DNA of 42,280 nucleotides. Origin: Deltaproteobacteria bacterium (lineage in GTDB: Bacteria; Desulfobacterota; GWC2-55-46; UBA9637). Below the pieces are notes generated by a model. The model searched no databases, was not told where the DNA came from, and was given only the letters and a program-made list of their open reading frames with translations. Every line of letters starts with the position of its first letter. Within the stretch, counting starts at the first letter, position 1. Positions 1 through 42,280 of this stretch are shown here, piece after piece. The translations under genes and the position numbers were made by a program. The stretch spans positions 1-42,280 of the forward strand of contig JACQEJ010000131.1 in the NCBI GenBank assembly GCA_016200645.1, read 5' to 3'.

Positions 1-2
1 GC

Positions 3-83
3 TTTTGGGATATGCCGAGGCCAAAGGATAAAAAAGGGCTGGCTCTCGGCGCCCTTTTACGAGAGCGGGAGGAAGGGAGATGA
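3..83 (+). CDS. C-terminal part of a VapB/Phd-type antitoxin (start lies outside the window)
   Basis: Frame 3 reads FWDMPRPKDKKGLALGALLREREEGR* and its TGA (81-83) overlaps the ATG at 80 of the PIN gene (ATGA), as in antitoxin-toxin operons. Confidence 0.55.
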   Translation, partial: FWDMPRPKDKKGLALGALLREREEGR

Positions 84-511
84 TATTCTGGGATTCTTCC
101 GCCATAATCCCCTTATGTATTGACGAGCCGCAGACCAAGTCTGTCCGGCAGATAGCTGTGAAGGACAGCGCCTTAGCAGTCTGGTGGGGCAGCTTCATAG
201 AGTGCTGTTCAGCCTTTGCCCGCTTACGGCGCGAGGGATTTCTAAAACCCGACGAGGAAGACGGCGTGCGGCATCTTCTCACCCTTCTCTCGGATACATG
301 GACGGAGATTGAACCCTGCGAGGATATACGGGATATTGCAGGCAGGCTTCTTATGCTGCACCCTCTCCGCGCCGCAAATGCCTTGCAGCTTTCCGCTGCG
401 CTCGTATGGGCTGGGAAAAGGCCAAAAGGCCATTATTTCGTCTGTCTTGATTCAAAACTGAGAGATGCGGCAAGAAAAGAAGGATTTGCGCTGCTTCCCG
501 CCCAGATATAA
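80..511 (+). CDS. PIN-domain protein, VapC-like toxin
   Basis: 143 aa with N-terminal MIFWDSSAIIPL and later ANALQLSAALVWA...FVCLDSKLRDAARKEGF, typical of PIN folds. Confidence 0.8.
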   Translation: MIFWDSSAIIPLCIDEPQTKSVRQIAVKDSALAVWWGSFIECCSAFARLRREGFLKPDEEDGVRHLLTLLSDTWTEIEPCEDIRDIAGRLLMLHPLRAANALQLSAALVWAGKRPKGHYFVCLDSKLRDAARKEGFALLPAQI

Positions 512-518
512 TTTCCAT

Positions 519-1745
519 TCACTCATACCTCAAGCACTCCACCGGCGCCAATAAGGACGCCTTTCTTGCCGGATAAAAACCGAAGAATACCCCTACTGCC
601 GCTGAAAATCCGAATGACAGGAGAATCGCCATAGGTGATATGGCTATTCCCCATCCAGCGAAATGAGAGATGAACCATGAGCCTATAACGCCAAGAATAA
701 TTCCGATGGAGCCGCCGATAACGGCAAGCACCACCGCCTCTATCAAAAACTGCATGAGTATGTCCCCCCCCCGTGCGCCGACTGCCATGCGGATGCCTAT
801 CTCCCTCGTCCTTTCCGTAACCGACACCAGCATGATGTTCATAATGCCGATGCCGCCGACAATAAGAGAAACAGACGCTATGGAGCCGAGAAGGATGGAC
901 ATGATTTTTGCCGACTCCTCCGCAGCAGCCATCATCTCCGTGAGATTGCGGACAGTGAAATCATCCTCTCTGCCTGTTGGTATATGATGCCTCTGCCGCA
1001 AAAGCGCGGCAATGTTTTTTTCAGCGTCTTTAAGAGCCGTAGGAGAAACTGCCTTTACGATAATTATCCTCACCATGCCTGGAAAGGCTGTGCCGAAGAG
1101 TTTTTTCTGGGCAGTGGTAACAGGGATATAGATACTGTCGTCCTGGTCTTGGCCAATGGGCGATTGTCCTTTTCTGGATAAAACACCAATGACTTTAAAT
1201 GGTATTTTTTTTATCCTTATAATCTTTCCCAACGGGTCTTCGTCGCCGAAAAGATTTTCCACTACGGTCTTGCCGACCAACGCAACCTTTGTGGCGCCGT
1301 CAACATCCCTCTGGGTAAATATCGCGCCGGACTCAACAGGCCAATCCCTTATATCAAAAAAGCTCGGTGTTGTGCCGGTAATAACAGTGCTCCAGTTCTG
1401 GTTTCCGTAAACCACCTGCGCCGTGCCTGGAAGAAGAGGCGCGGCATAGGCCGCATCAGGCACCTCCTGGGCTATTGCCTTTGCATCATCCGAGGTGAGT
1501 GTGGGGGTTGATCCGAAACCCATCCTAAGCCCGCCGCTGGTGGCGGCCCCGGGGAGTATCATCAAAAGATTTGAGCCTATGCTCTCAATCTGTTTTGAAA
1601 TCTGCTCTCTCGCGCCTGAGCCCACGGATATCATTGCTATCACCGCAGCGACGCCTATGATGATGCCGAGCATGGTAAGCCCGGACCGCATCTTGTTTAT
1701 GCTCAAAGCATTGACGGCTATTTTTACGGTTGAGAGAGTGTTCAT
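519..1745 (-). CDS. MacB-like ABC transporter permease (MacB_PCD + FtsX domains)
   Basis: 408 aa; ALSINKMRSGLTMLGIIIGVAAVIAMISVGSGA at N-term and GGIGIMNIMLVSVTERTREIGIRMAVGAR at C-term. Confidence 0.92.
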   Translation of the reverse strand: MNTLSTVKIAVNALSINKMRSGLTMLGIIIGVAAVIAMISVGSGAREQISKQIESIGSNLLMILPGAATSGGLRMGFGSTPTLTSDDAKAIAQEVPDAAYAAPLLPGTAQVVYGNQNWSTVITGTTPSFFDIRDWPVESGAIFTQRDVDGATKVALVGKTVVENLFGDEDPLGKIIRIKKIPFKVIGVLSRKGQSPIGQDQDDSIYIPVTTAQKKLFGTAFPGMVRIIIVKAVSPTALKDAEKNIAALLRQRHHIPTGREDDFTVRNLTEMMAAAEESAKIMSILLGSIASVSLIVGGIGIMNIMLVSVTERTREIGIRMAVGARGGDILMQFLIEAVVLAVIGGSIGIILGVIGSWFISHFAGWGIAISPMAILLSFGFSAAVGVFFGFYPARKASLLAPVECLRYE

Positions 1746-2422
1746 TCATCCTTCACCACCTTTCCGTCCTTAAAATACACATGCCTGTCCGCATATGCTG
1801 CAATATCTGACTCATGGGTTACCATGACGATGGTAATGCCGTTTTCTTTGTTCAGTTTTGTAAACAGGGTCATGAGCTCGGCGCTGGCTTGGGAATCAAG
1901 ATTGCCGGTGGGCTCATCCGCCAGAATCAGGGCAGGGTTATTGATCAATGCCCTGGCTATGGCGACCCTCTGCTGCTGTCCGCCGGACAACTGGCTCGGT
2001 CTGTGATATGCCCTGTCTTCCAATCCTACAGATTTTAACGCAGCCAGCGCCCTTATTTTTCTGTCTTTTACCGGAGAGCCGTTGTATAAGAGCGGGAGTT
2101 CAACATTCTGGAGCGCGGACATGCGCTGGAGAAGATTGAAACTCTGAAACACAAAGCCTATCTTTTTATTGCGTATGCCTGCCAGCTTGTCTTTGCTGAG
2201 GCTTGCCACTTCCTGTCCATCCAGCAGATAATTGCCTGCAGTAGGTTTATCAAGACATCCGATAATATTCATAAATGTGGATTTGCCTGAGCCGGATGCT
2301 CCCATGACCGCCACGAATTCACCTTCATCTATGGCAAGGGAAACCCCCCTGACAGCATGAAAATCCACATTGCCCATTCTATATATCTTGACAAGATTCT
2401 CGACTTCTATCAGCGGCGACAT
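1742..2422 (-). CDS. ABC transporter ATP-binding protein (MacB/LolD type)
   Basis: Walker A GASGSGKST, signature LSGGQQQRVAIARAL, Walker B LILADEPTGNLD. Overlaps the permease gene by 4 bp. Confidence 0.95.
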   Translation of the reverse strand: MSPLIEVENLVKIYRMGNVDFHAVRGVSLAIDEGEFVAVMGASGSGKSTFMNIIGCLDKPTAGNYLLDGQEVASLSKDKLAGIRNKKIGFVFQSFNLLQRMSALQNVELPLLYNGSPVKDRKIRALAALKSVGLEDRAYHRPSQLSGGQQQRVAIARALINNPALILADEPTGNLDSQASAELMTLFTKLNKENGITIVMVTHESDIAAYADRHVYFKDGKVVKDE

Positions 2423-2427
2423 ATTTT

Positions 2428-3618
2428 TTATCGTAGGAATCCATGAGGAGGAGCGGATACCCCTTGGGCAGGTTTATTGCCGCTCTTTGCTGCGGACTCT
2501 AGAATAACCTCATCCCCTTCTTTAACATCCCCTTCTTTGATCTCTATAAAAGCGCCGTCACTGATGCCTGTTTTTATGGACACCGGTTTTAATTGACCGC
2601 CGCTTAAGAGCCATATCTTTTGGCCCTTTTCCTCTCTTGCCAGTTTTTGGCCTGCATCTTCTTGTTCCTTCGGCTTAAACCGCAGCGCTGCATTGGGAAC
2701 TTTAAGAACATCTTCCTTATGCGCGGTTACGATGGACACATTCGCGGTCATGCCCGGCTTTAACTTCAATTCCTTATTGGCCACTTCAATGATCACATCG
2801 TAGGTGACCACATTCTGGACAATAATCGGCGCATTGCGTATCTGGGATACAACCCCTTTGAAAACCAATTCGGGAAACGCGTCAACGGTAAACTTTGCCT
2901 CCTGACCTAATTTCACGGTTCCGATATCCGCCTCATCCACGCTGGTGTCAACCTGCATTTTTGTCAAATCCTTTGCAATGGTAAAGAGCGTCGGGGTCTG
3001 AAACGACGCTGCAACGGTCTGGCCGATGTCAACATTTCTGGAAATGACTATCCCGTCAACCGGCGATTTTATAATCGTGTATTCAAGATTTACTTCTGCA
3101 AGCTCCAAAGCCGCCCTATTCTGCTCCACCTGCGCTTCGGACGATTTCACCTGAGCCTCAGCAGAGAGATACGCCGCCTCTGCGCTGTCCAGATCGTTCT
3201 GCGCGGTAAGACCTTCTTTGAATAATTTTGACGACCTCTCAAACTTCTGTTTTTTGTCAACAAGGTCTGCGTTGGATTTTTCCAGATTGGCCTTTGCATT
3301 GAGCAGATTCGCCTTTGCCTGATCCCGCTGGGCAAGGAAGGTCTTCTGGTCAAGCGTAGCTATAACCTGCCCCTGCTTGACTACAGAATTAAAATCCGCA
3401 TGAAGCCCTTTGATGGTGCCTGAAACCTGACTGCCGACCTGCACCGTAACAACCGCATTGAGTGTGCCTGTTGCGGAAACCTTTGATTCTATAGAACCCC
3501 GCTCAATCTTTGCAGTTTTGTATTTTACCGCCTGATTATTCCCCTTGAGAAAAAAATACCAGACGCTAACGCCGACGGCTGCAAGGAGTAAAATAGCGAT
3601 GATTGTTTTTTTGAGCAT
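2428..3618 (-). CDS. MacA-like periplasmic adaptor (HlyD family)
   Basis: 396 aa; N-terminal TM, lipoyl/hairpin region, ARDQAKANLLNAKANLEKSNADL coiled coil; in operon with the ABC genes. Confidence 0.9.
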   Translation of the reverse strand: MLKKTIIAILLLAAVGVSVWYFFLKGNNQAVKYKTAKIERGSIESKVSATGTLNAVVTVQVGSQVSGTIKGLHADFNSVVKQGQVIATLDQKTFLAQRDQAKANLLNAKANLEKSNADLVDKKQKFERSSKLFKEGLTAQNDLDSAEAAYLSAEAQVKSSEAQVEQNRAALELAEVNLEYTIIKSPVDGIVISRNVDIGQTVAASFQTPTLFTIAKDLTKMQVDTSVDEADIGTVKLGQEAKFTVDAFPELVFKGVVSQIRNAPIIVQNVVTYDVIIEVANKELKLKPGMTANVSIVTAHKEDVLKVPNAALRFKPKEQEDAGQKLAREEKGQKIWLLSGGQLKPVSIKTGISDGAFIEIKEGDVKEGDEVILESAAKSGNKPAQGVSAPPHGFLR

Positions 3619-3632
3619 GTTTCCTCTCTTTT

Positions 3633-4127
3633 CTAGGTCTTCTTTATCCCTATAAAACTTGCGACACCCATTCCCACAAGCCCCGATATAATGGCGACAG
3701 CTCCGATGATTGTGAGATTAAACGCCCAATACAGGTGAAATACGCCGCCAAGATAGAGCATCCCCGAATGGAATACTGCGCCCACTAAAAAAAGAAGGCT
3801 CAATAATGCCTTGAAATTGGCAGGAATGGCAAGGCTTAAAAGCACCACGCCTGCGGCGATATTGAGCAGGGCTTCAAGATTGCCATGTCCGTGCGCGCCC
3901 TTGGCCATAGGTTTTTCAACCTTTAGATAATCAAGGATGCCGGTTAAAGCCTCTGCTGTGGAAGCGCCGGTTGGCTGCGTCTCCTGCTTTACCTTGTCCG
4001 CTGCCTGGCTAGCCTTCTCCATCGCCTGCTTGGTGATTCCGAAATGAGGCACCATGACCGTGGGCCCAAGCACAGCGGTAAACGCAAAATAGATAAATCC
4101 GAAAACGATATTGATTTTGCCGTTCAT
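3633..4127 (-). CDS. Integral membrane protein of unknown function
   Basis: 164 aa with several hydrophobic segments, directly upstream of the adaptor gene. Confidence 0.65.
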   Translation of the reverse strand: MNGKINIVFGFIYFAFTAVLGPTVMVPHFGITKQAMEKASQAADKVKQETQPTGASTAEALTGILDYLKVEKPMAKGAHGHGNLEALLNIAAGVVLLSLAIPANFKALLSLLFLVGAVFHSGMLYLGGVFHLYWAFNLTIIGAVAIISGLVGMGVASFIGIKKT

Positions 4128-4172
4128 AAGATAGTCCCTCCTTAATTAAAGACGATGACAGATAATAAAAGG

Positions 4173-4361
4173 TTACAACTTATAGCCTCCTTTTTCAGAT
4201 GTAGGGGCGACCCTTGTGGTCGCCCGCTCTTTGGAAGAGGCAAGCCACTCCCCTACATTTTCAGATGCGGCAACTTCGCGCCATTCTTCCTCGGTAAATG
4301 TCTTTTTTCCGTGAATCATAGCTGGAATGAGGCCGTGTCGTTCCGCCCATTCATGGCTCAT
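4173..4361 (-). CDS. Small hypothetical ORF with repeat-derived ends
   Basis: 62 aa; the middle (AMIHGKKTFTEEEWREVAASE) looks protein-like, but the C-terminus overlaps the GTAGGGG element and the start codon lies in the CTCATAG repeat. Confidence 0.3.
   Translation of the reverse strand: MSHEWAERHGLIPAMIHGKKTFTEEEWREVAASENVGEWLASSKERATTRVAPTSEKGGYKL
4201..4256. repeat. GTAGGGG...CCCCTAC MITE-like element
   Basis: Terminal inverted GTAGGGG/CCCCTAC with inner dyad GGGCGACCCTTGTGGTCGCCC. Confidence 0.75.
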
Positions 4362-4415
4362 AGTTCATGGCTCATAGCTCATGGCTGATAGTAAAAACTA
4401 TGAGCTATCAGCTAT
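4362..4415. repeat. Inverted heptamer tracts (CTCATAG/CTATGAG family)
   Basis: catagttcatggctcatagctcatggctgatag-taaaa-actatgagctatcagct. Confidence 0.85.
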
Positions 4416-7400
4416 TCTCATTATCCTCTTCATCCACTCTTTCATATCATCAAACACAGAATAGACAACCGGTATCACGAGCAGGGTTATTATAAGGCAT
4501 AAAACCTGGCCGCCGACCACTGCTATTGCCATGGATGCCCTGGACGCAGAGCCGTCACCCCTGCCCAATGCAACAGGAAGCATGCCTGCCACAATGGCAA
4601 GGGTTGTCATAAGAATCGGCCTTAATCTTACCCTGTTTGCCTCTATCTGCGCCTCATACAAAGCCATGCCTCTGCGTCTCAAGGTGTTGGTGTAATCCAC
4701 TACCAGTATTGCATTTTTTTTCACAACGCCTATCAAAACAAACATGCCCATAAAGCTGTAGATATTCAATGTGCTGCCTAACATGAGGAGGCTTAACAAG
4801 CCGAACGGAATACTCAGGAAAATAGATGCCATAATGGTTACCGGGTGCAGAAAACTTTCAAACTGCGCCGCAAGCACTATATATATAAAAATAAGGCTTA
4901 AAACAAACGCCAATATAAAATTGACGAATGCCTCCTTCATGAGCTTGCCTCTTCCGAGATATGATGTGCTGTATGCCGGAGGCATATTCATCTCCTTTAA
5001 TATGCCGTTGGCCTGATTTACGGCCTCGCCCAGCGGCTTATTGAAAAGATTGGATATGACGGTTATCTGCCGCTCCTGAGCATAGCGGTCTATCTGCGCC
5101 GGACTGGTACCGCTGGCAAGGGATGTAATATTGCTCAGCTTAACCAGATTGCCATCCGCGCCTGGCACAGTGAGATTTTCTATTTGCCTTGCATCTTTCC
5201 TGTAGTCAGCCGCAAGCCGCAATCGGACATTATACTGTTCATCCCCTTCCCTGAAAAGGCTTACCTTGTCGCCGCCGACCATTGTCCTCAAGCTTGAGGC
5301 AACGGTCTCTACCTTTACACCGAGGTCGGACGCCTTTTCCCTCTCTATCCGCACCTGCGTTTCAGGATGTCGGAGAGCCTGGCCGGTGTCAGTGTCGACA
5401 AAACCAGGAATGGCAGAGAGTCTCTTGATAAGCGTCCTTGAATACTCATCCAGTTTTTCCAGCTCAGGACCGCGTATGACAAGATTGAAAGGGGTTTGTT
5501 TGAAACCGCCGCCTGAAATAAGATTTATATTCTGGACGCTTAGCCTCAGCCCCGAAAATTTTTTCAGACGCTTCCTTGCATCCTGCATGATAGCCTGCTG
5601 GCTTCTTTTCCTCTCTGTAAGTTGTTTCAAGCCGACATAAACCGAGGCATCGGTTACATTTGATTGATACTGTCCCATCACGCCAATGGTAGTAAAGATG
5701 TGCTCCACCTCAGGGATTTTTCTCAACTCTGTTTCAATCTCTTTTACAATCTCATCGCTCTTTTCAAGAGATGAGCCGGGCGGCGTTTCAACGATTACCT
5801 CAAATTCGCTCATGTCGTCATCAACAATAAATTCGCCTTTTAAAAACTTCATGATCAATACAGGGGAGAAAAAGAGGGCAATGGCAAGGATGACGACAAT
5901 AGCTCTGTGACCAAGACACCACTTGAGCATTGCCATATAAGCCCGCTCCAGAAGGCTGTAAAAGAACGACTGCTTTGATGCACCCTTGTCGGAATTCTTC
6001 GGCGCCTTCAACAGGCGCGATGAGAGCATGGGCGTAAGCGTGAACGAGACGAGAAGCGATACGGCTATGGCCATAGTAGCGGTGATGCCGAAACTCTTAA
6101 AGAACATGCCCACAGTTCCGCCCATGAACGCAACCGGCAAAAATATGACAACGAGCGAAAGGGTTGTTGCCATGACAGCCAAAGCGATTTCCTTGGTGCC
6201 GCTTATGGCAGCGTCAAACGGGGATTTGCCCTCTTCCTCTATGTGCCGGAAGACATTTTCCAGCACGATGATCGCGTCGTCAATCACAATGCCCGTGCAT
6301 ACGGAAAGCGCAAGGAGCGTCATGTTATTGAGCGTAAAGCCCATATAACGCATGGCGGTAAAGGTGGCGATAATTGAAGTCGGAATGGCAAGCGCTGCGA
6401 TGAATGCGGTTCTGATGTTTCGTATAAAAAACAAGATGATCACGCTGGCAAGAAAACCGCCAAGAACCAGGTGCTCTTCAACCTGGGATACAGCACGTTT
6501 GATAAAACGGGATTGGTCTTTTACAATTTCAATGTTAATATCTTTCGGGAGGATATCTTTAAACTCTTTGAGTTTTTCCTTAACCCTGTCTGTAACTTCA
6601 ACCGTGTTTGTGCCCGACTGTTTTCTTATGAGGAGCGATACGGCATTATTCCCATCCAGGCGGGATAAGGTTCTTGGCTCTTCCTCGCCATCAAGGACAT
6701 AACCGATATCCTTTAATCTTACAGGCGCGCCTTTATAGTCTGCAACAATGAGGTTATTAAAATCATCAACCCTTTCAATACGCCCCATTGTCCTCAGGCC
6801 TTGTTCACGGCTTTGCCAGGTAAGCCTTCCGCCCGGTATTTCAATATTCTGTCTCGCAACAGCTTCTTTAACCTGCTGGATACTCAGGTTATATGTGGCA
6901 AGCCTATAGGGATTAACAAATATCTGTATCTCCCGCTTCCTATCGCCGACAAAGGATATATCGCCGACATCCTTTACTGTCTCAAGCTGGCGCTTTATCT
7001 TCTTGTCGGCAATCTCCGTTATTTCCCTGGCGGATCGTTTGCCGGAGACAACAATAGCCATAACGGGCGCGGCATCCGGGTCAAATTTTTCTATGGCAGG
7101 CGCATCTGTGCCTGGAGGAAAATCAGAGACAATGGTGGATACCTTTTCTCTTACCTCATTGGCTGCCACATTGATGTCCTTCTCCAGCACAAATGTGGCA
7201 TAGACCTGAGACTGTCCTTCAATGGTGGTGGAGCGGAGCTCGTCAATGCCGTTTATGGTATTGACAACTTCCTCTATCCTTTTGGTAATCTGGTTTTCTA
7301 TCTCTTCAGGGTTTGCGCCTTCAAGGGTTGTTGTTATTGTAATTGTAGGCAGATCTACCTTCGGGAATAAGTCAACGCCCAGCTCACGGTACGAGGCAAG

Positions 7401-7475
7401 CCCCAAAACCACAAGGCTCATCACAAGCATTGTGGCAAATACCGGTCTTCTTACACAGATTTCGTATAGTGACAT
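4398..7475 (-). CDS. RND efflux transporter permease (HAE1/AcrB-like)
   Basis: 1025 aa; MSLYEICVRRPVFATMLVMSLVVLGLASYRELGVDLFPKVDLP start, 12-TM architecture, GIVIDDAIIVLENV and GVVKKNAILVVDY motifs. Confidence 0.95.
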   Translation of the reverse strand: MSLYEICVRRPVFATMLVMSLVVLGLASYRELGVDLFPKVDLPTITITTTLEGANPEEIENQITKRIEEVVNTINGIDELRSTTIEGQSQVYATFVLEKDINVAANEVREKVSTIVSDFPPGTDAPAIEKFDPDAAPVMAIVVSGKRSAREITEIADKKIKRQLETVKDVGDISFVGDRKREIQIFVNPYRLATYNLSIQQVKEAVARQNIEIPGGRLTWQSREQGLRTMGRIERVDDFNNLIVADYKGAPVRLKDIGYVLDGEEEPRTLSRLDGNNAVSLLIRKQSGTNTVEVTDRVKEKLKEFKDILPKDINIEIVKDQSRFIKRAVSQVEEHLVLGGFLASVIILFFIRNIRTAFIAALAIPTSIIATFTAMRYMGFTLNNMTLLALSVCTGIVIDDAIIVLENVFRHIEEEGKSPFDAAISGTKEIALAVMATTLSLVVIFLPVAFMGGTVGMFFKSFGITATMAIAVSLLVSFTLTPMLSSRLLKAPKNSDKGASKQSFFYSLLERAYMAMLKWCLGHRAIVVILAIALFFSPVLIMKFLKGEFIVDDDMSEFEVIVETPPGSSLEKSDEIVKEIETELRKIPEVEHIFTTIGVMGQYQSNVTDASVYVGLKQLTERKRSQQAIMQDARKRLKKFSGLRLSVQNINLISGGGFKQTPFNLVIRGPELEKLDEYSRTLIKRLSAIPGFVDTDTGQALRHPETQVRIEREKASDLGVKVETVASSLRTMVGGDKVSLFREGDEQYNVRLRLAADYRKDARQIENLTVPGADGNLVKLSNITSLASGTSPAQIDRYAQERQITVISNLFNKPLGEAVNQANGILKEMNMPPAYSTSYLGRGKLMKEAFVNFILAFVLSLIFIYIVLAAQFESFLHPVTIMASIFLSIPFGLLSLLMLGSTLNIYSFMGMFVLIGVVKKNAILVVDYTNTLRRRGMALYEAQIEANRVRLRPILMTTLAIVAGMLPVALGRGDGSASRASMAIAVVGGQVLCLIITLLVIPVVYSVFDDMKEWMKRIMRIADSS

Positions 7476-7487
7476 AAATTTATAAGG

Positions 7488-7562
7488 CTATGGGCAATGG
7501 GCTATAGGCTATAGTTTTTTGTTTTTCCCCTATTGCCCCTCCCCTATTGCCTATTGCCTGTT
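7488..7562. repeat. Inverted heptamer tracts (GGGCAAT/CTATTGC family)
   Basis: gctatgggcaatgggctataggctatag ... cctattgcccctcccctattgcctattgcctg. Confidence 0.85.
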
Positions 7563-8706
7563 CTTTCCACCTTTGCTCCGTCAAATAACTGGTCAAGGCC
7601 GGTTGTGGCAACGATCTCTCCGGGCTTCACCCCTTCAGCAATCTCTACCATGCCTGCCTCACGGATACCGGTCTGTATCAGCCGTTCTCTGGCTGCGCCA
7701 TTGACAATCACATAGACCTTGTTTATGCCGACATAGGAATATACGGCATTCTCTGGAACAAAGGGGACATCTTTTTCCTCTTTCAGTTTGATAACAGCCC
7801 TGGCAAAAAAACCGGATTTCAATTTATTGCCTGGATTAGGCGCTTCAGCCTCAATGGAAAAAGTCCTGGTCTTTTCATCAATTGAGGGGCTTACGCGGAT
7901 AATCTTGCCAGGAAATGTCTCATTCGGATATGCATCTATATGGATAGCAATATCCTGGCCAACCTTTACCTGAGGGGCAAAAGGCTCCGGCACATTGCCA
8001 AGAAATTTCAGCGGATCATTCTTGACCAGTATAAAGAGCGGGGCTTTGTCCTTGAGCATCTCTCCCGCCGATACAAGCCTTTTTTTCACATAGCCTGTTA
8101 TAGGCGATCTTATTTCTGTATCCGCAAGCTGCTTCTTTGCCGCTTCAAGCTGCGCCTTTGTCTGATTTACCTGAGCATCCGCCTGCTTTAACTGGGCGTC
8201 TGCCACATCATACTGGGTCTGCACGGCATCACGCTGGCTTACAGAAACAACGCCTTCTGAGAAAAGGTTTGCATATCTCTTGAGATTTGTGCCGGCCTCC
8301 GTCCAGACAGCCTTTGCCCTTTCAAGGCTGCGGATATTGGTCTCCAGCGCAGCCTCGGCATTATCAAGATTTGCTCTGGCGTCTTTCTGGTCCAGTCTAA
8401 GCAGGAGCTCTCCTTCCTTTACCCTATCGCCGAGGTCGGCAAATATCTTTTCAATGGCGCCTGGGCTTTCATTGCCGACCGTAACCTCATCCCACGGCGC
8501 CAGTGTCCCTGTTGCCTCAATGGTCCTTTGAACAGTTTTGCCTATTGCGACTGCGGTATTTATTTTAAATACGCTTTCCCCTTTGTTCTCAGCCTTTTTT
8601 ACCGCCTCGTTTCCTTTGGAACAAGACACGAGAATCAGCGCGGCCGCCGCTATGCATATTGCGCTGAAAAAATATGTCATATTTGACTTATAAGACCTAT
8701 TTTTCA

Positions 8707-8707
<1 letters not shown>
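7544..8707 (-). CDS. RND periplasmic adaptor / membrane fusion lipoprotein
   Basis: 387 aa; lipobox-like LILVSC, GTLAPWDEVTVGNESPGAIEKIFADLGDRVKEGELLLRLD biotinyl-lipoyl region. Confidence 0.92.
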
Positions 8708-10034
<1,327 letters not shown>

Positions 10035-10038
<4 letters not shown>

Positions 10039-10670
10039 ACCCTCCTCCTCTCTATACCCTCAAAAAATATCTCCACAAATGTGTTTGCAACCTTTCTTAT
10101 AGGCATTTTGAAAAATTTCTTCATGCCGTAAACCTCCTGCGTCATGCTGTAATGAAGAACCATGCCCAGAAACGCCCTGGCTGCCAGATGGGCGTTTACC
10201 TTCTTGAATGTCCCGTCTTTTATAAGATTGTTGATATGCTTTGCCAGGTAATCCATTATTTCCAGCCCCCTTGTTTTTATAAATATATCGGAAAGATTAG
10301 ACCCTTCCAATGCGCTGAACATAAGCAGTTTCATAAATGTGGGGTTGTCCTCGTGCGTTTGCATAAGATAGGCGGCTATTTCTCTGAACACATCCCTCCC
10401 CGCTTTGCCTTCTAATTTTTTCATCATGAGCGACTGCCCCTGCCTGTCATTGCACTGCATGTCAATTATAGCAGAATAAAGGGCTTCTTTTCTGGCAAAA
10501 TGCCTGAAGATTATAGCCTCGCTGATCCCGGCCTTTTCCGCTATCTCCCTTGTAGTTGTCCCCTTGAAGCCCTTCTGCGAAAAAAGCCTCATGGCAACTT
10601 TTACAATCTGGCCGCTTCTCTCTTTCGCCGTCAATCTTTTTTTAGACATGGTTTTAGCTTTAAAGTTCAT
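10035..10670 (-). CDS. TetR-family transcriptional regulator
   Basis: HTH GFKGTTTREIAEKAGISEAIIFRHFARKEALYSAII. Start may be the internal ATG (MSKKRLTAKE) at 10649. Confidence 0.92.
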
Positions 10671-10677
10671 ATAAAGT

Positions 10678-10693
10678 TAGTAAGCGCTTACTA
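10678..10693. promoter_or_regulatory. Putative operator: 16-bp perfect palindrome TAGTAAGCGCTTACTA
   Basis: Lies between the divergent tetR and moxR genes, immediately upstream of the TetR start; form typical of TetR-family sites. Confidence 0.65.
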
Positions 10694-10778
10694 TATACGG
10701 CAGTATATATTTTGTCAAGTCTTAAAAATATGTTTTAATAATTTGACTGGCATGAATTGCTCTGATACAATTTTGCCA

Positions 10779-11717
10779 ATGGAAGAAACAATTCATGTTT
10801 CTGTAAAGATTGCTTCGCTGCAGAAAAACCTTGAAAAGATAATCAAAGGGAAGCCGGATGTTATCAAACAGGCGATAACAACCCTTATAGCCAAAGGGCA
10901 TTTGCTTATAGAAGACGTTCCCGGCATAGGCAAGACAACCCTTGCCCACGGGCTTGCCAGAAGTATAAACTGCACATTTCAGAGGATACAGTTTACAAGC
11001 GACCTCCTCCCCTCTGACATTACAGGCGTTACAATTTATAATCAGGAAAAGCATCTGTTTGAATTTAAACCCGGCCCTATCTTTGCCCATATTATACTGG
11101 CGGACGAGATAAACAGAACGACGCCGAAGACGCAGAGTTCTTTGCTTGAGGCAATGAATGACAGGCAGGTCTCTGTTGACAAGACAACCCATCCGCTGCC
11201 GGAGCCTTTCATGGTTATTGCAACGCAAAATCCGCTGGAATACGAAGGGACATATCCGCTGCCGGAGTCTCAGCTTGACAGGTTTATGATGAGGATACGG
11301 ATAGGCTATCCTGAAAGAGAGGCTGAAAAGAAAATACTTCTGTCTCCTTCCGGCGACCTTCAACCGCAGCATCTTGCCCCTGTCCTGTCCACAGATGAGG
11401 TAATACTCCTACAGACGATGGTGGATAAAATAAAGGTTGACGACGACCTGGTGAATTATATCCTTGCAATTGTAGATGCCACAAGAAAATCCGACAGACT
11501 GCGATTGGGCGTAAGCCCGCGCGGGGCCATGATGCTTTATCGCGCTGCGCAGGCATTCGCCCTCGTAGACGGCAGAACCTACTGTATTCCCGATGATATA
11601 AAAATGCTTTCCATATCTGTATTCAGCCACAGGGTGATTCAAACCGCGGAAGGAGAAACAGAAGATGTTGAAGCGCACATACAGGAGATAGTTGAAAATA
11701 TTGAAGCGCCGCTGTAG
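10779..11717 (+). CDS. MoxR-type AAA+ ATPase
   Basis: Start placed at the internal ATG of ORF 10500..11717 (MEETIHVSVKIASLQK; MNCSD at 10752 also possible). GHLLIEDVPGIGKTTLAHGLAR, HIILADEINRTTPKTQSSLLEAM. Confidence 0.93.
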   Translation: MEETIHVSVKIASLQKNLEKIIKGKPDVIKQAITTLIAKGHLLIEDVPGIGKTTLAHGLARSINCTFQRIQFTSDLLPSDITGVTIYNQEKHLFEFKPGPIFAHIILADEINRTTPKTQSSLLEAMNDRQVSVDKTTHPLPEPFMVIATQNPLEYEGTYPLPESQLDRFMMRIRIGYPEREAEKKILLSPSGDLQPQHLAPVLSTDEVILLQTMVDKIKVDDDLVNYILAIVDATRKSDRLRLGVSPRGAMMLYRAAQAFALVDGRTYCIPDDIKMLSISVFSHRVIQTAEGETEDVEAHIQEIVENIEAPL

Positions 11718-11790
11718 CTGATAGTTGATAGCTCATGGCTCATAGCCCATCGTCTTACATATCAGCTATGAGCTATGAGCTATGAGCTAT
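11718..11790. repeat. Inverted heptamer tracts (CTCATAG/CTATGAG family), second copy
   Basis: ctgatagttgatagctcatggctcatagccc ... atcagctatgagctatgagctatgagctat between moxR and DUF58; overlaps the DUF58 start codon. Confidence 0.85.
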
Positions 11791-12867
11791 TTATCCGCCC
11801 CCCTGCCCTGGCTTACCGCATTTGCCAAACTGCTCACAAGAAAAAAACCGAGGGGCAAACAACCCGCCTCTCCCCCCTTTACCAAAGGGGGGTTGGGGGG
11901 GCTGCTTATCCTTCCCAGAACGCTATCCTTCACAAAAGAAGGGAAAAGGTTTATTGCAATCCTCTTTGTAATCGGCATAGCTGCCATCAATACGGGAAAC
12001 AATCTCCTTTATCTTATTGTGGCGATGATGCTGTCCATCATAGTCATATCAGGCATACTTTCAGAATCTACCTTAAGGGGCATAGAAATATCCAGAATAT
12101 TGCCGACTCATATATTTGCAAAAAGACCAGCAGCCATCCGATGGGGCATTGCAAATAAAAAAAGATATTTCCCCTCATTCTCTCTTTCCATAGATGAACT
12201 TTCCCAGGGTGGATTTTCTGCCGAATCAGGCTATATCATAAAGCTGCTGGCCGGCGACTCTGTTACTCAGACTCGCTTCTATACCTTTCCTCAAAGAGGG
12301 TTGTATAAACTGGAGGGCTTTAAAATAACAACCCGCTTTCCCTTTGGTTTTTTTCGCAAAGGGAGGAGATTGCCGATGGCGGCAAACATGCTGGTATATC
12401 CGAATATAAAGCCCATAAGACAGGGAGCTGCTCATGGCCTTTCAAAAAGCGGGGATTGGGCTGAAAAAGTCAAGGGGCTAGGCGCCAACCTGCGCAGCAT
12501 CAGAGATTATACATTCATGGATGATTCAAGGATTATCCACTGGAAGTCAACAGCCAAAACTGCAAGGCTGATGGCAAAGGAATTTGAACAGGAAGGGAAA
12601 AAAAGGGTAGAGATTGTTTTTCATAATACGCTCGCCGAACACCCTGGCTTTAAAAATGAATTTGAAGATAAGGTTGAAGAGGCTGCCGGCATAGCTGATT
12701 ATTTTATAAGAACGGGTTTTGAAGTGGGTTTTAGAAGCCTGACCGCAGATTTGCCGTGCAAGCCTGGCAAAGAGCAGCTTTACAGAATATTAAAAGAGCT
12801 TGCACTCATAGAGCCTGTAGCAGGCGATAAAGCTCTGCCTTTAACTATAGAGGTTATAAGCCGATGA
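11782..12867 (+). CDS. DUF58 domain protein
   Basis: 361 aa; NLRSIRDYTFMDDSRIIHWKSTAKTARLMAKEFEQE is the DUF58 signature; between moxR and the transglutaminase gene. Confidence 0.88.
   Translation: MSYLSAPLPWLTAFAKLLTRKKPRGKQPASPPFTKGGLGGLLILPRTLSFTKEGKRFIAILFVIGIAAINTGNNLLYLIVAMMLSIIVISGILSESTLRGIEISRILPTHIFAKRPAAIRWGIANKKRYFPSFSLSIDELSQGGFSAESGYIIKLLAGDSVTQTRFYTFPQRGLYKLEGFKITTRFPFGFFRKGRRLPMAANMLVYPNIKPIRQGAAHGLSKSGDWAEKVKGLGANLRSIRDYTFMDDSRIIHWKSTAKTARLMAKEFEQEGKKRVEIVFHNTLAEHPGFKNEFEDKVEEAAGIADYFIRTGFEVGFRSLTADLPCKPGKEQLYRILKELALIEPVAGDKALPLTIEVISR
11872..11902. repeat. Palindrome CCCCCCTTTACCAAAGGGGGGTTGGGGGGGC inside DUF58
   Basis: 9-bp perfect arms with a 3-nt loop; encodes SPPFTKGGLGG. 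Confidence 0.85.
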
Positions 12868-14924
12868 GATTTTCCACATATTTTATTCTCATCTCATATC
12901 TTATGGCAGGAACAGGGCTTCTGGCCGTGAGCCTTACCGGCATCATAAGTCCTGCCTTTTTGATAGCGATAAGCGGCATTGCCGTATTAAGTTTTTTCTT
13001 AAGTATTCAGGATAAGGCCCTTCATATTTCAAGGCTTGTCTGGAACGGCCTTGCGATAATAATCTTAGCCGCAGGTCTTGCAGACTATTTGCTGGTATCC
13101 CGGTCTCTTATAGAAGTATCTGTTCGTTTCCTCACCATATTGATGGTTGCAAAACTCTTTGACCTCAGGACAAATAGAGACTATGCCGCGCTTTACATCC
13201 TTACATTTTTCCAGCTTCTGGCAGCGTCTGCTGCGACAGTAAATCTTTCATTTCTCTTTGTCCTGGCATTATACATCCTGACAGGCATCTGGGCGCTTAC
13301 CCTGTTCACCCTTAAAAAGGATTGGGAGGAAAAGGCGTCTCCTCATAAGGAGATGGCGAAAAATATCCTGGGCCCCTCTTTCTTCCTCGCAACCGCAGGT
13401 CTGGCGCTCCTTTCCCTTATCATCACCTTGTCTCTATTCTTTGTGATACCAAGGATGGAGGTAGGGTTCTTTTCTCAACAGACCGCTGACACCATACGAG
13501 TATCGGGCTTTTCTGACAAAATAGACCTGGGAGACATTGGACCAATCAAGCTGGATCCGACAATAGTTATGCGGGTAGAGCTGCCTGGCTACAAGGCCTC
13601 TGCTGCGCCTATCCGTTTGTATTTCCGGGGCATAGCATTTGATGCTTATAATGGCGCTCAGTGGCGGCAAACCATGAAAGAACTAGCGCCTTTGCAAAGA
13701 AACCAGGAAGGGATATGGAGAGCTGCATCCGACAATCAGGGGTATGCAACAAGCTCTGCAATCCTTACGCAAAACATTCTTCTGGAGCCGATAGAAACAA
13801 ATGTGCTCTTTGCAGCATCCAACGGGATAGGGGTTTCCGGCAATTTCCGCATGATTATGGGCGACAGGATGGGTTCCTTTTATCTGCCGGCCCCATCGTA
13901 TTCCAGAATTGAATACACTGCGTATTCTATCCTCCCCTCTCTTGCTGCATCTGTAAAACCAAAAGAAGGCTACCATGGCAAAGCTCCTCGGCAATATCTT
14001 CAGGTTCCAACCGGGCTTGAAAATATTTACAATCTTGCCAGAGATATTACCGCCGGCAGGAAAACGCCGTTTGATAAGGCCGCTGCAATAGAAGGATATC
14101 TTAAAAAAAATTATCGCTATACATTAACCCCAGGCAAAGGCGCAGGCAAAAATCCTGTAGAGGATTTTCTCTTCTATACAAAAGCAGGCTATTGCGAGCA
14201 GTATGCAACCGCCATGGCTGTAATGCTCAGAACCATCGGCATACCCAGCAGGCTTGTGACAGGTTTTTTGCCGGGCGAATGGAATAATTTCGGGAATTAC
14301 CTCATCATCCGGCAGAGGGATGCGCACTCATGGGTAGAAGCGTATATGCCGGGTACCGGCTGGGCGACCTTTGACCCAACGCCTTCCGCTGAAACTGTTG
14401 GAGGGATCCCGCCGGCAACCCCTCTCATCGCTCTGTATATTGATTCAATCAGGTGGAGATGGAACAGATATATAATAAACTATTCTTTTCGGGATCAGCT
14501 CAGACTCGCCAGGGCCTTGGAGGAAAAAGGGCGCTCATTGCTGTCAAGCTTAAGATGGAGCGCACTCAGCCGTCAGCTGCCGAATGTCGGCAGCCGGCAG
14601 AAAAAACTCCTTTTCTCATTTGTAGCGCCAATAACCTTTGTTCTCATACTCATAGCTGTAATGTGGATAGCCAGAAAATCAGGAGACAAAGCCCGCTGGC
14701 CCAGAATCCCTCGCTTTTACAAAGATGCGCTCACATTTCTGGCAAAAAAGGGAAAGATAAAGAGGCCCGGTGAAACTGCGCTGGAGTTTGCAAAAATGGT
14801 GAACAGGGAAGAGGTTATGGCCCTGACTGATATTTATTACCATGTAAGATTCGGCGGATATGAACCGACGGATGCAGAAAAGGCTCAGATAGAGGCTTAT
14901 GTAACTACCATGAGAAGGGCGTAA
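12864..14924 (+). CDS. TgpA-like DUF3488 + transglutaminase-like membrane protein
   Basis: 686 aa; N-terminal TMs, then AGYCEQYATAMAVMLRTIGIPSRLVTGFL...RDAHSWVEAYMPGTGWATFDPTP (Cys/His/Asp transglutaminase motifs). Confidence 0.92.
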   Translation: MRFSTYFILISYLMAGTGLLAVSLTGIISPAFLIAISGIAVLSFFLSIQDKALHISRLVWNGLAIIILAAGLADYLLVSRSLIEVSVRFLTILMVAKLFDLRTNRDYAALYILTFFQLLAASAATVNLSFLFVLALYILTGIWALTLFTLKKDWEEKASPHKEMAKNILGPSFFLATAGLALLSLIITLSLFFVIPRMEVGFFSQQTADTIRVSGFSDKIDLGDIGPIKLDPTIVMRVELPGYKASAAPIRLYFRGIAFDAYNGAQWRQTMKELAPLQRNQEGIWRAASDNQGYATSSAILTQNILLEPIETNVLFAASNGIGVSGNFRMIMGDRMGSFYLPAPSYSRIEYTAYSILPSLAASVKPKEGYHGKAPRQYLQVPTGLENIYNLARDITAGRKTPFDKAAAIEGYLKKNYRYTLTPGKGAGKNPVEDFLFYTKAGYCEQYATAMAVMLRTIGIPSRLVTGFLPGEWNNFGNYLIIRQRDAHSWVEAYMPGTGWATFDPTPSAETVGGIPPATPLIALYIDSIRWRWNRYIINYSFRDQLRLARALEEKGRSLLSSLRWSALSRQLPNVGSRQKKLLFSFVAPITFVLILIAVMWIARKSGDKARWPRIPRFYKDALTFLAKKGKIKRPGETALEFAKMVNREEVMALTDIYYHVRFGGYEPTDAEKAQIEAYVTTMRRA

Positions 14925-14930
14925 AGGTCA

Positions 14931-17888
14931 TCAACTTTTCTTGAATAGTGAAACCTTATTCCCTCCGCTACGGAATGCAGACTGAACTGCCTGGCTTATG
15001 TTCAGCATCAACTCGTTCTGCTCCCTGCCGTCCACAGGAAATCCGGCAACGCCGATACTGATGCTTATCTTTGCATTTCTCCTTCCGTCCGATGACGGGA
15101 ATGCGTGGTTTCCCGCTCTGATCCTGAGCTTCTCCGCAACTATGGCTGCGGCCTCTTTTTTAATGTTCGGCAGCACAACAAGGAACTCATCTCCCCCGTA
15201 TCGTATCACACAGTCAGCCTTTCGTATATTATTCTCAATCAATCGGGCAAGCTCAACAAGCGCTTCATTGCCAAGGAGAAAACCATCCTTGGTATTATAC
15301 CCCTGCAGATTATCCACATCTATCATCATCATGGCAAAATGCAGCCCATATCTCTTGCTTCTTGCTATCTCCTGCGCTATCCAGTGGTTAAAATACCTGT
15401 GGTTGAATATGCCGGTTAACGGGTCTATCATCTTTGCCCTTGCAGGATATGCCAGCTCGAGTTTTTTGATCTCATTCAAAAGATTATGCTTTGAGAAATG
15501 CGCCTTTTTTAATATGTTGGCTATATTGTCCCCGAGCTTCGCCTTGTCATCCGAAGTGATATCTTTGGCAGTAAATATCAAAATAGGTATATCTTTTGCC
15601 GTCGGATGTTTTTTTAACTGCTCTAGCACATCAAAACCGCTTACCTGAGGCATCATTAAATCGAGGATTATCAGGTCCGGATCTCTTTCTATTGCAAGGG
15701 CAATACCCTCTTCGCCGTTTGCAGCCTTGAGAACCCCAAAGCCCTCTTTTTCCAAGATGTCGTTCAAAAGCTCCAATACCTGCGGCTCATCATCTATAGC
15801 CAGAATGCTGAATGGGTGTCTTTTTACCTTTGTCATAAAGCTGAGTCTGCCCAGGGCGCTGATAAGCTTCTCCTTATTCACGGGTTTTACCAGATAATCG
15901 ACAGCGCCGAGGCTAAAACCAAGCTCTTTATTATTGGCAGCAGAAACTATAACTACCGGTATGTCGCAGGTATCGGGTGATGCCTTTAATTCCTTTAATA
16001 CCTCCCATCCGTCTTTCTTTGGAAGCGTTATGCCCATGATGATGGCAAACGGCTGCGTCTGACGGGCCTTTTCCAACACCTCTATGCCGTCGGCTGCCAC
16101 ATCAACAGCATAACCGTTCTGCATCAGATATACTTTGATAAGCTCATTCAAGTTTTTCCCCTCGCTGGCAACCAGTATGGCGGTTGATGATTCAGGACCG
16201 GGCTGCTGAAATGGCTGAATATGCTTAATATGCGCGGTTTCGCGCTCGATAGATTGCGCTTCCTGCGGGATAACAAAGTTGAAGGCAGCGCCTTTGCCGT
16301 ATTCGCTTTCCACCCATATTCTCCCCTTGTGCAGCTCTACAAGTTTTTTTGTCAAAGCAAGACCAAGACCGGTGCCGCCGTATTCTCTGGTGATGGACGG
16401 ATCGATCTGGACAAATTCCTCAAACATCTTTGGCATATCCTCGTCTTTTATTCCAATGCCGGTGTCTTTCACAGAGACATGAAGGCTTCTTTCCTTAATA
16501 GCGTCTTTAAACTCCTCTCTTATATCCCAATCAAGAGTTATCTTGCCATTCTTTCTGTTGAACTTTACCGCATTGGAAAGGAGATTGAACATAACCTGTT
16601 TGAATTTCGGTCTGTCGAGCTTTACGATGGGGGATACTGGCGTAGTTTTGCTCTCAATACGAATATCTTTTTTATCTGCCTGGGGCCTGATGTTTCCGAG
16701 AACCTCGCTTAATACATCCTCGAGAGGAAACTCCTCTAAGAAAAGTTCAAGCCTGCCTGCCTCTATCTTTGACAGATCTAATATATTATTGATGAGATGC
16801 AGCAGATGGCCGCCGCTCGTGAAGATATAGTTGACATACTGAGCCTGTTTTTCATTCAATTCGCCGAATGATTTTTCCGTCAGGAGCTCGGAAAAACCCA
16901 TAATGGAGTTCAGCGGGGTTCGGAGTTCATGGCTCACATTGGCAAGGAATTGGGACTTCATCTTGTTGGCCTTGACAAGCTCCTCATTCAATATCTCCAC
17001 CTCCTGCTTCTTTCTGAAGAGTTCCTCGTTTGCTGCCTTTATTGTATCTGTCCGCTCCTCCACCCTTTTTTCAAGGGTGGCATAATAATATTCAATATGC
17101 TCCACCATGCTGTTGAACTCTGCGGCAAGCTCGCCTATTTCATCTTTTGACGCAACAGCCACCCTCTCTTTCAGATTTCCGCCTGCTATCCTCTTGGCAG
17201 ACCTTTCCAATGCCTCTATCGGCTTCACAATAGAACGGCTAAGCATATACCACAGACCTGTGGCTAATATTATGGCCAGGATAGTCGCGCCGATGGTCGC
17301 CCATGTAATGATCCTGGAAAGATATCCTGCCCTGCTATATTCGCTGGATGATGAGTCTTTTGCTTCTGCTATAAGAGCCTGCAGGGTGTCCATAGCGGTT
17401 TTAAATTTCGTTGTGCCCTCATTCGTTAGCATGGCAAGGGCTTTAACGTCTGCATTGTCCTGATAGGCAAGTTTTATTGCCTCATCCCTTACGGTTATAT
17501 ATTCAAGCCACTCCTTTTGAAAAGATGTGAATAATGCCGCTTCCAACGCCCCTTGTTTTCCTATCTCAGCTCTGAGGTGCTCTGCAAGAGTCTCCTTTAT
17601 TTTTTTATCATGCTCAACCATGGAACGTTTCAAATATTCCTTGGAACTTTTGTCATTGCTGACGACATAAAAATAAGCCTCCTGTCTGGTTGTAAGCAGT
17701 TCCTTCTCCACGGTTTTGAGGGTGTCTTGCCTAATGAAGAAGTTTGTATAAAGCTCTGTGGTAAGCGTTGCAATCTCCCTGGCATTGTAAAGCCCCACCA
17801 TGCCGCCTATTCCCATCATGAAAAGAAGGAATAAAAACACGACAGCGATCTTTTCAGATATTTTAAAGGAATGAAATATGTTCCTCAT
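14931..17888 (-). CDS. Hybrid sensor histidine kinase: sensor-HAMP-HisKA-HATPase-REC-REC-GGDEF
   Basis: 985 aa; MKSQFLANVSHELRTPLNSIMGFSE H-box, GGTGLGLALTKKLVELHKGRIWVES, two receiver regions, C-terminal RYGGDEFLVVLP. Confidence 0.93.
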   Translation of the reverse strand: MRNIFHSFKISEKIAVVFLFLLFMMGIGGMVGLYNAREIATLTTELYTNFFIRQDTLKTVEKELLTTRQEAYFYVVSNDKSSKEYLKRSMVEHDKKIKETLAEHLRAEIGKQGALEAALFTSFQKEWLEYITVRDEAIKLAYQDNADVKALAMLTNEGTTKFKTAMDTLQALIAEAKDSSSSEYSRAGYLSRIITWATIGATILAIILATGLWYMLSRSIVKPIEALERSAKRIAGGNLKERVAVASKDEIGELAAEFNSMVEHIEYYYATLEKRVEERTDTIKAANEELFRKKQEVEILNEELVKANKMKSQFLANVSHELRTPLNSIMGFSELLTEKSFGELNEKQAQYVNYIFTSGGHLLHLINNILDLSKIEAGRLELFLEEFPLEDVLSEVLGNIRPQADKKDIRIESKTTPVSPIVKLDRPKFKQVMFNLLSNAVKFNRKNGKITLDWDIREEFKDAIKERSLHVSVKDTGIGIKDEDMPKMFEEFVQIDPSITREYGGTGLGLALTKKLVELHKGRIWVESEYGKGAAFNFVIPQEAQSIERETAHIKHIQPFQQPGPESSTAILVASEGKNLNELIKVYLMQNGYAVDVAADGIEVLEKARQTQPFAIIMGITLPKKDGWEVLKELKASPDTCDIPVVIVSAANNKELGFSLGAVDYLVKPVNKEKLISALGRLSFMTKVKRHPFSILAIDDEPQVLELLNDILEKEGFGVLKAANGEEGIALAIERDPDLIILDLMMPQVSGFDVLEQLKKHPTAKDIPILIFTAKDITSDDKAKLGDNIANILKKAHFSKHNLLNEIKKLELAYPARAKMIDPLTGIFNHRYFNHWIAQEIARSKRYGLHFAMMMIDVDNLQGYNTKDGFLLGNEALVELARLIENNIRKADCVIRYGGDEFLVVLPNIKKEAAAIVAEKLRIRAGNHAFPSSDGRRNAKISISIGVAGFPVDGREQNELMLNISQAVQSAFRSGGNKVSLFKKS

Positions 17889-18019
17889 ATCCTGCCCCTA
17901 TAATATAGTAAACGCATAAAATATTGTTACAGGTAGTCAAGGTTTTAGCCTCGCTATAAGCGACCCTAAAGGGTTGCGCTATAAATTATAATAGCCTTTT
18001 TAAGCCTGTTTTTGCAAGT

Positions 18020-18066
18020 AATTATAAGACTTATAAGACTTATAGGTCTTATAAGACTTATAATTA
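18020..18066. repeat. Near-perfect dyad of TTATAAGAC units at the 3' end of polA
   Basis: aattataagacttataagacttataggtcttataagacttataatt; arms pair with about two mismatches. Confidence 0.85.
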
Positions 18067-20862
18067 TTCCAGCTCTCCCCAATTTCTGCCGGCCTGAATA
18101 TCAACCTTTACAGGCACAGACAGTTTGGCTGCCGTTTCCATCTCTTTTTTTACGAGACCCTTCATCAATTCTATTTCTTTTTCCGGCACCTCAAAGATAA
18201 GCTCATCGTGAATCTGAAGCAGCATTCTTGATTGAAGATTTTCGTTTTTTAATCTTCTGAATATATTTATCATTGCGACTTTTATGATATCTGCCGCTGT
18301 CCCCTGTATGGGAGTATTGATTGTTATCCTTTCGCCAAACCTTCTTATCTGTTCGCTCTCGCTTCTAATCTCCGGCACATGCCTGCGCCTGCCAAAGAAC
18401 GTTGATACATAGCCCCTTTCCATTGCCTCGCTAATGGTTTTATCTATGAATGCCTTTACTCCCTTATAATAAAGAAAATAATCATCTATATATCCCCTTG
18501 CCTCATCCTGAGATATGCCCAGTTCTGCGGCTAAACCATAAGCCCCCATGCCGTAGATAATGCCGAAATTTATGGCCTTAGCCCTCCTCCGCATCTCCGA
18601 CGTAACAAGCTCCGGCTGAACGTTGAAGACCTCTGCCGCTGTCCTTGTATGCACATCCTCGTCTTTTTTGAACGCATCTATCAAAAGAGAGTCTTGGGAA
18701 AAATGTGCGACAATCCTGAGCTCTATCTGCGAATAGTCAGCAGATAAAAATAACCAGCCCTCATCAGCAATAAATGCCTGCCGGATTCTCTTGCCCAATT
18801 CTGTTCTTATGGGGATATTCTGGAGATTAGGCTCTGAGCTGGAAAGCCTGCCTGTGGCTGTAACGGTCTGATTAAATGATGTATGAATCCTCCGGGTCTT
18901 CGGATTTATAAGCTCCAGCAGGGCATCCACATAGGTTGATTTGAGCTTTGAGAGCTGCCTGAAATTTAAAATCTCGGCTGGCAATTCATGCTGAGCAGCA
19001 AGGATATTTAAGACCTCCTCATCCGTGGAAAATCCTGTCTTCGTCTTTTTTACCGGTTTTAATTTGAGTTTGTCAAATAAGACTGCCGCAAGCTGTTTAG
19101 GCGAGCTTATATTAAAGTCTGCTCCGGCAATTGTATAAATCCTGTTTTTCAGAATCTCAATCCTGCCTTCCAATTCTTTTGAAAGGTTTACAAGATAGTC
19201 TCTGTCCACCTTAATGCCGCTCCGTTCCATTTCCGCCAGAACCTTGGCCAATGGCATCTCCATTTCGTTAAAAAGTTTTAAAAGCCCCTCTCCTTCCAGT
19301 TGCGGCAGCATTTTCTCGGCAAGCTGACACACCGCATCGGCCTCGGCGCAGGTCTCTGCACAAACAGCATCCAAATCTTGACCCTTGACCCTTGACCCTC
19401 TGACCCTCTGACTCTTTGACTCTCTGACTCTTATTTGACGGCCTAATTGTTCATACGCAATATCCTCCAGCGTATGGCTTGACCGCGAAGGATTTAAGAG
19501 ATACGAGGCAATGCCGGTATCAAAATACACACCCTTCATATCAATGCCATGCTGTTTAAAAAACAGATAAACGTTTTTTATATCAGATGACATTTTTTTT
19601 ATGCCTTCATCTTCAATCATCGGTTTGATGATCTCAAGGATAGAGCGCGCGGGTAGGAGCGGGGCTTGTCCCCGCCCGTCATCATCAATTGAAACATAAA
19701 ACGCCTGATGCGGTTTTAAACAAAAGGCAACCACTGAAGAAGTTGAGAGTTGGGAGTTCGGAGTTGGGAGTTGAGAAAGAGATGTGTTGAAGAGTTGAGG
19801 CTCATTACTCCCTGATTCTCTGATTCTCTGACTCTCCGACTCTTTGACTCTTTGACTCCCTGCGGGCTTTAAGCAGGTCTCCGAACTCCGAACTGTCATC
19901 ACAGCAATCGCAGCGCCCCCCGCCTGTTTTATCTCCGCCGTCAATTTCTTCAACGCGTCTCTATCTGTTACGGCAGTGTATTCACCCTTCTCCTCCGCAG
20001 GTTCTTCCTGAATAATCTCTTTTAATAACTTGCTAAACTCCAGTTCCTTGAGCAGCTCTTTGAGCCTTGAATAATCAGGCGGCTTTACCGCAAGCTCTTC
20101 AAATGTATAAGCTACAGGCGCATTCGTATCTATGACGGCAAGCATTCGCGAAAGACGCGCATCTTCCGCATATTTTTCTAATTTCTCCCTAATCCCTTTT
20201 TCTTTCACCTTGTCAATATTGGACAAAAGATTTTCAATGGTTCCAAACTCCCGTATTAGCTTCACCGCAGTCTTTTCGCCGATTCCCTTCACCCCGGGTA
20301 TGTTATCCGAATCATCTCCTGCAAGGCCCATGATCTCCACAACCCGATCAGCCTCCACACCGAACCGTTTCCTCACCTCTTGAACGGAAAATCTCTTATC
20401 CTTCATGGTGTCAATCATGGTGGTGTTTTCATCTATGAGCTGGAGCATATCCTTGTCCGCCGCTATGATTATCACCTCTATATTTTTTTCTCTCATGTGC
20501 CGGGATAACGTGCCGATAATGTCATCGGCCTCATATCCCTGCATTTCAAGGGCAGGGATATTAAACGCCCTTACCAATTCTTTTATATACGGTATTTGCG
20601 GCTTGAGGCTGTCCGGCATCTCAGGCCTGTGCGCCTTATACTCCTCATACATCTTATGCCTGAAGGACGGCCCCTTGACATCAAATGCAACAGCTATATG
20701 GTCTGTTTTGAAATCTTTTATGACCTTTAACAACATTTGAGCAAAGCCATAGATGGCATTGGTAGGAAGCCCCTTGGAATTGGAAAGATGGGGAATGGCA
20801 TGAAATGCCCTGTAGATATACGAGCTGCCGTCTATAAGGAGGAGCTGTTTTTTCATAAACAC
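18064..20862 (-). CDS. polA: DNA polymerase I with in-frame repeat insertions
   Basis: 932 aa; KKQLLLIDGSSYIYRAFHAIPHLSNSKGLPTNAIYGF 5' nuclease, AINFGIIYGMGAYGLA and LLQIHDELIFEVP polymerase motifs. Start may be MKKQ, 6 nt downstream. Confidence 0.96.
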   Translation of the reverse strand: MFMKKQLLLIDGSSYIYRAFHAIPHLSNSKGLPTNAIYGFAQMLLKVIKDFKTDHIAVAFDVKGPSFRHKMYEEYKAHRPEMPDSLKPQIPYIKELVRAFNIPALEMQGYEADDIIGTLSRHMREKNIEVIIIAADKDMLQLIDENTTMIDTMKDKRFSVQEVRKRFGVEADRVVEIMGLAGDDSDNIPGVKGIGEKTAVKLIREFGTIENLLSNIDKVKEKGIREKLEKYAEDARLSRMLAVIDTNAPVAYTFEELAVKPPDYSRLKELLKELEFSKLLKEIIQEEPAEEKGEYTAVTDRDALKKLTAEIKQAGGAAIAVMTVRSSETCLKPAGSQRVKESESQRIRESGSNEPQLFNTSLSQLPTPNSQLSTSSVVAFCLKPHQAFYVSIDDDGRGQAPLLPARSILEIIKPMIEDEGIKKMSSDIKNVYLFFKQHGIDMKGVYFDTGIASYLLNPSRSSHTLEDIAYEQLGRQIRVRESKSQRVRGSRVKGQDLDAVCAETCAEADAVCQLAEKMLPQLEGEGLLKLFNEMEMPLAKVLAEMERSGIKVDRDYLVNLSKELEGRIEILKNRIYTIAGADFNISSPKQLAAVLFDKLKLKPVKKTKTGFSTDEEVLNILAAQHELPAEILNFRQLSKLKSTYVDALLELINPKTRRIHTSFNQTVTATGRLSSSEPNLQNIPIRTELGKRIRQAFIADEGWLFLSADYSQIELRIVAHFSQDSLLIDAFKKDEDVHTRTAAEVFNVQPELVTSEMRRRAKAINFGIIYGMGAYGLAAELGISQDEARGYIDDYFLYYKGVKAFIDKTISEAMERGYVSTFFGRRRHVPEIRSESEQIRRFGERITINTPIQGTAADIIKVAMINIFRRLKNENLQSRMLLQIHDELIFEVPEKEIELMKGLVKKEMETAAKLSVPVKVDIQAGRNWGELE
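19376..19433. repeat. In-frame CTCTGACT-type tandem repeat in polA
   Basis: cttgacccttgacccttgaccctctgaccctctgactctttgactctctgactctt, encoding RVRESKSQRVRGSRVKGQD. Confidence 0.9.
19651..19680. repeat. In-frame palindromic element in polA (GCGGGGCTTGTCCCCGC)
   Basis: Encodes DGRGQAPLLPA in the polA frame. Confidence 0.8.
19740..19896. repeat. In-frame compound tandem repeats in polA
   Basis: gttggga/gttcgga heptamers followed by (GACTCTTT/GATTCTCT)n octamers and gaactccgaact; encodes SSETCLKPAGSQRVKESESQRIRESGSNEP...SQLPTPNSQLSTS. Confidence 0.9.
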
Positions 20863-21221
20863 AATTCAAACGCATTTTTTATCAATTCTATTTCCGGTTT
20901 ATTTTCTGTCATACTAATCCCGACGACATCAAATCTGGCGGGATTATTATTCAGTTTCTTCTGAGTCAAATATGCCAGAGCCGCCTTTGATAATTGTCTT
21001 TGCTTTCTTGAGTCTACCGCAAGTTTTGGAGGGCCAAATTTATCGCTTGTCTTTGTCTTCACCTCTATAAATGCCAGTGTCTTGCCATCAATGGCAATAA
21101 TGTCTATCTCGCCGTATCTGTTTCTAAAATTGGTTTCCACAATACGGTAGCCGTTTTTCCTGAGAAATTCAGCGGCCAGACCTTCCCCTTTTTTGCCGAC
21201 ACTAATCCTTATGAATGTCAC
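20853..21221 (-). CDS. yraN: YraN / UPF0102 family nuclease-like protein
   Basis: GKKGEGLAAEFLRKNGYRIVETNFRNRYGEIDIIAIDGKTLAFIEVKTK. Confidence 0.92.
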   Translation of the reverse strand: MTFIRISVGKKGEGLAAEFLRKNGYRIVETNFRNRYGEIDIIAIDGKTLAFIEVKTKTSDKFGPPKLAVDSRKQRQLSKAALAYLTQKKLNNNPARFDVVGISMTENKPEIELIKNAFELCL

Positions 21222-21820
21222 TTAAGATATTCCTTTACGCCTTTGAATGTTTTTCTGTGGATTGGGGAGGGACCGAAGCATTTTATCGCTTCAAGGTGTT
21301 CCGGCGTTCCATAACCTTTATGTTTTATGAAATTATAGTTTGGAAACATAACGTGGTATGCATCCATTATGCTGTCCCGCGCGGTTTTGGCCACTATTGA
21401 GGCTGCGGCTATGCTGACGCTTTTGGAATCGCCTTTTACAACAGACTGTTGTTGAACGGATGTATGTATCGGAAATTGACCGTCTATCAAAATAAAGTCA
21501 GGGAAAGGATTGAGTTTGTTGACGGCATCGGTCATTGCCTTGAGCGATGCTCTATGGATATTGATTGCCTCTATCTCATCCATCCAGACGATGCCGATGC
21601 CAACGGATACAGCCTCGAGATAGATGTCTAATAGTATGTTATCCCTTTGTGAAGGAGAAAGGGCTTTTGAATCTCTTATGCCCAAATGAAGAGGCGGTGG
21701 AAATTTGAAAATAACCGCTGCCGCAACTATCGGCCCTGCCAGAGGCCCCCTGCCTGCCTCATCTGCTCCTGCAATATACACGCAGCCATTTTTAAAGGCC
21801 TCTTGTTCGTAGGCATCCAT
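21218..21820 (-). CDS. rnhB: Ribonuclease HII
   Basis: AGADEAGRGPLAGPIVAAAVI, IRDSKALSPSQR, VVKGDSKSVSIAAASIVAKTARD. Confidence 0.96.
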   Translation of the reverse strand: MDAYEQEAFKNGCVYIAGADEAGRGPLAGPIVAAAVIFKFPPPLHLGIRDSKALSPSQRDNILLDIYLEAVSVGIGIVWMDEIEAINIHRASLKAMTDAVNKLNPFPDFILIDGQFPIHTSVQQQSVVKGDSKSVSIAAASIVAKTARDSIMDAYHVMFPNYNFIKHKGYGTPEHLEAIKCFGPSPIHRKTFKGVKEYLK

Positions 21821-21827
21821 GATAAAC

Positions 21828-21902
21828 AGTCTACAAGTCTACAAGTCAAATAGCCTACAAGTTTAAAAACTTTTAGGCTCGTAGGCTAACAACTTGTAGG
21901 CT
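21828..21902. repeat. Inverted CTACAAGT tracts between rplS and rnhB
   Basis: acagtctacaagtctacaagtcaaatagcctacaagtttaaaaacttttaggctcgtaggctaacaacttgtaggctgt. Confidence 0.85.
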
Positions 21903-21906
21903 GTCT

Positions 21907-22248
21907 TTACGCTTCTTCCTTAATCCTTGCCGCCTTGCCTTTCAGATTTCTCAGGTAAAACAGCTTTGCCCTTCTGATCATGCCTTTGCCAACTACCTTT
22001 ATGCTCTCGATGGAGGGAGAATTCAAAGGAAATGTTCTTTCCACGCCGACCCCGGAGGCAATCTTTCGCACGGTAATGGTTAACCTGACGCCATTGCCCC
22101 GCTTTCGTATCACCATACCCTCAAACGCCTGTGTGCGCTCCTTATCTCCCTCTTTAATCTTGATATTCACCCTGACGGTATCACCGGGCCTGAATTCGGG
22201 CATATCGGTGCGTAAAAAATCTCTTTCAATATTTGCTAATGGATTCAT
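21907..22248 (-). CDS. rplS: 50S ribosomal protein L19
   Basis: [64 protein letters not shown]. Confidence 0.97.
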
Positions 22249-22304
22249 AACCCCTCCCCTTTTTTAAATTCCTAAACAAATAAGTCTTATAAGCCTTATA
22301 CGAC

Positions 22305-23030
22305 CTATTTTTCTTTTTCTTTTTCGGTCAACTGAGCTCTTTCCAAAAGATCCGGCCTCTTCTCCATGGTTCTTTTTATTGATTCCAGCCTTCTCCATTT
22401 TTTTATCTCCTGATGATTGCCTGACAACAAAATATCCGGGACACTGAGCCCCCTGAAACTTTCCGGCCTTGTATACTGAGGATATTCCAAAAGCCCCCCG
22501 GAAATTCCGAAAGACGAAAAAGAATCATGTTTTGCTGAAACATCAGCGCCGAGAACTCCCGGAACAAGTCTTGATACTGCGTCGACAATTACCATGGCAG
22601 GCAGCTCTCCTCCGCTCAATATATAATCTCCAACCGATACCTCCCTGTCAACGACCAATTCCTTAACCCGCTCATCCACACCTTCATATCTGCCGCATAT
22701 AATCACGAGACTCTTTGCAGCGGAAAATTCAGCGGCCATCTGTTGATTGAACTTTCTTCCCTGGGGCGTGGTGAGAATTACCTCTGCATCCTGATTGGAG
22801 CCTGCCTTAACCGATTCAACCGCCCTTATGATAGGCTCTGCCTTCATGACCATCCCAGCGCCGCCGCCGTAAGGATAGTCATCGGTGGTTCTATGTTTAT
22901 CAGCGGCAAAATCTCTTATATTGCGGATGTGAATCTCTATGAGCCCCTTTTGAATCGCCTTCCCCAGTATGCTCTGTTTGAGGGGCGATTCAAAAAAATC
23001 AGGAAAGATGGTCAGTATGTCAAAGCGCAT
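22305..23030 (-). CDS. trmD: tRNA (guanine-N1)-methyltransferase
   Basis: [68 protein letters not shown]. Confidence 0.97.
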
Positions 23031-23039
23031 ATTGAATAC

Positions 23040-23145
23040 AGGCTATAGGTAATGGGCAATGGGCAATGGGCTATAGGATTAGAAATTCTAATATCCAAAT
23101 TACAAATTTTAAATTTAGAATTTCGCCTATTGCCTATTGCCTGCT
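23040..23145. repeat. Inverted GGGCAAT/CTATTGC tracts flanking an AT-rich repeat, between rimM and trmD
   Basis: ggctataggtaatgggcaatgggcaatgggctatagg ... cctattgcctattgcctg. Confidence 0.85.
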
Positions 23146-23651
23146 TTTGGCAAAAGCCCTTCCAACAAATGAACCGTCATCTTCCCTGAATCAACATCCA
23201 CCTTTAAAACCACATCACGGGTAGCGGGTATTAATATCTCCCCCAAAGGACTTTTTACCGCATACACATCATTGCTGCCGGTCGAGAATATATCGGTTAT
23301 AACGCCGATTGCCTTCCCCTTCTCTGTTACAACCTTCATACCGTGCAGCTGAAAACTATAATATTCTCCTTCAGGAAGCAAGGGAATATCCGCCTTATCT
23401 ATAAAAACATCGAAACCTACCAATTCACCGGCATGATTCCTGTCATCATACCCATTCAATGAGAAGAGGATAACCCCTTTATGAGGTCTGTTATTCTTCA
23501 CCTCGCAAATCACGGTATGCCCTTCTTTAAAAAGATGGAGTTTTTTCCACGGCTTTTTATCGCAATCACCATAGGGGAGTATCTTCACTTCACCGTGAAT
23601 GCCGTGAATGCCTACTATCTTGCCGACTAAAAGGAGTTTATTTTTATTCAA
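23127..23651 (-). CDS. rimM: Ribosome maturation factor RimM
   Basis: [22 protein letters not shown]-barrel [30 protein letters not shown]; between trmD and khpA. Confidence 0.95.
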
Positions 23652-23874
23652 TTATTTCCAGCACTGCCCTCTTTTTTATCTTTGTTGACGCGGCAGTGAG
23701 GATTGTTCTAAGCGCCCTGGCTGTCCTTCCCTGCTTGCCGATAACCTTTCCTAGGTCTTCCTTGGCAACAGCCAGCTCAACAACAGATGTATTTTCCCCT
23801 TCAACCTCCGTCACCTTGACCTGTTCTGGATGATCCACAAGGGCCTTTGCAATGCTCTCAATCAGATTTTTCAT
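23644..23874 (-). CDS. khpA: KH-domain RNA-binding protein (KhpA-like)
   Basis: 76 aa with [26 protein letters not shown]; syntenic with rpsP. Confidence 0.93.
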
Positions 23875-23896
23875 TTTTCCACCTCCGGATTAAAAT

Positions 23897-23985
23897 CAGC
23901 AGACAGCAAACGGTAGACAGTAGAAAGGAAAAGCAAAGTGTGCCTACTCCTGCTTCCTGTCTACTGTCTACTGTCTGCTTGTTTC
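23897..23985. repeat. Inverted CAGTAGA/CTGTCTA tracts between rpsP and khpA
   Basis: cagcagacagcaaacggtagacagtag ... ctgtctactgtctactgtctgctt. Confidence 0.85.
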
Positions 23986-24233
23986 AGCTTGGCCAAAACG
24001 CCCGCTTTATTTAAAACCTTTCCTACAGTTTCACTGGGGATAGCTCCTTTCCTGAGCCATCCCAATACAGCATCCTCTTTAATCTCTGCCTTGGCCGGAT
24101 TCTTTGTCGGGTCGTATGTCCCCACGATTTCAAGAAATTTCCCGTCTCTTGGAGCATTGGAATCCGCAACCACTATCCGGTAGAAAGGCTTCTTCTTTCC
24201 ACCAAGCCTTGTAAGCCTTATCTTTACTGACAT
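23961..24233 (-). CDS. rpsP: 30S ribosomal protein S16
   Basis: [42 protein letters not shown]. Confidence 0.97.
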
Positions 24234-24256
24234 TTTACCCTATACCTCCTTAAAAT

Positions 24257-24305
24257 CTCAAACCTAAAGGTTTGAGTTACTGTAACTCAAGGCTTTAGCC
24301 TTGAA
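24257..24305. repeat. Twin-hairpin element, copy 1 (AACCTAAAGGTT / AAGGCTTTAGCCTT)
   Basis: ctcaaacctaaaggtttgagttactgtaactcaaggctttagccttgaa between ffh and rpsP. Confidence 0.9.
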
Positions 24306-24308
24306 GTT

Positions 24309-25649
24309 TTAAAACGGCAAAAGCCCTCTTCCGCCAATCTGTGGCAATCCGCCTTTGGAAAATCTTTTCATCATCTCCCGCATTTGAACATACTGTTTGA
24401 CCAGTTTATTCACTTCCTGAACAGATGTGCCGCTTCCCTTTGCAATCCTCTTTCTCCGGTTAGCGTTAAGGATGGTATGGCTGAGCCGTTCCTCTTTTGT
24501 CATGGAGTTTATGATAGCCTCTATCCTTACCAGGCCCTTTTCATCGGGTGTAACACCGGATTTTTTCTGCATCTCTTTAAAACCGGGAACCATTGCAAGT
24601 ATGCTCTCAAGGCTGCCCATCTTCTTTATCTGGCCCAATTGCTCCCTGAAGTCCTCCAGTGTAAAGGCGTCTTTTCTTAACTTTCTCTCCAGTTCCTTTG
24701 CCTTTTTTTCGTCAACAACTTCCTGCGCCTTTTCTATGAGCGTAAGCACATCGCCCATGCCAAGTATCCGGCTCGCCATCCTGTCAGGATAAAACGGCTC
24801 TATGGCGTCTATCTTTTCTCCAACACCGATAAATTTTATCGGCTTGCCGACAACAGCCTTTATGGAAAGGGCAGCGCCGCCTCGTGCATCGCCATCCAGT
24901 TTTGTAAGTATTATACCGGTAATTCCAACTGCCTCATTAAACCCTTTTGCTGTATTCACTGCATCCTGGCCGGTCATGCTGTCCGCAACAAAGAGAATCT
25001 CCTTAGGATTAAGAATGTTCGTGAGATCCTTCAACTCCCCCATCAATTCATTATCTATATGCAATCTTCCCGCTGTATCTATAAGGATGGTATCATAACC
25101 TTTAACATCAGCAATCCTGCGCGCTTCCTGACATATAGCTTGCGGTTTAAGGTCAGCGTTAGCATCAAAGACATCTACATTTATATCATTGGCAAGCTTT
25201 TTAAGCTGAAGCACGGCTGCAGGCCTATATATATCCGCCGGAACCAGGTATGGATTCCTGCCTTTTGACTTCAGGTGCCTTGCGAGCTTGGCAGCAGTTG
25301 TGGTTTTGCCGGACCCCTGCAATCCGACAAGCATGATTACTACAGGCGGTTTTGAGCCAAGGTCAAGACCGTGAGAGCTCCCGCCTAAAATCTCTACCAG
25401 TTCATCGCTGACAATCTTTATAAACTGCTGTCCAGGCGTAAGGCTTTCCAGCACCTCCTTGCCGATTGCCTTAGCCCTTACCTTTTCAGTAAAATCTTTG
25501 ACAACGGTAAAATTGACATCAGCCTCCAGGAGCGCCATCCTGACATCCTTTAATGCATCCTGGATGTTTGCCGCGGACAAACTTCCCTGCCCCCGTAGCC
25601 TCTTTATGATTATACCTAGTCTGTCGCTTAAACTTTCAAACATACTCAA
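24309..25649 (-). CDS. ffh: Signal recognition particle protein Ffh
   Basis: LVGLQGSGKTTTAAKLARHLK, DTAGRLHIDNELMGEL, LTKLDGDARGGAALS, Met-rich M domain. Confidence 0.97.
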   Translation of the reverse strand: MSMFESLSDRLGIIIKRLRGQGSLSAANIQDALKDVRMALLEADVNFTVVKDFTEKVRAKAIGKEVLESLTPGQQFIKIVSDELVEILGGSSHGLDLGSKPPVVIMLVGLQGSGKTTTAAKLARHLKSKGRNPYLVPADIYRPAAVLQLKKLANDINVDVFDANADLKPQAICQEARRIADVKGYDTILIDTAGRLHIDNELMGELKDLTNILNPKEILFVADSMTGQDAVNTAKGFNEAVGITGIILTKLDGDARGGAALSIKAVVGKPIKFIGVGEKIDAIEPFYPDRMASRILGMGDVLTLIEKAQEVVDEKKAKELERKLRKDAFTLEDFREQLGQIKKMGSLESILAMVPGFKEMQKKSGVTPDEKGLVRIEAIINSMTKEERLSHTILNANRRKRIAKGSGTSVQEVNKLVKQYVQMREMMKRFSKGGLPQIGGRGLLPF

Positions 25650-25748
25650 AAGGTTTTCTTAATGAAAAAGAGCCTGAGAAAAAAGTTTTGAATATGTAAC
25701 GATATAGGATAATTACATATATTGTCAAGGTTTTTTTAGATTTATGTT

Positions 25749-26030
25749 AACAGCAACCAAAATGTCCTCCTTATGCTGATGGGTCTGTGGCAGTGTTTCA
25801 TGGTCCCCGCAAGCTTGCTGATTATGACTTCAAAGGTCAATTGAAGGAAGGCCAATTGAAAATAGAAAGTTAGAAAGTTGAAAGTTATAAAGTTAGAAAA
25901 AGGAAAGAAGGAGGACGGCTGTGTAGAGCCGGGCAAGGTCGGAGAGACATGGGCAGGAAAGGCGCTTCGGGCTGCGCCCTCCGCGCCTTTCGTGCCGAAT
26001 CAAGAAGCGGACATTTTATTTGTTGTAAAA
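25749..26030. mobile_element. Possible decayed insertion element or MITE upstream of ffh
   Basis: Imperfect inverted ends acagcaaccaaaatgtcc (about 25751) and ggacattttatttgttgt (about 26009) bracket non-coding DNA with a GGCGC stem-loop at 25958-25990; no transposase ORF. Confidence 0.4.
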
Positions 26031-26221
26031 GGGGATATTTGTATTTGTTGACGACAGGGGAAAATGGGAAGGGAAAATACCTGCCGCAACAGTTAAATGC
26101 ACTGCTCTAAGCAGTTAAACACAAAAACGTCAAAAATGCAGTTTTAGGGATAGGCCGACGGTCTCAAATCCGACTAAAGCGGGATTGGGAAGACAGGCCA
26201 ATAGCTGCAAACTGTCCTTTT

Positions 26222-27175
26222 CTACGGTGTCCAGAGATACATAAATCTTACACCGAGAAAATCCATAAAACTGCCGGCATCTATATTCACAAGATTTATT
26301 GTATTGGGCATATCCCAGGCTGAGTAGACATTGCTCCTGTAAGAGCCCGGCCTTGCATAAGTTATAATGGCAGCCTCTTTAATGCCTGCCTCGCTTTTGG
26401 CAATCTCTATGGCGTCGTCAAGATAACCGATGCGGTCAATGAGTTTTAAACTGAGTGCCTGTTCGGCAGTATAAACCCTGCCGTCCGCAATCTTTTTAAG
26501 CTCTTCCTTTGAAATTTCCTTTCTCCCCTCAGCCACGGCATCGAGAAACCTGCCGTATAAACTATTTATAACCCCCTTCAGAATCTCCCTCTCCTCCGGT
26601 GTCATCGGCCTTAAGGGAGAACCTATATCCTTTTTATCCCCTGACTTTATGGTTTCATTGGTGATGCCTATCTTTTCAAGAAGGCCGCTGGCATTGATCA
26701 TATATGCCACTACGCCGATGCTTCCGGTAATAGTTGTCGGATGCGCCGCTATCCTGTCAGAGGCTGCCGCTATGTAATATCCTCCTGACGCCGCCACATC
26801 CATCAGCTCGGCCACAACAACCTTTCCGGTCTTTTTCTTAAAGTTCTTGATTTCGTGATTGATGATATCGCAGGTAGTCACAGTTCCCCCGGGGCTGTTT
26901 ATCCTCAAGACAACCGCCTTTACCTTTCTATCTTCCGATGCCTTGTCCAGCTCCTCCTTTATCCTCGCTGTAAGACGCGGCATGGTTTTAAGCCCCATAA
27001 AATCCTTCTCTTCCTTATCCCATATCATGCCTGATATATCCATGATCAGAACCTTGTCTGTTCCCTTGCCGCCTACTACATATTCCGTCAGCGGCCCAAC
27101 CTTCGGAATATTTATACTCACGCAACCAGTAATAAAAAAAGTGATAGCAAAGACAATAAAAAATACCTTTTTCAT
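26222..27175 (-). CDS. sppA: SppA-type signal peptide peptidase (lipoprotein-like signal)
   Basis: VLRINSPGGTVTTCDII, MDVAASGGYYIAAASDRIAAHPTTITGSIGV. Confidence 0.93.
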   Translation of the reverse strand: MKKVFFIVFAITFFITGCVSINIPKVGPLTEYVVGGKGTDKVLIMDISGMIWDKEEKDFMGLKTMPRLTARIKEELDKASEDRKVKAVVLRINSPGGTVTTCDIINHEIKNFKKKTGKVVVAELMDVAASGGYYIAAASDRIAAHPTTITGSIGVVAYMINASGLLEKIGITNETIKSGDKKDIGSPLRPMTPEEREILKGVINSLYGRFLDAVAEGRKEISKEELKKIADGRVYTAEQALSLKLIDRIGYLDDAIEIAKSEAGIKEAAIITYARPGSYRSNVYSAWDMPNTINLVNIDAGSFMDFLGVRFMYLWTP

Positions 27176-27341
27176 AGCGTCCTCCTCTCAAACCGCTGAA
27201 ATTGAATCCCCGCTTGTGCGTTAATTATATCCAGCATTTCTTCGCTTCGCAACAAACATCTTGTAATAATTAATTTTTTGAGGTAAGAATTTAATTTATT
27301 CCGAGAGAATATACCGGATAAACTACGCTGGAGGTGTAAGA

Positions 27342-27746
27342 ATGAAAAAGATATTACCAGTTTTTTTGTTCATGGCAGGATGGCTCGTATTTGCCGGCAT
27401 GGGCAAGGCCCCTGAAGGTGAAATCCCGAAACCGGCAATTGATTTCACAGCAACCGTAATAGATGACCAGGGGATTTCCACAAAGTGCAGCCTGGTAAGC
27501 TGGGAAGGGCAGCTCTTTTTTATCGGAACCAGAGGCAAAGGCACGGTGAGCATACCGTTTGAAAAAGTCAAGAAGGTGGCATTTGTCGGCGAATCAAGCG
27601 GCAACAAAAGAGATGCTCAGGTAACGCTGCGCAGCGGTGAGATAGTGGCGGTTTCATTTGATGGCGAGTCAAGATTTTACGGAACAACCACCTTTGGAAC
27701 ATATAAAATTACCGCAAAGAATATAAAAGAAATAATATTCGAATGA
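27342..27746 (+). CDS. Hypothetical secreted protein
   Basis: 134 aa, N-terminal signal peptide MKKILPVFLFMAGWLVFAGMGKA, GGAGG-like RBS upstream (ctggaggtgtaag). Confidence 0.75.
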   Translation: MKKILPVFLFMAGWLVFAGMGKAPEGEIPKPAIDFTATVIDDQGISTKCSLVSWEGQLFFIGTRGKGTVSIPFEKVKKVAFVGESSGNKRDAQVTLRSGEIVAVSFDGESRFYGTTTFGTYKITAKNIKEIIFE

Positions 27747-27834
27747 ACCCCGTTAGACCACACCTTGTTTTCATATCTATCTTTGCAAGCCAGAATAATG
27801 GAGAATATTATCACTTGAAAGGGGGTCTGGCAGG

Positions 27835-29430
27835 GTGAAGACAGATGCGGAGATCGCAAGTTCTGCAAAGCTGCGGCGCATTCACAGCATAGCCCGCAGA
27901 TTCCCCTCAAAGTATGTCATGCCTTACGGCCGTCACGCCGCTAAAATCAACGCTGTTTTGCTTCAAGATTTAGCAAATAAGAAAGATGGCAAACTCATTC
28001 TGGTAACATCCATGAGCCCGACTCCAAGCGGCGAAGGCAAAACAACCCTCACCATCGGCCTGGCCCAGGCATTCAAACTCTTAAAGAAAAAAGTTATAGC
28101 CTGCATACGGCAGCCGAGCCTGGGCCCTTTTTTCGGCGCCAAAGGCGGGGCAACAGGAAGCGGATATTCGCAGGTCTTGCCGGTGGAAGACATTAGCCTG
28201 CACTTTACGGGCGACGACCATGCGGTGGTCTCTGCGCATAATCTGATTTCTTCAATCATAGACAATCATATTTACCATGGAAATAAACTTGGAATTAACC
28301 CCGACCGGATACTCTGGAAACGGGTGTCGGATATAAACGACAGGGCGCTCAGAAAGATAAAGATTGATTTTAGCGGCAAAGGCGAGAGGCTCGAAGGATT
28401 TCACATATCCGCTGCATCAGAGCTCATGTCCATCCTATGCTTAAGCCGGAACCTTTCTGATTTAAAAAAGCGGATAGAAAATATCCTGCTGGCGTTCAAT
28501 AATGATGGCCGTCCAATCCTTCTCAAAGACCTAAAAATTCAGGGCGCGGTAACAGCCCTTTTAAAAAATGCCGTTCATCCTAATCTTGTGCAGTCTGTTG
28601 AAGGCGCGCCTGTGTTTATTCACGGCGGGCCGTTCGGGAATGTCTCCCTCGGTTGCAGCAGCCTCATTGCCACAAAACTGGCATTAAAGCTCAGCGACTA
28701 TGTTATAACCGAGGCCGGTTTTGCAACAGAGCTCGGCGCGGAGAAGTTTTTTGACATCAAGTGCCGTGTCGGAGGATTGAAACCATCGGCTGTCGTTATT
28801 GTGGCAACGTTCAAGGCGCTGCGACTGCACGGAGGGGCGAATCTGGAAAAACATATTGAGAACATCAGGAAATTCGGCCTGCCTTTCCTTGTGGCAATAA
28901 ACCGGTTTAAAGATGATGCGGACGAAGATTTGAAGGAGATAATCGCCTTGCTTGAGAATAAAGGCATTCCTGCCTTCATATCAGATGTCAGAAACAAAGG
29001 AGGCAAAGGCGGGCTTGATATAGCCAAGGAATTGATAAAACTATGCAAAGCAAAAAATAATTTCAATTATATCTACTCGTTAAAACTGTCCATAAAGCAA
29101 AAGATTATAGCCATCGCAAAAGAGATGTATGGCGCAGACGGCGCAATATGGACAAAAGAGGCTGAAGATGACATAAGAACTCTTGAAGGCGCCGGCTATA
29201 AAAACCTGCCGGTCTGCATAGCAAAGACGCCCAAATCCATATCAGATAACCCTGACCTCATTGGAAGGCCGGAGTGCTTTAACATAACAGTCCACAGGGT
29301 TATGCCTGCAACAGGAGCGGGCTTTCTTATCGCGCTTTGTGGCAAAATTCTGTTAATGCCGGGCTTTCCTGAGCATCCTTTGGCGGAAAAGATTGAGGTG
29401 GATGGTCATGAGCATCTAAAAATATGTTAG
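27835..29430 (+). CDS. fhs: Formate-tetrahydrofolate ligase
   Basis: 531 aa, GTG start; VTSMSPTPSGEGKTTLTIGLAQAF P-loop, LHFTGDDHAVVSAHNLISSIIDNHIYHGN. Confidence 0.95.
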   Translation: MKTDAEIASSAKLRRIHSIARRFPSKYVMPYGRHAAKINAVLLQDLANKKDGKLILVTSMSPTPSGEGKTTLTIGLAQAFKLLKKKVIACIRQPSLGPFFGAKGGATGSGYSQVLPVEDISLHFTGDDHAVVSAHNLISSIIDNHIYHGNKLGINPDRILWKRVSDINDRALRKIKIDFSGKGERLEGFHISAASELMSILCLSRNLSDLKKRIENILLAFNNDGRPILLKDLKIQGAVTALLKNAVHPNLVQSVEGAPVFIHGGPFGNVSLGCSSLIATKLALKLSDYVITEAGFATELGAEKFFDIKCRVGGLKPSAVVIVATFKALRLHGGANLEKHIENIRKFGLPFLVAINRFKDDADEDLKEIIALLENKGIPAFISDVRNKGGKGGLDIAKELIKLCKAKNNFNYIYSLKLSIKQKIIAIAKEMYGADGAIWTKEAEDDIRTLEGAGYKNLPVCIAKTPKSISDNPDLIGRPECFNITVHRVMPATGAGFLIALCGKILLMPGFPEHPLAEKIEVDGHEHLKIC

Positions 29431-29495
29431 AAAATAAGGTTCATTTTTGAGCCGCATGTATTGTTATCATTATATTTATATGCTATCTTTTTCAC

Positions 29496-29894
29496 ATGGA
29501 AAATATTTTAAATAAAATCGTCAAATATCTGTCCCATGAAAAGCCGGTAACAGCCGCCTGCCTCTTCGGCTCAACGGCAAAGGGAAAATCAACAGGGGAA
29601 AGCGATATTGACCTTGGGCTTCTGTTAAAAGCAGACTTTGACCTTGTTGCCAATTTTGATTACAAACTGCGGCTCATGGGAGAGCTTAAGGATATAACGG
29701 GCAAAGCGGTTGATGTTGTCTTTATTAACACAGCCGACCCTATTCTTCAATACGAAATCAGAAAGCACGGCAAGTTAATCTTTGAGCGGGACAAACAAAA
29801 AAGGATAGCGTATGAAATCCTCGCCAGAAAAAGGTATTTTGATTTTTTGCCGATGCATAAAAAATACATTGCCCGGATTATGAGCAAACTTTAA
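29496..29894 (+). CDS. mntA: MntA-type nucleotidyltransferase (antitoxin)
   Basis: GSTAKGKSTGESDID fits the minimal nucleotidyltransferase GSX10DXD motif; followed by a HepT gene. Confidence 0.88.
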   Translation: MENILNKIVKYLSHEKPVTAACLFGSTAKGKSTGESDIDLGLLLKADFDLVANFDYKLRLMGELKDITGKAVDVVFINTADPILQYEIRKHGKLIFERDKQKRIAYEILARKRYFDFLPMHKKYIARIMSKL

Positions 29895-29904
29895 GGAGGG
29901 TTGT

Positions 29905-30324
29905 TTGGTAAATCAGTTAATAATGGAAAGACTTTTCAGTCTGATAAAAGGTTATCTGAATGATCTGAAGCCTGTCCGCGGCATATCATTTTCTCACTAT
30001 TCAAAGGACATAAGACTCCAACGTTTTGTTGAACGGACGCTGCAAATCGCCATTGAAGCCAGCCTTGACATCGGCAATCATATAATCTCTGATGAGGGTT
30101 TCAGAGAGCCGCAGGACAACAGGGATATATTCAGGGTTCTTCGGGAAAACGGGATAATTCCGGAAGGCTTGCAAAAGAAACTCGAAAACATGGCCTCTTT
30201 CAGAAACCTTATTGTTCATTCGTATGCAAAGATAGACAATGAGATAGTCTTCGGTATTTTAAAGAAAAGAATGGACGACATGGAAGCTTTTATGAAAGCC
30301 GTGTCAAAAAGATTTTTTCGTTAA
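29905..30324 (+). CDS. hepT: HepT-like HEPN toxin (DUF86)
   Basis: RNLIVHSY fits the HEPN RX4HXY motif; directly downstream of MntA. Probably a TTG or internal ATG start. Confidence 0.87.
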   Translation: MVNQLIMERLFSLIKGYLNDLKPVRGISFSHYSKDIRLQRFVERTLQIAIEASLDIGNHIISDEGFREPQDNRDIFRVLRENGIIPEGLQKKLENMASFRNLIVHSYAKIDNEIVFGILKKRMDDMEAFMKAVSKRFFR

Positions 30325-30327
30325 TAT

Positions 30328-30450
30328 TTAAAGCTCTTGCAAAAGTCCCAATTCTGTCATTCCCGCAGAGTTTCTGAGGCGGCGATGTTCTTCAATGAGT
30401 TTCTGAGCAGCCTCCCGCAGCAGCATGCTCCTGCTTTTATGTTCTTCCAT
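30328..30450 (-). CDS. Very small hypothetical ORF (40 aa), possibly a gene remnant
   Basis: MEEHKSRSMLLREAAQKLIEEHRRLRNSAGMTELGLLQEL*; its ATG overlaps the stop of the DUF2283 gene (TAATG). Confidence 0.3.
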   Translation of the reverse strand: MEEHKSRSMLLREAAQKLIEEHRRLRNSAGMTELGLLQEL

Positions 30451-30665
30451 TACGCATATGCCCTTTCTTTGCCTTTCAACTCATAAAAGATACCTTGAGG
30501 TTCTGATATTTGTTCTGACGCATCCATAATCTCTATGGACACGACCTTTCCATCCTTACTATAATCAATAATCACTCCATCTCTTACCTCGTCACTCTCA
30601 GAAACTTTCTCATCCCTGAAGATAATGCTTAAGGTATCAGTCTCTGGGTCAAATATTACTTTCAT
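30450..30665 (-). CDS. DUF2283 domain protein (TA-like partner)
   Basis: MKVIFDPETDTLSIIFRDEKVSESDEVRDGVIIDYSKDGKVVSIEIMDAS. Confidence 0.8.
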   Translation of the reverse strand: MKVIFDPETDTLSIIFRDEKVSESDEVRDGVIIDYSKDGKVVSIEIMDASEQISEPQGIFYELKGKERAYA

Positions 30666-30669
30666 TTCA

Positions 30670-30936
30670 TTAGCCTCCCTTCACCCAATACTTATCAATC
30701 TTGGATGTCTTGTAAGCGGTTATGACCTTAAATTCGTTTGATGATTCTATTCCTATCACCCTCAAAAGCATCTCCTGGCCTTCTGTTTCATCATGATATT
30801 TATTTTGCAATATAATCCGCCCCTTTTTAGAAAACAGTTTTTGCTGTGGATTTTCGATGACGGATTTTATAAGCCCCTCTGGAATATTTCTTCTGGCCGC
30901 TTCAAACCTTCCATGCCCTGTTATTATAATTCCCAT
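30670..30936 (-). CDS. DUF4258 domain protein (RelE-like putative toxin)
   Basis: GHGRFEAARRNIPEGLIKSVIENPQQKLFSKKGRIILQNKYHDE...LLRVIGIES...VITAYKTSKIDKYW. Confidence 0.75.
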   Translation of the reverse strand: MGIIITGHGRFEAARRNIPEGLIKSVIENPQQKLFSKKGRIILQNKYHDETEGQEMLLRVIGIESSNEFKVITAYKTSKIDKYWVKGG

Positions 30937-30938
30937 AT

Positions 30939-31172
30939 TTAAAAATCAATACTAATCTTCCACCGTCTCTTACTTTTTAGGCCCTTTCTCATTTCAAGCG
31001 GGTAATAACCTTCACTCTGCAGCCCGATAGGCTCTAATCTCCTCGGAAATCTGATCCTCAGAAATGCTCTTTGCCTGCGGAAGGTTCTGCGTTGCCCGGA
31101 TTTAAAGGGCAACCCGGTCAACATCAAGTTCCCGGTATCTTTAACTGTAACGTACCTTTTATAAGCAAGCAT
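30939..31172 (-). pseudogene. Antitoxin-type gene with internal deletion and frameshift
   Basis: N-terminal MLAYKRYVTVKDTGNLMLTGLPFKSGQR in one frame; a different frame carries the antitoxin-like C-terminus LPQAKSISEDQISEEIRAYRAAE*. Confidence 0.6.
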
Positions 31173-31319
31173 AGTTCAACCTCCATTTCAAGTAAGCGTC
31201 TATTTCTGCCAATAATACCCTATATTAGGCACATAGTAAATATTTTTGCGCCTTTAAACACCTCAATAACTCTCCCGCCATGTCTCGGGCTTGGTGTTCT
31301 GTAAATTTTAATTTGCATT

Positions 31320-31580
31320 TTATGCAACCTGAAGCGTTAGTCCTTCAATCCTCGAAGCCCTCAGTTTTTCAACCCTGACATAAACTATTTTTTGCCCGGA
31401 TTCCCTGCTATCCTCGGCAAGCCCCATATTTTTTTTTGCAAGTTCCTTATCGTATTCAGGAAGCAGCACTACCATCGCATTATCAGGTATCTTTTCTTCT
31501 ACCTCGGGATGCTCCAATAAATACAGCTCAAATTCCGTAGAAAGCTGTTGATTTTTTCTGAATAACTCTTCCCTTGTCAT
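31320..31580 (-). CDS. DUF5647-family protein
   Basis: 86 aa, MTREELFRKNQQLSTEFELYLLEHPEVEEKIPDNAMVVLLPEYDKELAKKN; ATGA overlap with the upstream ORF. Confidence 0.65.
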   Translation of the reverse strand: MTREELFRKNQQLSTEFELYLLEHPEVEEKIPDNAMVVLLPEYDKELAKKNMGLAEDSRESGQKIVYVRVEKLRASRIEGLTLQVA

Positions 31581-31891
31581 CTTTTTATCCTCCTTAAATA
31601 CCTCTCTTTATATCTTTCCCAATTTTCGTTTATATCCTTGTCAGATAATATCAATGCCTCATTTAAATCTGCCTCTCCTAAAAATATCTTCTCTTTACCG
31701 CCATCAGGATGCATCAAATCCTTATGAGCATATCCATGCGCAGTATCATATCTCACAATGGGCGCCTATTTATCTTCTATGAATGTTTCATATTGGACCA
31801 CAAACTTGGTAATCCTGCCCTTTTCAATGATATGCTCGTGACGTTTTCTGTCTTTATCTGTAAGCATAAAGGTATATGTTTTCTTTGGCAT
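31577..31891 (-). pseudogene. DUF7718-like protein interrupted by an in-frame TAG
   Basis: MPKKTYTFMLTDKDRKRHEHIIEKGRITKFVVQYETFIEDK*APIVRYDTAHGYAHKDLMHPDGGKEKIFLGEADLNEALILSDKDINENWERYKERYLRRIKR*; TAG is codon 42 (31766-31768). Confidence 0.65.
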
Positions 31892-32112
31892 GGGTTTTTT
31901 TATTATTCTATAGAGGTAATCTGTTTTCAATATACCATATCAATATATCTCTCGCCAATTGATAATAGGGAAAAATCTTTCAGGGGCAATGAAGACACGT
32001 TCATAAAGGTTTGACGGTGCTGCGCCGCCCCAGATAATTGAGACCATGCGCCGCCGATATTTTGTAACGTGTTCTCATATTTCAATGCGAAGCTGGAGCT
32101 TCTCCGTCAATT

Positions 32113-32141
32113 GCGTTCCCAAGCTGGAGCTTGGGAACGAG
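32113..32141. repeat. Palindromic element GTTCCCAAGCTGGAGCTTGGGAAC
   Basis: Near-perfect dyad in non-coding DNA; a shorter related dyad GAAGCTGGAGCTTC lies just upstream. Confidence 0.75.
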
Positions 32142-32171
32142 AGAAAATATGGGGAATGTCCCCAGCGTCCT

Positions 32172-33845
32172 CTAATAGACCTCGCGCCATCTGGTTATCC
32201 ACATCTTTTTAATAGCGTCGGTATCGCTGGCTGAGTTGGTTTGTCCGCTGAGTGTGACGGTAGCGGTGTTGGTGAGCGTGCCAGTGGGATCGTTAGTCAC
32301 GTTGGCGGTGATGGTGAAGGTTATGCTGCCGCCTATGGGCATGGTGGGAATAGTGAGGCCTGCGCCCTGCATTCCTGCCACAGTAACACTGGCAGGACAG
32401 GTTGCTCCACCGGCAGCGGCGCAGGTTACGCTGCTGACATTGAGATTGGCTACAACAGGGTCTGTGAAGACTGCGTTATTTACTACAGCTCCTGCAGTGA
32501 GGATGACAGTATAAGTTATGGTATCGCCGGGACTGACGAAGGCGCTATTATTGGTTTTGGTAAATAGCAGGACATTAACGCTCGACAAGTCATACACTGC
32601 CGGCATTGCTCCGGCGGCGCCGATGGCCGTTGCTGCGCCGCCGTCAGCGCTTACGGTGTAAAGCCGGGTTTGAGTTGACAGGGATAGAAGTACATTGCCG
32701 CTGTTGTCAAAGGCGATGCCATTTGCCACGTTCGGCAGGCCGGTAACAGCGCCGACGTTTTCAAAGGTGTTGGTTGCAAGATTGATTATCCACAGACGTT
32801 CAGTGGCCGCATTGCCGGCAGTGCCCTCACCCACAAAATATAGGGTGCCGTCTGCATCGAAGGCAATATCCCCGCTGCCTGCTGCAGGCGGAGTGACAGC
32901 AGGCAAAGTCATCGGAATAGCCGTAGTTGCGCCGGTAGTCGTGTTGATTGTATATAGATTATTGACTGCACTCGGCATTCCATACAATACTCCGGTAGTG
33001 GGATGACAGGACATACGTATCATGTCAAGACCCGTAGCAGCGCCGATAGTAACGGGCGCAACAGCCGGGGTGTTCGGGTTGAACTGGTATAGCTGGCCAG
33101 TCTGGTCTATAAAATACAACATGCCATCCGGGCACTGCGCCAGACCCGCAGCTCGATTAGCCAGCGGAAAAGGGGCGCCGCTGTATACGGTTGTGGCAAC
33201 ACTATCGGCAGGGTTAATACGTTGAATAGCAGCGGCATTGTTATTGATGGCGTAAATGGTAGACATGGTAGTAGGCTTCAGCGCAATTGTCAAAAAAGCG
33301 TTGATACTTGATGTGACGGTTGCTGTAGTATTCCCTGTCGCGCCCGCTGTTGCCCAAATGCCGTCCCACACCCCGAAGCCGCCGCCATTGCCTGAAGTTG
33401 TTCCCGCATCGGAGCGCTCGGCTATGCCGGTCAGGTTTGCATTAGTCTCCGCGCTGAACGCTGCGGCTGCCGAGTCGTTGTCACGTGCAACAGCCTGAAC
33501 GATGAGCGTGTCCGGCACTGTGGTCGTGACGCCGGTCACAGTGACGGAAGTGCTGGCAACTGCCTTAACGCCGCCGCCTGTTACGTCCCATGGGTTGCCG
33601 TAAAGGATTACTCCCCGGTAAGTGATGATTTGAGCGTAGACATGATCAAAAAGAAGCGCTATGTCACCTACTTGATGCGCCGGCCATGCCGGACTGACTG
33701 CGCCTGTCCCGCTGAGTGCTGTTCCCGCTGCCTGGAACCATGGCGTTGCCTGCACCAGAGAAGCCGGAACAAGAAGCAGACTCAAAATTAAGAAAGCAAA
33801 TTTTGTTTTGGTTTTCAATTTTTGGGTTTTCATGGTTTTAAACAC
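32172..33845 (-). CDS. Secreted protein with beta-propeller-like repeats and a C-terminal DUF11-type domain
   Basis: 557 aa; signal peptide, then KTNNSAFVSPGDTITYTVILT...FTITANVTNDPTGTLTNTATVTLSG. Confidence 0.75.
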   Translation of the reverse strand: MFKTMKTQKLKTKTKFAFLILSLLLVPASLVQATPWFQAAGTALSGTGAVSPAWPAHQVGDIALLFDHVYAQIITYRGVILYGNPWDVTGGGVKAVASTSVTVTGVTTTVPDTLIVQAVARDNDSAAAAFSAETNANLTGIAERSDAGTTSGNGGGFGVWDGIWATAGATGNTTATVTSSINAFLTIALKPTTMSTIYAINNNAAAIQRINPADSVATTVYSGAPFPLANRAAGLAQCPDGMLYFIDQTGQLYQFNPNTPAVAPVTIGAATGLDMIRMSCHPTTGVLYGMPSAVNNLYTINTTTGATTAIPMTLPAVTPPAAGSGDIAFDADGTLYFVGEGTAGNAATERLWIINLATNTFENVGAVTGLPNVANGIAFDNSGNVLLSLSTQTRLYTVSADGGAATAIGAAGAMPAVYDLSSVNVLLFTKTNNSAFVSPGDTITYTVILTAGAVVNNAVFTDPVVANLNVSSVTCAAAGGATCPASVTVAGMQGAGLTIPTMPIGGSITFTITANVTNDPTGTLTNTATVTLSGQTNSASDTDAIKKMWITRWREVY

Positions 33846-33846
33846 C

Positions 33847-34773
33847 TCAATATAATGGTTTGACTGTGTCCTGCACCACCCTTTGAGCGCCTGAAATCAC
33901 ACCCGTGGATTCAGGAATCACGGTGATTTCAGACTGCCAGATGGTAGTGCCAGCCAAATGTTTGATAGTTCCCTTTTTATCTCCATCGTATGCCCTTCTT
34001 GTGCATCCGTTGGTCCCCAGACACGCCGTGCATGTTCCTCCGCAAGCACCTGTGCTGCTGCCGATGCCTGAATAAAAAACATCCTCGATATTGTCTTCAG
34101 TGCCATCATTTATTCTGATAAAGCCGGCGTCCGCAAAATTTGCGGTTGATGCCACGCATATTGTTGTGGCAGCCGTAGTGCACTTATCAGCTCTGGCGAG
34201 ATCACGGGTTGCTATGGTTGTTGTCTTTGTTGTATCCCATGAATACATCAGTACAACCGATGTTGCGGGATGAGCAGCAGCAACAGTGCTGTCCCTTCCC
34301 CTTGTGCCTGTTGTGAATGTTGTTGCTGTCTTGCTTGTGAAACTTATCTTTTCACAGGTGTTAGATGATGTTAAGTCCGGCGTTGGATTGCCTGTAACAC
34401 CGCACAGCATTATCCAGTAATTGGGTGAGTCTCCGGGGTTAGGGATAAACCAGTCTGTTGAAGACACATTAAGGGTTGGCAAAGGGCTTGTAACACCCGG
34501 GTCGGTAGTGACTGTAGGCACTGTTGTGGTGAATGAACCGCCTCCGAGAGGCTTGGAAGCAACAGCATAATTTGGGAAGTTATTTGTCTTTACTGCGTAC
34601 TGGAGCCCCCCCTCTGCAATATATAACGCCTGCTCGGACTGAAGCTGATTCACCGACACATCGCTGCCTGTTGTAACCAGCGACACCAGCGCCGCGCCCA
34701 TGACCGCAAGAATCAGCATGATAGCAATGACTGCTATTATGGATGCGCCTTTTTGATTTGAGATAATATTCAT
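33847..34773 (-). CDS. PilX-like type IV pilus assembly protein
   Basis: MNIISNQKGASIIAVIAIMLILAVMGAALVSLVTTGSDVSVNQLQSEQALYIAEGGLQYA. The ORF extends upstream to 34830 through a HEPN-like fragment. Confidence 0.75.
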   Translation of the reverse strand: MNIISNQKGASIIAVIAIMLILAVMGAALVSLVTTGSDVSVNQLQSEQALYIAEGGLQYAVKTNNFPNYAVASKPLGGGSFTTTVPTVTTDPGVTSPLPTLNVSSTDWFIPNPGDSPNYWIMLCGVTGNPTPDLTSSNTCEKISFTSKTATTFTTGTRGRDSTVAAAHPATSVVLMYSWDTTKTTTIATRDLARADKCTTAATTICVASTANFADAGFIRINDGTEDNIEDVFYSGIGSSTGACGGTCTACLGTNGCTRRAYDGDKKGTIKHLAGTTIWQSEITVIPESTGVISGAQRVVQDTVKPLY

Positions 34774-34830
34774 AGAGTATAAATCCTTATCGGCTTTCAA
34801 CAGCCACTCTTCCACACCTTTCTTAACCAT
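34774..34830 (-). pseudogene. 5' remnant of a HEPN-domain gene, in frame with the PilX-like gene
   Basis: MVKKGVEEWLLKADKDLYS resembles HEPN N-termini and overlaps the 3' end of the MNT gene, as in MNT-HEPN pairs. Confidence 0.55.
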
Positions 34831-35140
34831 ATACTACCCTTCCCTTTTTCACTATCTGAGAAATAAAACTATCACCAATCTCTAATCGTTCCTTAATTTC
34901 CTCAGGGGTATAAACAAGAATGTCTATTCCCACCAAACCATTCTCTTCCCTCACAATCCTTCTCACGGTCAATAGCCTTTCTCTACGCCTTTGATGTGTT
35001 TCTTTAATGATAAATAAATCCACATCGCCGGCTTTTTCAGATTCTCCCCATGCAGAGGAACCAAAAAGAATTATTTTGTTTGGTTGATAAAGGTTTTTTA
35101 TCTTTCCGACAATGCTTTTAACTATTTCTTCTCGCTTCAT
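34823..35140 (-). CDS. MNT-type minimal nucleotidyltransferase
   Basis: IILFGSSAWGESEKAGDVDLFII fits GSX10DXD. Confidence 0.88.
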   Translation of the reverse strand: MKREEIVKSIVGKIKNLYQPNKIILFGSSAWGESEKAGDVDLFIIKETHQRRRERLLTVRRIVREENGLVGIDILVYTPEEIKERLEIGDSFISQIVKKGRVVYG

Positions 35141-35182
35141 CTCTTTCCTCCTTTTTGCCTCTAATCCATCATCCGGTATAGT

Positions 35183-35302
35183 TCAATACCCCTTCATATT
35201 TGACAGATAAACCTCAAGGATTACACCCATGACAGCAAGAATCAGCATGATGGCAATGACTGCTATTATGGATGCGCCTTTTTGGTTGAAAATAATGGTC
35301 AT
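35183..35302 (-). pseudogene. Truncated PilX-like prepilin copy
   Basis: MTIIFNQKGASIIAVIAIMLILAVMGVILEVYLSNMKGY*; 5' end nearly identical to the PilX-like gene at 34697-34773. Confidence 0.7.
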
Positions 35303-35319
35303 ATTTTTTGCATGATTTC

Positions 35320-35688
35320 TTATGAGCGCACAATCATACTTATTTGTTTTGCGCTTTCAGGATTCATGAGCAGCAATATCCTGAAAATATTCAAATGCCG
35401 GTTCATATCGGATTCGCTTATTCCATTATTTCTGGAGAGCGACAGATATTCTTCAGCCGCCAGATCGCGCCACCGGAGAAGTTCCTTTCTGAACCCCCTG
35501 CGGGGATTTGACTGAATCGTAAGGTCTGTTAGATAAAGTATCCTTTCGTAACAGAGTGTTACGCCCTTTTTATCAAGAGGAGAGAACAACCTCTTTGCCC
35601 TGTTCATCTCGTTTGCAATCATAAGGATCTGCTGAACGGGTGAAAATGACGACCACCGCTCCACGGTGAGTGTTGCATGCTGTGCCAT
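35320..35688 (-). CDS. Hypothetical protein (FlaF/pilus-accessory-like size, function unknown)
   Basis: 122 aa ORF with plausible composition, 3 bp from the DUF5674-like gene and on the same strand. Confidence 0.55.
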   Translation of the reverse strand: MAQHATLTVERWSSFSPVQQILMIANEMNRAKRLFSPLDKKGVTLCYERILYLTDLTIQSNPRRGFRKELLRWRDLAAEEYLSLSRNNGISESDMNRHLNIFRILLLMNPESAKQISMIVRS

Positions 35689-35691
35689 ATA

Positions 35692-36069
35692 TCAATCCTC
35701 TCCTCTCCCTATCAATGCAAAGGCTATCTCTTTAATCTTTTCCTTCAAATCTTCGCTTACAATTTCCATGCTGCTATTTCCCTGAGACGGCCGAATATTT
35801 ATCAGGCTCGTATATTCAAGACAGCCTGACTCTCCTTTGCCCGGATAATAATTGGCGCCCCAGATATCTTTTTGTTCGCTTCCATTTTCAAGCAACAACT
35901 GTTCTCCATCCGCATGGAGCTCGCCGCCTATGGCAATCCGTCTCTGCTTCACATCAACGGTGAACTTCACCATATCCTTGAAGCCTTCGAGAGCAAGCCT
36001 TTTTAATTCGTTCTTATCTATTTTTGCAGTGAGCAGTTTTATATCGGACATAAAACTTTCCGTGTTCAT
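35692..36069 (-). CDS. DUF5674-like protein
   Basis: VDVKQRRIAIGGELHADGEQLLLENGSEQKDIWGANYYPGK...YTSLINIRPSQGNSSMEI. Confidence 0.7.
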   Translation of the reverse strand: MNTESFMSDIKLLTAKIDKNELKRLALEGFKDMVKFTVDVKQRRIAIGGELHADGEQLLLENGSEQKDIWGANYYPGKGESGCLEYTSLINIRPSQGNSSMEIVSEDLKEKIKEIAFALIGRGED

Positions 36070-36075
36070 ATTTTC

Positions 36076-36651
36076 TTACGGTATGCACCCTCCGGTTATC
36101 CTCATATTTGGCAGATAGACCTCCTCATACTTCCGCAAAATCTCCCCGCCCTGCGTGCTGGTGATTTCAATGGAGAGACGGCAGATACTGCTGATCGTGA
36201 GCCCTATGGGAGCCGGACAGTTGGCTGCTGCCAACATACATTGGTTACTCTTGTTATAATACTGAATGCTCAGGGAGTTGACATTGTCCGCCAAAGTGTA
36301 TTTGGTTGCGCAAGCCGAGTCAGGACACCGATACAAATTTGTGCCGGAAAGAGAGAAGGTAATGGAATTGCAATTCGTAAGGTCTCCGCTTATGTCGCTG
36401 AAGGTAAAGGATGTTGCCGAGGCCGCTGAAATACATGGGGCATTGGCTGCGGTTCTTGCCGTATTCCGTATCTCCCGCGCCATGCGCTCGATGCCGATCC
36501 TTCCGCTCTGGGATATGCCTTCGCGGGATGTCGCCTGGAACCATCCCTTTACCCCTTGAGACAGGGGAACGGCGATTACTGCGGCGACGATGCCGATGAG
36601 GATGATGACCATAATCATTTCTATGAGGGTGAAGCCTTTGTGGTTATTCAT
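36076..36651 (-). CDS. PilW-like minor prepilin
   Basis: MNNHKGFTLIEMIMVIILIGIVAAVIAVPLSQGVKGWFQATSREGISQSGRIGIERMAREIRN; start set at the internal ATG. Confidence 0.85.
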   Translation of the reverse strand: MNNHKGFTLIEMIMVIILIGIVAAVIAVPLSQGVKGWFQATSREGISQSGRIGIERMAREIRNTARTAANAPCISAASATSFTFSDISGDLTNCNSITFSLSGTNLYRCPDSACATKYTLADNVNSLSIQYYNKSNQCMLAAANCPAPIGLTISSICRLSIEITSTQGGEILRKYEEVYLPNMRITGGCIP

Positions 36652-36674
36652 TTGGAAATACCTTTTGTTATTCC

Positions 36675-36769
36675 GTAGGGGCAGACCTGTGCGTCTGCCC
36701 ACAGGTATTTTTATTGTAGGGGCGATTCTTGTAATCGCCCTTTGAGGCGAACACAAGGTTCGCCCCTAC
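36675..36769. repeat. Compound GTAGGGGC...GCCCCTAC palindromic elements
   Basis: 36716-36769 is a 54-bp unit with terminal inverted repeats GTAGGGGCG/CGCCCCTAC and two inner dyads; an additional GGGCAGACCTGTGCGTCTGCCC lies to its left. Confidence 0.85.
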
Positions 36770-36782
36770 AAAAAATGCAATT

Positions 36783-37298
36783 TCAGTAATATGTCATCAA
36801 ACTTACAAGTGTGGTTTTCTCATTGCTGGTAGTATCCGTTATATCCACCCGAATCCGCTTGTAGCATTTAGGTCCGGCAACACGGGTATTCAAGTCAGTT
36901 GCGTCAACATAACCTACCAAAACCTTCTGGCTATAACCCGGATACTTGCCGCTTATATCGTTACCTTGTGAATCTATGATTTTGGAATTATTCAAATTGT
37001 TGAAATCGTCTATATCATTGAAGGTTTGCCTTGTCTGACCATCAGTGCAATCAGAAGTATCAGATGAACAACTTGATGCATTACTGCAGGTTGAGTTAAT
37101 AGTCGTGTTCTCATCCCACCTCTTTGACTTTATCTCCTCCATCAGCGCCTCTGCCAAAAATATGGCCGTCGTCCTCCTCTGAGGGATTGCGCTCTCTTTC
37201 ACCCCTTGCATAAAGTATAACATGATTCCCGGCATGATGATGCCGAATATCACAATGACCATGATGATTTCTATGAGGGTGAAGCCTCTTTTATTCAT
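36783..37298 (-). CDS. PilV-like minor prepilin
   Basis: MNKRGFTLIEIIMVIVIFGIIMPGIMLYFMQGVKESAIPQRRTTAIFLAEALMEEIKSKRWDE; start set at the internal ATG. Confidence 0.85.
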   Translation of the reverse strand: MNKRGFTLIEIIMVIVIFGIIMPGIMLYFMQGVKESAIPQRRTTAIFLAEALMEEIKSKRWDENTTINSTCSNASSCSSDTSDCTDGQTRQTFNDIDDFNNLNNSKIIDSQGNDISGKYPGYSQKVLVGYVDATDLNTRVAGPKCYKRIRVDITDTTSNEKTTLVSLMTYY

Positions 37299-37299
37299 G

Positions 37300-37794
37300 T
37301 CAATTAACCTGAACCATCCCTGTCTGTGTGGTAACCATGATTGTTTTTGTGCTGTCGCTGTAGCTGGCCGTAATGGTTGCGCCTGCGGAAGCGGCAGGAT
37401 AGCACACGCCTGTGCTATATGGCCTGCCCAGAGAATCAAACTCAAGCGGGTTTACCGTGCTTGAAACGGTAACATATAAAAATTCGCCGCTTGTAAAACT
37501 GATGGTCTTAACAGGAGTCCACCCGCTTGTGCAGGCACAGGCGCTTGTGTAAGTAGCACAGGAATTAATTGTATAGCTTTTGCCGTCTCCCGCAAAATTC
37601 ACCTGGCTCCTCTGCTGTGTCGTTGTTGCCCTGTTCTGCGCATATCGTATGTCGGATGCAATCTTCATAGCGGCGTTGCTTGCCTTTATGCCTGCCCAAT
37701 ACCGCGCAAACTGCGGCACTGCTACAGCCGCTATGACAGCAGCCACAATTATGACCAGCACAAGCTCAATGATTGTAAAACCCCTGTCATCCAT
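37300..37794 (-). CDS. GspH/FimT-like prepilin
   Basis: MDDRGFTIIELVLVIIVAAVIAAVAVPQFARYW...DIRYAQNRATTTQQRSQVNF. Confidence 0.88.
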   Translation of the reverse strand: MDDRGFTIIELVLVIIVAAVIAAVAVPQFARYWAGIKASNAAMKIASDIRYAQNRATTTQQRSQVNFAGDGKSYTINSCATYTSACACTSGWTPVKTISFTSGEFLYVTVSSTVNPLEFDSLGRPYSTGVCYPAASAGATITASYSDSTKTIMVTTQTGMVQVN

Positions 37795-37803
37795 AATGCA
37801 ATT

Positions 37804-40020
37804 CTAATCCCTTTTTTCCTTTTGGTCAAGCGAGCGGTAGTCAACTGCCTTCCTAAACGCCGCCTCCGCCTCTTGCGGCTTGTTCTGCTTGAGAGAGAGA
37901 AGACCTATGGCATACCAGACATCTCCCTCCTTGCCCTTTTCCCTCAGGGCAAGCCGGTATTCCTTATGGGCGTCGTCATATTGTCCTATATCCTGAAGTA
38001 TATTTGCCTTGAGGAAATGGGCGTAATTATTATTGCCATTTTTGTTGAGCAGCCAATCTATCTCCTTCAGAGCGCTGTCATATTCTTTATTCATCCTGTA
38101 TGCTTCGCTGATTTCTATATGAGCCTCTCCATCATCCGGTTTTTCTTTAAGATATTTCTTGAATTCATCTATTGCGTTTTTGTATCGCTTCATTTCCAGA
38201 TACAACACGCCAAGATTGTAGGTTATGCTCATATCAACCGGATCAAGCTCCCGCGCCTTTTTAAGCATCTCTACGGCAGCATCGCCTTTTTCTTTTAAAT
38301 AAAATGTCCGGTAAAAAACCGCCATATTAAAATAGAGGTCGCTCCGGTATGGGCTTAAGGACTGCGCCTTTGTCATCTCCTCTTCCGCCTTTTTCAATAT
38401 CAGCGGATCGGAAGAATATTTTGCCAGCGCTATGCCGAGGTTAAAGTGATAGCTGTCATCAATGGGATCCAGCTCAACCGCCTTGCTGAAAAATTTAACA
38501 GCCTTTTCATATTCGCCTTTTCCAAGAGATACCCTTCCCCGCGCATTATAAAGCCCTGCAAGATATGGGTCGGATACCCAAAAACATAAAAAAGCGAATA
38601 TGCCTGCTGTAATGATATACAGCTTTTTCTTCCCCAGCAGGGTGAATATGCGGAAGGAGTTGAAATCTATCACCTTTGTTTTACCCCCACACCAAAAGTT
38701 TTGGTGTGGGGGGTTGCATAAGCCCAATACCCTTGCTGTGCTGGAGGTATAGGCAATATAACCCCAGAAGATAAAAAGGACGGCAGGGATGTATAAGTCA
38801 AAATCGCTGATAGTGTGGATGAGCATTAGAAATGCGCCAATCATGGTGGAAAGGAGCATGATGCGGTCTGTAGGGGCAGGTTTCAAACCTGCCCCTACTT
38901 TCAGACAGCGAAACCCTTCTCTGAAATAAAGATATATCAATATCAAAAATACTCCAACCCCGATAAGCCCCAGTTCTGCCCACAATTGAAGGTAGTCGTT
39001 GTGGCTGAAGTAGTGTTCCACATTTTGGTAAATCTGATTTTTATACTTTGAATAGATGGTATGAAAACTCCAGAAGCCGACGCCTCGTATGGGATGCCCT
39101 TGTATAACCTCCCATGTGCTTCTCCAGATATTCAGCCGGTCCTGTGTTGAGCCTGACAGCTCGGCCGGTTTGGGAGATAGAGACACCTTGCCGTTTCCGA
39201 TAGGGGCGAAGAATATTAAAAGCACCGCCAAAAAACCTATGGCTAACAATACAAGTCTTTTTCTGGCAGGTGAAGCAAAGAGCCAGAAAAGCAGCAAGGC
39301 CGTTCCCACTGCCGCAGCAAGAAGTATCCACCTGCCGCCGGTGCCTGTGGCAAGGAGGGCTGCGAAGGCAAGCATATTTAAGAGAAAAAAGATAATCGCA
39401 TTGCGTTTTGCCGCAAGATACAGCCACATCAAAACCGGCATGGTCAAGAGGAGATAGCCTGCAAAGGAATTTGGGGTAACAAACGCCGCCTGCGCCCTTC
39501 CTTCAAAATCGCTGCGGCCTGTAATGTATTGGTAGAGAGCAAACAGAGAAAACGCGGATACCGCGATTCCAAGAACAGCACACAACCCTTGCCATAACCT
39601 TTGTTCTGATATCAGAGGTCTTCCCTCAAGGCTAAAGCCTTGAGTTACACCTTTGTAACTCAAACCTTCAGGTTTGAGAAGACGATTACAAGAAACAAAC
39701 GAAAGAAATGCCCCGTTTATTATCACGCTCGCCATTGTAAAAAAGCCGTATCTTGTGGACGGCGGATTTATGGTGAAGAGGTATGAAAGGGCGATAACAG
39801 CCAGAAAGAGAAATGAGACAATTGATAATGGCGATGCAGATATTTTTAAAACGCCTTGTTCAATAACCTGCCACAGAAATGAGAGGATGAGAATGTTTGT
39901 GCCGAGGAATATGAGGGTGAATGCCAGATAATTGCCGGGGCCTCTGATGAATGGGGTAAGGATAATTAAGGAAGCGTTAAAGATAAAAAGCCAGATTGTG
40001 TGAAATGATTTTTGCGTCAT
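37804..40020 (-). CDS. O-antigen ligase/polymerase (Wzy/WaaL-like) with C-terminal TPRs and in-frame repeat peptides
   Basis: 738 aa; many TMs, HPIRGVGFWSFHTIYSKY...VEHYFSHNDYLQLWAELGLIGVGVFL Wzy_C motif, then multiple TPR units. Confidence 0.9.
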   Translation of the reverse strand: MTQKSFHTIWLFIFNASLIILTPFIRGPGNYLAFTLIFLGTNILILSFLWQVIEQGVLKISASPLSIVSFLFLAVIALSYLFTINPPSTRYGFFTMASVIINGAFLSFVSCNRLLKPEGLSYKGVTQGFSLEGRPLISEQRLWQGLCAVLGIAVSAFSLFALYQYITGRSDFEGRAQAAFVTPNSFAGYLLLTMPVLMWLYLAAKRNAIIFFLLNMLAFAALLATGTGGRWILLAAAVGTALLLFWLFASPARKRLVLLAIGFLAVLLIFFAPIGNGKVSLSPKPAELSGSTQDRLNIWRSTWEVIQGHPIRGVGFWSFHTIYSKYKNQIYQNVEHYFSHNDYLQLWAELGLIGVGVFLILIYLYFREGFRCLKVGAGLKPAPTDRIMLLSTMIGAFLMLIHTISDFDLYIPAVLFIFWGYIAYTSSTARVLGLCNPPHQNFWCGGKTKVIDFNSFRIFTLLGKKKLYIITAGIFAFLCFWVSDPYLAGLYNARGRVSLGKGEYEKAVKFFSKAVELDPIDDSYHFNLGIALAKYSSDPLILKKAEEEMTKAQSLSPYRSDLYFNMAVFYRTFYLKEKGDAAVEMLKKARELDPVDMSITYNLGVLYLEMKRYKNAIDEFKKYLKEKPDDGEAHIEISEAYRMNKEYDSALKEIDWLLNKNGNNNYAHFLKANILQDIGQYDDAHKEYRLALREKGKEGDVWYAIGLLSLKQNKPQEAEAAFRKAVDYRSLDQKEKRD
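38684..38712. repeat. Perfect palindrome inside the O-antigen ligase gene
   Basis: cccccacaccaaaa-g-ttttggtgtggggg, 14-bp perfect arms; encodes NPPHQNFWCGGK. Confidence 0.9.
38870..38898. repeat. GTAGGGGCAGGTTTCAAACCTGCCCCTAC palindrome inside the O-antigen ligase gene
   Basis: Perfect dyad; encodes VGAGLKPAPT. Confidence 0.92.
39625..39678. repeat. Twin-hairpin element, copy 2, in frame in the O-antigen ligase gene
   Basis: ctcaaggctaaagccttgagttacacctttgtaactcaaaccttcaggtttgag (54 bp = 18 codons). Confidence 0.92.
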
Positions 40021-40095
40021 AAATAAAAAGGGCAGGCGGTTAACCTGCCCTTCGGCATTTCAGATAACAATGAGCAAGATTATCAGAGAATAGTC

Positions 40096-40528
40096 TTAAT
40101 TATTTTGTCTTTGGGTTGTTACACCTGATGCGCTGCTATATCCCCAGCTGCTATACCTTGCAGTTGAACTTTTCCATCTGTACATTATACAAGTTGGATT
40201 GCTGGTAGAATCAACATTCCATTGCCCTTGTTGCAAGTTGGTGTAGGCGGTGCAAGTTGGACTAACTGGAGATAGAGAATACAGCCCGCTTACCACATTG
40301 TTGCCCAAAGGATTGGCTGGATAAGGGTAGACGCTATTGTAGGTGCCATTAACCGCCTGACTTGCCAAAAGCGTACTAATGCCGCTTTGTATGCCCCCTA
40401 TTCCTCCATCCGCTGCCGCTTGATCTGCATTGCTTCCCAGATCAAAAAACCTCGGTAGCCGCAAGGATTCCCAGCAGCAATATGACCATAACCAGTTCAA
40501 TCAGCGTAAAACCCTTTTGATTTTTCAT
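40096..40528 (-). pseudogene. Type IV prepilin split by a frameshift
   Basis: 40442-40528 encodes MKNQKGFTLIELVMVILLLGILAATEVF*; the +1 frame continues PRFFDLGSNADQAAADGGIGG...TTQRQNN* to 40096. Confidence 0.8.
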
Positions 40529-40571
40529 TTGTTTTTCCTCCTTTTTGTTTTAATTTGCTATTCCTTGATTT

Positions 40572-40949
40572 CTAATGCAGTTTACCGATAAAATTATTTG
40601 CGGTTTTTAATATTTCCTTTACCGCAGTAACCGTATGCAGATTACCTCTGTAATATCCTGCAATATGTAATTCATCGTAGATATCATCAAACTCTCTTAA
40701 CAGTTTGCCGTTATGAACAGACACATATTTTTGTAAAGCCTTTCTATATTCCTCTACCTTCTTCGGCAGTTCCTTTTTTGAAACCCCTTTTTTTAATAAG
40801 ACTTCATTGATAGCCTCCAACACACCAAGATAAGCAACACCACATGCAGATTTTACATATTTAACATCTGCATACCGGTTATCTTCAATCGGAGATTTAC
40901 CCAATATCCCCTTTGCATTCTCTAAATACCTTAAGGCCTCTCTTTTCAT
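40572..40949 (-). CDS. DUF5618-like (HEPN-like) protein
   Basis: RYLENAKGILGKSPIEDNRYADVKYVKSACGVAYLGVLEAINEVLLKKGVSKKELPKKVEEYRKALQKYVSVHNGKLL. Confidence 0.7.
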   Translation of the reverse strand: MKREALRYLENAKGILGKSPIEDNRYADVKYVKSACGVAYLGVLEAINEVLLKKGVSKKELPKKVEEYRKALQKYVSVHNGKLLREFDDIYDELHIAGYYRGNLHTVTAVKEILKTANNFIGKLH

Positions 40950-41013
40950 ACCACCTTCCTTTTCTAACAGTTAACCACACCTTATTATAATTTTCAACCT
41001 CATTTATAATCCA

Positions 41014-41457
41014 TCACCACCCTCCGTAACCCGGCGTTGAGCTTGCAACCTTGCCCAATCTTGGGTCGTAGTTATACGGATTGCCAAAGGGGTCAGTAAT
41101 GTTTCCATTTTTATCCATTGATATCTTTTCCAGATATGTCCTGTCAATTATGATAGTGCCGGTTTGAACGGTAACGCCTGCATCCCCGGTCATCTTCTTT
41201 ATAGCCTCTGGATCATGAAACGGGAGTATTATCTTTTCTTCCACCATCTGTTTCAGCGAATTTGGAAATCTTTTATTTATGACAAAATAAAGCAGAACAG
41301 ATGTCCTTATATTGCCCAATTCGCTTATCATGGCATAGTCTTTTACAATCTTTGTCGCCCTTTGAATGTAGGTGATGGCGCCGATAATAAGCGCGCCGAC
41401 AATAATAAGCGCCAAAAGCGTTTCAAATACTGTTCTGCCTTTGTTGTTTTGCATCAA
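41014..41457 (-). CDS. Prepilin-like protein (GspG-like C-terminus)
   Basis: NNKGRTVFETLLALIIVGALIIGAITYIQ hydrophobic N-term with Glu at +5, and DPFGNPYNYDP C-terminal GspG-like motif. Confidence 0.75.
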   Translation of the reverse strand: MMQNNKGRTVFETLLALIIVGALIIGAITYIQRATKIVKDYAMISELGNIRTSVLLYFVINKRFPNSLKQMVEEKIILPFHDPEAIKKMTGDAGVTVQTGTIIIDRTYLEKISMDKNGNITDPFGNPYNYDPRLGKVASSTPGYGGW

Positions 41458-41482
41458 TTGCCTCCCTGACTACTGGGCATAT

Positions 41483-41536
41483 TGTAACTCAAGGCTTTAG
41501 CCTTGAAAAAACTCAAACCTAAAGGTTTGAGTTACA
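41483..41536. repeat. Twin-hairpin element, copy 3
   Basis: tgtaactcaaggctttagccttgaaaaaactcaaacctaaaggtttgagttaca, upstream of the pilin gene. Confidence 0.92.
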
Positions 41537-41654
41537 GTTGCCGATTAATGTAATTGCAAATACTGTTCCAAAACACATAATAACTGTAACAGGTTGTAAT
41601 TATTAGGTTTTTTAAAAACACAATTTTACTTCAATGTAATGAATGGGCAACTAC

Positions 41655-42280
41655 TTACTCAATATCGGTAATATCTTCCTCGTCCAGCAAATTATATTTT
41701 TTCATTTTATTATAAAGGCTCTTCCTGCTTATATTTAAAATCGTTGCCGCCTCGCCTTTTTTCCATCTGGTTTTGATGAGGGCGTCTTTTATCATCTGTT
41801 TTTCAGCCTCTTCCGTAACTTGCCCCATCTTTGACCGCAGTGATGTTTCCGTATCTTCAACCCATCTGACATCTGACATCTGACTTCTGACTTCTTTTTT
41901 ATTCAGCAAGTTTGCGTTTTCAAGCTCTCTTATGTTTCCCGGCCAGTTATAATCTATAAAAAGCTCCATAGCCTCGGAAGAGAGGCCTTTTATATTTTTA
42001 TTAAATGTCCTGTTGTATTTATCTATGAAATGTTTCACGAGAATGGGAATATCTTCTTTTCTTTGCCTAAGCGGCGGAAGGTTGATGGAAACAACATTTA
42101 AACGATAATAAAGGTCTTCCCTGAATCTGCCTTCTTTTACCTCCTTTGCCAAATCCCTGTTTGTGGCTGCTATAAGGCGGAAATCCACAGTAATCGGCGC
42201 TGCTCCTCCAATCCGTGTAAATGTCCGTTCCTGTATCACGCGTAAAAGTTTTGTCTGTGTAGGCGGAGAAAGGTCGCCGA
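41655..42280 (-). CDS. Sigma54-dependent response regulator, C-terminal part (continues beyond window)
   Basis: Reading continues to the window edge (GDLSPPTQTKLLRVIQERTFTRIGG); FRLIAATNRDLAKEV, FREDLYYRLNVVSINLPPLRQRKEDI, Fis-type HTH EAATILNISRKSLYNKMKKY. Confidence 0.93.
   Translation of the reverse strand, partial: GDLSPPTQTKLLRVIQERTFTRIGGAAPITVDFRLIAATNRDLAKEVKEGRFREDLYYRLNVVSINLPPLRQRKEDIPILVKHFIDKYNRTFNKNIKGLSSEAMELFIDYNWPGNIRELENANLLNKKEVRSQMSDVRWVEDTETSLRSKMGQVTEEAEKQMIKDALIKTRWKKGEAATILNISRKSLYNKMKKYNLLDEEDITDIE
41866..41899. repeat. Heptamer tandem repeat (CATCTGA/CTTCTGA)n in the sigma54 regulator
   Basis: atctgacatctgacatctgacttctgacttctt, encoding KEVRSQMSDVR. Confidence 0.9.

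Follow-up and report, generated by a model that had tools for sequence, protein, structure and literature searches.

How does the gene of a core enzyme come to carry in-frame repeats in its interior, and does the enzyme have any use for them? The question is raised by a polA gene in the window analyzed here, i.e., the whole stretch of 42,280 nucleotides of contig JACQEJ010000131.1 from a member of the Deltaproteobacteria. An earlier note on this DNA had claimed that the gene carries at least three in-frame, repeat-derived insertions and had likened them to the Rickettsia palindromic elements.

Three inserts in the exonuclease domain

The encoded protein is the only DNA_pol_A match in the host genome (G000), an assembly of 1.98 Mb in 201 contigs. 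According to a domain search it consists of a 5'-3' exonuclease, an exonuclease-like and a DNA_pol_A domain. In an alignment of 32 sequences the residues D709 and H885-D886-E887 are invariant. The AlphaFold model has a mean pLDDT of 85.9 and is superimposable on Klenow with a TM score of 0.92, normalized to the target.

The claim of at least three in-frame insertions is borne out. The frame is open from 20862 to 18064 on the minus strand, all four peptides quoted at the time are present in the translation, and repeat-derived peptides are located in frame at three sites, all of them within the degenerate 3'-5' exonuclease domain. The count of sites stands at three, yet site 1 is composite and accommodates two of the four peptides (Table 1).

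Table 1. Coordinates of polA, its inserts and two further repeat features of the window.
Feature	Position	Strand	Remarks
polA, DNA polymerase I	18064..20862	-	932 aa, reading frame uninterrupted across all inserts
Site 1, composite insert in place of a short native loop	19735..19898	-	aa ~323-375
Site 1, outer heptamer arm AGTTCGG x2	19879..19898	-	
Site 1, octamer array, GAGTCAAA-like x7	19807..19862	-	sense orientation; peptide SQRVKESESQRIRESGS
Site 1, heptamer array AGTTGGG x4.7	19741..19773	-	inverse of the AGTTCGG arm; peptide SQLPTPNSQLSTS
Site 2, GTAG-tagged REP hairpin GTAGGAGCGGGGCTTGTCCCCGCCCGTC	19653..19680	+	aa ~395-405; coding-strand peptide DGRGQAPLLPA
Site 3, octamer array grading into AAGGGTC heptamers	19376..19432	-	aa ~478-497; peptide RVRESKSQRVRGSRVKGQD
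Two heptamer arrays, signal-peptide region of an OEP/TolC-like gene	9951..10031	-	ORF 8707-10038 (-)
Hairpin with tandem ATAGCTC-type heptamer arms	11709..11797	.	z -4.1; example of the paired-arm form

The three sites differ in their DNA. Site 1 has two AGTTCGG units, then seven GAGTCAAA-like octamers and then 4.7 heptamers of the CAACTCC/GAACTCC type. The heptamers on the two sides of the octamers mirror each other as inverted copies; the 170-nt strand folds with a z of -2.63, and only one of 200 shuffles folds equally well. Site 3 is a plain tandem array of AGAGGGTC/AAGGGTC octamers and heptamers (x6.5 at 19379-19428) which does not fold (z = -0.75). Site 2 is a short stem-loop with the tetranucleotide GTAG at one end, as is diagnostic of GTAG REPs, and belongs to a dispersed multi-copy family with six close copies genome-wide; about 20 GTAG stem-loops are present in a 0.55 Mb sample of the genome.

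GTAG-tagged REPs inside genes have been reported, DNA polymerase I being among the targets, and RAYTs are believed to mobilize the class (Di Nocera et al., 2013, PMC3733652). Site 2 shares with them the tag, the stem-loop, the dispersed family and even the in-frame place in DNA polymerase I, whereas sites 1 and 3 are tandem arrays of 7-8 nt units which lack the GTAG tag. The site 2 element probably arrived by mobility of the REP/RAYT type. The genome has two Y1_Tnp genes (IS200/RAYT-type); at their loci no flanking copies of the site 2 REP were seen. A second in-frame REP in the window is apparent at 38869-38898, where a GTAG palindrome within ORF 37804-40020 (-) encodes VGAGLKPAPT. The 3' end of polA has a repeat of its own: adjoining the stop codon is a 9-nt array (18022-18063; TTATAAGAC, x4.7) which looks self-complementary, apparently a hairpin with tandem-repeat arms.

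Are the inserts ordinary protein sequence? Alignment with the PolA proteins of relatives rules this out. We looked for the same residues, conserved as normal protein, in G001 and G003 (same genus) and in G005 to G007 (same family) and did not find them: these five have neither the arrays of sites 1 and 3 nor the palindrome of site 2. G003 has an unrelated segment at site 2. In G001 the loops GGAIFGELTG and IPTGHRYLGAPSQIDRR resemble Klenow; the host has the material of sites 1 and 2 instead. Pure insertion without loss is thus an incomplete account, because the native loop is missing at both sites.

Different pictures are obtained with other relatives. The closest one, G002, is 89% identical over the C-terminal part of PolA. 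At site 3 it has four AAGGGGC units between the same flanks as in the host, at site 1 it has different heptamers, AACTCGG and CAATCCG, and at site 2 GTAGGGGCGGG, read by eye on the reverse strand as half of such an element. In G004, G008 and G010 site 1 or site 3 is occupied by arrays of 7- or 8-nt units. All 7- and 8-nt arrays in the PolA genes of these relatives are located in the exonuclease domain (TRF score >= 40). The polA of G002 (L010) is split into two overlapping frames, by an assembly error or a real frameshift.

The exonuclease domain appears to have been impaired beforehand. In the following comparison with Klenow, in which the top structure match is a D355 mutant, we take D355, E357, D424 and D501 to be the native numbers of the Klenow exonuclease residues. 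The uninserted protein of G001 has no acidic residues at the positions of D355 and E357 and has not kept D501; D424 is kept. Loss of proofreading would then have preceded the insertions.

In the AlphaFold model pLDDT drops below 50 at residues 327-372, 395-400 and 481-494 only, i.e., at sites 1, 2 and 3. The inserts are predicted to lie in disordered loops, and because low pLDDT is also expected where alignment depth is lacking, disorder is supported by these values, not proven. Together with the relatives that do without inserts, this sustains the earlier proposal that the host sites are structurally permissive. In describing the elements the earlier note was too narrow, as the arrays of sites 1 and 3 are tandem and such arrays are found genome-wide.

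Short arrays throughout the genome

We sampled 0.55 of the 1.98 Mb of the host and 0.46 Mb of G001, with simple ORFs as gene calls. In 546 kb of the host (514 kb without Ns) TRF reported 237 arrays versus 3 after mononucleotide shuffling at the same settings. The period is a multiple of 7 in 179 of the 237 (76%). The density of heptamer-type arrays is 35 per 100 kb in the host versus about 4 in loci from other phyla; overall array density in G001 is about half that of the host. A single universal heptamer motif does not exist: the host has 58 unit classes and G001 has 25, of which 7 are shared, a set which is still far from random.

A third of the sampled arrays reside inside ORFs. Both-strand stops were encountered in 10 of 63 coding arrays as opposed to 77 of 135 non-coding ones. 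Several arrays are even inside Pfam domains, namely those of ArgS (DALR), HypE (AIRS), CbiD (two arrays), CobS, a tetrapyrrole methylase and a LivF-like ABC ATPase. Tolerance of such inserts is, therefore, not peculiar to polA, since like arrays are inside other core genes. At the arrays of ArgS, HypE and the methylase the G001 sequences are gapped or poorly aligned; one of the CbiD arrays is common to G001 and the host.

The polA octamer forms 43 arrays in the whole genome, and elements of the ATAGCT type are present at many loci in four relatives. Slippage by itself leaves unexplained why the octamer and ATAGCT families occupy many unrelated loci, which suggests some mobility. In-frame copies of the octamer were also noticed at L224:1501-1540 (TsaD-like), L216:1501-1530 (ABC-ATPase-like) and L220:1339-1375 (regulator-like), all names being assigned by eye. 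Within the window, ORF 11782-12867 (+) contains the repeat-like peptide SPPFTKGGLGG (about 11836-11890); the stretch that encodes it is absent from the orthologue of G001 and for the most part from that of G004.

Paired arms and the replacement of units in place

Between genes the arrays frequently come in pairs. Among 135 non-coding arrays 44 have an inverted partner within 150 bp and one has a direct partner; a random match was obtained for none. With a less strict threshold the paired arrays number 64 of 198 in the host and 18 of 74 in G001. The loci from other phyla yielded a single pair, which stems from G004 itself (L135). The pairs are locally specific: they comprise 34 unit classes, and different pairs match each other in 6% of cases. 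For two octamer hairpins the folding z is -7.4 and -5.9.

The octamer deserves separate consideration. Its pairs are of one polarity without exception (14 of 14) and have similar loops; 15 further arrays are single. Ten loci of single octamer arrays were checked. Seven are in ORFs, two of these in polA, one in HypE and four elsewhere, and the unit reads in sense in all seven, its antisense form containing TGA. In genes, a lone stop-free arm was the sole form of the octamer encountered, and between genes the arrays often are hairpins with complementary arms. As selection alone would leave only sense units in coding regions, the orientation is uninformative on origin.

At a few orthologous sites the position and the approximate length of an array persist, and the unit has been replaced in all copies. 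This evolutionary pattern is directly observed. In the OEP/TolC-like gene (9998-10031) the host has (AACTTTG)5 versus (AAATTTG)5 in G001, G002 and G003, except for a single unit in G002 and one in G003. In a simple uniform model the chance of five units changing independently and identically at one phase is about 3e-7. At one site in CbiD all five genomes have a heptamer array, built from four different units as read by eye from the alignments: AATTTCA (host and G002), CACTTCC (G001), ATTCAAG (G004) and GAAAATC (G003). The other CbiD site has (AATTTCA)n in the host, G001 and G004 and a GGAGTNN array in G002. Concerted turnover is seen at a handful of sites; for the arrays of the window at 21828, 23051, 23957 and 25863 the orthologues are too poorly aligned.

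Two further observations were made. Of 92 sampled arrays in ORFs, 34 are located within the first 45 codons, as against 14% expected by length, many of them in hydrophobic N-termini which resemble signal peptides. A stretch of about 160 bp (L069:8155-8316 versus L268 of G002) is identical in the host and G002 amid roughly 90% identity, possibly due to recent recombination or shared reads.

Origin of the inserts and known repeat systems

We consider it fairly probable that the peptides in PolA arose as by-products of a repeat process acting genome-wide, in which slippage, template switching at hairpins and selection cooperate, and are not working parts of the polymerase. The mechanism which we infer has three steps. 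Replication slippage would multiply and homogenize the units. Template switching across a hairpin would copy one arm into the other, which would account for a unit peculiar to each pair. Selection would remove insertions except those that are free of stops, neutral to the frame and positioned in surface loops. The bias toward heptamers fits an idea reported in PMC4679880, namely that the polymerase contacts 7 nt of DNA. There is no need to assign the inserts a function in PolA.

Only tentatively would we go one step further, with odds that we judge to be somewhat against us: the arrays may constitute a distinct class of self-copying repeats. Tandem 7-8-nt units would form the arms of hairpins, and arm-to-arm copying together with slippage would re-invent the unit in place. 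Within genes, stop-free arms would then supply proteins with new segments in a frame-tolerant manner, for instance core enzymes with disordered loops and exported proteins with signal peptides.

Could the arrays instead be mobile cassettes, i.e., hairpins with tandem arms which are transposed, perhaps by the two Y1 transposases, the copies in genes being half elements? We regard this as rather unlikely. The 43 dispersed octamer arrays of one family, with pairs of one polarity and similar loops, the many loci with ATAGCT-type elements in four relatives, the two Y1_Tnp genes themselves and the site 2 REP, being of a class whose movement is ascribed to RAYTs, all speak in favor of transposition. 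Yet most hairpins have a unit of their own, common to both arms and not to other hairpins, and from species to species it is the unit that changes while the site stays. Neither a target duplication nor defined ends were identified.

That the inserts are adaptive and were kept because they alter PolA activity, e.g., by creating a mutator or recruiting a partner, is highly improbable. It is true that several species of the order have arrays again at sites 1 and 3, and that, according to a speculation of Di Nocera et al., repair genes are altered in activity by REPs within them (PMC3733652). However, close relatives have inserts of wholly different sequence, G001 and G003 have none of them, the segments are predicted to be disordered, and the same arrays are present in unrelated enzymes such as ArgS and CbiD. 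An assembly artefact, or removal of the segments from mRNA or protein, is scarcely credible: the assembly is fragmented and the G002 copy of polA is broken by a frame change, but the arrays are short (about 50 nt), separate assemblies have them at the same sites, no stop interrupts the frame, stops are filtered out of the units in genes, domain and Rfam searches found neither a splicing domain nor an Rfam family in polA, and the window as a whole has no Rfam match.

The reading as by-products of a repeat process has to be placed among known systems. RPEs are palindromic families. RPE-4 and RPE-6 have been equated with REP-type elements (PMC3733652). The likeness consists of in-frame, repeat-derived peptides in unrelated genes, essential ones included; the difference is that the arrays of the host are tandem and that site 3 does not fold. 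The analogy drawn in the earlier note holds for site 2 as a GTAG REP and partly for site 1 with its inverted heptamer arms, but fails at site 3, for which a pure RPE analogy must be rejected.

STRRs are heptanucleotide tandem repeats of cyanobacteria. The arrays of the host are STRR-like, being short, degenerate 7-nt arrays, dispersed and abundant. Published heptanucleotide repeats are TAACTGA in Beggiatoaceae (PMC4679880) and GGGAATC in Xanthomonas and GGGGA(C/T)T in Nostoc (PMC4692102). Like those of the host, these are short arrays of degenerate 7-nt units which are very numerous in a genome and mostly intergenic. In the published cases one motif is dominant and the interior of coding regions is avoided (PMC4679880, PMC4692102), whereas the host has dozens of coexisting unit classes, many pairs of inverted arms, turnover in place and a large fraction of arrays in ORFs, domain interiors included. 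The tandem repeats of Borgs evolve rapidly and encode disordered protein regions, and all their ORF repeats have units divisible by three (PMC9879509). The arrays of the host are similar as rapidly evolving tandem repeats which encode disordered segments; they differ in that units of 7 and 8 nt, not divisible by three, are inside ORFs, and in that the host molecule is a bacterial chromosome.

Taken by itself, the polA case adds one more example to known phenomena. What is unusual is that paired arms, concerted change and in-frame arrays across core genes come together. Searchable open-access papers contain no description of this combination or of hairpins with tandem heptamer arms; as most subscription journals were outside the search, novelty is provisional. 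One would expect essential genes to lose from their interior any repeat with a unit not divisible by three. In this genome such repeats are frequent and occupy predicted disordered loops of core enzymes, and at several sites the arrays change their unit in concert while the frame is kept. The five related genomes are a natural system for studying the birth and homogenization of short arrays, the reason for seven nucleotides and the entry of peptides into conserved proteins.

Two other dispersed elements of the window were noticed. One of about 50-60 bp (about 24249-24311) matches both strands and has dozens of copies in four genomes of the same genus. Another of about 80 bp (about 7486-7567) has many copies at 71-83% identity in four same-genus genomes.
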